Both the position numbers and the translations under genes were made by a program. Below, piece after piece: positions 1-64,000 of a stretch of DNA of 64,000 nucleotides; position 1 is the first letter of the stretch; each line of letters starts with the position of its first letter. Source of the DNA: Chaetoceros tenuissimus (Eukaryota > Bacillariophyta > Thalassiosirophyceae > Chaetocerotales > Chaetocerotaceae); the NCBI GenBank assembly GCA_021927905.1, contig BLLK01000047.1, positions 2,852,001-2,916,000 of the forward strand, given 5' to 3'. Under the pieces are notes generated by a model that was not told the DNA's origin, ran no database searches, and saw nothing but the letters and a program-made list of their open reading frames with translations.

Positions 1-154
1 TAAAATACGGGTTGCTTGCGTCATCATGAGGCTACTTGGTTGTCAGCACTGACTTGTTTTTTGTTTTGTCTGTTGCATCAGTTCATTCGATGAAGATATA
101 ATACATACATATCATAACAAAGTTACGAAGATAAACATATATTAATTGTCTATC

Positions 155-597
155 ATGATTGGATTCAGTCGTACAGTTGCATTACTCGCTTTTGTAGGAA
201 ACGCTGCAGCATTTGCGCCATCAATGAACACGCAAGCTATCGCCAAGCAGACTCAATTGCAAATGGGACTATTTGACTTCTTTTTGAGTGAAGAGGAGAG
301 AGAGAATCTAAGAAAGCAAGAGGAGGCTAAGAAAGCAGAAGAAGAAGAGGCTCTTCGACTCATGATGGAGCGTAGAAGGTACGTAATTTTCTATTCTTCT
401 ACAGAATCTTGTACTTGCTTTTATAGAAGCTTATATATCATATCTCATCCTATCCATTTGGTACTCATTGTAGAAACCCAGAGAAAATGGAGGAGTATGA
501 AGCAAAGGTTGTTGTACGCCGCGATAATTATAAGAAAATGAAGACAAGACTTGAGGAACAGCAAAATGAAATTTACGTTGATGATGAGGACAACTAA
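155..597 (+). CDS. Small plastid-targeted coiled-coil protein
   Basis: Two exons, 155-378 and 474-597, joined across a 95-nt GT..AG intron give 115 residues. I start at the ATG at 155; the open frame runs upstream only to a TTG. The N-terminus is a hydrophobic signal peptide ending in AAAFAPS, the ASAFAP-type motif that stramenopiles use to enter the four-membrane plastid. The mature part is short, highly charged and probably helical: an EEERENLRKQEEAKKAEEEE stretch, then a Lys/Glu-rich segment ending EIYVDDEDN. No catalytic motif is visible. I do not recognise the family. Plastid targeting is well supported; the function is unknown. Confidence 0.8.
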
Positions 598-1022
598 ATC
601 CTCTGAGAGAATAAACAACATATTAATTATCATCCATATACCAGCATCAGATAGAAAGCTATGGTTACTGAATTGGTATATTTCTTTCTCCCAGTCTTAA
701 AGTTCGAGACTCGTCTCTCTTATAAATAAATATGTACGTACCTATTATAAAAACAATCATCTATGAAAGGAAACCTTCCTTACAAAGAATCAATTCCATT
801 GCAAAAGTTCAAAATATGTTTCAGCGAAATACAAGCAGTAAGCATTTGGCAATTGCACCTTTTTTAAATAATAAAATGAGGCAGTTTACAGAAAAATAGG
901 AAATACATAAGGACTTAAAAAAAAAACAAAGACAGCACGAACAAAGTACCTGGTGCTCTACTCTAACTAGGATAGACCAATTGAAGCTAGCTACGTGACA
1001 TCAGAATAGAGTGACGGCAAAA
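598..1022. other. Intergenic region before the PNP gene
   Basis: A 425-base AT-rich stretch between two plus-strand genes. It should hold the 3' end of the first transcript and the promoter of the nucleoside phosphorylase. One GTACGTAC palindrome lies at 734-741. I see no RNA gene or coding exon. Confidence 0.6.
734..741. promoter_or_regulatory. GTACGTAC palindrome upstream of PNP
   Basis: Perfect 8-bp palindrome about 290 bases before the first ATG of the nucleoside phosphorylase. One of ten copies in the window, all of which I found outside coding sequence. Confidence 0.3.
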
Positions 1023-2222
1023 ATGATTGTACTTAAGCCCCGGAATTTTTTCGTCTCACGTTTGTTTGTTCTTTTGGCATCATTGAAGTTCCTTCGATGC
1101 ATTTTCATATCTTCCCCTAAACCTTTGATGCTTGAAGACTTCACACAATTTGTAATTAAAGTAGAACGAATCATGACATCAGAAGAAATCTTTCAATCCT
1201 ATCGCTCAGCGGCTTCACATCTTTTGACGGTGTTGGAATCTAAAGGAGTGCCTTCCCCCCAAATTGGTATCATTTGCGGTTCAGGTCTTTCTGAGCTTTC
1301 CAAAACTCTCACATCTACTGTTACTGTAAAGTATGGGGACATCCCAGGGTTTCCAAGTGAAACTGGTGTAGTTGGTCACAAAGGGGAGGTAGTATTTGGT
1401 CTTTTAGATGGAACGCCAGCTATGTGCTTTAGAGGTCGATTTCACAGCTATGAGGGATATGACATGAACACAGTTGCTTTACCAGCTAGAGTAATGCGTT
1501 GCATGGGAGTGAAGCTAATGATTGTCACAAATGCAGCGGGAGGAATTAATAGAGATTATAATGTCGGAGATATTGTGTCTGTGCAGGATTATTTTGCACT
1601 TCCTATGCTTGCTGGAAAAAATCCCCTTGTTGGTCATAATGATCCGGAGTTAGGGCCTAGATTTCCACCGACTTCAAATGCTTTTGATAATTCACTACAG
1701 GAAATTGTGATGAGCTCAGCAAAGAAACTTGATATGAGCAGCTTCATGAGAGAGAATGGAACTTATTGTTTCGTCTCTGGACCCATGTATGAAAGTAAAG
1801 CAGAATGCAAATTTTTGAGACAAATTGGTGGAGATTGTGTAGGAATGAGTACTGTGCCTGAGATTGTAGCTGCTCATCACTCTGGTATGAAGGTCATTTG
1901 TTTATCACTCATCACGAATAAAGTCGTAGTTGATGGGACTGAAGGGCCTCCTGCATCCCATGAAGAAGTTCTAGAAGCTGTCAACATGAGATCTTTGCAG
2001 ATGCAAGGACTAGTTACTGAAATCGCAAAAGCAATGAAGGAAAATGGCACCCTAGATAATATGGAGCAATTGTCTTCCATTGATTTGAAACGTTACGAAA
2101 AGAAAAAGGGTTGTAAGACTTGCATGTGTCCATACACCTTGGTTACTAGTATCCCTTTTCATTGCTACTTGATGGGTTTCTCTGCAATGGCTGTTGGAGC
2201 TTTATTGGCCAAGAAGAGATGA
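1023..2222 (+). CDS. PNP: Purine nucleoside phosphorylase with hydrophobic C-terminal tail
   Basis: Single exon. It cleaves purine (deoxy)nucleosides with phosphate to the free base and (deoxy)ribose-1-phosphate, a purine salvage step. It matches the trimeric animal-type family closely: phosphate-site Ser in CGSGLSEL, His in VVGHKG, Arg/His/Tyr in GRFHSYEGY, VTNAAGG, the base-binding Glu in MYESKAEC, MSTVPE, and the Asn of LITNKV that marks inosine/guanosine preference. The first ATG at 1023 gives 399 residues with a hydrophobic N-terminus; the ATG at 1173 (MTSEEIFQ, 349 residues) matches the usual family start, so the extension may be a targeting sequence or 5' UTR. After the catalytic domain there is a Cys-containing linker and a hydrophobic stretch of about 20 residues ending ALLAKKR, which looks like a tail anchor. 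Confidence 0.93.
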   Translation: MIVLKPRNFFVSRLFVLLASLKFLRCIFISSPKPLMLEDFTQFVIKVERIMTSEEIFQSYRSAASHLLTVLESKGVPSPQIGIICGSGLSELSKTLTSTVTVKYGDIPGFPSETGVVGHKGEVVFGLLDGTPAMCFRGRFHSYEGYDMNTVALPARVMRCMGVKLMIVTNAAGGINRDYNVGDIVSVQDYFALPMLAGKNPLVGHNDPELGPRFPPTSNAFDNSLQEIVMSSAKKLDMSSFMRENGTYCFVSGPMYESKAECKFLRQIGGDCVGMSTVPEIVAAHHSGMKVICLSLITNKVVVDGTEGPPASHEEVLEAVNMRSLQMQGLVTEIAKAMKENGTLDNMEQLSSIDLKRYEKKKGCKTCMCPYTLVTSIPFHCYLMGFSAMAVGALLAKKR

Positions 2223-2415
2223 GCATATGAGCACACTGACATCGCTATTATTGCTTTCCTAGAGCAAAATTTTACTGAATCATATTCAATACAACATGAA
2301 CATAAACCTGAATGGATATGTAAATAATTTTTAGAAAAAATTTGATTCTTAATTTTTTGTACTATTTACTAGCCCACTTTAAATCTAAGTAAAACACTTG
2401 ATTCACTCAAAGTTT

Positions 2416-3498
2416 CTATCTATGCAAGTATTCAAATTCAAAGGCAACTACTGTGGCATCATCTATGCGTACTTCTAGGCTGAGACCAGCTTGCCATCTT
2501 GTTCTTGCTTCTTCTACCAGCAACTCGCATCCTTCTTCCAGCGTACATCCGCGTTGAATACAAGCACCCAGAAAATCATTTACTTCCTCATTTTTCATAA
2601 CGTCGAATATACCGTCAGATGCAATGATGATTCTAATTCTAAAGTTCTCATTAGCTGACTCTTCTAAAAACTTTGCACATTCTTTTTGTAAATGAAACTC
2701 TGTCACCACCGGTGTTGCTAGGACGCCCGCTCTCATCATGACTGAATCTCCAAGTGCTCTCGTCATTGCTATTCCCACAGGGCCATACCATACGTTTCCA
2801 GATCCATCAATTCTTCCATCTGCATTTTCTATCCTATCTCGCTCTTCATCCAATTTTGTTGTTGTTTCAGTAGTCAACGCAAATACTTTTTTCTTCAAGG
2901 AGTCCAAAGTTTCAATAACCATTATTGCTCTTGAATCCCCTACATTTGCGGCGTGTATTATACCTGATTTAATATCCACGACGGTACAAGCACAGGTCGT
3001 CCCAGATCTTGCAGCAGGTACAGTTTCATTCATTCTCGCTTCATAATGTGCATCTTCAAATGAACGCACGAGAACATTTTCAATATCATCATCCATAGTC
3101 TCAGATATCAAGTTGGACTTTAAAAGAGATGGTAGCTTCCATTGTAAGAATTCATTCAATACGTGGCCTTTCTTCCCATGTCCATCTAGAACTGCACCGC
3201 ACAAATATCGTGGGTTATTGGATCCATCATCTAATTCAAAGTAGAAAGATGCATCCTGATTTACTTTCCCTGCCGAGTCTGGATCTACTCCAACATGTGT
3301 GGCAGAAGCTGACCTAATATTTGTGATCTCAGCATGAAAATCATTCACCTTTGCTAGCCGATTATCTGTGGTAGAGATATTGATATTGGACTGTCTATTA
3401 CTGCTATGAGGTGCGAATGAAGAAACGAAATCATTTTTTTGCAGTAGTAGAAACAATGTAGTAATCCTGAAGATCGCTGGAAATATTTGCATTTTCAT
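2416..3498 (-). CDS. Plastid-targeted PP2C-type protein phosphatase
   Basis: Single exon, 360 residues, starting at the ATG at 3498 (an upstream in-frame TTG is ignored). The first 35 residues form a hydrophobic signal peptide ending VSSFAPHSS, an ASAFAP-type plastid signal. The rest is a PPM/PP2C serine/threonine phosphatase domain. Metal-binding and structural motifs appear in order: KVNQDASF, VLDGHGKKGH, SGTTC, ANVGDSRA, MTRALGDS, IIASDGIFDV and the final DDATVV. All Mn/Mg-binding Asp positions are present, so it should be active. It shares a divergent promoter of about 370 bases with the NSE3 gene. Substrates cannot be told; regulation of stromal phosphoproteins is a guess from location only. 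Confidence 0.9.
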   Translation of the reverse strand: MKMQIFPAIFRITTLFLLLQKNDFVSSFAPHSSNRQSNINISTTDNRLAKVNDFHAEITNIRSASATHVGVDPDSAGKVNQDASFYFELDDGSNNPRYLCGAVLDGHGKKGHVLNEFLQWKLPSLLKSNLISETMDDDIENVLVRSFEDAHYEARMNETVPAARSGTTCACTVVDIKSGIIHAANVGDSRAIMVIETLDSLKKKVFALTTETTTKLDEERDRIENADGRIDGSGNVWYGPVGIAMTRALGDSVMMRAGVLATPVVTEFHLQKECAKFLEESANENFRIRIIIASDGIFDVMKNEEVNDFLGACIQRGCTLEEGCELLVEEARTRWQAGLSLEVRIDDATVVAFEFEYLHR

Positions 3499-3866
3499 AG
3501 CTTCGTCCAATTTCAGACCGATTCCTAATTTTGTTGCTGTTGCGTTATTGATTCTTTATCGGTAAGTAGTCCATTTTATAAGGTACTAGACTCCTCATTT
3601 TGCAGTTGCAAAAAGTACCCACATAAACTTAACTTTCATCTTTCCAATGCGAGGGGGGAAACGGGGAAACGAAAAAAATCTTTGGCTAAAATTGCGATGC
3701 TACAATTGCCCTGACAAGTGTCAATGCATTTAGGCCAAAAATGAAATAGAGAGGGCGGGAAGGGAACGAGTGAACACGATGATGTGAAAATGAAGGAGAG
3801 TAGATCATACCTTTTACGCCTACCTGAAACTTACTCTCATAGATCATAAATCAAAGAAACACAACA
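3499..3866. other. Divergent promoter region, PP2C / NSE3
   Basis: 368 bases between two outward-facing start codons, AT-rich with a short G-rich patch near 3652-3670. It must contain both promoters. No further gene or RNA is visible. Confidence 0.6.
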
Positions 3867-4856
3867 ATGTTTTCACAAGAGCTACCATCAAGCGTTACTC
3901 CAATGGAGAGCGACGAAGAAATTGCACCAAGCAATAGTATGTGTTTCTCACAATGCCTACCAGACACTGGAACTCAAATCATTGATGCCAGACCTACAGA
4001 GGCAAAACGACTCCAAGAATTAGATGCTATTTCACGACAGAATCTCGTCACAAGTGTTTCGAGACATATGCTTTTCAAAGCTTTATCGGGTGAACCAATT
4101 GATAGAACCAAACTCAACAAGGAGGCGTTTCCATCCAACCTTACAAGTGAACGTGTTGTCAATGCTGTTGTGAAAGAAGCAACTCTTCGTATGGAAAATG
4201 TACTTGGTTTCACTGTTCAAAGGCCTCATGACTTTGTACTCAAGAACAAACAAATGCCCGCTAAATTCAAAGATAGGCTCTACATTGTCAATAAAATCAA
4301 GGATGATGACATGGGTAATCACTCAAAGTCTATTCATAGCATTCATATTGATAGTCAGGTTGAAAAGGGGCTTTTGATGCTCGTACTCTCATTCATCTAT
4401 TGTAAGGGGGAAGTAAAGGATCACATGAGATGGCTCGAGGCAGGTGTACTCTATCGTTTGTTGCACTCTATTGATGAGAACATTCCTGCAGTACCACAAG
4501 CAGGAAAGCATTCACATGGAGGAAACATATCGACAATGTCTATACTAAGTGCTGATGCCACGGACGCATCTGCGGGCAGTGCCAGTTTGACTCCAGATGT
4601 TGACATCGCCTTGGAAAAGTTTGTGCATATGGATTATCTTGTCAAGAAGAAGTTTGAGAGAGGAGGCGATGTTCTCCAAGACGATGTTTTCTCATATGCT
4701 ATTGGGCCAAAAGCATACTTGGAAGTAGGGAGGAAACAGATCATTCATTTCTGTGCACAAGTGCTAGATCAGGCTCCTGATCCTACTATGCTTCATGAAA
4801 TTGAAGAGGAAGAAGAACAGGAGCAAGAACAAGTAAATGAGGAAATGCAGGAATGA
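3867..4856 (+). CDS. NSE3: SMC5-SMC6 complex subunit NSE3 (MAGE domain)
   Basis: Single exon, 329 residues. The region from about residue 55 to 310 reads as a MAGE homology domain: tandem winged-helix segments (LVTSVSRHMLFKAL, then AVVKEATLRMENVLGFTV), the hallmark hydrophobic GLLMLVLSFIYCKGEV, a helix with RWLEAGVLYRLL, then FVHMDYLVKKKF and IGPKAYLEVGRKQIIHFC. In other eukaryotes NSE3 pairs with the RING protein NSE1 and the kleisin NSE4 in the SMC5/6 complex, which acts in DNA repair and replication-fork stability. The N-terminal 50 residues and the Glu-rich C-terminus look disordered. Single-MAGE organisms normally have only NSE3, so the orthology call is fairly safe. Confidence 0.85.
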   Translation: MFSQELPSSVTPMESDEEIAPSNSMCFSQCLPDTGTQIIDARPTEAKRLQELDAISRQNLVTSVSRHMLFKALSGEPIDRTKLNKEAFPSNLTSERVVNAVVKEATLRMENVLGFTVQRPHDFVLKNKQMPAKFKDRLYIVNKIKDDDMGNHSKSIHSIHIDSQVEKGLLMLVLSFIYCKGEVKDHMRWLEAGVLYRLLHSIDENIPAVPQAGKHSHGGNISTMSILSADATDASAGSASLTPDVDIALEKFVHMDYLVKKKFERGGDVLQDDVFSYAIGPKAYLEVGRKQIIHFCAQVLDQAPDPTMLHEIEEEEEQEQEQVNEEMQE

Positions 4857-4952
4857 GAAGTGAGTGTTGGCATTTTGCACCTGAATCCATACTTTTGAGA
4901 AACAAATAGGGACATTAGACGTAATTGTTATATTAGTTGCGTTTTTATAAAC

Positions 4953-6488
4953 TCAAGAGACTACTGATAATGATTTCTTCACCATTTCTTCTGCATGTTC
5001 CAAGAAGGAATTTTCTTGACATTGTACTATGCTCTTGGAGATACAATCCATCCATTTCAAATAAGCATTGCGACTGCTTGCTCGAAAAGTGTGAATTTCT
5101 CCTTCTTTTGTGATCATTTGAAATGTATTGGGAATACCTGCTACTGGGGAGTTACTGTCCATCGCTTCGATTAAATAGGTCCCATCTAAATAAATCACTC
5201 CATGTGTTCCGACTGATCTCGTAGCCATTATGTTATTGCCATTTGATGAAGACATCGAAGAGCTCCTATTACCATACTCATCTTCATTGAGAAGAAGAAG
5301 ATCGTACAAGTATTCATTCTTTACTCTATACACAAACCAAAATTGTTGGGCACTTGGTAGAACACAATGTACCCGTTTCCAAACATTTTCATCTCGTTTA
5401 CTTTGTTTCAGTAGGTAGCCAGTAATACAATCATTTCCAGAAGATACTTCAAGAGCTGAAAGAGTTGCTAGAAGGTTTCGTTCCTTCATCAAACGTTTCT
5501 GTTCATTTGAAAGCTGTAACGCACGCAACATTTTCTCATTATTATTCTGTATATAGGTCGAAGCTACTTCGTCTTTCCACGATGGCTGCTTCTCCGTTTT
5601 TGTATTTGATTCCTGTTCAACCATACTTTTTTGGAGGTTTGTATTGCTTTCTTGGCAATCCTCCGAGTCATCCTCGACGTCAGTACAATAGCCTTCTATA
5701 TCAATTGTTGCATTTGAAACACCACTATTATGACAGGGCATAAAGAATAATCTTATAACTGGTGGCTTTCTGAATCTTGGTTTACTTGAAGTAGGTTTAG
5801 ATGATGTTATTGATTCATTCTCTGTAGATGCAGCTTGCCATGACCCATAGACTGCAAGTGCTTCCTCTTGTATTTTTTGTATTCTTTGATACAGTTCATC
5901 TTTGACAATAAGAGGGTTGTCATCTGGCGATAATGTTTGGAACAAATTAAAGGCTTCTGAACCTTGATTTAATTGCAAATGTGCCGCATAGTTCATATCA
6001 TCATTCATGTTTATGTTGCCGGCAATAGGAGCTATGGGTCTCTCATGCTCAAATCTAATAAACCCTTTTGGTAGAAAACAGCTAGCAACTATCACTATTG
6101 TGTCGTATTTCAGTGGATCATGTGGTCGTTTTTGTACATGTTTTTCACTCGATCTCTGCCTCTGTAAAACAGCAGCAATTTTGTCAAGTTTTGAAGTAGA
6201 CCCCGACGGAGTTAGGCTACCTCTTTCGTCACTATTTTTCAAATTGTTTTGCGCAGGTAAAGGAGGTAGACCAAATTTTTGTCTCAAAAGATTCGTGACA
6301 TCTTCAGTTCTTGCAGATGAAGTGAGACGAACCGCCGCAGATGTGATATTCACCGATGTTTCATGATGTTGCTGCCCAGATTTTATAGTAATTTGGGTGA
6401 CGTGATCTGGTTGACTAATAATTTGTTGAAGATAAACCCTGTGCGATTCTTGCCTTCGTGGTGACAACGATATACTAGATGAATTCAT
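4953..6488 (-). CDS. PH-domain protein of unknown function
   Basis: Single exon, 511 residues from the ATG at 6488; the frame extends upstream only to a TTG. The C-terminal 120 residues form a pleckstrin homology domain: GYLLKQSKRDENVWKRVHCVL, a loop with a Ser-rich insert, then GVIYLDGTYLIEAM, FQMITKEGEIHTFRAS and the Trp-containing final helix AYLKWMDCIS. PH domains bind phosphoinositides or proteins at membranes. The N-terminal part is low-complexity with one more ordered block (KYDTIVIVASCFLPKGFIRF to GSWQ) that I cannot assign. It ends convergently with NSE3, about 100 bases apart. Confidence 0.85.
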   Translation of the reverse strand: MNSSSISLSPRRQESHRVYLQQIISQPDHVTQITIKSGQQHHETSVNITSAAVRLTSSARTEDVTNLLRQKFGLPPLPAQNNLKNSDERGSLTPSGSTSKLDKIAAVLQRQRSSEKHVQKRPHDPLKYDTIVIVASCFLPKGFIRFEHERPIAPIAGNINMNDDMNYAAHLQLNQGSEAFNLFQTLSPDDNPLIVKDELYQRIQKIQEEALAVYGSWQAASTENESITSSKPTSSKPRFRKPPVIRLFFMPCHNSGVSNATIDIEGYCTDVEDDSEDCQESNTNLQKSMVEQESNTKTEKQPSWKDEVASTYIQNNNEKMLRALQLSNEQKRLMKERNLLATLSALEVSSGNDCITGYLLKQSKRDENVWKRVHCVLPSAQQFWFVYRVKNEYLYDLLLLNEDEYGNRSSSMSSSNGNNIMATRSVGTHGVIYLDGTYLIEAMDSNSPVAGIPNTFQMITKEGEIHTFRASSRNAYLKWMDCISKSIVQCQENSFLEHAEEMVKKSLSVVS

Positions 6489-7369
6489 GGTATCCGTATG
6501 TATCAAGCCTAATAGTTATCCTCTTTTCAAGATTTCATGAGTTGTATTCGCATTAGATAGAAGAGAGGGTGAAGTAAAAACAAAATAAACTAGTCCGGTC
6601 ATTTTCGTTCGTCCGCCCATGCGCTATCTCGCTAGCTATGTATTTCATCCTTCCCCTCTCTAGCTAGTTACATATTTCCGCTTCTTGTTGAATGTATTTG
6701 ATGAAAAATTTGAATGCTTTCTTCAATACCTACGTAGGTATATTCAACTGTTTGAAATGAAATATTATTTAAAGGTACTTGTCGTAGTTACAGATTTTTA
6801 TACACATATTCATACTAATAAGAAACAGACAAGCTGTTAGAGAAGTTCCTTATCGTATCAAAGTTGTCCAAGTGAAAATGCACGACTGTTGATCTAGAGC
6901 AGACTTCGCTCATCTTGTAAATAGTCAAGCGATCCTGGATGAGACAAACAACGGCGCAGCATCCTTCAATCACTTCCATGTTATGCCAAAAGACTGATCC
7001 ATCTTTCTCATCATCGACTTTTCTTCCAGTGTATCTATCTTTCAACTCATTTTTCTTACAAATCCTATTCTTGGGCAACTAAGACAAGAAGTTCAGTTGT
7101 CACTTCACAATTATCAAACATCAAAACATCAAAACAGCAGCTGAGAAGGGTGAAGGCTGGTGAAAGAAGAAGCGAAGTCCAAGTTTGTGCAGTTGTGAGT
7201 AGAGATGGTCGTGTAAAAGTACTTTTATGTTTATTCTTGTTTCATCACTTATGTAAAAATTCGTATATGGTAACTAAAATAGTTCAAATACTAGGCTTCC
7301 CATTGGCCCTAGCTGCTCTTTTCACGGCGGGTTCGCTATTCTGAATTAGTTCGAAGAGGTTCCATCATT
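6489..7369. other. Gene-poor interval
   Basis: An 881-base interval between divergently transcribed genes. It holds only short frames. One of 87 codons on the minus strand (6815-7078) has no ATG near its beginning and no recognisable product; a possible splice acceptor sits just before it. A CCTACGTAGG palindrome is at about 6731. I cannot support a gene here. Confidence 0.45.
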
Positions 7370-8257
7370 ATGCAAGTATTTTGTATTTATATTTATTTGC
7401 AAATAACAATGGAAAATCAGACTCGTCAACTCACCAATTCAAATCTAGAAGCAACACCTCTACAGAATCATGCCTTCCATCTATTGAACCTTATGGATAG
7501 AACTGATGAGAGTAGAATGGCTTTGGATCGCTTCAAAACCGAAAAAGAAGGATTATTCAAGCGGTTCGAAGAAGCATCTGGAAGAAAACGGATTGTTTCT
7601 CCGCGCTTTAGCTTTTCTTCAGAGTACTATGTCAGTGGCCGTAGCAACCTGATGAGACCTAACTGTTTGAGGCATAAGTCTCTTGATCAAAGTAGTGAAG
7701 GAAACTTCAGTAAATTTACGAGTACTCCTGTAGTCAACACCAATCATCCAAGAATTGGACAGAAACCTTTCAACCCGAACCCCTATAACAAACTCTCTCA
7801 TTACCATCCAAGTTCAAGCAATAACAACATTGATAATCACTCTAGCAGTTGGTCTAGTAGTAGTAGTAGTGGCAAGAACAAAAGAAAGGCTACACCTTTG
7901 GTAACTCCAGAAGTAAGTCCTTCCCCTCCATCAAAGAGAATCAAACGTTTGATGAGAGATGGCTACAGAGGCTACCACGTGTCTAACGTTCAAGAGAAGA
8001 GTAGTGAAACCAATCATTCCCGCAATCATGTCATGAAAATTAAGTCCCCTATTTCTAATTGCTGCCGTTGTAATTGTGGTAACAAACCAGAAAGAGAAAA
8101 CAAGAAAAAAGTTGAGGATTCTTTCCCTACTTCCATTCCAACACTTGATAGTTTTGATCTATGCTATGAAGATGACGACATCTCAATATGGTCATTTGAC
8201 GAAACCCACTCGCCAGGTTATGCTCGAAACTCTCTATCATTTTATGTCGAAGACTAG
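7370..8257 (+). CDS. Unrecognised Ser-rich, probably nuclear protein
   Basis: Single open frame of 295 residues from the ATG at 7370; a second ATG at 7409 (MENQTRQL) has a better context and may be the true start. The first 70 residues are helical and charged (ALDRFKTEKEGLFKRFEEA), followed by a disordered Ser/Asn-rich region with a homopolymeric serine run. Basic clusters GKNKRKA and SKRIKRLMR could be nuclear localisation signals. A Cys cluster CCRCNCG lies near residue 230, and the C-terminus is acidic. No known domain. It is followed 94 bases later by another plus-strand frame of the same character; the two could be exons of one gene, but no convincing splice pair joins them. Confidence 0.6.
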   Translation: MQVFCIYIYLQITMENQTRQLTNSNLEATPLQNHAFHLLNLMDRTDESRMALDRFKTEKEGLFKRFEEASGRKRIVSPRFSFSSEYYVSGRSNLMRPNCLRHKSLDQSSEGNFSKFTSTPVVNTNHPRIGQKPFNPNPYNKLSHYHPSSSNNNIDNHSSSWSSSSSSGKNKRKATPLVTPEVSPSPPSKRIKRLMRDGYRGYHVSNVQEKSSETNHSRNHVMKIKSPISNCCRCNCGNKPERENKKKVEDSFPTSIPTLDSFDLCYEDDDISIWSFDETHSPGYARNSLSFYVED

Positions 8258-8351
8258 TAGATCTACTCTAATATTTAGAGTTTTGTATTCTTTTCATTCT
8301 CAAGTCCATAATTACGTCTATGTAATCATTCATTTTTTTACTTTTTGAAAA

Positions 8352-8963
8352 ATGCTACAAATATTTGATTTTTCGGAATTAAAAAGAATCAACCAGATGC
8401 AAGACATAGTAACATTGAAGAAGAGTCTAAACGCAGAAAAAGAAATCTTCCATAGAATGGAAGACCTGCGGCATCAAATCGCCACTTTAAATGAAGAGTT
8501 GGAAAGTTTACATTTGAGTTACAACCGCCTACGGAAAATGACTGCACAAATTCAGTCTTCTGTTGAATTATTAGAGAAGCAAAGAACTGAAAAGACCAAC
8601 ACGGTTAGTTTACCTCCACCTTCTCTTGAACAGGAGGAAAATGTTGATTGCCAATCAATATTAACTGGATTTACTGGAATTAGCGAATTTTCCCTGAAGC
8701 CATGTGCGAATTTACTAGGAGCGAGCTTCAAAATACAAACTCCTGGTCCCAAGAAACTGGTTACTGATGACTTCAATTACTCAGATCTCTATGCGCTTGA
8801 AAACTCTTCGTCGAGAATTCGGCTAGAGTCATACGATAAATTTTGTTCTGATCGACAGACGGAGAGACTAGTAGAAGAAACTCTGTTTAAAAAGCCCTAT
8901 AGTTTCAAACAGAAACTTGCCCAAACAAAGAGACGAATCAAAAAATTCTTGAAAAGAAAGTGA
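8352..8963 (+). CDS. Unrecognised coiled-coil protein
   Basis: Open frame of 203 residues from the ATG at 8352. Residues 10-85 form a strongly predicted coiled coil with heptad-spaced Leu/Ile (LRHQIATLNEELESLHL). The middle is disordered and the C-terminus very basic (KRRIKKFLKRK). No catalytic motif. Its proximity and same orientation to the preceding frame suggest a shared transcript or related role, but this is not shown. Confidence 0.55.
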   Translation: MLQIFDFSELKRINQMQDIVTLKKSLNAEKEIFHRMEDLRHQIATLNEELESLHLSYNRLRKMTAQIQSSVELLEKQRTEKTNTVSLPPPSLEQEENVDCQSILTGFTGISEFSLKPCANLLGASFKIQTPGPKKLVTDDFNYSDLYALENSSSRIRLESYDKFCSDRQTERLVEETLFKKPYSFKQKLAQTKRRIKKFLKRK

Positions 8964-8970
8964 ACAGCAG

Positions 8971-9085
8971 AAATGGTTATGAGTAAAGTTTTGTTGTCAA
9001 TTTACGCCAAATCATCAAGAAACTGAGAGCAAAAAGGTTACGAGTAAAGTTTTGACGTTATTTTACGTCAAATCATACTCCGCAG
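8971..9085. repeat. Imperfect tandem duplication, 61-bp period
   Basis: Two adjacent similar blocks. GGTTATGAGTAAAGTTTTG at 8975 recurs with one change at 9036, followed in both by a TTTACG(C/T)CAAATCAT segment. The similarity covers about 40 bases of each 61-base unit. It lies between convergent gene ends. Confidence 0.6.
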
Positions 9086-9123
9086 TTGTAAAACTTAGTT
9101 TCGAATATACCACCAACGATTTC

Positions 9124-10308
9124 CTATTCTCCATACATTGGTTTTCTGTTGAAAGTCCCTCCAGTCTTTCTTCGCTGCCATTGATTCTTATTTCTATTAC
9201 GTCGCCATGGTTTCGCTGGAAGTTCACTCTGGTAACGCTGCACTTGCATTCTTCTTTTTGCTTTTTTGATACGTTTGCTTATTTTTCGTGGTATATCTTC
9301 TACTGAAGGAGGTAATCGTACTGCAGGTTTATCCACAATTATCTGACCTCCTGCCGGTAATCCCATTAAAAATAGCTTTGGCCCAAATGCGGTAGCCATT
9401 GCCACTCCCCCAATACTATAAATGTAATTTCAAATGAGAGAAGAAATAAAATGCATATTTGGGTATCTTTATTGAAAAGGCAATACTCACCCTCCTCCTA
9501 TGTGAGCAAAATTATCAATGGCTGGAGACATCATACCAAAAACGATATTCATGCCAAGAGTGCTTCCTACCCTACCCATCACTTGACCTGATCGTCCAAA
9601 TAAATGTTCATTTCTGCTCAAAAAGGTATAGTATGCACCCATTAAGCTAAAAACAGCTCCACTTGCACCGAGTGAAGGATTTGGAGTATACATTGCCGAT
9701 GCTAAATTTCCAGCAATTCCTCCAACTACATATGTAGCCAAAAATCTTCCACTTCCAAATAATCTTTCCACTTCAGGACCAATATTACTCAATGAAAAGG
9801 AATTAAGCATCAGATGACTAACAGAGCCGTGTAAAAACATTGGAGTGAACAACCTATATAATTGCTTTCCATTCATAATCATATCGGACCTCTTTGCAAA
9901 CATTCTTGTTACATTCGGATTCACCATCTGTAATCCGTACATGATTACATTGAATATAATGAGACGTGATGTCCAAGAATATTCACCTGGACGCTTGTAT
10001 GAAGTGTCAATGCTCCATGGTCGATATCCTCCTAATTTATTTTCCAATTCTTTTTTTATTCTATCAAGTCTATCCCATTCATCTTCGCCATCTTCATACT
10101 CATAGTATGTTGAGGTCAATTGCGCCTTCCGCATATGCTGAAGATCACTTGACTCTCTGCGTCGAAACGAGGTATTGCTATTGAATACAAGTGGAATTGT
10201 TCGACTACTTGGACCTCCAATTGTAGCTGCCACGTCTTTGCTTAAAAAGGAAAGAGAGACTATCACTGCTACCGTAAACAAAACACATCTTCTTATCGTA
10301 GTTCGCAT
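9124..10308 (-). CDS. Rhomboid-family intramembrane serine protease
   Basis: Two exons, 9491-10308 and 9124-9415, give 369 residues. Splicing restores the motif HIGGGIGGVAMATAFGP. The start is the ATG at 10308. An N-terminal signal peptide (CVLFTVAVIVSLSFL) and an acidic linker precede a six-helix rhomboid core: LYRLFTPMFLHGSVSHLMLN (the usual HxxxN helix), FLATYVVGGIAGNLASAM, the catalytic Ser in GASGAVFSLMG and the catalytic His in FAHIGGG. It should cleave transmembrane substrates within the membrane. The C-terminal 60 residues are Arg/Lys-rich and extramembrane. Location (secretory pathway or plastid envelope) is not decided by the signal peptide. Substrate unknown. Confidence 0.9.
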
Positions 10309-10416
10309 ATTGAAATAATCAGACAATGTTACACCTTCTTATTATTGCTGCGAGTATGATTGTGCATTATTGTTGTGCTGATTGGTAGTTGACGTTGGAC
10401 GTTGGAACTGATTTTG

Positions 10417-10424
10417 GTACGTAC
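10417..10424. promoter_or_regulatory. GTACGTAC palindrome upstream of the rhomboid gene
   Basis: Perfect palindrome about 110 bases before the rhomboid start codon. Confidence 0.3.
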
Positions 10425-10596
10425 GTGTAATGATTTTTATGTGTCTTTTTTCACTGTCATAATGTTTACAATCGTCATATACGACATTAGGATACATGCC
10501 TAAGTAAATTAATGAATATACCAGCATAGCCCTTAAAATTTAAAGGCAAGATTTAAATAAAAACTACAACAGTATTTCAAATGAAATTCTAGAGAG

Positions 10597-13500
10597 TTAC
10601 TTTGGTGGAGGCCATTCCCAAACAGATCTATTCGTCTTTTTATCAAAGTAATACCATTTTCGTTGAGATTTCGAAAATACTGTGATCCATCCAGGAGGAA
10701 GCTGAATATTTGGTTTGGCCTCAGAATTTTCAGGAGGTGGAGGCGGTATTTTTTGTTGTGGAGTTTGTTTGTTCGGTGGAGGTGGCTTTATTGCCTTTTG
10801 TTGTTGCACTTGTTTCTTTGGCGGAGGTGGAGGTGGCCTAGCAGGAGGAGGTTTTGGTTGTTGTTGTGATTGTTTCTTGGATGGACGAGAGGATGGTAAA
10901 GGTAAAGGAGGAGCAGGTTTCTTCTTGGATCCTTCTACCTTTATAACTTTCTTTACAGACGGAGGAGTGGATGGTTGGAATGATGCATCCTCTTTTGAAT
11001 TGACCCTTGCTCTCTTCTCTGGAGGACGATTTGCTTGATCGCTAGCTGGTCGTTTTGGGATTTTGGACTTGTTGCCTTCTATTCGTGGTGGACTGAGTGC
11101 TACAGCTTCCCCTTCTCCTTCTATGTTTGAAAATGGATCTATTGAAATGTTAATGAGTTTTAGGGTGTGTACGAAAGACGTCAAACATGTATTGAAAACT
11201 TACCATGTGGCGGTGATCCAGATGATGAACCTTCACTATTCTTCGAAATTGATTTTTGAGAAGGAGGCCTTTGATCAGCATATTTCGAAGGAACTACCTT
11301 ATTTCCTCTTTGCTCTTTGTATGGATTACCAAAATTGACCATTAGTCGTGTTCGAAGTCTGGCTTGGGGTGAATCATCAAACTCCCCTGTTTCTGGATCG
11401 AAAAGACTTGACGGAAGTGAGTCATCAGAAATATCATCTGATATAGGAGAACCATCGACTGCGGTGGAGATGGGGGATACTGCTGAATCCAAACTTCCGT
11501 AACCTATAATTGGCTGCTCAGTGAAAAGAAGACGTTCCTTGAAGTCGCCCATCTTACTTATGTTTGTTTTATTCAATGTAGATGCTCCGACACCAGCCAC
11601 AGCTAAAAGACTTTCATCTAAAGGGTCTCTATTTGCTTTGAAGTAATGCGAGTTTGTTTTATTGTGTACTCCTTCTACAAAAAGACCTCTTGTAGTGAGT
11701 CCATCACCACCAAAAATCCATCTTCTACGACTTTCATAAAAAGGTAGCAAGCATTCCGCGGGCAAATCTCCGAGAGGGTCAAAATAGTTATCTTCGATCG
11801 TATTACTCTTGGCTGATGAAGCGTGTGGTGTTTTTTCATTCTGTTCCTCATTTTCTTTTTTAGGAGGCGGCATGTGGCGTAAAGCATTCAAGAAGTTGCT
11901 TACTGAAGATCGGCAATCAAATTGACCATGCCTCAAATTTGCTATTTCAGCCATTGAATTAATCTCAGCTGTCTGTCTTCTATATTCACCCTCTTGTTGC
12001 TCTTGACGGTCGTTAGTAGCTTTTGACATCTGCTCACCGTTCCTAATTTTTTGTGCAATCGTACGGGAGAGGCATTGTGCAATAGCGCTTTCAGCGGTCT
12101 CCAGATTGAGCAAATTGTGAACACTAGGAGGCAAAATGACTCGAAGACACCTGCGAAGGCTTGGGTGGTAATATGGTGGGACTCTGTACAAGTATGCCCT
12201 CATTTCAGATCTCCAGCCCTCGTCCATTAGAAGATTCTTGAAAATATTCAATAATTTTGTAGGGTCGTCAGTTGATACTGCGGCCTTTTTCAATTGGCGA
12301 TGTTCCACTTCAGCAGCTTTAAGTAATAATGGAATAAGTATGTGTGGTTCAGGAGGCAGTAAAGTAAGCGTTGCAGGTGTTTTTTGGGTGGTATCATTAG
12401 AAATGTGTAATATACCAATGTTCAATGCATTTTGCCCATTTCCATCGCCCAACTCAGACCGACCTGCACCATTCACAAATATTGGGAAGTGCTCCGGACC
12501 TCCTTTCTGTGTTGAAGGACCTCCTCTACCCGTTGTTCTACCATCTTTATCAAGCCAATGGCAAATATAAATATCCCTCTGGAGTAATCTTACTGCATTT
12601 GGCTGAGTCCCGTGTGACATTAATCTATTTGCGACGATAAAATGATCTAATCTGTGTAGCATCTGCATGACCTTATGAGGATCAAAAGCACAAGTATCGA
12701 CTGCCTGGTAAAATCTCGTGTAATTCAGAAGAGGTTGAGCTTTCCTTGGTGGGAGTGATTCTAATTTCTTGCTAGGGAAATAGTTCTCAGGAATACACCA
12801 TAAGGGAGGTAAAGTCTGGTTATTGTTGGAGGTAGTCTTGACAGCGTCATTGTGCCAAGAAGGAGAGTAGAGCAACATTGCTCTATGCAAGGATCCTGCC
12901 TGACCGTTAGAAGCTCGTTCCAATACTTGAAATGCGCACACTGGTCCACCATTCACAAATACCTCTTCACTGACATTAATGGAATTTTCTGAATTAGCAG
13001 GAGGAATATGAGGCAACCGAAGTGGATTCTGTAGAGGCCAAGTTTGTGGCAATTTAGGTGCCAATAGCCTGGATATCGCAGTAGCTGCTTGACTTATATC
13101 TGGAACAGAATTGATACTTGTCAGCATTCCCCCAGATACATCACAAAAAGCTCTTAAGGATGGATGAAGATTATTCACAGAGGAACCAATTCCTAAACAA
13201 CAAACTCTTTGATCCCATCTAAACGGCTCTTGGTAGAATTCTCGAAGTGGCAAGTTACCAAATTGAAGTTGTAATTGACCTCCCCCTTCGCTTGGAAGTT
13301 TACGGAGGCATTCCCCATCACTTAATAGAATTAAGCATGCAGGTTGAAGTGCGTTCGATGCCTGTTGCATGCCTCCTCCTTGTGAATTATTCATTCCTAC
13401 TGTTGTCAATACAGCATTCGATGGAAGTCTCCCTAATCCAAAATTTTCTGTACACCGACTCTGTAAACGATGTCTTGATAGGAGTTGCAAACCTTGTGAT

Positions 13501-13982
13501 AAGGCAGCATTGAGACCAAGTGCCCCACCTCCATCTTGAGGAAACGATTCATCTTCTTTATTCCAATCATTCGCTTTTAGATTCTTCAATTCTTTATCAA
13601 ATTCATTTTTTCTATTTTGCATACTATAAACTTGAAAGTGCTCAGCAGATGCATCGTTGCTTTTATTTTCTTGTGGACCAAATCCTACTAATAGCCGACC
13701 CCCAGCTGCTCCAAACGATGATGATGTTCTTTGACGTCCAGTTGATAAAAGAAGAAACTGATCGTTCGGAATGAGACCAAATCCTAGATTTTTTATAAAT
13801 TTCAAGGGCCAAGTATCAGATTGAACCTTCATATTGTGTTCATGTACTCGACGTTCCATCATCTTTACAAGAGATTCTACTGTCATCTTTGCGAGATCGA
13901 GTTTCGATAAACTTGAACCATTCTTTGAGACGAGCGTTTCGCCCATAGATGGTGAAGTGTCCACAACAAATACGACAATCAT
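10597..13982 (-). CDS. INTS6: Integrator subunit 6-like protein with C-terminal WW domain
   Basis: Two exons, 11204-13982 and 10597-11138, joined across a 65-nt intron give 1,106 residues. The N-terminus is a von Willebrand A domain starting MIVVFVVDTSPSMGET, with the DxSxS metal site at residues 8-12 as in INTS6/DICE1. FDKELKNLKANDWN, LLSDGE and EPFRWDQRVCCLGIG further match INTS6. Integrator cleaves snRNA and attenuates nascent Pol II transcripts in the nucleus; INTS6 links it to the PP2A phosphatase module in animals. The second exon encodes a long Pro/Gln-rich linker and then a WW domain, LPPGWITVFSKSQRKWYYF onward to VWEWPPP. Animal INTS6 has no WW domain. The antisense Gly/Trp-rich frames here are shadows of the proline tract. 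Confidence 0.85.
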
Positions 13983-14506
13983 CGAACTCGAATTCTAACA
14001 AGCTAGAGGATGATTCCCTTTCGATGAAAGGATTCTTTGATTTAGTGAGTGATAGTATTCGTGTGAGATGAAATCTCTGCTGATGAATATCTTTTGACTT
14101 TGAGTTACGTACGTACTTTGAGTAATCTTATCCCGTACGTACATACGTGGGTATGATCCAACATCGATACCGCAGAAATAACGGTTTCGAATATAATCAT
14201 GTTTCTATTTCGGCTTGTGGCTAATTTTCAGAACTCCATCCACACCTCCCTTCCCCTTTTCTGCTCTGCTATCTATCGGAGCTACACCAAATAAAAATAA
14301 AAATCATAGAGTTAAAAGGCATCCAAGACCACAAACCATTTCAAGCACTTCAACGCTTCCTATTTCTTCAGCGCCAACCGAACAGAGAAATGTTCTGAGA
14401 ACTTCAAAGAAGAACAAGGTATTCCCAAACCGATTAGTGTCTTCATAAAGCGACGATTGATTTTTATCGTGACCTCATTCCTTGAATATCAGTTGGAAAT
14501 TTTCTA
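13983..14506. other. Divergent promoter region, INTS6 / endonuclease V
   Basis: 524 bases between outward-facing start codons. It contains two GTACGTAC palindromes 18 bases apart. A plus-strand frame (14215-14448) begins with TTG and is not supported as coding; a donor/acceptor pair near 14418/14494 could mean a spliced 5' UTR for endonuclease V. Confidence 0.5.
14109..14142. promoter_or_regulatory. Paired GTACGTAC palindromes
   Basis: Copies at 14109-14116 and 14135-14142, with a further ATACGT half at 14143, about 130-160 bases from the INTS6 start and 370 from the endonuclease V start. Confidence 0.35.
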
Positions 14507-15487
14507 ATGATCCAGCAAGAGATTTTACAAAAGTGGCAAAAAGAGCAACTTCAAGTTGCGTCCAAATGCAAAATACTGCAAGATGACATATCTGCGCGTA
14601 TCCCATTCCCATCTTCTACAGAAATTACTACTACAGAGTTTTGTCAAATCAATTGTTGCACCAAAGATAAACTTTTTGGAGGTGTAGATGTTAGCTTTGG
14701 ACCAGACAATAAAGCTATCGCCGTATACGTTATTCTGAAAAATTTAGAAGTCATTTATGAAGATGAATTACTTTATGAATTAAAAGTTCCGTATCAATCT
14801 TCCTATCTGGCCTTTCGAGAAATTGATCCAATCGTAAGCTTGATTGAGAAACAGAAATTTGAGCAGCCAGAAATAACACCTGAATGTATTTTAGTTGATG
14901 GAAATGGAATACTTCATGAAAGACGAGCAGGACTAGCAACCTTTGTTGGTGTAAGGACAGGCATTGCAACTATTGGTGTGGGGAAGTCCATGTATTGCAC
15001 AGAAGGATTAAGTTGCGAATCAGTTGATCAAAGTATTCATTCAGTAGTAGAAAAGCTGCTTTTGGAATTGAAACATTTACATCAAGATGAAAATATAGCT
15101 GAGGAAGACGTGGATGGTAGATTATTTTTATCTACTTTTCGAACTTCATCCGACAACTTGAAAGATGGAGAAGCAAATTCGTCTTCTACAGACTTGAAAA
15201 TTCTACTAGATCAAATTGGAAAATATGTCAAATATGATGGAATAGCTTCATATCTTGAGACTACAGAGAAAGAAGTGATTGGTGCTGTATTGATTGGCCA
15301 TGGTGGTAAGATCACAAAAAAATATCCAAGACAAAGAACGAAGATTCCAATCTATGTTAGCATTGGTCACATGATTTCTCTGCAAGATGCAATAGGTATT
15401 TGTGCATCTCTGTCCATAGCAAAGATTCCTGAACCTGTCAGGCAAGCTGATTTGAGAGGTCGCGAAATGTGCAGAAATAGATCCTAA
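14507..15487 (+). CDS. ENDOV: Endonuclease V
   Basis: Single exon, 326 residues. Endonuclease V cuts nucleic acid one nucleotide 3' of inosine; the eukaryotic enzymes prefer inosine in RNA, the bacterial ones deoxyinosine in DNA. All three catalytic acids are in place: Asp in FGGVDVSFG, Glu in YLAFREIDP and Asp in CILVDGNGILHERRAG. The C-terminal PIYVSIGHMISLQDAI and IPEPVRQADLRGRE are also diagnostic. The start at MIQQEILQKWQKEQL fits the family. It is longer than human ENDOV because of an insert of about 50 residues between VGKSMYC and the final core strands. Function is confident; compartment is not. Confidence 0.93.
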   Translation: MIQQEILQKWQKEQLQVASKCKILQDDISARIPFPSSTEITTTEFCQINCCTKDKLFGGVDVSFGPDNKAIAVYVILKNLEVIYEDELLYELKVPYQSSYLAFREIDPIVSLIEKQKFEQPEITPECILVDGNGILHERRAGLATFVGVRTGIATIGVGKSMYCTEGLSCESVDQSIHSVVEKLLLELKHLHQDENIAEEDVDGRLFLSTFRTSSDNLKDGEANSSSTDLKILLDQIGKYVKYDGIASYLETTEKEVIGAVLIGHGGKITKKYPRQRTKIPIYVSIGHMISLQDAIGICASLSIAKIPEPVRQADLRGREMCRNRS

Positions 15488-15572
15488 TCTTTATATAAGT
15501 CGGATTATGACAAAGAAATACGATGAAGTATGAAGTAATCATCTATGTGACAAATAAGTAAATTTAATGTAA

Positions 15573-18564
15573 ATGAAGAGTCAAATAGATCCGTTGACAC
15601 CAACAGGGATTTCAATTCTCAGCCATTCACTCGTCGTGTTGAAGTTGAAGAATCATCATCAGTTGAAAACTCATCCTTTTTATGGTACCAAAGTCTCCTT
15701 CTTTGATTCATTTAACCATTGTATGAATACTACACGCTCTCGGAACATGAAGTATACACCTCCAGCAGCCTCTGCGTATTCGCCATCAAGTCGAGCGCTT
15801 CTACTTGCCAACAGCAAAAGAGATCAAAACAAAAGCACCAGAAACAGTCTCATTTTTCTATATCTCATTTTGCGTTTTTGGGATACACCAGTGCTTAACA
15901 AGTACCTCCACTCGTTGTCAAAGAAATGCATAGAGTTTTCTGAACAGAGTAAAATTGGAAAGGCAGTTTTATTTTCAAAACCTGGAATCTTTTTGATGAA
16001 GTTTGGGAAAAGAATAGCAGTAACAGCAGTGAAGTCAATATTCACTCTTGCCGAAGTAACCAGGGCTGATAAATTTGGAATATTACCTATTCCTAAGGAG
16101 GTTCAAAATTGGGTTAATAGAAACAGCAATAGCAACAATAATACGATGTGCAATACGGACGATGCACCTATCAATTCATTGGAACCAAAGGATATCTGTC
16201 AAGAAATGGACAAAGTTCTTTATTACTGGTTTGGACAGTACAATCCTGAGAAATCTCAAAAGCAGCTTTGGATGATTGCAGCTTCATCTGAAAAGCATAG
16301 ACAAGCCATTGATGAGGAAATCACAGAGAAATTTCTTCAGTATCTGATAGATCTGGGTCAGAACAATAGTAACCCACTGACAAAATGGAAGGCATCATAT
16401 GGATGGAAAGGATACGTTGCATCCATTATTGTTCTAGATCAGATGAGTCGGCATATTCATCGTCATTTTCAAACAGTGGGAAAAGATTGTCCAGACCTAA
16501 AAAGTCAGGCTGAATTGGATGCTTTGGCTCTAGATATTGCTGTTGAGTTTCAGAAAAGATTTGATACTGATATTCGTTGTGGTATGATCCCAATTCCAAT
16601 GATGATATTTTCTCTTATGCCTTTGCGGCACAGATCAACACTGCAGTCTGTTGGATTTGTCCAAACAAAAATAGAAGAAATGGCATCTTTGTATGAAGTT
16701 GACTTTAATAATATGATAAGAAGATTTCGAAGAGCTACTACGAGAAGAATGAATTTGTTGCAAGATGAAGCAAGAAGGAAAGGAAAGGAAACAGTCTACG
16801 ACGCTGATGCTGGGGATTGTGACACATTTTACAATTCTTCTGAGCAAAACTTAATTGATGAAGAAAAGGGAGAGGTATCAGCAAGTGAATTTGAAGACAA
16901 TGATATTCTTGAGTTTGATTACTTTCAATGTAGCATAGATGACGCTTCAAAAGCAGCTGTCGTAAAGACAATGATTCAGTATCTAAATGATAGGGGTATT
17001 TTTGCGAAAAACACGTCGAAAGAGAAGGGGTATGTACCACGAGATACTCCGATAATTGTTAGTCTTAGTGGTGGAGTTGATAGTATGGTAATTGCAAGTG
17101 TTTTAGCTCATCTGCGCGATAATTGTGGTTTTACCCGTCTCTATTTGGCTGCAGTTCATATTGATTATGGCAATAGACCAGAAAGTTCTGCAGAAGCATC
17201 TTATGTCTATAGGTATGCCAAAGATATTCTTTCATTTGATACATGTATTGTGCGTCGTATTGATGAAGTAACTAGGGGTGTGACAAAACGAGATGAATAT
17301 GAACAGTACTCCAGAAATGTGCGATATGATTTATATCGTCAAACTGTCAAAGATTGTATCACTGTCTGTGAGGAAAATAACCCAAACCATAAAATATGCG
17401 AAGTTGGAGTAATGCTAGGACATCATCGTGGAGATGTCGTTGAAAATGTGATAAGTAATTCCAACAAAGGCTGTGGACCATTGGACTTGTCCGGAATGAC
17501 CGCACTTTCAAAAAATGATGGTGTCACTATCTACCGCCCTCTTCTTCCTCTCGAAAAGGTCGATGTGTTCGCATACTCCCACAAATATGGAGTGCCTTAC
17601 TTCAAAGATACAACACCATTTTGGAGTACACGTGGAAAGCTCCGTAACAAGCTTATTCCGCTTTTAGAAGAAGTGTATGGTGATGGATGTTTATCTAATC
17701 TCGCTGCATTGGCACAAGAAAGTGATCAAGCTCGGGAACTTTTCAACATTTCAGCTTTGAAGCCTTTCATGGAGAAAGTTGAATACTTTCCGATGGGTGT
17801 CATCATTAACACCAAGGAGTTTGCACACCAAGGTTCATATTTCTGGAAAATTGTTTTAAGAGATTTATTGCATAGTATTGGCCTTGGTATGTTTACAGAT
17901 AAATCAACGGAAACTTTCCTAAAACGTATTTTACCAAAGAAGATCACATCAGGTAAGTCCCTTATGCTCATCCAAGAAATCTTACCGAAAGTTTCTCATT
18001 TTTTACCACTTCTGTAGGATGGCTTCAATGTAGAAAAGACTATGGAGTTTATCTAATGGAGGATCGAAGAGTTATGATATTGGTAAGTATCTTGGTGAAT
18101 CGCAACTCATTATTTCATGTACTCGTCTAACTGAGTTTTTGCGAAAGTACCCTGACAGTTTTCCTTGGAATAAAAAAGATTTTTTCAAGAGTGGACAGGT
18201 TATTCCTTATGGTGAAAAGATACTCATGGGACCCTGGGAGATAGGGGTTGATATTACCCCAGACAAAAAGATTAAGCCAGTGTTTAATTCTTGGGAAGAG
18301 TTTATGTCGGGGAACATCGAGTATTGCATTAATGTACCTCAAGAAGAAGGAGAGGACCCCATTCCTCTTGAAATAGTCGAAAACTTCACAAAACCAAGTA
18401 GGCCGCAATCATGGAAGAAGAAAGACCTCAAGATTCAAAGTAATCTACCTTTAGTCGGTCATAGTAGTGATGTTCTTGCCAAGTGGGATGAAAATACTCC
18501 AACTGTTGTAGCAAATGTCTCCATGAAGCTAACAAGGTCATCTTATAGAGAAAGAGACAGGTAA
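15573..18564 (+). CDS. DUF924 - tRNA(Ile)-lysidine synthase (TilS-like) fusion
   Basis: Three exons, 15573-17952, 18018-18082 and 18136-18564, with consistent phases give 957 residues. Residues ~212-385 resemble DUF924 (KVLYYWFG, a later IIVLDQMSRHIHRHF, and FSLMPLRHRSTLQ). From about residue 470 there is an N-type PP-loop ATPase of the TilS family: IIVSLSGGVDSMVIASVL (P-loop at ~497), AVHIDYGNRPESSAEA, GHHRGDVVEN, YRPLLPLEKVDVFAY and RGKLRNKLIPLLEEVYG. TilS converts cytidine-34 of tRNA-Ile(CAU) to lysidine, a bacterial and organellar modification, so action in plastid or mitochondrion is likely, though the N-terminus gives no clear targeting signal. The last donor-like site at 18562 could add a few residues. 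The fusion is continuous within exon 1, so it is not an annotation artefact. Confidence 0.8.
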
Positions 18565-18677
18565 TCAAGTGGATTTTTCTTATCAAATATTACAGAAATT
18601 TAAGTAAAAAGAAAAACTGAATTTGTCTTGTTTATCTATTATGATTTTATACTGCAATATATCAACTCTCTTTGCGA

Positions 18678-20210
18678 TTAAGCAAAGTCAAACATGAGTG
18701 CATCCCTTCTAGCTCTGGAAACTCTACTTTTGTGGATAGCATAAGCGAGGTATGTCACGAGAAAAACTATTGATGCCACAATAGAGATATGATCAACATT
18801 CGTCGCTTTTGTAGTTGACACTTGTGGAATATCTGGTCCCAAATAAAAAGAAGACTGTACATTAGTATCCAAATTTTGCACTCCATTCATAAAATTCATG
18901 ATGTGCTCTAATGTCTCAATCTCAACTTTTTGGCTTATCTCCTTCGATGACGCTAATCTGATAGTTCCTTTGTAAATTGAGCATCTAGACATGTCACTTT
19001 GACTTATGCAGTCCGAGATATGCCTAAGATTATCATCTTCCAAGAGTCTGATCTGAAATAGCCCAGGATGATGATCACGTAGAGTTCTAGAGATATTCCT
19101 CAATGATCTTCTTCTGCATATCAAAGTATGGTCTGCTAACGTGTCCAGTAATTTCTCTCTAGTTTCTTTGATAACATCATCGTAATTTTGTGAAACTATG
19201 TCAGCTGCAAACGTAAAGCTGATATCCGAAACGTGTATGTCATTTACTTCTAGATAGTTTGGACACTTCCTCTCGTATTCAATATCAATACTGCTATTTT
19301 CACCATCAAGTATGGTAGACGGATTCTCTGCAGATGTTTTTTCAACGTTTTGCTCACCATCTTCATCTACATCTGTAATATCTTTACTTTGAGTTTCTCC
19401 GTCGATATTCTCTTCATAATATTCATAGTAGTACTCGTACTCTTTTTCCTCTTCAGACTCGGGAACCTCTTTGGAATTGGTCGTTTCCTCGCTACTTTGT
19501 TCAGAAATTTTCTCACCATCTTCTCCGTCGCCATCACCATTGCCTTCATCTTCCTCATAATAATAGTAGTATTCTGTGTCTTCTTCAGTTACCTCGTTTG
19601 TTTCCTTGTTTGCAGGTTCTCCATTCTCATCGGTGGCTGTTACAGTAGTCTCTTCATTACCATTTTGAGTTTCTTCTGACGATGTTACACTATTTGTATT
19701 CTCGGTGCTACTATCTTCGTCTTCTTCATAATAATAGTAGTATTCTGTGTCTTCTTCACTTTCTTCTGTTGAAACTACTTCGTTTGTTTCCTCGTTTGAA
19801 GTTTCTCCATTCTCATCGGTAGCTGTTGCAGTCGTCACTTCACCACCATTTTGAGTTTCTTCTGATGATGTCACATCATTTGTATTCTCGGTGCTACTAT
19901 CTTCGTCTTCTTCATAATAATAGTAGTATTCTGTGTCTTCTTCTGTGGTTGTTGATGTAGATGTTGTTCCTTCAGATAATTCTGGCGAGTTTACCCCTTT
20001 GGTATTGTCTCCATTTTCATCGTAATCTGCTCCGCCTTGACTGCCTGTAGAAGTGACTTCTTCTTTGTCTGTACCTTCATCTTCTTCATAGTAATAATAA
20101 TAATATGTGTTATCCTCTTTTGTTGTAGTCTCTTTTCCTTGGTCGTCCTCATTTTCATAATAATAATAATCCGTTTCTTTCGTTACTACGGTATTTGCTT
20201 TTCGCTCCAT
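18678..20210 (-). CDS. Tyr/Glu-rich tandem-repeat single-pass membrane protein
   Basis: Single exon, 510 residues. The first 290 residues are dominated by blocks of four to six consecutive tyrosines inside acidic sequence (TEYYYYYEEDEDSSTEN). Two near-identical units of 62 residues (186-bp period at DNA level, ~19540-19930) plus degenerate copies are present. A Cys-containing folded region follows (CPNYLEVNDIHVSDISFTF to SSFYLGPD), then one membrane helix (ISIVASIVFLVTYLAYAI) and a short basic tail. I find no N-terminal signal peptide at the ATG and no good candidate upstream exon, so topology is unclear. Repetitive Tyr/acidic proteins in diatoms can be cell-wall or surface components, but I do not recognise this family. 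Confidence 0.75.
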   Translation of the reverse strand: MERKANTVVTKETDYYYYENEDDQGKETTTKEDNTYYYYYYEEDEGTDKEEVTSTGSQGGADYDENGDNTKGVNSPELSEGTTSTSTTTEEDTEYYYYYEEDEDSSTENTNDVTSSEETQNGGEVTTATATDENGETSNEETNEVVSTEESEEDTEYYYYYEEDEDSSTENTNSVTSSEETQNGNEETTVTATDENGEPANKETNEVTEEDTEYYYYYEEDEGNGDGDGEDGEKISEQSSEETTNSKEVPESEEEKEYEYYYEYYEENIDGETQSKDITDVDEDGEQNVEKTSAENPSTILDGENSSIDIEYERKCPNYLEVNDIHVSDISFTFAADIVSQNYDDVIKETREKLLDTLADHTLICRRRSLRNISRTLRDHHPGLFQIRLLEDDNLRHISDCISQSDMSRCSIYKGTIRLASSKEISQKVEIETLEHIMNFMNGVQNLDTNVQSSFYLGPDIPQVSTTKATNVDHISIVASIVFLVTYLAYAIHKSRVSRARRDALMFDFA

Positions 20211-20574
20211 TTTATATCACTACAATGATCAGTGCTATCTCTCTATTAGTGAGGTCTCTATTGAAGATAAACATATTATCAGGTGATTGCTTTTTTAAAA
20301 GAAAGGTTCCTTTTCATTCTTGCTCTACACAAAAAAGGTGCTCCAACGCTTGAAAAAAATAGATTGTGACGAAATAAAGAGTACGACTTTATGGATTTTG
20401 TCAATGCTAATAATTTAGATTGGTATGAAGACTTTTTCCAAAAAAATCTGGAATTTCGATTCTTCATTCACCATCTAAGGTACTGTTTGCTGTATGGAGC
20501 AAGAAGATAAAAATGAAACGCCAAGTTAAAGTACATGGTACGAGTATTTGTTATAAAAAATCAATGACAATTTC
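20211..20574. other. Intergenic region upstream of the Tyr-rich gene
   Basis: 364 bases between the RPB2 stop and the next minus-strand start. Only short frames; the longest, 62 codons at 20279-20467 (-), resembles no signal peptide or known protein. Confidence 0.5.
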
Positions 20575-23500
20575 TTAATACGAATTATCTCTAGTTTTGC
20601 GCACATCAGTGTAAATTCTGGTACTAATACACATAGAGTGCAATTCTTGGAATAGAAGTTTGCAAGCATAAGGAATTTCGATTTGACAAAAACTATTTGC
20701 TCTGCCAACACACATTGGTGTACGGCATTCATATGTCATCTTCTTCAAATTAGCTTGCGCCGTCAATCCGCACCTTTCACAAATATGGATACGATATTGA
20801 TCGGAGTTGCAAAAGAATCTATCTCGCATGAAATTAGCACAGCCATGAGTAATGAGACAATCACGTTCCATTTCTCCCATACGAAGTCCTCCATCTCTCG
20901 CACGACCTTCAAGAGGCTGACGAGTTAGCATTGCCACTGGTCCGCGCGCACGAGAATGGATCTTATCGTCTACTAAATGCTTCAATCTCTGGTAGAATGT
21001 TGGACCGATAAAGACTCTCGCATTCAAAGGGCGACCAGTATGTCCTTGATAAATAGCTTCGTTTCCATGCTTTTGATATCCCATGGCATGTAAACGCTTA
21101 CTGATATCCTCAACTGTCACATCAGTAAAAGGGGTGGCGTCTCCTTCACAACCCTGAAAGACTACAACTTTTCCTAGTAGACATTCAATCAATTGGGCGA
21201 TAGTCATACGAGAAGGGATAGCATGGGGATTCACGATAATGTCAGGGACGACTCCTTCTGCAGTGAAAGGCATATCCTCTTGACGGTAAGTCATTCCAAT
21301 TGTACCCTTTTGTCCGTGTCTCGATGCAAACTTATCTCCGACTTGAGGAACACGAACATTACGAATGCGAACCTTGGTGAATCTGTAGCCCTCTTTTGTT
21401 GTACTAACCATAACATTGTCAACAATTCCATTCTCATTCGCTTTCATTGATGTACTGCAATCTCTCTTGGTGAATCTACTGGCCATTCCTGCCGCTGCAT
21501 CAAGCGGTGCGGTTTTTCCAATAAGAACGTCATCACCTGATACACGTGTTCCCGGTTGAACAAGTCCATCATCATCTAGCTTATTATATTCACCATGTTT
21601 CATTCCTCTACAAGAGTCGTGGGTAGGTTTTTCAAACGTCTCTGCCATCAGATTCATTGCTCCAACACTACTTGCCTTTTCTTGGTCATTGTAACAGCGG
21701 TAATAAGAAGAACGGAAAAGACCTCTATCAATTGCACTTTGATTCATAATGAGGGAATCTTCTTGATTGTATCCAGTGTAAATCATAATTGCAACCACGC
21801 AATTCACACCACTAGGTAACTCACGGAAATGAAGGAATTCCATCGCCCTTGTTGTACACAGAGGTTTCTGTGGATAATGCAAGACGTGAGCCATAGTGTC
21901 CATTCGAACCTGATAGTTCGATGCATAAATTCCCATAGCTTGTTTACCCATCGCACTTTGGTAGGTATTACGTGGACTCTGATTGTGATCTGGAAATGGA
22001 ATAATAGATGCACAGATTCCAAGAATCATAGATGGATGAATCTCACAATGAGTATACGTGGAAGAATAAGAATCTCCTGAGTCAAGATCCTTTGGTTCCA
22101 TGGCAATCATTGTAGTTTCTTCTTCTTCAGTATCAATGTACTCTACTAATCCTTCCATGAGTAAATCAGTCCAGGTCAATTTCTTCTCGCCTTCCAGTAC
22201 TCCTTGCAGTTGTAAAATATGGTGTTTTTTGATTGCAAGCTCCTGATTTTCATTCACAACAAAGAGTGGTCTACAAATACGGCCAGCATCAGTGTAAATT
22301 CTAACTTCTGCCTCAGGAATATCACGCACAATACTGACTTCAGCATCAATATCAATCACACGACGCAAAGATCTGAAGGTATCAACGAGAAGCTTTGGGT
22401 CACGGTGAATTCCAACCCAATTTCCATTCACAAAAATCTTACATGTTGTTGGTTCTGCAATGACTGAAGGTAAGATATCAGTGAGATTTTCTGTACTGAA
22501 CTCTTCCAAGAACTCCAGGATAGGAGCTTGTGCAGTTCCAGTAGTAATGTAAGCCATAAGAGCAAGGTTTTTAACAAGCCCGACCGCTTGTCCTTCAGGC
22601 GTCTCAGCTGGACAAACCATTCCCCAATGAGTATTATGCAACTGACGTGGTTTTGCTTGCTTACCCGTACGGGCAAGTGGTGTATTACAACGACGAAGGT
22701 GAGATAGAGCAGATGCGTATGTTAAACGATTCAACACCTGAGAAACTCCTGCCTTTGGAGCAGCTGCACCCTTGTCTCCCCCTATTAGTTTGTTAAAAAA
22801 ATTAGCAAAGTTATAACAGTAAAAATATTGAAATAAGCAGAAATGAGTAACTCACAGTTTCCAGTGGCTAAACTGTATTTCAAACCATCTGTAATATGAT
22901 TTGACTTGATAGCTGCGCCAATGTTAAAATGCTTTCCTTCATCAAGGCATCTTTGAAGATGTTTACGCACATCCTTAGTAAGCTTACTGAACAAAACACG
23001 GAAAAGACCACCGAGTAAAGGTCCGGCAAGATCCAAACGTTTCTTTCCGAAATGATCTCTGTCATCTTCATCTGCACGTCCAAGTTTACACATGAGTAGT
23101 TTGTGTACAGCATACCCCAAAAAGAAACCTTTTCTGGTTTCACAATTTTCTTCAGTTCCAACATGCGGTAAAACTTCCTTTTGCAAAATTCCAGAAGCAT
23201 AGCGGATACGATCGTCCTTAGTGACATCCTTAGCACTACCTCTTCTCCCGATGAAATCCAAAGCAACGTCTTGTCTCTGAATCACAAACGCTTCTTCAAG
23301 ACTTGGTCTAAAAAGATCCATCATTTCTCCGTCCGTCAAATCATAAACAACGTGCTCAATGATATCTCTATCAGCGACATATCCCAAAGCTCTAAAAATC
23401 ACAACAACTGGAATATCAGTTCTAATATATGGTAGTGTACTTCGAATTTGATTTCCTTCAATAGCTCCCTTTCCTCCTTTATGATACATTTGAAGGTAAA

Positions 23501-24574
23501 GTGTAGATGTCGGTCTAGTAGAGTTTTCCACCTGACTTCTGGTCTCAATCACCCAACTGAATTTACTTGGTTGTTTCTTTTTGAATGCATACACGTGATT
23601 ATTTGACATACGTTCTTGTGCAATGATAACCTTCTCCGACCCATTGATGACAAAATATCCTCCCTGATCATAAATACATTCCCCAAGATCACTTAGTTGT
23701 GCATCATCCTTATCCCCTAGAACACAAAATAAAGACCGGAGCATAATAGGCACATACCCCAAAAACTCCTTTCTCGCCTCCTCAGTCGAAATCGCTTTAC
23801 CCAAATCCTCATTTGGATCGGTAATATTTGCATCTTTTCTGACTCTATACTCATTCATGGTTACGTCTACATATAGTGGCGCAGAGTAAGTCATATTTCT
23901 CAAACGTGCCTCGTGCGGAAAGATATTAGTGACAGTTCCGTCCTTTTCCACAGCTGTAGGTTTCGATAGGTACACTTGCCCAAAGTGAATCTCAAACACC
24001 TTTTTGGTAAGTGTTCCATTTTCCTCCTCAGCTAATTCTTCATCGTATCCGACAAGATGCTGGAGTTCAGGTGACACACGGATATCAGAAGAATCGTCCA
24101 CCAGTTCTTGCATCGTATTTTGTATAAATTCATCAAAAGAGTCGAGTTGCTGGCGTACGAGACCCTTTTCTTCAAAATATGCTCTGTGTACATGGAGGCA
24201 CATTTTTATATTTGTATAGATAAAATTAGCATGGAGAAAGGAAAGGGTAATTAGCAAATAATAGAGTAAAAGAAAATTACAAACCATATCATTCATCTTG
24301 TAGGAAAGAGATGACACATATCGTAATGACTTCTAAATATCTTATCATTGCAACAGCCAAGACGAGTCCAAGCACATTTTATGAAAGAGAACAAAACTTA
24401 CGAGATGACAGCCCATGCATCCTCTTGGGTGACCGGTACATCATCAATATCCATTGCATTACCCTCCTCAGCACCGTAATCATTGTATTGCTGTTCCTCA
24501 TTGTACATGACTTCATCCTCTGCTCCTCCATTTTGTTGATAGTCCATGGGGACCTCGACTCCATAGTCTGCCAT
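20575..24574 (-). CDS. RPB2: DNA-directed RNA polymerase II second-largest subunit
   Basis: Three exons, 24402-24574, 22856-24183 and 20575-22781, phases consistent, 1,235 residues, the normal RPB2 length. Exon 1 encodes an acidic start and ends in the family motif, completed by exon 2 as [19 protein letters not shown]. Exon 3 restores [19 protein letters not shown]. Strong Pol II signatures include [84 protein letters not shown] and [11 protein letters not shown], with the C-terminal zinc site CERCG and CRTPMC. RPB2 forms one side of the active-site cleft in the nucleus. The ending [17 protein letters not shown] resembles the yeast end. It is divergent with SKP1. Confidence 0.97.
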
Positions 24575-25000
24575 CTTTCACTACACTATTCTTTAAATTA
24601 CTGTTGGAGTAGTGACTGGAAAAAGTGATGGTGGCGCTAAGAATGATAGTGAACACAACAGTTAGATGATGAAATAGGTGTGTATCTCGTCGGAGGACAA
24701 GATGAAGAGAAACACGAGGCAACAGCGGCTGATCAGTGAATCTACCTAACCGAAAGGGATAGTTTGAAACCATAGCTATGTATTTATGAATACATAGCCA
24801 CTTACTGCACACAAACCCGAACGCATTGGGCATGGGCAAATTTGAGTAAGTACATTGTAGCAAATGTATCTCTTATGCCTTTTCAACTTATGTAATATTA
24901 TGTAATGCACTTTCACCTTGGTGTGCACAATTGAATATTTAGTAAGCCTAGAGAAAAAAATCAACACAAGCAGACCGCATCTCATCAAAAATATTTCACA
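24575..25000. other. Divergent promoter region, RPB2 / SKP1
   Basis: 426 bases between two outward-facing start codons of nuclear housekeeping genes. Short antisense frames only; no RNA gene or palindrome cluster noticed. Confidence 0.55.
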
Positions 25001-25651
25001 ATGAATGAGGAAATAGATGACAATAGAGAAGTAACTTTGGTAAGTTTACTGAACCTACTTTTTGGACGGAATTTTTTGGTGGATACCAGATTTCTTATAC
25101 TTGTGCAAATTGATGCTCTTTCATCATGAATCTAATAACTTACTGTTCACATCATATCAAAGATTTCAAATGATTGTCAACAGTTCAATATTACAATTAA
25201 GGAAGCAAAAATATCCAAACTCATCCGAGAGATCATTGAGGAAGAAGAAGAAGACGATGATAGCGATTGTGAAGATGAAGTGAAAACTATCAACATTATC
25301 AAAGTATCTGGGGATGTATTACAGTATATAGTTGAATATGCCAAAAACTATGTACTTGAAGCTATGGATGAAATTGAATCTCCGTTGAAGAGTGTCAAAG
25401 TTGATGAGATTGTGCAACCTTGGTATGCGGAATTCATTCAAAAAGTGTACGCTGATGGAAAATTGTTTCAATTGGTGACTGCTGCAAATTATATGAATAT
25501 ACAGGAACTCCTTCAATTGGCGTGTTTGAAGGTTGCAACGACGATTAAAGGCAAAAGTCAGGAGCAAATTCGAGAAATATTTGGATTGAGTCCGGAATTG
25601 ACAGCAGAGGAAAGAAAGCAGATTGAAGAGGAAAATAAGTGGGTTCGGTAA
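25001..25651 (+). CDS. SKP1: SKP1-family SCF ubiquitin ligase adaptor
   Basis: Two exons, 25001-25039 and 25163-25651, give 175 residues. I place the acceptor at AAAG before 25163, not at the CAG near 25193, because only this restores the conserved N-terminal strand EVTLISNDCQQFNITIKEA, matching the family pattern vkLiSsDgevF. The middle has an acidic loop (EEEEEDDDSD). The C-terminal half has WYAEFIQKVYADGKLFQLV, AANYMNIQELLQLAC and the ending REIFGLSPELTAEERKQIE, the helices that bind F-box proteins. SKP1 links F-box proteins to cullin-1. The N-terminal half is more divergent than usual, so this may be a SKP1-like paralogue. Confidence 0.88.
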
Positions 25652-25998
25652 TTGGCCGCTGGTTTTACATACCTGCTACTTTTGAAATCATTTATCAATC
25701 AAATAGAATGATGACTAATTATGTAATATTCGTTTTTAATTTCATGTTGCTCACCATCATCATTTTTCCTGAATTGAAGTAAAAATCTATCCATTGAAAT
25801 ATGGCAATTTGAGAATAAAAGTCTAGAAGTGTGTTCTTCCCGACTCATCGATAAAAAATTTATTTGATAGCAATGAGATTGATGAATTAGATTAAAGTTT
25901 AGACTTCGCATATTCAGAACACAGGACTCCGGTAGAGTATTTGTCGCTCTTGACCATAACTAAATACCATACATTTGCAGAGATGTAAACTCCAATCC
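25652..25998. other. Convergent 3' region, SKP1 / EMC5
   Basis: 347 bases between facing stop codons; AT-rich, presumably two 3' UTRs. No feature seen. Confidence 0.5.
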
Positions 25999-26361
25999 TT
26001 ATTCATCATCCTCCCATTTCTCAAACTTGACTCCCCTTCTGCTTTTCACTTGACTCAAAATTCCCTCCCTATTTGTAAAAATATCAAAATCCCTTCCAAC
26101 ATGCGCAGGAGCCCGTACTTCCTTTCTACCCTCTCCCATCACAGGAAGGAAATCTCCTTTATCAGAAATCTGTCCAAGTAGACATAACATGAATCCGAGC
26201 ATACATTCTATAACTACATCATGAGGCGGTTTCGAAGGATCGATGGACTCAATGTCCACAGTTGTACTTGTAAGGATTGATCTATAGTGTAGACATGAGT
26301 ATGCGGAATGAAGCACGACTATTATCCCAAAGTATGTGATTGATTGTGATAGCGATGGCAT
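25999..26361 (-). CDS. EMC5: ER membrane protein complex subunit 5
   Basis: Single exon, 120 residues. It resembles MMGT1/EMC5: a first membrane helix TYFGIIVVLHSAYSCLHYRS with the family's AxSxxxHRS pattern, a loop with PHDVVIECMLGFMLCLLGQI as the second helix, and a hydrophilic C-terminal tail with a Phe-Asp/Asn-x-Arg-Gly-like segment (FDIFTNREGIL). EMC inserts tail-anchored and multipass proteins at the ER. The protein is short and the match rests on helix spacing plus the YSCLHYRS and DVV motifs, so some doubt remains. Confidence 0.78.
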   Translation of the reverse strand: MPSLSQSITYFGIIVVLHSAYSCLHYRSILTSTTVDIESIDPSKPPHDVVIECMLGFMLCLLGQISDKGDFLPVMGEGRKEVRAPAHVGRDFDIFTNREGILSQVKSRRGVKFEKWEDDE

Positions 26362-26845
26362 TTTTTACTTGACCTTTATGGAATTGTAGGTTCTTATAGG
26401 TAATTACTGGTGTACGAGTAATGTTAAAAAATTATTAGGAATGGGATCCTCTGCTTTTCCTAATAGAAGCTGCAATTCCTATATCTTCTTTGTAAATCCC
26501 ACACAATTGCTTCTAATGTGATGCAATTGATTAGATCCTTTCTTTTATGAAGATGAGGCTTATTAGATACTGTATACCTATTGAAGCATGAAGCTGTCGC
26601 CTTTTGGTTTGCTGAACACTTTCAACTTCTACAGGAAAAAATGTGTTTGTATACGCGTACGTACATACTGTACTGCAACAGTAGTCGTTAGCAGAGAGCA
26701 GCAGGCAGCAGAGAGTGCACAACTATTTTTCTTCTTCAGCTTTCACACATAAAAAAGGCAATTTTACGCTGCCTGGTATTAGTATCGCGAAACTTTCAAC
26801 ACTATATAACATCAGACTTTGAGTCCTTGGTATTGGAAGTTAAAC
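26362..26845. other. Divergent promoter region, EMC5 / selenoprotein T
   Basis: 484 bases between outward-facing start codons. Contains one GTACGTAC palindrome and a short AGCAGCAGGCAGCAG patch at about 26697-26711. No gene seen. Confidence 0.5.
26657..26664. promoter_or_regulatory. GTACGTAC palindrome upstream of selenoprotein T
   Basis: Perfect palindrome 182 bases before the selenoprotein T ATG and about 300 from the EMC5 ATG. Confidence 0.3.
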
Positions 26846-27563
26846 ATGGCTCGTCGTTCTGGAAAAATGGTGATTCTACTCACCCTCTTCTCTCTTTTTG
26901 CATGTCTCTCAAATGGGATTGCATTTGCTGTGAGTAATTAATGCTACTATTCAATACTTCATATGCTCTTTCTTATCCTACTTAAACATTTGTGCTTACT
27001 TTTTCTCTTCTTTGTGCTTACAGCAAGAAGCAGATGTAGCAAGAGAGCCAATGAAGCCTCGCGGAGCTGGTGAAATGGCACCGGAAACACAAGACAGCAC
27101 TGCAGGACCAAACGTCCGTATCGAATTCTGTACTAGCTGAGGCATGCAGAGGAACTTCTTAACCATCAAGAATTTCCTCGAAGCTGAATTTCCATCTCTC
27201 CAAAACCACATCACAGGAGGCAACTATCCTCCTCCGGCGTTTGCCATCCATGCAATGAATTTACTGAGTTATATTCATCTCCTAGCTATAGCTTTTCTAT
27301 TCATGGGAGATAAACTCTGGTCTTTTATGCCTTTTGTAAAGAGTCCTCCTACTTGGTACAATACTGTAAAACAATATCCAATGCAGACATTTATATTTTT
27401 GTTCTTTGTTTTGCCAACATTTGTACAGAGCTTCATCACGACTGGAGCATTTGAGATTGCGCTTGATGGTGCAGTAGTCTTTAGTAAGATTCAAACAGGA
27501 AGATTTCCAACTGGGCCTGAATTGATTGAGATCTTCCAAAAGGCTGGAATTCCAACCAAGTAG
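26846..27563 (+). CDS. SELENOT: Selenoprotein T (UGA-encoded selenocysteine)
   Basis: Two exons, 26846-26929 and 27024-27563, give 207 residues if the in-frame TGA at 27138-27140 is read as selenocysteine (residue 67). Exon 1 is a signal peptide (MVILLTLFSLFACLSNGIAF). The redox motif is CTSU followed by GMQRNF, aligning with animal CVSUGYRR. After the TGA the frame stays open and keeps the family: GGNYPPPAF, a membrane helix region HLLAIAFLFMGDKLWSF, and STGAFEITL-like TTGAFEIALDGAVVFSKI with a TGRFPTGPELIEI ending. SelT is an ER-resident thioredoxin-like oxidoreductase. The conservation on both sides of the TGA, at the exact position of Sec, makes readthrough the only sensible reading. A stem-loop that could be the SECIS lies 60 bases past the stop. 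Confidence 0.93.
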
Positions 27564-27614
27564 TTTTCAAATTAAATTGTAGAATATAAACGGATCCAGA
27601 AAAAAGTGAGATTG

Positions 27615-27695
27615 TGACGTAATGACGATGTGTGTTTGGTGTAGGTATCTTTTATATTGAGTATTTCCACCGATGCATATCTGAGAAAGTGGTGA
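27615..27695 (+). ncRNA. Candidate SECIS element in the selenoprotein T 3' UTR
   Basis: ATGAC at 27623-27627 and TGAG at 27683-27686 could form the non-Watson-Crick SECIS quartet. Between them GATGTGTGTT plus GGTG (one bulged T) pairs with CACC plus GATGCATATC over 14 positions including several G-U pairs, closing a 26-nt apical loop. It lies in the right place. The usual unpaired AA at the 5' side of the apical loop is not evident, so I rate it only as a candidate. Confidence 0.5.
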
Positions 27696-28172
27696 AGTCA
27701 AAAGTCTTGGAGAATACTTTTGATTGTTTCATCAGTCAATCTTGCCATAATTTCGACGATCAATTTTCTAATATTCAGCAAGTCAAATTTGTCAATAAAT
27801 AACATATCGTAAAAACTTTGAATGTAATACATAGTTTGAAGTGTATTAGATTCTTCTTCTGGCGCATGTATAAATTAAACTACAGGTTTCTTGACGTGAA
27901 CGTGACCAGATCACTCTAGAGTCTTCAAACACGAGAGAGTAATTTCAAAAGAGAGATACTCGTAAAGTATTTGTTTTCGATGCACTTTCATCTTGACTTC
28001 GACTAAACTAGCAATCTTGATATGTGTCATCTTCCACGCTTCTCAAAGAATTTTTTACGCTTCTCGTTCATTGGGCTTCGGGTTCAAAATCATTGGCTTC
28101 TTCAACGATGATACATTCTTCTCTAGGTATTCTCTCATAATAAAAATGCAGCTCAAGTTGAATATGATCAAA
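27696..28172. other. Interval between selenoprotein T and alanine aminotransferase
   Basis: Holds the rest of the selenoprotein 3' UTR, including a perfect 10-bp hairpin at 27702-27731 (AGTCAAAAGT / ACTTTTGATT), and the promoter and 5' UTR of the next gene. No further gene seen. Confidence 0.5.
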
Positions 28173-29902
28173 ATGTTTCGTCTAACTCTTCTCAGCGCTG
28201 CCACTCTACGTACTTCTGCTTCCACTCTTCGTCGTAACAGCTTCCTAAAGGGTAAGTTCGTTTGTTGTTCCGCAAACTGTGCTCAGTAGGTTGCTCACAT
28301 CAATTTACATCATTAATTCTCTATCTTCAGGAGCCTTTAGACCTCTCTCTACTGCGCCTGTGAGTGACCATTACGAGAAGCGTTTGACTGAACAAAGCAT
28401 GTGTCAATACCTTCGTCACATGGAGTACGCAGTTCGTGGGAAAGTTGTCATCAAGGCAGATGAAATCAATGCGAAACTAAAAGAATCTCCAAAAGGAACG
28501 TATCCTTTTGATCACATTGTGTACACCAATATAGGAAACCCTCATTCTGTGGGTCAAAAAGATCTTACTTGGCCTAGACAAGTTTTGGCTCTCTGTGATT
28601 TGCCAGATGAGTATGGTGTTGATCACCCTCTTGCAGAGGAAATATTTCCTGTGGATGCAATCGCTAGAGCTAAAGTCATCAAGAAAGCTCTGAATTTTCA
28701 TGGTACAGGGGCATATACTCATAGTCAAGGTCCACTCTTATTTCGCCAAGAAATCTGCCGATTTATTGAAAAACGCGATGGTTTGCAAGAAGGTGCTGTG
28801 GATCCATCCGATATCTATATGACGAATGGTGCAAGTTCAGCCATTGAGATGATTTTGAATGCCCTCATAGCAGACACAACGAGTGGTGTAATGATCCCTA
28901 TTCCACAATATCCAATCTACTCAGCTACTATATCTCGATACGGTGGTCAGCAAGTAGGGTACTATCTAGACGAGAAGAAGGGTTGGGACCTTAACGTTGC
29001 AGAGTTAGAGCGATCTCTTGCAAATGCAAAGAAACATGGTATCGATGTAAACAGTTTGGTTTTAATCAACCCGGTGAGTTACTACAAAGACATTTTCTAT
29101 TTGTATAGTTTGCAAAATTCTGACAAATCAACTTCAGGGAAATCCGACTGGACAGGTCCTCCAGCCTAGCACTGTTCGTGAAATTGTAAAATTTTGCTCT
29201 GAAAATAATTTGGTTCTACTAGCAGATGAAGTTTATCAAGAAAACGTCTATGCCGCTGGATCAGAATTCTACAGCTGCAGACAAGCTGCTCACGATACAG
29301 GACTAGACGATGCAGATGCATTGGAACTTGTCTCTTTCCATTCTACATCCAAAGGTTTGCTCGGAGAATGTGGTCGTAGAGGAGGATATATGGAGCTACT
29401 GGGTTTTGATCCAAAGATTAAGGCACAGCTTTATAAGCTTGCATCTTCCCATCTGTGTAGTAATGTTCCTGGGCAAATCATGACTAGTTTGATGGTAAAT
29501 GGACCAAAAGAGGGAGATGCATCTTACGAATCATATGAAGAAGAAAAGCAAGAGATTTATGATAGTCTCAAGCGAAGAGCAAAGATTGTGAGTGAAGGCT
29601 TCAATAAGATTGAAGGCTTCTCCTGCGAGACAGCTGAAGGTTCAATGTATTGTTTCCCAAAGATCGAAATGCCGTTAGGTGCAATCGACTTTGCCCGCGC
29701 AAATGGAGTTACACCCGATACTCTATATGCTCTTTCTTTGTTGGAGAATACAGGAATTTGTGTTGTACCCGCTTCAGGTTTTGGACAAGAAAAGGGGAGG
29801 TATGGTTTCAGAACTACCTTCTTACCTGCTGAAGAAGAAATGGTTCATGTTGTGGAGGCCGTCAAGAATCATTACGAAAAATTTTGCAAGCAATTTGAGT
29901 AA
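28173..29902 (+). CDS. Alanine aminotransferase, probably mitochondrial
   Basis: Three exons, 28173-28251, 28331-29073 and 29138-29902, phases consistent, 528 residues. It interconverts alanine + 2-oxoglutarate and pyruvate + glutamate using PLP. Family motifs: YTNIGNPHSVGQ, GTGAYTHSQG, TNGASSAIEMIL, MIPIPQYPIYSAT, INPGNPTGQVLQP (rebuilt exactly by the second splice), LLADEVYQENVYAAGS and the PLP lysine in SFHSTSKGLLGECGRRGGY at about residue 346. The N-terminus MFRLTLLSAATLRTSASTLRR is Arg/Ser/Leu-rich without acids, typical of a mitochondrial presequence. An in-frame ATG at 28146 would add nine residues. In diatoms this enzyme joins carbon and nitrogen metabolism. Confidence 0.95.
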
Positions 29903-30151
29903 TTTTCTCACTTTTCTTCTTTAATGAATATTACATAAATACAAGATTACGTAGAGTCAACGTCATTAAACTTATCACTTATTCTTTACTGAGTCAATCA
30001 TATTCATAGGATAAAAACTACCATGTACTTTTTCAAAAAATATAGTAAAATGTCTAATCCAAATGGTTACTGTTCCTTATAAGTATCGTGAACAGGAATG
30101 TGGAAGATGAAATCTATGTATTTTAATGTAAAACGGAAATTAATGTAGATA

Positions 30152-31291
30152 TTATGCAGCACTAGCACCCATTTGCTTGTACTGATACGATATTTTCAGG
30201 GGTGCTGATGATCGTGCTCTTCTGAATGCTGCAGAAGCTTCCTCCTGCTTGCCTAATTTTGAATGTAGTGTACCCAATTTTATCCAGATATCAGCGACGT
30301 TGGAAGAAACAGATGCTGCAATTGTCTTTTCAGATTCTAATAATTGTAGAATCTGTTGTATGCATTGGATGGCATCTTCAAATTCATCACATTGATCGTA
30401 GACGAGAGAGAGAATTTCTAATGCCTTGAGCAACGTGCATAAATTGAACAATGGAGAGGAAGACTCTTTCTGGAGTAGCTCTATTTTGACTGATTCCTTC
30501 AAGTGTCGCTTGCATAGGTCCATTTTTTCAGCTTTTATATACAATTTTCCTAATTGTAGATGCAGTAAGGAGGTCGGAATAAAGATAGGAAAAGAATTCT
30601 CCTTTTCAGAGATCGAGATGCACTCAAGGAAAGTCGATATTGCTTGATGTACGTTATTTGCTGATTCGTACAGGTTTGCGAGAGTTAAAACATCTGAGAA
30701 AATTGATTGCTTGGGGTATTTATCACGGCCAAGCTTCTTTAAATGAATTGCTTTCTCAAAAGCTTCCACTGCTAATTCCCTGTTGTCTTCACATTGGTGG
30801 ATTTTTCCGATACGAGAGTAGATCAATCCCTGAAGAGCAAAGTCTTGAGCAAATTCGCTATGTCTCTGCAATATTGATATTGAGAGTTGACAGACCTGAA
30901 GGGCTTCGTTATTGCGATTGCAAAGTACCAAAATGTTTCCCTTGTCATACAAAAGCGAAAGTAGATGTTGAGTCAATTTAGGTGCCTCCGAGGACACTTC
31001 AATTAATGAAATACTCTCATTCAGTGCTTCTAAGGCATTCTGTAAATTGGATTGCCGTAGATACACGTTTGACAACTTTTGTAGAAGACGAGAACAGTGC
31101 ATTGACTGTGGGCCGATGCCTTTATCAGATGTAGCTAGACCTAGGGCAGTGTTGTAGATGCTTTCAGCCTCGGACCATAAACCTCGCTTGAATTTTTCAT
31201 CAGCCTCTTTTTCGTAGAAACGAAAGTCATTCCCTCCTGAGGAACCTCCTGAGGGATAGGTGTGGGTTGATGTATATGAAATGTGCTTCAT
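30152..31291 (-). CDS. TPR-repeat protein
   Basis: Single exon, 379 residues. Nearly the whole length is built of tetratricopeptide-like helix pairs: EADEKFKRGLWSEAESIYN, LSNVYLRQSNLQNALEALN, YDKGNILVLCNRNNEALQV, IGKIHQCEDNRELAVEAFE, LANLYESANNVHQAISTFL, LGKLYIKAEKMDLCKRHL, LVYDQCDEFEDAIQCIQ and LGTLHSKLGKQEEASAAFR, i.e. about eight to nine repeats in tandem. TPR arrays hold protein partners; no other domain or targeting signal is present. Resembles kinesin-light-chain/NPHP3-style arrays in spacing. Partner unknown. Confidence 0.85.
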   Translation of the reverse strand: MKHISYTSTHTYPSGGSSGGNDFRFYEKEADEKFKRGLWSEAESIYNTALGLATSDKGIGPQSMHCSRLLQKLSNVYLRQSNLQNALEALNESISLIEVSSEAPKLTQHLLSLLYDKGNILVLCNRNNEALQVCQLSISILQRHSEFAQDFALQGLIYSRIGKIHQCEDNRELAVEAFEKAIHLKKLGRDKYPKQSIFSDVLTLANLYESANNVHQAISTFLECISISEKENSFPIFIPTSLLHLQLGKLYIKAEKMDLCKRHLKESVKIELLQKESSSPLFNLCTLLKALEILSLVYDQCDEFEDAIQCIQQILQLLESEKTIAASVSSNVADIWIKLGTLHSKLGKQEEASAAFRRARSSAPLKISYQYKQMGASAA

Positions 31292-31549
31292 TATCTTTGG
31301 AAAATCAGTTTATGAAAATGAGAAGAAACAAAAGTTATGTTGTGAAAGATAGAGGAACTCAGCTGCTTCTTCCTTTCCTTGAAGTCCTTCTCAGATTCAA
31401 GGGAACATTGAGCTTTTTCGGAGTAATAATTATATAGGCATGCATTTTGATTGGTGCTGAGGAGGAATGTGTAACCTTCGCTTGAACTTCTCGGTATATT
31501 GAAGTTGAAGTACTTTCAAATACGACTCCTCAGAACTGATATTTTCATT

Positions 31550-31557
31550 GTACGTAC
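31550..31557. promoter_or_regulatory. GTACGTAC palindrome upstream of the TPR gene
   Basis: Perfect palindrome about 260 bases before the TPR gene start codon. Confidence 0.3.
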
Positions 31558-31728
31558 TTTTACTATGGAAAATAAGTCGACTGGAAAAGATGCATGTTCT
31601 GCGAAACTTGAAGTGAAACTTCAATATAATAGCTGGATAATCATCCAGATGGGAAGCATTTGTATGTCTGTATGAAGTAGTCTTCACTATGCAGCCCTCA
31701 TCACTTTTTCCGTTCTTGCTAGGGGCTT

Positions 31729-31740
31729 GGGGGGGGGGGG
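31729..31740. repeat. Poly-G tract (12 G)
   Basis: An uninterrupted run of 12 guanines in an AT-rich intergenic region; length may be uncertain because homopolymers are hard to sequence. Confidence 0.8.
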
Positions 31741-31866
31741 TAGAAATTAATAAATAAAATTTTTATAATACCGTATTATCCGAAGATTCGATGCTTCGAT
31801 TCTTTCATTTTGTTCCCCTACCATTTCCAAAGAAAAAATACTGAACCAACTTGAAAGGATCTGAAT

Positions 31867-33645
31867 CTATACAACTTCAAATTCAAAATTCTTCTCCGGT
31901 TCATTATCTTCCAAACCATCTGTCGCAAATTCCCCATCGTCAAAAATGGCACTCATTGCATCATAATTAATCTTTCTTGAAATCTTTCTCGATGAAATTG
32001 CTGCCAAAAGTGCTTCTTCAGTAGACGGTCCTTCATCATCGAAAGAAATATTCCTATCATCGCCACGACGGCGTTTTCCAAGTTGGCGTTGACTTCTAGA
32101 ATTCATAAATCTTGCATGTTCTTCAGCTTGAGCAGCATCGTCTAGTTCTTTCTCCTTTTGTAAATTTTCAGCTGCTAACCGTTCCAATTCTTTTCGCTTT
32201 TGCTTTTCTAAATAGTCCTTATTCATTTTGTTGAAAATAGCCTCCTTCTGTTTGACCTCTTCATCGTCGCGGAACAGTCCATCTATTTCATCCATACAAG
32301 AGGCTGGCATAGTCTCTTTCCACTCTTCAAGATCAATCTTTGCAGCCTCTGGAATCACTGACTTTTGTAATTCCTCGGCAGTTGCTTGATTTGGTAGCAC
32401 TAGTGCTTTCCCATTGTTACCCATTGGAAAGCGAATATTTGCCAGTACACCTTCATCTTGTGGGACCAACTGCATATCATTTCGCTCTTCCCCCATTTCT
32501 ATAGTAACACCAATGTCATTTTGATTAGGTTCTTGTCCTTCTTCTGGAGTGTCTTTTGTTTGCTCTTCACCTGTCATATCATTTGCAATTTGAGTGTAAA
32601 GTTTATTTAACTCCTTTTGTTTCTTCGATTCAGGTTTAGATTCTCTCCACTTGCTTGCCTTTCTTTCTCTTGGATCATCTAATTTTCCACTTGTTAGAAG
32701 CCCTACATTTCCATCTTGAATTGCTTTTGCTCGTGCCTCCTTCAATCTATTTGTAGTATATCTTGGAGGATCCGCCTCTGTTTCCAAGTCAATAGAAAGA
32801 AATTGATCCAAAGTCAAGTTTGCACTCGGTGTGTTTTCAAAATCTTTTACACGTTGGTTAACAGTCATTCCACAAACTCGCAAAATTTTTGTGACATCTT
32901 GATTTTGTTTTGTAAAGCCATGTGCTCGAGAAGCAATCAGTAATGCACATGCGCATACTCCTGCAGGTCTTCTTCCGGAAACGATCCAATCTCTCTTCAT
33001 TCTGCCAACTAATCTCAAAGCGGTCAGAGCAACAGCATTTGCCTTTTCATCTAGATCCAAATGAGCTGCAAACCTATAGATATAAAGCGCGGGGTCAATT
33101 ATCTCCAATTTCAGTCCGAGCAATCTTCTAAACTTTAGAAACGTTGTTCCTAAAGTGTACACATTCACTTGTAAAGCATCACTGAAATCAATCAACATAT
33201 GCTGACTCTTTTCTTGTCGACAGGCAATATAAAGACATGCAGCTACGACATGAACGGTGCGCCTTCCTTGAACAAAGTTTTTTTCAACGGCAACTGTAAA
33301 AAATCTATGGGCTGCATCCACAAAGTAGTTACTCAAACGCATCCTCGAAGCTACATCCTGAATTCTACGTCTTCCGTTGGCTAGGGTGGTCTCTCTAGAA
33401 TCACGGGAGAAACCATAGCCTCCTCCTCCACGTTGCATTCTATCTCTGCTAAAGGGTTTACTACCATTTGCACCCACAAATTGACCAATAAGTGAACTCT
33501 GGCCTCCAGCACCTTCCGAAAATTCGACTGATGATACAATTGCATTTTCTTCCACCACAACACCACATTCTACACAAATGGATGCTCCTGATGCCTCGTG
33601 CTGATAAATTTCTTTTGCTCCGCAATTAGGGCAAAGTGTTGACAT
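31867..33645 (-). CDS. BRF1: TFIIIB subunit BRF1
   Basis: Single exon, 592 residues. A TFIIB-type zinc ribbon (C5, C8, C24, C27: CPNCGAKEI and CVECGVVVEE) is followed by two cyclin-like repeats (RIQDVASRMRLSNYFVDAA with CLYIACRQEKSQHMLIDFS, and ALTALRLVGRMKRDWIVSG with ACALLIASRAHGF). The C-terminal half carries a BRF homology II-like block, ASCMDEIDGLFRDDEEVKQK and NKDYLEKQKRKE, which in yeast wraps TBP. This separates BRF1 from TFIIB. It recruits RNA polymerase III to tRNA and 5S genes in the nucleus. A tRNA-Lys gene lies about 190 bases upstream of its start, on the same strand. Confidence 0.94.
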   Translation of the reverse strand: MSTLCPNCGAKEIYQHEASGASICVECGVVVEENAIVSSVEFSEGAGGQSSLIGQFVGANGSKPFSRDRMQRGGGGYGFSRDSRETTLANGRRRIQDVASRMRLSNYFVDAAHRFFTVAVEKNFVQGRRTVHVVAACLYIACRQEKSQHMLIDFSDALQVNVYTLGTTFLKFRRLLGLKLEIIDPALYIYRFAAHLDLDEKANAVALTALRLVGRMKRDWIVSGRRPAGVCACALLIASRAHGFTKQNQDVTKILRVCGMTVNQRVKDFENTPSANLTLDQFLSIDLETEADPPRYTTNRLKEARAKAIQDGNVGLLTSGKLDDPRERKASKWRESKPESKKQKELNKLYTQIANDMTGEEQTKDTPEEGQEPNQNDIGVTIEMGEERNDMQLVPQDEGVLANIRFPMGNNGKALVLPNQATAEELQKSVIPEAAKIDLEEWKETMPASCMDEIDGLFRDDEEVKQKEAIFNKMNKDYLEKQKRKELERLAAENLQKEKELDDAAQAEEHARFMNSRSQRQLGKRRRGDDRNISFDDEGPSTEEALLAAISSRKISRKINYDAMSAIFDDGEFATDGLEDNEPEKNFEFEVV

Positions 33646-33776
33646 TTTTCAAAATAATATAAATATGTATATATTATAAGGTATATGAATATTATCGACG
33701 AGAGTATGTGTTTTGAAATGTACTCTTTTGGAATAACTAGTTTTGCCCCTCAAGCTTGAGGCTTGAGAGCAGTACA

Positions 33777-33796
33777 GTACGTACCTACGTACGTAC
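33777..33796. promoter_or_regulatory. Paired GTACGTAC palindromes upstream of BRF1
   Basis: Copies at 33777-33784 and 33789-33796, 12 bases apart, 130-150 bases before the BRF1 ATG and just downstream of the tRNA-Lys 3' end. Confidence 0.35.
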
Positions 33797-33833
33797 TACA
33801 CCTGCTGCTCTCTTTCAAAAGGAAAAATAAAAC

Positions 33834-33906
33834 CACCGAATGTGGGGATCGAACCCACGACCACACGATTAAGAGTCGTGCGCTCTACCGACTGAGCTAA
33901 TTCGGC
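33834..33906 (-). tRNA. tRNA-Lys (anticodon CUU)
   Basis: 73-nt cloverleaf without intron. Acceptor GCCGAAT pairs with ATTCGGT (one G-U), D-arm GCTC/GAGC with box A TTAGCTCAGTCGG, anticodon stem CACGA/TCGTG with loop CTCTTAA, T-arm GTGGG/CCCAC with box B GGTTCGATCC. No CCA is encoded, as usual for eukaryotes. Confidence 0.97.
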
Positions 33907-34461
33907 TGTTACAAAATGCAGCGCTGATTGGCGTTTTAATCACTGTATTTAATAAGAAATTGAATTTCACTTAGTACTGCAGCATTTTTTTGCAATGTGA
34001 TGATCCTATTATTCATCAAAGTTGGGAGAAGCTTCAATTAGCTTTGTATAAATAATGACACGATTGAATTTGGATTATTTCTACTGTTATTTTTCACATT
34101 GCCATTATCGCATTGGCAACAAGATGTTGTACGATAATAGTTTTAAATCGAGTAAGTCCTTGATTTCCATCGAGATTTTGTCAAGATTACATCTTTGAAG
34201 CAATCAAGAAGGATGATTGTTCTATTGTTTCTATCATTTCAACGTAACATCTTTATTGAAAGTCACATACATAGAACTCTAATACTTGCAAAAGTGGTTA
34301 TCACTTACAAAGATAGAATTTAGATTAATACTGCGTGACTACAGCTTTATAAGTAGAGGTCTTCGTAACCTCTTTTCACATATGAATATAGTGCTACCCT
34401 TTTTATTATAAACAGAATGGTAATGTTTGTAAAACTACCATCACGAAAGTATCTTCTTTTC

Positions 34462-35433
34462 TCACTTGGGACCTGAGCACAGTGAGTCCATAATCATTTC
34501 TAGAAATGACAAAGGTGATTTGAAATCAGATTGCCTACAGGTATCTCTAAGATTCTCGCGAAGATGCTGCCACGATTGTCTTGGCTTTCCAGTGCGTTTG
34601 CTTTTTGATTTATTGGGAGTGAAGGTAGGATCTGTGATGTCCGAGTTAATCGATATGATTTCAGGATCAAAAGTTTTGTCAAGGTCTGAACTGGAGCTGT
34701 CTTGTCGATCGATATGTTGAATCACAGCATCATTTAGTGCAGGTTCCTTGTTCTCTGGGCCAGGCGTTGTCTCAACAGTTATGTGATGTTGCTGAACTGG
34801 TAGATGTTTCTTTCCACTCTTTACCTCAGGTGTCTTGGTACCGGGTTGCTCTTTTAGCTCTTGAGGTTGAGGTTCAGCCTGTGATGAGTTGAAGAAATTC
34901 ACTGGAGACTCTGTATCGTCCTCATAAGTTGTAATGCGCTTACGGTTTTTGCCTTGAAAGAAGGTATCTGGAGTCTTGGGACTGGAAACGGGTATTGGCC
35001 TGGATGTAGACGCTTGAGTAGTAGAGATGTTACTACTTTGTGCTACACTTTTGGACTTTGTTATGGAAAGTGAATCCTTACTAGTGCTATCAGAGCTAGG
35101 TCCAAAGAGTTCTTTCCGTACAGAGGACTTGAAAGTATTACCCGATGTAACAGTTTCAGGAGTGCCAGCGGAATGCATGTCTGAATCCTTTCTCAAGAAT
35201 TTGCTCGATTGTGATGTAGATGGTGTGAGAGAAACCGTTGTATCCGAATTTCCCTGTACACTTTTGGATGACTCTGCATGTTTCGCTTTGATGGCAGAAA
35301 TCACTTTTGGGTCTAGATCGCTGACATGCTTCGACTTGATGAGTGCTCTACGTTTCGGATCGAGGTCACTGATGGGCTCAGTTATATTGGAGTAACCCGA
35401 CTTATTGGATCTTTTCTTGAAAAAAAATTTCAT
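34462..35433 (-). CDS. Disordered Ser/Thr/Lys-rich protein with a DLDPK repeat
   Basis: Single exon, 323 residues. It is mostly low-complexity Ser/Thr/Pro/Lys sequence without hydrophobic core. Near the N-terminus a short unit is repeated in tandem: SDLDPKRRALIKSKH then SDLDPKVISAIKAKH (16-residue period). The C-terminal 45 residues look more ordered (RQSWQHLRENLRDTCRQ to FLEMIMDSLC). No known domain; many Ser/Thr-Pro sites suggest a phosphorylated nuclear or cytoskeletal regulator, but this is only a compositional impression. Confidence 0.6.
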   Translation of the reverse strand: MKFFFKKRSNKSGYSNITEPISDLDPKRRALIKSKHVSDLDPKVISAIKAKHAESSKSVQGNSDTTVSLTPSTSQSSKFLRKDSDMHSAGTPETVTSGNTFKSSVRKELFGPSSDSTSKDSLSITKSKSVAQSSNISTTQASTSRPIPVSSPKTPDTFFQGKNRKRITTYEDDTESPVNFFNSSQAEPQPQELKEQPGTKTPEVKSGKKHLPVQQHHITVETTPGPENKEPALNDAVIQHIDRQDSSSSDLDKTFDPEIISINSDITDPTFTPNKSKSKRTGKPRQSWQHLRENLRDTCRQSDFKSPLSFLEMIMDSLCSGPK

Positions 35434-36687
35434 TGTATGTATTAATATATATGTGTGAGTTACAGGAAAGGAGGTTGATTTTGTGCTCCAGTGATTAGGC
35501 GTATGTATGGCGTATGGCGTAGATAATTTGTTGACTGGTCAATGATGCAGAGTGTTTGTATAGTGTGAGTAGATCGACGCTGAAACTTTACTCAGAAGTT
35601 CCATATAAAGAAAGCAATTGAAAGTCTGCTCACACCTCTAGTTTTGCAGTAGAGTTTAAAATAGGAGAAAGAATAATACTGCTCCTGAATCTAAATTATT
35701 GTGTTGCAATGCTTGTAGCAAGATGCACCTATTTTGAATAGTATGTTGACCGTTTTGTGGATGTGTTGTGTGAAGATTAGTTTTCGTTTTTCATCGCAGT
35801 CTTGTATAGTTTAAAGTAGTACGTTTGTCGTAGTTGACATATTTGACAGGTGTCAATAATATTTAAACAAGAGTCAGATGGAGTCTTGTTACGTCTTGGC
35901 GCACCTATTAGTGGCGGTCGATGGAGAACTTTCTCATGGAACTTTTCCACAAAGCTTCCTTTACTACTGCAAATACCAATAAGAAATGAAAATATACCTT
36001 AATAAAAATTTTCAAAGGGAATAATAGGTATGATCATTATTCAGAAAAAGTGCTATTTATGTAGTATGAAAAGGGGTTCGATTTAAAAAAAGATGATCAC
36101 GCGATATATCACTCTGTAGCTAATTAGCCTATCCAAACTGTCACAAAGTCTCATAGCAATGTTCGGCATTTTTCTAGTTCTTCTTGTACTGGACTTATCG
36201 TGTCTTATTAATGATATAAAATTACCTCTACGTATTCTAACATCTCTTCTAATTGTTCATTAATTCAATTGCACATAATTCCATAAAACCATTGCATATC
36301 TTTTACTGTTGCTTGAGGTCTTTGTTTGAAGTAAAGCTTACACGGCACTCAAATGGCATAGATTTTGAATTTTTTATTACTTTCCCGTCTCTATTTCTGT
36401 GGTCGTGAAGGCATCTTGAATCTTTCGTGTATGCTATTTTCCGTATCGGCTTGGTAGATAAATGCAAAAAATGGAGAGAACTCTTGCACTAGATTGTTGC
36501 GTACGTACGTATGAGCTTAGTATTCTACTTGGTCCTCTCACAACCAGCCAATTGTTCAAAATAATGTGATTTCCATGTCCATCTTTCAGGTTCTGCCTTC
36601 ACTCTCATCCTCTGTTGTTGAAGGTAATAATGACAGATTATGATCTTAGAGCATTAAAACTATATATAGATACTAGCAAAGTCAACC
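35434..36687. other. 1.25-kb intergenic region
   Basis: Between divergent genes. No open frame with a plausible start, no tRNA and no recognised snRNA motif. A GTACGTAC palindrome is at 36501-36508. It contains the promoters of the disordered protein and of ROK1/DDX52. Confidence 0.5.
36501..36508. promoter_or_regulatory. GTACGTAC palindrome upstream of DDX52
   Basis: Perfect palindrome (extended as GTACGTACGTATG) 180 bases before the helicase start codon. Confidence 0.3.
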
Positions 36688-38391
36688 ATGGACGAACTAT
36701 TCAATATGCTATCGTCATCCGCAAGGATTGACAAATCCAAACGAAAAAAGAAGAACAAACCTGATCCAACAGCAGCAAAATCAACAGATGCTATTCTACC
36801 AATCAAAGATGTGGTATCTGAGAAAAAGAATCACTCGGAATCAAAACTGAAACATATTCAAAAGGAACAAATCAATGCATTTCGTAATAGAGTTGGCATT
36901 CATCTTTCGCAAAGTAATAAACATGATGCGACAATTCCTGATCCAATCAGTGCTTTCGATGAATTGGAATCTCCTTCTTGGTGGAATGAAAAGAATTCTT
37001 TTCAACCATTGAAATCGGTTCTTGTGAGAAATATTGAGAGTGGAAAATGGATCAACCCTACACCTATCCAGATGCAGGCAATACCTTCACTTTTAAATAG
37101 AAGAGATGTCTTAGGTTGCGCACCCACTGGTTCTGGAAAGAGTGGAGCATTCATTATCCCAACTTTATTTCTGACAAGTATTTCAGATGCTTTATTTTAC
37201 AAAAAGAATGCAGCTGAGAAAGGTGATCATACGCAAAAGATTCGTGCTTTGTTACTAGCACCTAGTCGTGAATTAGCTAGTCAGCTTCATAGAGAAGTTG
37301 AAAGATTGGGAGAAGGGAAAGTTGGTGGAATCCGCTCAGCGCTTTTGTCAAAGTCCAATGCAGCTACCATATGTGCAAATTCAGCAGCGGGAAAGTCGAA
37401 AGGATTGGATGTATTGATTAGTACACCACTCAGACTTGTCGAATGTCTGAAAGAAGAAGATGGCAGAAAGCTTGACCTAGGATCAGTTAGAGTGGTTGTT
37501 CTGGACGAAGCAGATAGATTATTGGATGCGAGTGATGGAAAAGATGCAAATGACAAAAAGGCGTCTGGTTCTTCTCATGTAAAGACTTTTTTGGAGCAGA
37601 TTGATACCATTCTCTCACATGTACCATCAACTGCTGTTAGAGCCCTATTTTCTGCAACTATTGGATCTTCTGTACGTCACTTGGCAGAGAGTATTTTGCG
37701 CAATCAGGTTGATATTTCGACAGGGATCAAGAGTGGCAACTCAACGGCAGCGGGAGTTAACGATAATGTTTTCCAATCATTAATGTTTGTTGGTAAGGAG
37801 GAAGGAAAGCTACTTGCTATTCGTCAAATAATAGCGAAAGGAATAACTCCACCAGTAATTATATTTATGCAAAGCAAAGAGCGTGCACAAGCACTTTACT
37901 TGGAGTTAATGTATGACAATGTCCATGTTGATGTTATACATGCAGGTAAATCACAAGCTGCGAGAGATGCTGCCGTTGCAAGATTCCGGAAGGGAGAGAC
38001 TTGGGTTCTCATTTGTACTGACTTGTGCGCGCGAGGTCTTGACTTCAAAGCAGTAAACATGGTGATTAACTATGACTTACCAACAAGTGGAGTCACATAT
38101 GTTCACAGAATTGGTCGATGTGGTAGAGGAGGCAGAAAGGGAGAAGCTATTACTCTATTCACGGAACAAGACTTTGATCATCTGCGAAACATTGCAAACA
38201 TTATGAAAATTAGTGGTTGTGATGTCCCAGCTTGGATGTTGAGTGTGAAGGGGAAGAAGGGAAATAAGAATAAACCTGTTAAGAGAAAGACAATAGATAC
38301 AACTCCTAGTTATGATAAAAAGAAACGCAACAAGCGAAAACAATGTAAGCAAGCTTCAAAAAAGAGAAGGGTAGCAGGAAATAATGAGTAA
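36688..38391 (+). CDS. DDX52: DEAD-box RNA helicase ROK1/DDX52
   Basis: Single exon, 567 residues. Helicase motifs in order: Q motif INPTPIQMQAIP, motif I APTGSGKSG (~res 147), Ia APSRELASQ, VLISTPLRL, motif II DEAD at residues 273-276, motif III SAT, then IIFMQSKERAQ, VIHAGKSQAARD, CTDLCARGLDFKAVN and motif VI YVHRIGRCGRGGRKGE. The upstream block INAFRNRVGIHLSQ and DPISAFDEL is the ROK1/DDX52 signature. This helicase acts in nucleolar 40S ribosome assembly, where it helps release the snR30 snoRNA in yeast. The Lys/Arg-rich C-terminus fits nucleolar location. Its stop is 54 bases from that of the convergent lipin gene. Confidence 0.93.
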   Translation: MDELFNMLSSSARIDKSKRKKKNKPDPTAAKSTDAILPIKDVVSEKKNHSESKLKHIQKEQINAFRNRVGIHLSQSNKHDATIPDPISAFDELESPSWWNEKNSFQPLKSVLVRNIESGKWINPTPIQMQAIPSLLNRRDVLGCAPTGSGKSGAFIIPTLFLTSISDALFYKKNAAEKGDHTQKIRALLLAPSRELASQLHREVERLGEGKVGGIRSALLSKSNAATICANSAAGKSKGLDVLISTPLRLVECLKEEDGRKLDLGSVRVVVLDEADRLLDASDGKDANDKKASGSSHVKTFLEQIDTILSHVPSTAVRALFSATIGSSVRHLAESILRNQVDISTGIKSGNSTAAGVNDNVFQSLMFVGKEEGKLLAIRQIIAKGITPPVIIFMQSKERAQALYLELMYDNVHVDVIHAGKSQAARDAAVARFRKGETWVLICTDLCARGLDFKAVNMVINYDLPTSGVTYVHRIGRCGRGGRKGEAITLFTEQDFDHLRNIANIMKISGCDVPAWMLSVKGKKGNKNKPVKRKTIDTTPSYDKKKRNKRKQCKQASKKRRVAGNNE

Positions 38392-38444
38392 TTTATTATT
38401 AAGTATGTTCATTAGTTCAAAACGTATTGAATTACACTCATTTT

Positions 38445-40013
38445 TCATTGTGTATGCATTCTTCGAAACAATTCTGTTCGAAGCTTCGGGTCTGTGTAGC
38501 CTTTAAAATGTCTCTTCTTCTGTGACCCAGTTTTTGTATTTTTCTTTGGATTCGATACAACAATTTTCTCTGATGAAAGTTCTCCAGATTGTTTAGTAGG
38601 ATCCAAGATAACATCAATGCAATCTGATGATGATTCGTTTTCAAATGAGTCTTCAAACTCTAGTGCATGGCTGGTACTGACTAGTTTGCTGCTAGAATCA
38701 ATAATGTAGATCTGATGGGTATTCATTCCAACCATTTCATATGCGAGTGAGTCCGTCTTCTTGTTGCCAAATCCAGCTAAAAATAGAGCCCCAACCTTTT
38801 CTTTTCCAGCTGCTACAAAAGGCAGAACTACTTGTCGCGCTAGTAAGTCAGCTTTGAACTCGTGTGTGCTTTTCGTCACGAGCTCAGTAAATAAAACTGT
38901 AGATAAACTACCTGAGTGAAGAAAGATTGGGCCAGAAGGAAGTCCAACAGCGTCCTTCTTCTGAATGTCTCCACTTTCACGTGCTTCTTCTTTGTCACTT
39001 GAAATGAAATTATCATCAATACATGAAAGAAGACCACAGTTGGTGGAAGAGGAAGCCTGTGGATCCTCACTACTCCTCTGGGACAGTAACGATAGGAATT
39101 TTCTCGTTGAATGAATCAAAGTCATAGGTCTAGAACTAAGATACAAAACTCTAACTTTCCCATGATTTTGTTTTTGATCGTCTTTGTGCTCTCTTTGAAA
39201 TTTGACTAGTTCTGAAAACAGTGAACATACTCCATCGTGGACATGTCCATATTTTTCAGTAAAGATGGAATCAATCACTCCTCTCACATCGCTTTTTGTG
39301 ACTGTCCCATCTATATCGGATATAATTATTGTATCATAAACACTCCATAAAAATACATATGCTTCTATCTGGCCGACGATGGTGTATTTCTTTTTGTCAG
39401 TATTCGAAGTTTCAGTAGCATCATCTTTTCCAGTTCTTTTCTTCTTTTTAACTAGGAAATATCGAATCAGATTTCTACCAGGTGATAGAATTGATAGATT
39501 CACCAACTGTTCAAGTTTTTCTGTTGATGGCTTGGTAGAATTTCCCTCTGCAAAAGAACACATAGGGGATGCTTTCAAATTAGTTGGTAGATTCATGGAC
39601 AGAAAGGATTCTTTCAACAAGTTCCCATTGATTTGCAAAAGAACTTTATATTCTATAATCGAGCTTTTGGAGTACTGAGGAGGAAACTGTACTAGAAAAT
39701 CTGAGGAAGCTACTATTGCGGAGCTTGATTCTGATGTCACGATTCCAGTATTGATTGGAGTGGACTCTTTTTCTGAAGAATTAGAAGCTTTTTCATGATC
39801 AGAATATGAAGAGGGAGTCACCACTATACAATCAAGTGCTTGTCCCAAAAGTTTTCCGTGGCCGAATTCACTGCTAGAGCAACATATATTATCTACAGGA
39901 ATATTGATGTCATAGTCTTGAGGTTGTGTAGTTGCTGTAGCGAATGGTCTTTGGCTTCCTTTCCCACCAGTTTGAGTTCGATGTTGTTGTTGTGTTTGTG
40001 TTTCTTGATCCAT
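38445..40013 (-). CDS. Short lipin-type phosphatidate phosphatase
   Basis: Single exon, 522 residues. The C-terminal half is an LNS2/lipin catalytic domain of the HAD fold: VYDTIIISDIDGTVTKSDVR (DxDxT at residues 233-237), VRVLYLSSRPM, LPSGPIFLHSGSL, EFKADLL, FLAGFGNKKTDSLAYEMVG and IYIIDSSSKLV. Lipins dephosphorylate phosphatidic acid to diacylglycerol, feeding triacylglycerol and phospholipid synthesis. The N-terminus holds only a loose counterpart of the N-LIP domain (KLLGQALDCIVVTPSS, SDFLVQFPP, LLQINGNLLKESFLSMNL). It is shorter than animal lipins (about 900 residues). In diatoms, PAP sits on the route to storage oil. Confidence 0.9.
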   Translation of the reverse strand: MDQETQTQQQHRTQTGGKGSQRPFATATTQPQDYDINIPVDNICCSSSEFGHGKLLGQALDCIVVTPSSYSDHEKASNSSEKESTPINTGIVTSESSSAIVASSDFLVQFPPQYSKSSIIEYKVLLQINGNLLKESFLSMNLPTNLKASPMCSFAEGNSTKPSTEKLEQLVNLSILSPGRNLIRYFLVKKKKRTGKDDATETSNTDKKKYTIVGQIEAYVFLWSVYDTIIISDIDGTVTKSDVRGVIDSIFTEKYGHVHDGVCSLFSELVKFQREHKDDQKQNHGKVRVLYLSSRPMTLIHSTRKFLSLLSQRSSEDPQASSSTNCGLLSCIDDNFISSDKEEARESGDIQKKDAVGLPSGPIFLHSGSLSTVLFTELVTKSTHEFKADLLARQVVLPFVAAGKEKVGALFLAGFGNKKTDSLAYEMVGMNTHQIYIIDSSSKLVSTSHALEFEDSFENESSSDCIDVILDPTKQSGELSSEKIVVSNPKKNTKTGSQKKRHFKGYTDPKLRTELFRRMHTQ

Positions 40014-40382
40014 TTGAGACTTGACTCTTTCAACTTGATGTGTTTGTCAAGTATGCAAACGTTCCTATGTTCTTATTTTCTTTAGCTTGTGATGAAATAG
40101 CTTCAGTACTGTATCATGAAGTATTAAAACTTCACATGAAGATGCAATAGAAGAAGTGCCGAACCCTCTTTTTGTTGTGTTTGAGTACGATATGAATGCA
40201 TGGTATTGTAAGTACGTATACACACTCAACGGCTGTTTTTTGAATCCACTCTCTATTTCTATGTATTATTTCATGACGTCGCTCAAACATATTTTTGATT
40301 TGATATCAATAGATCTAAAGTATTATTGTACTACTTGTAAAGTATATATCTCAATATTTCCAAGTATATCCTTTAGAGTTTA
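40014..40382. other. Lipin upstream region
   Basis: 369 bases, AT-rich, between the lipin start codon and the end of the next minus-strand gene. Only a short spurious frame; nothing else seen. Confidence 0.5.
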
Positions 40383-41201
40383 TTAAAGTATTGCATCAAT
40401 TTTGGATTCCAACAATGGACGAAGTGAAATCTGCCCGCATTTTACTTCTTCATAAATATCCACTTTTGCCGCCCCGAATGGATCTGCTTTAATAGATTCT
40501 ACTTCCCTAATATTCAATGTTGCTGCATCAAGTTCTACATTTCCAGTATCTTTATCTCTCTTGTGATTGATTTGTGCATAAAGAGTAAGTGGTTGAATAG
40601 CGTCACCTTCTTCACCTGGAAGTGGATACTCCTCCGTCTCAATCTGAAACAACATGAAAGGATAAAGAGGTTCCTTAAATAATCCCCAAATCCATAGTCC
40701 ATCCTTTCTATCTTCTGGATCTTCTGACAGTTGCCATCGACCACTCTTTACTTTTAGATATTGAACATTGCTTTCTTCATTTGTTTCTTTTACAATTTGC
40801 TTAATCTCTCCTTGTGGTGGTTCTGTGGACGGTGATTGAGTGAGTATGATGTCATATATTGATTCAAGTCAAGAAATATATGTATACAACGTACCATAGC
40901 CCTCCTCCTCGATAAATTGTACATCTACATTAAACAATTCTCCTATTTTGCGTCCATTCTTAGTTGGTACTCCATTCAAGGAAAACCGAAGCCTCCAGGT
41001 AGTATCGGTTGACAATGTAGCGATTTTATCACCAGATAATGAACTAAAGAGAGTTGTAGCTGTAGCTGTAGTTGAAGTTGCAATAGATGGAAAATCGTTT
41101 GAAAGGATTCTACGAGATGGTGCTGATGGTGATGTAAATGCATGACAAGATGGCAATGCAAGGGCAGCAGTTACTGCAAGAAGTGAAGAGAATTGCCTCA
41201 T
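40383..41201 (-). CDS. Plastid-targeted conserved-looking protein of unknown function
   Basis: Two exons, 40895-41201 and 40383-40822, give 248 residues. The N-terminus is a signal peptide ending SCHAFTSPSAPS, an ASAFAP-type plastid signal, followed by a Thr/Ser/Ala-rich transit region (a CTGTAG microsatellite codes for part of it). The mature part has LSTDTTWRLRFSLNGVPTK, VDVQFIEEEGYEPPQGEI (rebuilt by the splice), VKSGRWQLSEDPEDRKDGLW, WIWGLFKEPLYPFMLFQIE and ends KCGQISLRPLLES. The Trp-rich beta pattern suggests a lipocalin- or FHA-like barrel, but I do not recognise the family. Confidence 0.8.
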
Positions 41202-42208
41202 ATCTTCAATGTTTTTAATGTGAACGAATATATGGAGTAATTTGAATTAAGTGTGGTAGGGGATATTACAACGAGGATGTGTTTGCTTGGACTGATAAAG
41301 TGATGAGAAAAAGTGAAGGAGAAAATGTGATGAGTGAGTGTGTGATACTAACTGCTGGCTAATTAAACTGCTACGCTGGAAAATATATGACGTCACTAAA
41401 ACAAATAGATTATAATGTTTATCGAGGGCAGATTTTTCCAACAGCTTTGATAGCTCAGTTGGGAGAGCGCAAGACTGAAGATCTTGAGGCCCTGTGTTCG
41501 ATTCACAGTCAAAGCATTTTTGCAGCTGAACGAACTTACATTTTATCTCTTGCTGAACTCACATTTTGTTACTCCTAACTTGCTCGCTTGAGTGATAGAG
41601 CACAAAAAGAACATAATCGGACAAGAGTTCTTGAGTTACCTCAGTAGGTATGATGATTTAAAATAATTTTGCGAGCTCCGACTTTACTCAAGGAGTTAGA
41701 TGCACACATACACATACCTTGTTCATGTCTACAGCAATGTCTTTTTCCATTAAAATGACACTAGATATAGTATTGTCCACCGCATTTTCCATTGCCATGA
41801 TCATGTCCGGTAAAATGGCTGAATTTACTTTTGCTAAAATTCTATCAACAGATAATATGTGCATTCTGCTCTTTTCAATCAACTCATCATTCTAATCTCA
41901 TCTTAGGATAAATATAGACTATAGTTAGTTTATGTGGCAATAGACCTAGCTAAATAAATGAACTATTGTGAACAAACTGTGATGACATCCTCTCTATCTT
42001 TTCTTATGTGTGCAACGTACACCTTCTATTTCTATTTATGGATGTCATTACATAAATCAAATAAGGTAATCTCTCCAAATCAATCAATACAGGATAGTAG
42101 TCAAACCTCATCCTTTCCTGTGACTGTTTCTATCTCACAGGGTCAAGAATCTGCAGAGAAAATACATTTTTGTAATTACCTCACACATCTTTTCGTTCAA
42201 GAATTAAA
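41202..42208. other. Interval with tRNA-Phe and short open frames
   Basis: Around the tRNA-Phe gene there is a minus-strand 58-codon ATG frame (stop at 41688) that contains a GTATGT donor after ...DMNK, and a plus-strand 84-codon frame (41958-42212) whose stop overlaps the next start as ATGA. Neither resembles a known protein. Confidence 0.4.
41444..41516 (+). tRNA. tRNA-Phe (anticodon GAA)
   Basis: 73-nt cloverleaf, intronless. Acceptor GCTTTGA/TCAAAGC, D-arm with box A TAGCTCAGTTGG, anticodon stem CAAGA/TCTTG with loop CTGAAGA, T-arm CTGTG/CACAG with box B GTTCGATTC, discriminator A. No encoded CCA. Confidence 0.97.
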
Positions 42209-45061
42209 ATGAATTCCTCTGATCAACAAGAGGACGATATCACCACCACCCCACAATCTACATCCAATAGTGGAACGTCAACACCAAACATAGGTTCCTT
42301 GCGTCCAGACCCACCTACATTAGCTGATATTGCCAATCAAAAGTCACTTGAAGAAGATGAAGTACTAGCACAAGCTAAAGCAGCAGCGCTCAACGCTGCA
42401 AAGATTGCACAACAGCAAAAAGCTAAAAAGCAATCTTTATTCATGATGAATCTAAACACAAATACTGATAAGGAAGAGCTACCATTGGGTGATGTTCAAC
42501 AGCGAAAATTGATTCAAGAAAAGTTGAAAAGATTTGAAGAACTTCAACAGTCTCTACAGGCAGAACAAGAGGACAATAAACCTCTAGCTGGATTAGTAGA
42601 TGTGAAGCAAAAGCTTGATTCATTCATTCATGAATCACAACAAAAAATTGAAGAAAGTTTGAGTCATTTTGATATTACGAAAAGTGTAGCTGGAAGTCCT
42701 TCCAAAGTGGCTCGAGATGTAGACTCGTCTGAAGCTGATTTGAAACCTAGCTCTACAAATGATACTGATGTACAGCCACAGTTGGGTCAAGATGGACAAA
42801 AGCCTACATTGTCCACTATAGTATACAAAAGGCGCTCGGGATATGGAAAGTATTCAACAAAGAATCCATGGGAACGAAGGAGAATGGATCTTGTCGGCAA
42901 CGCCATTTTTTATTACAAAACATTGGAAGAAAAGAAAGAAATCCAGCAAGTATTGTCCGACTCTAGCCGACCATCGTCTCCTTTTGATGTGAATGATGAT
43001 GGTGATCATAATAATGACAAGCCAAAAAAGAACTTTTGGGATCAAGCAAAAGAAAATATTACCAAGACTACTGAAACATTGACTACATCGCTCATTACTA
43101 GTAATCTTGCAACTCATCCAAATGCACCACGTGGATCTATTGATATAGTGAAAGAAAATGCTATTGTTGCTGCAATCTCATCTGCTCGAGGTGAAATGCA
43201 TTCGACTGCAATGTCGCTCAATATGACCATAGGCATCACTTCTGTGCCTCCTACACCATTTGGTATTAACATTATTGTGAAGAATGAGACAAAGTGGAAA
43301 ATATGTTTTGAGAATCAGAATGATCAAATACAATGGCTTTCTGCATTAACTGAAATTGTTGTTCGAAATAGTGTCGAAAACTACAATGAAGGTTTGAATC
43401 AAAGTCGAAGAGGAATAAGTATCAGTGAGACTCGGACGGGTGACGAGGGTAAAGAAGATGGAGAAGCTGAGGTAAATCATATAGAAAACAACTTCAAAGC
43501 TCCACCAGGCGATAACAATGGAAGCAAATTATGGACACTTGATCAACAATACTTTGCAACGGGATCTATATCTCGGTCAAATCATGAGAATCCATCAACA
43601 TTTGAGGAAGAGAAATCAGACAGTACCGCCAAAATTGCTGTTCCTGATAAAAATTTTCATGGAGAAAGTCCTCTCACTTCTATCCACGATTTCATCAGTA
43701 ATAGAGCCACTTCAGGCCCCGAACAGTCTCTGTCCGGAAAAAATGTTATGATTGCCAATGTACTATTTAACATTGCATTGAAACTAATGCATTCAACTTC
43801 AGGTAGATTAGCATTTCTTTTCTATGCCATAATAGCAAATATATGTTTTTGGTCTCTTGTCGTTGATGATCGGCTGAAAGGAAAAGATGACTCACGAGTA
43901 AGTCTATTTATATCAATTGTTGAAGAATATCTATACCCAGATTTGCTCGAGGAGTCGAGAAAGGCAATACAGAACACAAAAGATGACAATAAAGAAGATA
44001 ACACTGAAGATTCTGATGAGAACACTGGTCTGCAACCATTGAGGGCAGGATACAAACCCATATTAAGTAGTACAACAAAACAAGTGGAGGAAGAATCTGA
44101 TTCTCCAGAGGTAAATGGAGAGTCCTTTGTACGATGGACGACCATGCCATCCCAAGAAGTTCAGGTCCGTGGTCATGGGTACCTAAAATCAAAGCAAAAG
44201 ATTCCGAGCCCTTCTTCGCTTTATGAGGTCATAGGGTGTGATGTCTTGAACTCTGACAAAAGAGTGTCTGATTTTTCAGGAAAAGTCCAATTACCTCAAA
44301 TCGCATTTGATGATGAAGTAGAGAAAACTTGGAATAGCCCTGACGTCTTTATAATCTCCCTTGCAGTTCCTACGAAAGAGCCGTCAATGACAAGGCCAAC
44401 AACAGACGGAGAAGGAGTTAATTTTGTTGTTTCTTTCAAAATGAAACAGGAGACTAGAAACATCCTTCGAAAAATAACTGCTTCAGATTATGACCCAAGT
44501 TCTGTCATAAAGGAGGAAAAACTCGAAGATGTTCAGTGTAGGATTGTAAATTCAGTTAAATTATGGGAAAAGTGGTGCACGGATGCCCCAAATGATGAAA
44601 GCATGCAAGCCCGATTCAAATTTATCCCCAATGTACACAATACAGCTGAGATTGGACTACCTTCTTACATTGCAAAATATTGTGGTAAGCCAGTATTGAT
44701 CAAGAGAGCAAATGTCACCGGATTTCTCTCTTCCAACAAAGAATTAAGTGTCATGGAATTCGGTATTAGTATACACCCATTTCCATACCTTGCTAAGAAG
44801 GCAATGGCATATATGAAGAGCGCTGTATTCCCAAAAGCTATTGTGAGCCTTAGCTATGTCATAGAAGGTCGGTCAGATGAAGAACTTCCAGAGGTTCTCA
44901 TTGGGGACTCCATAAAACTTATCCGTCCAGATCCAGACCTAGGAGTAAACTTCAAACATTTTCTAAATGGGAATGCGAAGTCTAGTATCATTGCTGGTAC
45001 GAATGATGAAGGAGCTGAAATAAGTCTTGAAGAATTGGAGAGTGTCGAAGGAGAGGATTGA
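42209..45061 (+). CDS. PH - EDR2-C (DUF1336) lipid-binding membrane protein
   Basis: Single exon, 950 residues. After an acidic, Gln-rich N-terminus there is a split PH domain (~208-395: KRRSGYGKYSTKNPWERRRM, a long insert, then KWKICFENQNDQIQWLSALT). A single hydrophobic helix LAFLFYAIIANICFWSLVV lies at ~533-551. The C-terminal 280 residues match the plant EDR2 C-terminal domain: VQVRGHGYLKSKQKIPS, DVFIISLAVP, ARFKFIPNVHNTAEIGLPSY, KPVLIKRANVTGFL, MEFGISIHPFPYLAKKAM and SYVIEGRSDEELPEVLIGD. EDR2 proteins bind phosphoinositides and act at endomembranes; here the helix may anchor it. An 84-codon upstream frame overlaps the start as ATGA and might lower translation if transcribed. Confidence 0.88.
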   Translation: MNSSDQQEDDITTTPQSTSNSGTSTPNIGSLRPDPPTLADIANQKSLEEDEVLAQAKAAALNAAKIAQQQKAKKQSLFMMNLNTNTDKEELPLGDVQQRKLIQEKLKRFEELQQSLQAEQEDNKPLAGLVDVKQKLDSFIHESQQKIEESLSHFDITKSVAGSPSKVARDVDSSEADLKPSSTNDTDVQPQLGQDGQKPTLSTIVYKRRSGYGKYSTKNPWERRRMDLVGNAIFYYKTLEEKKEIQQVLSDSSRPSSPFDVNDDGDHNNDKPKKNFWDQAKENITKTTETLTTSLITSNLATHPNAPRGSIDIVKENAIVAAISSARGEMHSTAMSLNMTIGITSVPPTPFGINIIVKNETKWKICFENQNDQIQWLSALTEIVVRNSVENYNEGLNQSRRGISISETRTGDEGKEDGEAEVNHIENNFKAPPGDNNGSKLWTLDQQYFATGSISRSNHENPSTFEEEKSDSTAKIAVPDKNFHGESPLTSIHDFISNRATSGPEQSLSGKNVMIANVLFNIALKLMHSTSGRLAFLFYAIIANICFWSLVVDDRLKGKDDSRVSLFISIVEEYLYPDLLEESRKAIQNTKDDNKEDNTEDSDENTGLQPLRAGYKPILSSTTKQVEEESDSPEVNGESFVRWTTMPSQEVQVRGHGYLKSKQKIPSPSSLYEVIGCDVLNSDKRVSDFSGKVQLPQIAFDDEVEKTWNSPDVFIISLAVPTKEPSMTRPTTDGEGVNFVVSFKMKQETRNILRKITASDYDPSSVIKEEKLEDVQCRIVNSVKLWEKWCTDAPNDESMQARFKFIPNVHNTAEIGLPSYIAKYCGKPVLIKRANVTGFLSSNKELSVMEFGISIHPFPYLAKKAMAYMKSAVFPKAIVSLSYVIEGRSDEELPEVLIGDSIKLIRPDPDLGVNFKHFLNGNAKSSIIAGTNDEGAEISLEELESVEGED

Positions 45062-45126
45062 AGAATTTAATGATTTCATAAAAAAACTATATTTTTACTA
45101 AAAATATCTTTCCTAATGTGTTTGCT

Positions 45127-48100
45127 TTAGCATGGAAATTCCTCAAGTTCTGATGTACTCAGACGTTTCAGACTGCTTCTGTGTGAATAAAACGATTCAC
45201 GAACCCCTTCGGAATTGTCTTCTTCTATGCTTTTCATGCTGCCTTTGAGTGAAGGAAATGAGCTGCTACTATCTAAAGCTGAAGTCCTTCTTGCGCGGTC
45301 TAAGGAGTCCATCGCAATGCTATGCCTCAACGACTCTTGGATTTCAGTAAACAGTTTTGATTCTTCCGTATTTTCAGTTTCCCAGGATTGCCCAAGAGAT
45401 GTTGTTTTTGTTTTTGGAACATTCTACAAATATCATGAATCGTAAATGTTGGTAAAAAAATATGGATGAAGAATTCCCTCAAATTAATGAATAAAAACTT
45501 ACCATTACAATTGACTCCCTCACTTTTTGCTTTGTCTGAAAGCTTCGGAAAAGATTTGTATCGAGACTCTGATGTAACATATCTTTATCGCAGGTCATCC
45601 ATTTACTTTTCATCGCTTCCGAGGCAGAGAAGCGTTGCTGAGGATCAACACTTAAAAGACCAACAACAAGCATTCTTGCTTCAGTTGATATCTTGTCCCA
45701 ATAATTATCAGGAAATGAAACTGCACCCGACTTGATTTTACGGAACAAGTCTCTCTTATTTTGTGACATGAAGGGAGGATAACCAGCAAGTAATATGTAC
45801 AGAATAACCCCTAGGCTCCACATGTCAACTTTGGTCCTATAGGGTAGTCCATAAAGTATTTCAGGAGAGACAAATTCTGGAGTGCCACATTGGGTCTTCA
45901 GGTACTCATGAGGAGCTACAATTCTTGCAAAACTAAAACCAGCAAGCTTGATGTTTGTATCGCTGACTTTGTCCATCATAAGAATATTGTCTGGTTTGAG
46001 GTCTCTATGTACTACCCCCTTCAAGTCAAGGTGGTGTAGTACGCCAAATAATATCTTACAAACATTACGTGCTTCATTTTCCGTGTACACCTGTTTTGTT
46101 GCAATTCGATCAAAGAGATTACCTCCAAGGTGGAGGTCATAAATGAGGTAGTATCTATGACTATCTTGTATATAATCGAAGAGGTGAATAATATTCTCAT
46201 GACTGATTGTCTTCAAAACTTGTATTTCACTCATCATGGATTCCTTGTCTTCTGTAGGAATCAAATCCTTGGATAAAATTTTTGCTGCGTATAATTCATT
46301 GTCGTTTCGATTGTAAACCTCTCTAAGTTCAGAGAAAGCACCATATTCAAGCTTATTTATCACCAGTAAAAATGTCAGGATTGTAACCTAAAAATATAAT
46401 GAGTGTGTGTGAAAGACTTACCACTTGACCGTCTCTATAGCTTTCTGTAAAGTTTTCAAATCTTATAGCAATGTCGGCTGGAGATTTACTCCATTTTATA
46501 TTCATTTCTTTGACACCTTTTCCTCCTAAATCATACACATATGTAGATTGTCTGTTAGGTGGGTTTGTCGTATCCATATTATCCTTTGCATCTTTGTCTG
46601 AAACCTCTTGACTCGTTTGAAAATGGACTTTCCTTTTCCTATCCATAGACTCCGATAAATCATAGACTGTGGCGTCCCTCGCTGAGGAATGGCTCGAGGA
46701 ATCACGATCTTTGCCATTTGCATCCCCAGAATTGGAACCATTTATTTCAGATTCACGGAATGTTAGAAGTCCTCTCAGTTTGTTGTAAGTGGTCAAGGGG
46801 TCTTCAGGTCCAAAGCAATCAACCAGGACTGAATGGAAGACCAAACCTCCCACAAGAGAGAACGATATTGTAACTATGAGTAGCTGCGCGAATTTCACAA
46901 AGAAAACAATCTTACAAAAGAGCATAAGAAAGGAGACAGATAAAGTTGTAATTGTTGCGCCTATGATTGGTTCTCCCATAGACAATATCGCTGCCTTCGT
47001 CCGTGTATGTCTATGTAGTCGACCAGGAGAATGACTGTATGAATGACTGCGAGAAAAATTCATGAGAGAAGGTTTGATGAAAATAAAGAAATTCCAATAT
47101 TGGCTTACTTACCTTAGGTGTATTACAAAGTCTGCAGAAAGTCCTACTAAAATTGCAAAACAAATCCACTATGAATTGAAAGAAATGTTAGACCTCGTAA
47201 TGAAACTTCCATAATCCAAGAAAATATTCATTTACCTCAAGAAATCCCAATTCCCAACCTAAAAACATCAATGTCGCTGTCGATGTCGCAAGAATGAAAC
47301 AAATACTAATTGCAGAGGCAAAAGCTAAGAATGGAGATCGAGAAGATAACAATATAATGATTGCGCTGGCAGATATAGCAATGTATAGTGAACTCAAACC
47401 AGTGGATTGCATCATTTGAAATGTATCATTCCACCACCATATTGCTGATGTGTGGAAGAAGTTGAGGTCAGATGGACTTCGAAGTGTCAACTCGTGATTT
47501 TGAAACTCTTCGAACTTTTCCCATTCTAATCTAGTTTCACCTAGAGGCGTGTCAAATTTTACTCTTGTGCCAAGGTTAATGATGATAGTCCTCACTTTGC
47601 CATTCCACGAAAGAACGCTTGAATCTGAAGTACCTTTACTCCATGCAATATAACACTGATGAAACGATTCTTCCTGCATTGGTAGTGATGTCGCATTATC
47701 GCACGATGTAATGTAGTCAATATCCTGAGAACCTGTTGGCAAAAGAGACTGTTCAGAGAGCCAACTGTCAAATGCATTAATACTACACTTGAAATCCTCA
47801 CTAGATTTGTAAACAAAAGGTAGCTCGAATAAGCGGTCACAAAAAGAAACTAAATAATCCTGGGCTTCTGTAGAACTCGGATCAAAACGATTATCAAGTT
47901 CGAGTGTTGACAATGAATCTGGATAATTTCTTTCTCCAGTATCCGCTGGTGTGATACCAAAAATTATTTCAAGATGGGAACCAGTTGTAGCCCTCAAAAT
48001 TGTAGAAGATAAGAGTTTCTCATTATCTATATCACTCAGTATTTGCAACGGATGAGAATCAGGAAGCATCTGCACTGAAGTATTCTTTGGGACACTAATC

Positions 48101-51100
48101 TTCAACGTATATTGCAGTGCAAATCCAAATAAGATTATACAAGATACCAACAAAAGCCACCGTAGTCTATGCATAATGGAGTAGTATCTGTTCAAGATAC
48201 GTTTCAATCTGCTATGTGATGTATCTTCGTGCTTGTTTTTACAAATTGGTTCAAAGCGAAGAAAGCAGTTAGTGCCATCCTTTGTCCACTTGTCGAGTAA
48301 GCACAAGGCAGGAAACACCAGGAAAATATTGAGAACATAATTGAAGACGACCATTAGACCGCAAAAGATGGAAAACGTAAAGATTGGTGCTACGGGTGAG
48401 ACACAGGATGCAAAAAAGGCTATTGACGTTGTAGCTGTTGTGAGGAACATTGCTGATGCGGCTTCAGGAAAAGCCACAGAAGCTACTAACTCAGTTGGAG
48501 AATTTCTTCCTAAACGGTCCTTTACTTCATTGAACCTATCGCATGCGACAAAAAGATCATCAGCACCTAAAGCTGCCGAAATGAAAAACCCTATCAAATT
48601 GAGTAATGAGAAAAACCTGAGCCCAAAGATAAATCTGTAACATGCATACGACAGAGGAATTGCAAGGACAATCTGTATGATACCAACGCAAGCAAGCCAC
48701 AAGGAACGAGTGTGGAGACAGATTACAACAAAAACCATACAACCTGAGCAAGCAGCTAGAATCTAGATGCAGAAGAGTTAGGGGAAATACAGACGAAAAG
48801 AAAAAAATTACCTTGTGATGTATAATACGTACCAAGTCTGGTTTTATTGTTCTATCGATTGCGTATTCTTCAAACTCTGAAAAACGGGTTTCATATGTAA
48901 TTTCAATCTTGTCACCACCGCTACCATAATTAACTTCTTTCTCAAAAAGACTCAATGCATCCGTCGTAGAAGTTGGGTAAACAGAGAGGGAGTACCGAAG
49001 AAAATTACTGCCCTGAACTCCAAAGTCACTATCCAGTAAATGGGGTGAAAATTCAGATGGACATGTAGAGTTCTCCATAGCCATTCCCATGTTTGTCTTT
49101 ATTTCGTTTGCACACTGGGCTAGCATTTCTGTAAACTCATTCTGCACATTCTTATAAGTTTCTGATAAATCTTTGCAATTTCTATTTTCGGTGCCTAAGA
49201 AATTTTGAACCAACCTCACAAGAGAGAGGGGAGGTAAACAGTTGTCGCAATCACAAAAATTGTCATCTTCCAAAACCGACAAAGTAATAGATTCTGCATC
49301 ACATAGTTGATGTATTGACGTTGGTTCCAATAGGGATATTTCTTTTGCCTGGACAAGCCCAATCATGTTGTTCTTTGCATACAAATCAGCTGAAGAATAC
49401 CAATTTTCTGCTTCACATGATATGGATTCAGAAGAGTCTTCCACAATACTGCTTGGCTGATCAGAATTTAAAAAGAATCGACGAGATAATTGTTCTTTAA
49501 GAGGAAAATCTCCTTTGACAACGTTTGAAGTAATATCGTCCCATTTTGTGCCACTTTCATCATTGAAAAGAGTATCTGTATTGTTTCTCAAGATGTCTGC
49601 TTGCATACCTCTTTTAGCTATCTCTGTTCCACGAGATTTCCAACCTTTACAGAAAATAAGAGAAATTTTTTTAATTCAATCAAAGATCTCTGGTACACCC
49701 TCATGTTTTCAAATATATTGAATATCTTACCTTTCTTATTCTCTGTTGCCAGCTCAAAACCACTGAAAAATAGACATAACAATGATATCAACAAAGTGAC
49801 CAAGATAGTTCCAAAAATATAATAGAGTGGATGGTAAACCATGCTTATAAACAGGCTGCGTGAAAATTTGCGAGCAAAATTTCGAGCTTGATCATAATCT
49901 GTGCGATCATCCTGAAATGTATCCCCAACTTGGCTGAGACGCAGGCGACTGTTTTTCCGGGCAAGTGTTCCTTCTTTGACTTCCTTTCGTATCTTCTGTC
50001 TACGCAAGAATTCTTCGTCGAAGGACGCTTGCAATTTCAAGCGTGTGGGACTTTTTCTCGAATGAAAGACGCGTCTCTGATCTTCAAGTCCTTCAATTAT
50101 GCGTCGGTTTGGGCTATCGAGTAAAAGTTGTATTGTCTTTTTCAACCTTAGGCGAACACCCGAGTCATTTCTAATTTCATGTCTAACAAATTGCTCTAAC
50201 TGTGCGATTTTTCTTATGTCTACCTCTGCACTGGATGCACTTTCTAGAGCTTTCAGTGGACAGATTCGTTGAAAGTGAAGCGCAGGAGTCTTCACTCTAG
50301 CCAATTCTATCGCTCGATATGCAAACCGATCTTGATTAGGATCAAGACCAATCGAGACAATACAACCAAATGGTCGATTTGGATAAAGCCGATGTGCCTC
50401 TGCTAGTGCTAAACCAACTGGACAATTGCATGACAAACCTAGGAATGAAAAGAAATAAATTATTGTTGAAAATAGAAAAAACATGGGGTTGGTAGGCACT
50501 TACCTCCATCACATAGAGTATACATTTCGTCATCCACTTTCACCCTTACTCTATCAAATGCTACCGGTGCACCACTGGTACCTTGAATAGCATCACTAAG
50601 TTTCACCGCGCTTGTCCCCTTGAATAGTTCATGTTCTTCACTAGGAATATCATACGTTCGTAAAAGAAATGGCTTTGGTTTCATACCCTTTTTTGCTTCG
50701 TTGTCACTTATCGCAGTACTAACAGCAAATGCCTTCAATCCAATCTCGTTCCGAAGCATAGTATCTTCGCCATACAATTTTTTCGAGAAGGTAGATGGTT
50801 GTTGTGCTGCTTTTGTCGCGCTACCAGTAAACATCAAACGGAATAGATTCAAGTGTGCAAAAGCGTGTTCTCTCGCCATGTCCATGAAATAAGTGCCTTT
50901 AATTATCGCATCATCACTTTTTCGTAATTACAAAAAAGAAGATGAGACATTAGTAGGCATCTATGCTGAAAATTATACTTTGAATATATAACTCACGTTG
51001 TAGAAGTCTGATTCATTGTTAATGCCCCACATCCTCCAACGGAGGTGCCTGCAATCAGGTCAAACTTGGAAATAAAGTCGCTTTGTTCCCCTTCAGACTG

Positions 51101-51504
51101 TTCTTCATATAAAGCTTCAAGTTCCTCGACAATTGAAATCATAGCGTATCCTTTATGATACAAAGACAAAGACAACATTTTTATAAGATTCAGAGACGTG
51201 ATGATTCTTGAGAAAACATTTATTCACGAACCTTTTGCCCCTCCACCATCAATACAAAGTATATTGATAGGTTCCTCTGACTTTTCTAAACCTCCCTTGT
51301 CTTGAGTTTGAAGATTTGTAGACATTCCTTTTTGTATCACATCCTCTGCGTGTTGTTCAATCATCGTCAGTACTTCATCATGAGACTCTCTGCTCCTCAA
51401 GAACTGCTTCAACCAATACCATGTGGATGGTCCTCGTTCACCTTTGGATGTTGGCATTATATAATAACTAATTGAGGCAGATGTATTGGCTTCAGAATTG
51501 AATC
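45127..51504 (-). CDS. Patatin - Patched/Dispatched-like RND transporter - protein kinase fusion (5' end unresolved)
   Basis: Ten exons with consistent phases: 51232-51504, 50997-51150, 50504-50916, 49731-50438, 48833-49644, 47236-48762, 47113-47168, 46422-47046, 45503-46351 and 45127-45423, at least 1,903 residues. The first exon opens at an acceptor, so an upstream exon is missing. Residues ~78-380 are a patatin lipase: CIDGGGAKGYAM, catalytic Ser in AGTSVGGCG, catalytic Asp in LCDGGLSCNCPVGLALAEA. Then come a first membrane helix, a luminal domain starting ENKKGWKSRGTEIAKR, a sterol-sensing-type helix bundle with FISAALGADDLFVACDRF, a second luminal domain and a second bundle with LVGLSADFVIHLSHSY. 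The C-terminus is a CaMK-like kinase: LEYGAFSELREV, YAAKIL, VVHRDLKPDN, GTPEFVSPEIL, DMWSLGVILYILLAG. The DFG position reads GFS. The 49731-50438 and 46422-47046 exons each span a domain border, so the fusion is read directly from open frames. Confidence 0.82.
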
Positions 51505-52338
51505 CTACAATATAAGACCAGGACACTATTTACGAGAGAAAAATGAAAAAGAATATGATAAAAGAACCGTGCTGTTATTCAGAGAGTGTTGAATGTATCT
51601 ATGGATGTGCGATAGAACATATAAAGAAGAAGCGAACACTCGCATGTCTCCAAAAATGAGAAGCGTAAGAAGAAAACTAAAATAAAGAAAGATCATCAGT
51701 CCCGGCTAAGAACAAACTATTTTCCACTGAAATGAATATAAAATTAGCTTATCGCGCACTTTTAATGGCCAATGACGTTCTAAAATGTATACATGAAAAA
51801 TCGAATCAGAATGAACACCTTTCAAATAGAAATAAAAATAGATTTTCTTTCTTTTTCGAAAGTCTGTCTGAAGAGCATGCTGGGTAAAAATATAGAGCCA
51901 TCTGTGGCTAAAAAAAAGCGACAGCGCTAGAGGCAGGCGATGCATACGAGAAAAAAAATCAAATATCGAATGCATACTGTTTTCATTTACCAACAAGACA
52001 TAAGTACGAAACGAATACATAGTGCTTTGATGGCAGTAGTCTTCATTCTTGTAAGCATCTGTGATAACAAATTCTTATTTTTCAGTTTTTCTGCTATTGA
52101 TATTTTCTGTCCCTACCATTATCGTTTTTCACTTGACACTTTCCTTTTTCCAAACAAGGTATTGCTTGAATTATTGGTATATACTCTTCCATGATACTGC
52201 TTTCGAAGTGATTTCGTTGAAAATTTATAGGTACAACATAATTTCAAACTGAACAAAAAACGTCTCATTTTTCATGTTTTATTTTCCAAAAATGGCGTGA
52301 GCTCGAAAACAAACTTTCTAAATAAATAAACCCCACCA
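51505..52338. other. Interval upstream of the fusion gene
   Basis: Must contain the fusion gene's first exon(s) and the promoters of two divergent genes. A minus-strand frame near 51.83-51.96 kb, beginning MHRLPLALSLFFSHRW and ending at a phase-compatible GTGTTC donor, is a weak candidate first exon. Nothing else is recognisable. Confidence 0.35.
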
Positions 52339-55300
52339 ATGAATAATGAAAAACAAGATTTATTTACATTAGAACAAGAAACTTTGTCATTATTGAACAA
52401 GTGTAACTCAAAGGGAAGGAAGTCAAGGAGATTTGACGAGTCTTCGCTGAAGCTGTTGCAAAAGCATCATAGGACTTTGGAAAGAGGTGAGCATCAACAA
52501 CCGACTTATGAGCATCAAAAATATAGAATTGATGAGGCAGAAAAAGCAGCAATCGTGATTCAGTCTTTTTATCGGCGTTATCGCCGTTCGAATCAAAGCT
52601 TCATGGTCAATTCGCTGAAAGAAGCTGCCAAAGAAGGTTGCACGTCAAGGTATTTCAACGAAGATGGAACTGCCACGTTGCACCTTCGAAATTCAATTTC
52701 CAATGTTTTCAAGCAGGATCGATTCGAAAGTATATCAACACTGCTTCTTTATGAAGCAAATACTGCGAATGCAAACAATGCTGGCAATCAAATCACTTCA
52801 AAGTACGAGCCACTGTTTACCCTGAAAGAGAACAAGTTGGTATCCAAGGTAAATCTACGCAAAAAAGGTCAAGTGAGCAAACAAAAGGTAAAGGCATTGC
52901 ATAGAAAGGATAATCTATTACAAGGTGTTGCAATTAAAGATGTCGAGCATGCTGGGTATTTGAAAGCCAAGAAACAGGATTCCAGGGCACATTCTTTCAA
53001 AAACCAACCTACTACACATGAAAAGAGAAACAGCTCAATTTGTTTCATTTGTTGGAGTACGAAAAAAGGCAAGTCGTGTCAATTTGCTCAGAGCGAACAA
53101 AAGGAAATAGATGAAATGAAAGTACCATTTTGTAGCAACTGGGGTATCGAAACTATTCGAAACAAGTATCGGTCTTTATCGGGAAAGATTGATGTTCCTG
53201 TACAATTTTCAAGACTATCGTTTGCAAAGGATAAGCGAAGATTCAGTGCAGTAAAATCAATTCAATCCCATCCTTTACTTCAGTCTCTGACAAATCATGT
53301 TACGAAGTCAAATCAACTTGCAAGACTAAACGCTCATGTAAAACAATGGTTTCGTTCTCTGGTGGAATGGGTCAAGTACCAATGTACGTTGACCGAGATT
53401 GATTTTTTCACGAACAAGGATATCTGTCAACATCTAAGAGCCAAAACTACCAACGATAATAGCAGAATATTAAGACTATGCACCAAAGAATTGCCAAAGG
53501 CCATGCTCTACAATCCTCCAGTAACTGGAAAGAATGGTTGTGATTTAGGTATACTATCGAAAGCTCGAGATTTAGATGTGGATGGCAACATTACAGAGTA
53601 TCTTCGTATTGAACCCATGCCTACACCCAAACCAAAGCGAATATACGAACCAAGACCTTTTGTACAGACTGAATCAAGATCTATCGAGTTGTCAAAAAGT
53701 GTTGATATTTTGGACTCTGGTACCCCAATAGAAACGATAACTGATACCATAGTTCGAACGAAACCAACAGAACATGATGGAACCACTCGGGATGGTAAAA
53801 ATTGGGAGGTCACATTGTCTCAAAAGTTATTGACAGGAATACCTCCACCCTATCACGGTTTTATAATAAGAAACAATATTGTTCGAACACCAACAGAGCC
53901 TCCAAATGAAAATTTTTCCATAAAAGATTCGAAAGTTCCATATCCTCATGTCAATTATGTCAAGAGGCCTTTGGAACATGAACTTAATAACAGAAGAATG
54001 CCTACAATTGCAATCAAGACTGGAATATCTACAGATGAAAAGCATTATTATGGAAAGAATAGACCAGAACAAACAGGAGATGTAGAAGATCGTGGTTTTC
54101 GTACTTCTGAATCAGAAGAGATGGCGCAGTTGGACAGTTCATTCAGCTCCAAGATGTTTGTTCCTTCAGAAAATATTGTAACTCCAAACGAAACAAAAGT
54201 TTTGCCCACAAGAGCAACGAAAGCTGACATAGAGTATCCATTCTTGGAGAGCATTCCAAGACAAAATGAGATCCGGGATTTAGCTCATCTAGTCCAAGAA
54301 AAGAGATTTCCCAATCCTAGCAAAACTCAAATTATAACTGTCAGAACAAAACAGGAACCTGGTAAATTCATGAAAAACTCTGACCCAAACTTGCCACTTG
54401 GAAGATTCACCACCATAGAGACTCGCAGTTGGTCGTTTGTCCAGAAAAAGAGAATTGTGATGTTCACAACTGCAGAAGGTATTCCTTACTGGTATGATAG
54501 AAGAAATGGCAAGACATTCTGGTCCAAGCCTCTCTACGACGAAGAAATGAAGCCAATCATCAAAGGTGGTCTAGTCCTCGGACGTCAAGATAATGCATAT
54601 CATCCTTGTAATCAGAATTTAAAAACATTTGAAGATGTTAGATCCAACTCAAGAAAAGCCCTGTTTTCAATACACGAAGACGAGGAAACTATGAAGGACA
54701 GAATCAGGGCAATGACTTGCTCTCAACCACCGTCTGTTAAAGCTGGTAACTCATCATCAAATGAAATGACAAAAACTCATTCCAAGGCGGCCGAAAGAGA
54801 AAAAGGTGCTCAAATTTTGAGACTAAGTGAACTCATTCAAAAGAGAAAAGAGGAAAGGATCGACAATAGAATAGTTGCAAAAAATACAGTTTCACGAGAT
54901 GGAAGCTTGGAGCAAGAGGTACGTTTGCTTTGTTCAAATTGCATATGAACATCGAACGATAGGTTCTATTTAATAATACTTTGATTTAAGTCGAAAGAAG
55001 CAATTTCTACTACAGACATGTTGACGGTGCCATGTAAGTCCAAAGTCATGGAAGAGCCACTAAATGAGGGCTGTAGTAGCGAAGTAGATGAGATAATCTT
55101 GGACAATAACATCGTGACAACAACAAAGAATCAAGACCCTAACAACAAACCAGTTAATAGCGTCGCAGATGACGGGCAATTTGTAACACAAATTACTTCT
55201 GCACTAAGTGGTGTTCTTGATAGTATTCAAAAGGGAGAGGATATCTTGAAGTTAGGTGTAGGTCTTGGGATGTCTCTTGGAGCTCAAGGGTTACTTCCTA

Positions 55301-56280
55301 TTGAGAATATCGAAACATCTTTGAGACAAGAGTCTCTTTCGTCTAGTCAAAGCTTCACCATACCTAACGAAGTCAAAGTGGAAAATGATGAAAATATTGA
55401 TTTTGCGCAACTTGAAGATCAGATTGAAATTCATGCCTCAGAGACTCATAATCAATATGTTCAAACGGAAAACAATGAGATCAAAAAGACAAAAGTAACA
55501 GATTTCAATTTATTCGAGGCTCAACCCCATGTTAAATATCATGCTGAAAATAATCAGTCACAAAACTCTCAATATGAAGAAGAAAGTAAGCTTAGTGATG
55601 GAGACTTTCTGCAAGACATCCATACACGACATGTCGGGCAACAACACGTGAATTACCTTGATCATGCGCCTAACTTGCCGCAATGTGAACCAGTGGGAAG
55701 AGTAAAAGCTAGGTCTGTGACAAAAGATTGGGAGGTAATGAATTTCGATCCCTGGAGTTCTGGCAAGGAGTTATTGTCTGTGGAGTTCATTCCATCTTTA
55801 GCAATGGACATGACATCAGATAATCACGACGATATACTTGAAGATATCTTTGTGATGGAAAAAGAGAGGATTCACCACTCAACCAGAAATGTTCTTGATG
55901 AACGGGAAAGAAAGAATCTGGACATGTTTGAAAAACTATGCAAATGCATCCGTCACGGAAAGTCTACAGAGTTTGACTTGTTGCTGAATGAAGCCGATTG
56001 GCGACTTCCGATCGACTTTACAGACGACGTCGGAAACACTTTACTGATGATTTGCTGCCAAAATGGAAATAAAAGATGCGTCAAGTCATGCCTCCGTCAA
56101 GGATGTGATGTGAACACTCAAAACCGCAAGGGTCAAACAGCACTCCACTTTTGCTTCGGTTATGGTTTTGAGAGCCTAGGCAACTATCTCATCTCAAAGG
56201 GTGCAGATGAAACAATTACAAATACACAAGGATGTACATGCTATGAAGGTCTAAACTTGGAAGAAGTCACTCAGATTTAA
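52339..56280 (+). CDS. IQ - WW - ankyrin repeat protein
   Basis: Two exons, 52339-54918 and 54991-56280, joined across a 72-nt intron in phase 0 give 1,289 residues. An IQ motif near residue 75 (AAIVIQSFYRRYRRS) should bind calmodulin or a related EF-hand protein. A WW-like segment lies near residue 715 (IPYWYDRRNGKTFWSKPLY). The C-terminus has ankyrin repeats (DDVGNTLLMICCQNGNKRC, NRKGQTALHFCFGYGFESLG, GADETITNTQG). The intervening 600 residues are largely disordered and basic. Such IQ/WW/ANK mixtures are common scaffolds in stramenopiles. I infer a cytosolic or flagellar/cytoskeletal adaptor; the partner is unknown. Confidence 0.82.
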
Positions 56281-56409
56281 CAAGCGAAGTGAATAAATAG
56301 ATTTTAAAAGTAGCATTCTATTTGACGTTATGGTTTGCCGGTTAAAATATAATATAATTGAATGCATTAAACAAGATCTCATAATCATATTCATTGTAAT
56401 TTGAACTCA

Positions 56410-56844
56410 TTAACATCCACGCCCAAGCATTTCGCACAAATCTTCACGTTTCTGCGATTTATCTCTGTTTTTCATTTCCTTTTGAGCTGCTATAGTAGCC
56501 TTTGCATTCTCAGATAGAGATTTTCCTCGTAGGTTGACTCCTGCATCAGGATTGATGTCACTTCGGATATCTGTCGCTGCAGTAGGAAGTTTGTCCATTC
56601 CAACTGGAGCTTTGTTCTTGAGTGCTTGTTTTCGTGCAATTCTTGCTGCCATTTCTTCGTCCGAAAGTACAACATTATCATCCGCAGCTGCAATCTGTGG
56701 AGCGAGAGTCAAGAATGCCACAGAGTTAACTGCAAATGCGATTGCATCTCTTCTTGAATTTGAAGCCGATTGAGAAAAGCAAGCACCTTCATTCGCCGAT
56801 AATAAACATAGGAGAGTGAGGAGGAATCTTTTTGATGCAATCAT
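56410..56844 (-). CDS. Probable thylakoid-lumen protein
   Basis: Single exon, 144 residues. The N-terminus carries three targeting layers: an ER signal peptide (RFLLTLLCLLSANEG), a Phe-containing plastid motif (ACFSQSAS), and a twin-arginine lumenal signal (SRRDAIAFAVNSVAFLTLA) ending AAA. The mature protein of about 90 residues is small, charged and ends with paired cysteines, LCEMLGRGC, which could form a disulfide in the oxidising lumen. No enzyme motif; it may be a small photosystem-associated or redox-sensitive factor, but I cannot name it. Confidence 0.82.
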   Translation of the reverse strand: MIASKRFLLTLLCLLSANEGACFSQSASNSRRDAIAFAVNSVAFLTLAPQIAAADDNVVLSDEEMAARIARKQALKNKAPVGMDKLPTAATDIRSDINPDAGVNLRGKSLSENAKATIAAQKEMKNRDKSQKREDLCEMLGRGC

Positions 56845-58601
56845 GTTTTCTTTTTATCTAACTTGATTTCTGAGTATAGTTTGTGTTTGAGAGTAGATCG
56901 ATTGATGCTAGGATCTTTGAGTCACCAATTGATGATGAAGTGAAGATATAAATGCAATTGAAGTAATAAAAGTAAGCTGACACGGTATGATGTTCATGCT
57001 TCAAATATGAGTGTGATGCGTCATTGTGGAACTATATTTGTCTAATACATCGACTTTGCCCCTCTTCAAGCAAAGGGGATGCTCCCATCGAATACCCCTA
57101 CCTGGAAAGGATAATTTGAATTAGCCTGGCACTATGCAAAAGGATTTTGGTCTTTAGAAATTATTGATTGTAATACCGTTTGCAGAGCAGATCGAGTTCT
57201 ATCCTGAACGCACAGACAGCCACACACCAAAGCATCAGTCCTCAGACGGGTGTCATCACTTCATTATTTTCAAAGATACTTTTCCATAGTTCCATAGTTC
57301 TTTAGTTCTATGAAAAGCATATTCCATCCATACTGTGGTAATAGTTACTAGTACCATCTTGTTTCGCAGTAAAAGATGAATGGATCATGAAGTAATAGGT
57401 ACTCTTTCCTCATTAACTTTTCAGAGTTCTGAATTTCGCAGGGGCAATCGTTCACTTCCAACAGTTTTAAATATGTGAGTTCCAATAGAGTATCTTTTAT
57501 CACAACTCAACTAACACTAATAATGGTGATCGAATTGCACTGACGAAAACAAGGCTCCCTCAACTGACTATGCTTTGACGATAAACTCCCGCATCCGGAA
57601 TCAATTATTGCATCTCCGAGCTTTTTACCCATTCTGAACTTTAATGTTTGCGTTATGCTTCACAAACACTTCATTACTAACATCTTTCCTAACAATATTA
57701 CCTCTATTTCCAGGTCAAAGTTGGATTTAGGAGTACCATCTGTCCCATAGGTATTTTTACTATCGCAACAAAAGGACTTTCTTCAAATCATCACCTTTGA
57801 CTAGTATTTGAAGAAATCATTTTGCGCTAAAGATCGAGAAAAGAGAGAACTGAAGTTTCTATGCTACTCTAAACTCATCGCTTATTTAGCGCAAGCCCTA
57901 GGTGCATAACTCATCATGTAGATGACGAAATATTCTGTTTGGTTGTGGATTGCAAATGCCAAGGTCTAATAAAATCTACGACATGAATCGAAGTTTGCCG
58001 AGCGAGTGACCCATCATCTTCACAAGTACACATAAAAAGCAGAATGATGAAAGGAATCGAATCATCATACATGCAATTTCAAACAAGAAATAAACTTAGT
58101 AGCCCATTTTAGACCCCAAACCTATGATGAAATCTCGACTACTTTTCTATCTTTTCTATCCTCTTTGTCAATCTGGTGTCTTCAAACAAGAAATAAAGTA
58201 GGTAACCCATTTCGACCTCAAACCTATGATGAAATCTCGATTACTTTTCTATCCTCTTTGTCAATCTGGTGTCTTCGCGTAAGGTCTCGCTTGGTATGTA
58301 CTTTACCTTTACCATTTTCACTAACGGAAGAATAAAATCTAATGAAATTCATTGTAATTAATCCTTTTATTGTACGAGTAAACATAATTCAATTCAAGGT
58401 ATTAGGTACTAGTATCCTTGCTCTCATTTACGATCTAAATATCTTCTTCTAATAATACCATGATGACGCGATGACAGTCAAGGATTTGAGATTTTGCCAA
58501 ATTGTGGAAAAAGTCGACACAATGATAGTCGATGATGACAGAACGAAATATGTTTTAAAAAAAAACTAGAATTACATCTATAATATTTAGCATTGATTTC
58601 T
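56845..58601. other. Gene-free stretch of 1.76 kb
   Basis: The largest empty interval in the window. No frame above 60 codons, no tRNA and no recognisable snRNA. It includes the tandem duplication at 58078-58273. It separates the lumen-protein promoter from the end of separase. Confidence 0.55.
58078..58273. repeat. Tandem duplication, 103-bp and 93-bp copies
   Basis: Copy 1 at 58078-58180 and copy 2 at 58181-58273 share TTCAAACAAGAAATAAA and AAACCTATGATGAAATCTCG and end CTTTGTCAATCTGGTGTC. They differ by several substitutions and a 10-base TATCTTTTCT unit present only in copy 1. No coding potential. Confidence 0.85.
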
Positions 58602-61600
58602 TTATTTTGACTGCATCACCTCAATAGGAATGCCATAGACAATGGGGGCGGCTCCTACGATAAAACGAAGTTTGCATGCATCTCTTGATGAAGATACTTG
58701 TTCTACAACATTTGACGGACGGTGTAGATTATTGAAAAGGCCATCTAACAAAGACACCGAGAATCTATCAATATCTTTGTCTGTAACATCCCAAAGATTT
58801 CCAACGACACAAGGACTACCAATGCATAAGTAAGAGAGCAAGGTTCCATCAGGTTCAAAGTATGTTTCATTGGCCGTAGCATGACTTTCTTTTGAATCAT
58901 TCACCGATTTCAGTTCACCACTACTGCATCCCATGAGAATGATTGAGGAACACATCCAATTCTTTAGCTGTTTCTGAGAGAAAGACTCAATGTCAGATCT
59001 AGAGAAGAAACGTTCTCCCGCTCCATGACCAAAGTAAATATAGAGACCATTTTCCTGTTCTAGCACTTCACTAATAAATTCTTTAGAAGGACGTTTACCA
59101 ACAACACCACTCCATGACCATTGGTTTTTCTCAGTGAGGCTAGTCAACGTTGACATAATCCTTTCTTGAGTCGCCTTTAAATTTTTCTCGGGATCTAAAA
59201 CATAGCAAACATTCTTGGGATTGATAACGGAGCCAATACTCTTGTCCCTCGTGACACGGTACAAAGACGTAACACCAAATGCTAGAGAAGGAAGTCTGCT
59301 CACTGTTTTGTTCCTAAATGTTGGCGTACTTTCCAAAGGTAACCGTTGGATTTGCTCATCGAGAATCAGGAAAAAGCATTGAACCTTATTCTGATCCTGC
59401 TTCACGTTCGCTGTATTTGATAGAGGGAGTTTGGTATCAGTTTTTTCATTTGAGTCGACATTAACAGGCACTGCACATTTTTCGTAGAGTAAATCTACTA
59501 GTCCTGCTTTTCGCAACTGACGGAGTTCTTTACTGCTACATCCATGTAATTGTAGCCTTTCCTTCAACTGTACAACTGTCAATTTCATCAAATCATCTTT
59601 TTCTACTTTGTCTTCCTCTTTTTCAGACGGAGATAAATCGTTGTCATTTTCAATCGTACACGCAGCATCGAATTTAGATGCAAGGTTCTCTTCAACGAAA
59701 TCGGCATCGTGAATAATTTCGTGTAGCTGAAGTGATGATAGGTATTGCTCATCGAAATCATCTAACAAATGACAAAGATCAAGGTCAAGTTCATGCCGTT
59801 TCTCCCACCATTCCTGTTTCTTTTCTTTTGAACTGTTGTACTTTGTTGTTGCTACATCATGATCAATACCTTTAAGCTGTCTTTTGCTTTCACTCATGAT
59901 TTGGTCAAAAGATGAAAGTATCTTGTCCTGAAATGATGTTTCCTTCTCCGGAAATACGCACCGAGTATCGTATCTCATATGATTAGATCCACCCCCTTGA
60001 GTGCAAGCAACTGATATGAGTACTTCGCCAGTGGGGCATACAGTCATTGCAACAAACTTCCAGGATAAAGGAATAATTTTGCTTGCAACTGCATAAAATT
60101 CATTCATTGCCTTCTTGCGTCTAGCTTCTTCCGAGAAAGGGATATCAAAAGATTTCAAAAGTTCAATCAAAGATTTGTCAAACTCGTCTGTACCATTTTG
60201 ATGTTTCGAAGCAGCTTGCCTTGCTGTGCTTCCGATCGAAGTATGTACAAGTTCCCCAGTGCAAATTGGTCCCATCTTCATAACTTCTGGGCCATTGGTG
60301 AGAGCAAGTGTTCTGATCATGTTCCTCACAAGAAGAGATGATGCTGGACCAAGTAGCGAAAGGCCTTTACTGAGAAATGTCCTTGCCTTGCACAGATTTG
60401 GAAATCTGCGTTGAAAACCACCAGAATCTAATTCAACATTATTGCACCAGAGTTCTTGAAGTTCCCCAGCGTTTCTTCCACATGATAAATATTCCAATGC
60501 TAACAAGTACAAAGACTCTGCTCTGCATGCGTTGGTTGCATATATATTTGCAGATAAAGTCTCAAGTATATAAAAACTCGATTCCTTTCTGTCTTCAGAT
60601 TTGGAATATCGCAAAGACTTCCACAGATTTAGCACAGCACTGCATATTGAGGCTGAGGATTTAAAAAAAAATTCTCCTCTAAGCGCTTCATTGCACTTTT
60701 GTATTTCGGACCATTCATCACTTTCAATTAAATCTATGCTCGTGTCTAAAGGGCTCATTCTTCCAAGCTGCTGTGCCATTCTTTGTTCTAACTTGTGAAT
60801 GTTCTCTCCGTTTAAAGTTCCTATCCTCATCATTACTATCAGAGAATAAGTGTTAGTAGAAAGGAAAGGAAATTGTAAAGAAAGTGATCTCATTTTTCTT
60901 ACTTGTTGTGAAATATCTCAGTAATTCTCTTCCCCAGTCTTGCTTCACGTCCAAAGGAATCTTTTCCAAGGACGAGAAGTGAATCTCATTCTGTACAGCT
61001 AATTCGTAATTGGGGAGCGGTATACACAGGGAAACAACTCCATGTACACGATTCAGGATTTCTTGCTCAATGATTGCTCCATCTAAACGAGGTTTCACGA
61101 TGCATTTTAAAAGCTCTAGATGTGCATCATCTGGCGATTTTATGAAATTCAATTTTTCAGCGACTGCTACAGCGTATTGTTTAGCTCGTCTTGAATCTCC
61201 AGCCAAGGCAAATATATTAGCAAAAACAGCTAGTGCAAGTACCATCTTTTGCTCTAGCAACTCTTCATAATTATAAAAACAGAAACAAAAAGGGATGAAG
61301 GATGTTCCATGGATCGTTTTTGTGAACAGTTGTATCTTTTTGAAGCCTTTGATCGCTCGTAAAGCATTCTTGATAGTTTCATAATACCGACGAAGAAAGT
61401 AAGATGCACTTCCAATATTACCAATTTGTAGATGGGCACTATATTGAGCAAATGAGCAAGCAGCTGACCATCGCGTGAACAGCAGAGGTAAAACTTGTGT
61501 GTCTTTTGCGCCTTCATGATTACTAACAACATATTTGTTCAGCCGTTCATGATAATCGAGTAAAAGTTTTGACATCTCAATAACTTCTCGACTATCTATT

Positions 61601-64000
61601 CCTAGAAATATCGAAGAATCCTCAAACAGTGCTGTCAACGTTGCTATCTGAATAAGTAAGGAATCTATCGTTTCCTCATTCTGTACTTCAGACATTTCTT
61701 CAATCAAAGATTGCAGTGAATTTAGTTTTGATTCCAATTCATTTAGAGTGAGCTCAGGAGATCTCGCTTGTATTACTTCTCCCTTCGTCAAAAATGATCT
61801 TACGAAAAGGGCAAAATCTACATTCCTGTAGACTTGCAAGTCTACTATTCTCTTCAATAGAGAAATGTATTCTAGTGTTTCATAAGATTCGGATGAAAGC
61901 TCGAACATTCGAACTCTTTTGAATACAATACCAAGTAGTGCATTACAAAAGACCTTTTCTTCTTGAAAAATGCGTAAAATATCTTTTGTTTCTACTATAG
62001 CATCTAGTGTATCATTGAGATATTGCACCAAGCTAGCATCATCCTCACAACAAAGACTTTGAAGAGCTACTTGACCAATAATATTTCGTGGAGAAAGTAT
62101 CTCATCATTCCTTTCACCGAGAGAGTCAATAGCTAATTGGATACAATCCCTAGGTGTGTAGTGCCCCTCTCGCAAACAACTGGTCGGGAGACAATTGAGA
62201 ATAGAGGCGGTTATGACTCCAACCAAGGCAAGCATAGTAAAACATTTGCTATCACTACTTGCTTGTGTCAATTCAAGAGCCTCCTCTAAGCATATTCTAA
62301 TGCACGTGGCTAAAGTCAACGCAGCGCTTTCGTTCCTCTCGAATATCTTGTTTTTCAACAAAGTAGACGATAACTTCCGAAGGAAATGAATCAGAACAGC
62401 AAGTTTCGATAATTCAAGGTTTGACTCATCATGATCAACATGCAAAAACCTTAGCGAATGCATCAAATATCTCATTAGTTGAGGAATATGAATGGAGGTA
62501 CATGATGTCAGTTGCACAGAGAGTGTCAGAGTGGGAAATGCTATGTCTGCATTTTCTTCCTCGATCTTTATATCAGCAAGGATAGAGACAAACAACTGAC
62601 ATAATCTTTCTATACTTTGAGATAGATTTTCTGTTATCATCCTTCTTTCAAAGTATACATCACTAGCTAAAGTGCCATTGATGAATTCCTCAGGAAATAA
62701 AAGGATATCTCCGTAACATGAGCAGCTCATATCATCATCTGTCAATGAGATAACAGAAGAAATAGAATAGCATAGCAGAACAAAGGCTTCTCTAATCTTC
62801 CCTTGCGATTGTAAAAGACTGGATACTTGATGAAATCTTGTTGGCAGGTTTTCATCACCTGTAGCAACAAAGATTTCTAGCGAAAGAAAAAATGGATGAA
62901 AGCTCTCAGCAGTAAGGTTATTAGCAGCTCTTCTCTTTGCTATGTTTGAAATAGATCTCGCAACGCCATTTCCAACTTTCTTCAACACTGAAGCTGTTCC
63001 ATCGAGGACTAGGCCCTTAACGAAGTTCATAAGTCTGTCGGATAGAGGAATACAACATTGATTGGTATGATGAGCTCTATTGACTTCTTCAGAAGTGTAA
63101 AAATGCAGTTCTTCAAGTAATTGACAAGCCCTCAATCCACTATCAATACTAAGACTTAAAAATCGAGCTTCTTCTCCCATATTTTGATTCATCATGTTGT
63201 GATTCAGTGGTGCATAGCAATCCCCAAGCACTTTTGCAATGGTGTAAGAAGCTAACCACTTCTCATAGCTTGAATAATCTTGTAGTTTGACTAGTTCTCC
63301 AGCCAGCGACTGAAGTTTCAACTTCGAAAGTGTATTATACGCCAACTGAATAGATCTAGTATTCTTTTCATGACATCGAATAACTTTTGTGAAGTCATTT
63401 ATTATCGAATCAGTTACTTCTTTTTGAATCGGAATCAACGATGTCTTCGCAGCCAGGGATAAGAAGAAAACTTTGATTATGGAAATATGCACAGCACTAT
63501 TGTTGCAGCTGTCGATTTGATGTTGGAAGGGGAACGGAAAACAGCTGAAAACACACGAAGTTGAGCAGCCATTTTCTGATTTTTTCCAATTTCTGAGATA
63601 TTCAGTATTCAATGATAGATGAAGTGCGCGGCAGATCACATATTCAAAGTAAGCTGGAACTATGGAAGTTCTTTTATACATAAGACTGTCCAATATTTTT
63701 CCAATATCAAGGTGGAAGCATGTAACTATCATTTGCCTTGACTTTTTGCTTTTCAAATAAGATGATGTTGCTCTTATAGCAGACAGACAAGCCTTACTGA
63801 AATATTTTTGGATGCCTTCAATCTTTCCAAAAAGTATTTGATGATTCGAAATTCCACAACTAATGCTTTCAGCATCTCTAAACCTCAACAGCAACACTTC
63901 AACATAATCTTTCTGAAGATACAAACTGGTTTCATGAACTATCTTAATAGAGTTCGAGCACTCACTGCCGATAGATGAACATGGCAGTTTCTCTAACCAA
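58602..64000 (-). CDS. ESP1: Separase (cut by window edge), with internal SAP-like motif
   Basis: Two visible exons, 60903-64000 (open to the right edge) and 58602-60835, about 1,777 codons. Separase is the caspase-fold protease that cleaves the cohesin kleisin to start anaphase. The C-terminal domain is clear: RLPLESTPTFRNKTVSRLPS, NVCYVLDPEKNLKATQE, WSGVVGKRPS, catalytic His in IYFGHGAGERF (codon 59025-59027), catalytic Cys in LMGCSSGELKS (58926-58928) and PCVVGNLWDVTDKDIDRFS. The large N-terminal part is divergent and helical, as in other separases. A SAP-like segment, KLTVVQLKERLQLHGCSS with KAGLVDLLYEK, sits at ~59472-59600 just before the protease domain. The true start lies beyond the window. 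Confidence 0.93.

Follow-up and report, generated by a model that had tools for sequence, protein, structure and literature searches.

Patatin-like acyl hydrolases are defined by a GGGxKG oxyanion loop, a GxSxG motif and a DG[GA] dyad. Sterol-sensing domains (SSDs) act as sensors in HMG-CoA reductase and SCAP, and to our knowledge it has yet to be settled what Dispatched- and Patched-like proteins carry where Hedgehog signalling is absent; release of Hedgehog is not expected in a diatom. CASK, a MAGUK scaffold not known to have a transporter or lipase part, carries a CaMK-type domain without the DFG aspartate, and TgATPaseP-GC and Plasmodium GC-alpha are not known to contain a lipase. In the excerpts of two papers that present this apicomplexan joining of a P4-ATPase to a guanylate cyclase (PMC6592433, PMC7858053), a lipid-transporter-type part and a signalling enzyme share one polypeptide, which is the nearest published idea to the protein described below, although both the transporter family and the enzyme are different ones. 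Fusion of a transporter to a signalling enzyme is a known kind of arrangement; the composition of lipase, transporter and kinase appears to be new among the papers searched. Here we describe a gene of the diatom Chaetoceros tenuissimus that, as far as can be judged from its sequence, very probably encodes these three parts as one fused protein, and which lies in the window, by which we mean the whole stretch of 64,000 nucleotides analysed (GC 37-40% in 4-kb steps). An earlier reading of this stretch, made from the sequence only, knew of no described protein with the three-part order, and our literature search likewise found no patatin-RND-kinase protein among the matches listed, PMC8530017 and PMC12223298 included, in the portions of those texts that were available.

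The gene occupies 51457-45127 on the minus strand, and its ten exons (Table 1) join in phase into 1,888 codons and a stop, with no internal stop or frameshift and with introns of 65-86 nt that are all GT-AG; the ten exons and consistent phases of the sequence-only reading are thereby confirmed. That reading had opened the frame at 51504 and counted at least 1,903 codons, a figure that gives way, with in-frame corrections, to 1,888 residues and a start most likely at 51457, where the window protein reads MPTSKGERGPSTWYW and a second copy of the gene, treated below, reads MVRKGPSTWYW; two stand-alone patatins of the same genome (L020, L025) also match the window protein from near residue 1, within the stretch encoded by exon 1. 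Exon 5 ends at 48833 with the donor GTACGT, which matches the position of GTATGT in the second copy. Exon 9 was begun at 46351 (LEYGAF) because both the second copy and a stand-alone CaMK relative (C16) place a phase-0 intron immediately before LGxGxF; a TTTTTAG acceptor further upstream, which would add 12 codons (VTILTFLLVINK) and stay in frame, was dropped on these grounds. The donor of intron 1, GTTCGT, is unusual, and the second copy has GTATGT there.

Table 1. Exons of the fusion gene, with their positions in the window and what each encodes
Feature	Position	Strand	Content	Basis
Exon 1	51232..51457	-	aa 1-75: start codon, N-terminal helix (GPSTWYW), onset of the patatin oxyanion loop DGGGAKG	Second-copy comparison
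Exon 2	50997..51150	-	GTSVGG, the patatin nucleophile motif (Ser112)	Pfam, motif check
Exon 3	50504..50916	-	Patatin core; DGG motif (Asp263) begins	Pfam, motif check
Exon 4	49731..50438	-	Patatin end (DGGLSCNCP), conserved linker block aa 404-430, TM1; lipase and transporter joined within the exon	
Exon 5	48833..49644	-	First of the two large extracytoplasmic loops in the RND part (KGWKSRGT...)	
Exon 6	47236..48762	-	TM2-6, the sterol-sensing/Patched domain with GADD (Asp839, Asp840); TM7, second extracytoplasmic loop, TM8-9, start of TM10	
Exon 7	47113..47168	-	SADFVIH, the TM10 motif (Asp1293)	
Exon 8	46422..47046	-	TM11-12, 130-codon linker, first residues of the kinase; transporter and kinase joined within the exon	
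Exon 9	45503..46351	-	CaMK-type kinase core; HRDLKPDN retained, GFS in place of DFG; stretch aligned to the CaMKII regulatory segment	
Exon 10	45127..45423	-	C-terminal tail (KTTSLGQSW...) and stop codon	

A domain search of the joined translation gave Patatin (residues 67-276, 61 bits), Patched SSD (794-931, 41 bits), Sterol-sensing (799-932, 33 bits) and Pkinase (1512-1766, 211 bits), each above its own curated cut-off and in the order patatin, Patched/sterol-sensing, kinase, where these coordinates, like the protein database search reported below, refer to a 1,895-residue model in which exon 5 ends 7 residues later, the extra residues following aa 771; a match to MMPL, at 19.5 bits, fell slightly under the cut-off of that family. 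The single frame with its three domains, which the sequence-only reading had proposed, is thus upheld by the in-phase model and by Pfam as well as by the second copy, and the two exons that it had singled out behave as it described: exon 4 does carry the patatin C-terminus and the first RND helix, with a linker between them, and exon 8 the last RND helices and the beginning of the kinase, with an open linker of 130 codons. On the neighbouring sequence, a convergent 961-aa frame with EDR2_C (PF07059, 135.6 bits) lies at 42176-45061 on the plus strand, its stop codon separated from that of the fusion gene by 65 bases, and upstream of the fusion gene an 872-aa frame (52330-54948, plus strand) has a sub-threshold IQ motif as its sole match.

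The searched genome (41.03 Mb in 68 contigs) contains a second copy of the gene at G000:C34:3155.2-3161.4 kb, on the same contig, about 252 kb beyond the window gene and with identical order and strand. The initial matches at this locus were 73% for the patatin (over the matched stretch), 64% for the RND part and 54% for the kinase; the full model (L028) has ten exons and 1,853 aa, returns the same four Pfam families, and is identical to the window protein at 1,042 of 1,823 aligned residues (57%), with identities of 78% in the patatin, 71-77% in the TM blocks and 53% in the kinase. Eight of the nine introns in each gene agree in position and phase, and exon 8 measures 625 nt in the window gene and 622 nt in the second copy. 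Between the copies, synonymous sites are saturated or nearly so (pS 0.63-0.88 in 13 segments, 0.76 overall), with pN of 0.14 in the patatin and 0.16-0.18 in two TM blocks; the window flanks (35.0-45.1 and 51.5-64.0 kb) gave no match in the 9.9 kb around the second copy, which include only about 1.0 and 2.7 kb of flank, and therefore no recent block copy is seen. By sequence comparison, then, the second copy is an anciently diverged duplicate in which the three-part order has been kept through long divergence, and since that order has outlived the divergence it is the best support for a single gene.

A separate observation concerns intron 6 (window 47152-47260; L028 4637-4745), which is 88% identical between the copies (59/67; z 14.3, against 1.0-4.3 for the 7 other introns compared), 105 of 120 aligned positions agreeing around it; this likeness possibly reflects gene conversion, and retention of the intron would, as judged by eye, give both genes a short tail of similar sequence (LGLWKFH) followed by a stop.

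In its first part the window protein has the oxyanion loop (DGGGAKG, 70-76), GTSVGG (110-115) and DGG (263-265) in common with patatin-like phospholipases such as CBASS CapV and patatin-17, and differs from them in being fused to a transporter. The best sequence match in the PDB is to CapV (E 1.3e-8); membership of that group was rejected, the NCBIfam CBASS score being 62 where the cut-off is 200. Patatins of this type are also found elsewhere in the genome: 8 of the 10 loci inspected match at 31-39% across the whole or a portion of residues 1-419, and the 7 RND matches in the genome all lie away from them.

The transporter part, read earlier as a Patched/Dispatched-like RND protein, is indeed of the RND type and can now be placed closest to Dispatched (7rph, E 1.6e-49), ahead of NPC1L1 (9.4e-11) and Patched (9.7e-8), whose identity for this part was set aside on these values. 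The alignment to Dispatched runs from TM2 to TM12 and takes in the second large loop; DISP1, an RND/SSD-family protein and the best solved relative (7rph), shares the SSD, the TM4 GADD and the TM10 aspartate with the window protein, and is unlike it in having neither a patatin before the transporter nor a CaMK-type kinase after it. Asp839 and Asp840 of TM4 and Asp1293 of TM10 align with residues that are Asp in 7rph and Asn in 7rpj, and the passages seen of PMC8630017 describe an hDisp1 NNN mutant in which the TM4/TM10 aspartates are changed. The count of 12 helices comes from the alignment, given that hydropathy at one threshold yields 11 peaks in the window copy and 10 in the second, with TM5 placed by alignment alone; an AlphaFold model of the RND relative P0001 was too low in confidence for use (mean pLDDT 40.6). 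Of the RND sequences compared that are not part of a fusion, P0001 comes closest (50% with the window copy and 47% with the second). In trees built on realigned sequences the two fused copies form a clade with support of 100 (8 rows) and 95 (11 rows); these trees replaced one made from rows that had been projected onto the window protein and that, with distant NPC1-type sequences included, did not unite the copies and set those sequences beside the window copy. Two further transporter relatives in the genome, C14 and C19, are accompanied by neither a patatin nor a kinase match within the 9.5-9.9 kb around each.

The match to the sterol-sensing domain, together with the known theme of an enzyme joined to an SSD, lends some weight to the reading that the RND part does not transport at all and instead senses a membrane sterol or lipid, switching the attached lipase and kinase on and off. 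We consider this somewhat unlikely, because a pure sensor would not need the transport aspartates, all three of which are retained, or the second large loop, through which the Dispatched match continues from TM2 to TM12.

The kinase is closest to the CaM-dependent kinases (CaMKII/CaMKI, E 9e-61), with which both its core and the start of the CaMKII regulatory segment align, and differs from them in its lost DFG and its tethering to a membrane transporter. It retains Lys1531, the alpha-C glutamate (Glu1549) and the HRD aspartate (Asp1624), but reads AGFS for DFG and LEYGAF for LGxGxF, the first glycine of the loop being lost; the corresponding motifs of the second copy are whole (IDFG, LGSGSF). 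With the DFG aspartate and this glycine gone, the window kinase is, on its motifs, probably a pseudokinase or CASK-like, resembling CASK in having a CaMK-type domain without that aspartate and departing from it in the transporter and lipase to which it is attached. The relay of a signal by kinase catalysis, which had been proposed for this protein, is accordingly not supported for the window copy, while the second copy remains intact in these motifs. A tree of six kinases separates the two fused kinases from the other four with support of 100. The stand-alone relative C16 is 51% identical to the window copy and 54% to the second, and at its locus the kinase match stands alone, no other part being matched in 9.9 kb. 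Near C16 (L039), there are long frames at 188-2737 made repetitive by many near-identical DGEDNDAPKDGEDKDKP units, and upstream of the kinase a minus-strand frame at about 6086 starts MGCGLS, which we take to resemble an acylation signal.

The same substitutions (DFG to GFS, and the glycine loop) raise the question of whether the window copy is a duplicate in decay or with a regulatory role, a partner or near-pseudogene beside a second copy that would be the only fully working enzyme, and it is in keeping with this that the window copy alone among the six kinases compared lacks the DFG aspartate (C59 has DFE). We nevertheless judge such a state of affairs improbable: the 1,888 codons run without stop or frameshift, the residues of the lipase and of transport are kept, and the branch lengths of the two fused kinases are similar (0.48 and 0.45).

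Evidence on whether this is one gene comes also from its two linkers, whose frames, over the two linkers in each of the two copies, stay open in 2, 0, 0 and 8 of 20,000 dinucleotide shuffles. The linker between patatin and TM1 contains, at aa 404-430, a block in which 25 of 27 residues are identical in the second copy, and its region has only 2 matches in the genome at E up to 1, which are the two fused genes themselves. The linker between the RND part and the kinase shows 12% identity between the copies (pN 0.63 against pS 0.75, pN/pS about 0.83), and constraint there accordingly rests on the open frame, the splice phase, the equal length of 130 codons in both genes, and the intron that follows it, which is shared with the stand-alone C16 kinase; by these comparisons it is the less secure of the two joins.

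Outside this genome, the protein database search returned 6 proteins, namely P0001-P0004 (1,052-1,086 aa, with transporter-type Pfam accessions only; P0003 carries the MMETSP label 'type:complete') and two weak NPC1-type matches. The patatin-to-TM1 region of the second copy, compared with long proteins, gave 1 match, a fungal patatin protein that has repeat domains but neither a transporter nor a kinase accession. When both fusion proteins were put to a profile search, the result was mainly kinases, with no Patatin or Patched among the matches listed (120 of 296); scans of viral contigs with two short patterns each found no relative, and a scan of genome contigs had one match, to the kinase part only. 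The absence of the three-part order elsewhere is only suggestive, since the protein searches pick up only candidates that have exact words in common with the query and are 0.55-1.75 times as long, and since the species' own proteins seemingly lie outside the searched set, the C14 transporter not having been returned. The sequence-only reading had named homologues always encoded as separate genes as the finding that would count against it; within the genome the second fused copy speaks for the fusion, and the outside relatives returned, being transporter-only, leave that concern standing. That three (or two) adjacent genes of one strand have been misjoined, with transcripts that begin or end between the domains and open linkers that are untranslated or alternative, would suit the transporter-only character of the strong relatives returned from outside the C. 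tenuissimus genome, the stand-apart relatives of all three parts within it and the poorly conserved RND-kinase linker, but is very improbable in the face of joins that each sit within one exon, linker frames that the shuffles seldom leave open, agreeing splice phases, an ancient second copy that repeats the joins with shared introns, and the near-identical block before TM1.

For the function of the fused protein we favour, at a probability of roughly 0.45, a single membrane protein in which the lipase would cut a lipid, the RND part would export a lipid, and the CaMK-derived domain would exert control. Such a protein, of about 1,888 residues, would have arisen from three complete proteins joined. 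Residues 1 to about 376 would be a patatin-type acyl hydrolase lying in the cytosol, about 465-1385 a Dispatched-like RND lipid transporter with a predicted 12 helices, and about 1500-1790 a CaMK-type kinase that includes its putative regulatory segment. An even number of helices would place both lipase and kinase in the cytosol, where the lipase could cut acyl lipids at the inner leaflet next to the transporter. The ion-driven RND part could take across the membrane either a lipid product or the lipid that it senses. Control in response to calcium/calmodulin, calmodulin binding being putative, would fall to the kinase-derived domain, which would exert it catalytically in the second copy and, in the window copy, chiefly as a pseudokinase with an allosteric or docking role. 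A plausible setting would be diatom stress and oxylipin signalling, with fatty acids or lysolipids released in a regulated way, diatoms under stress being described as releasing oxylipins in the part of PMC5459460 available. A stronger form, which we hold to be rather unlikely as a whole, would see in the gene a self-contained device for the release of a lipid signal, in which the lipid is cut, its product exported by the Dispatched-like ion-driven pump and both steps gated by the Ca2+/calmodulin kinase module, and in which the ancient copies may operate as a pair, the kinase being intact in one and a pseudokinase in the other. That a lipase and a CaMK-type kinase have stayed attached for so long points to an acyl product as cargo or as signal. 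The fusion also provides a system open to experiment in a diatom with a small genome, a member of a group known for the release of fatty-acid-derived signals.
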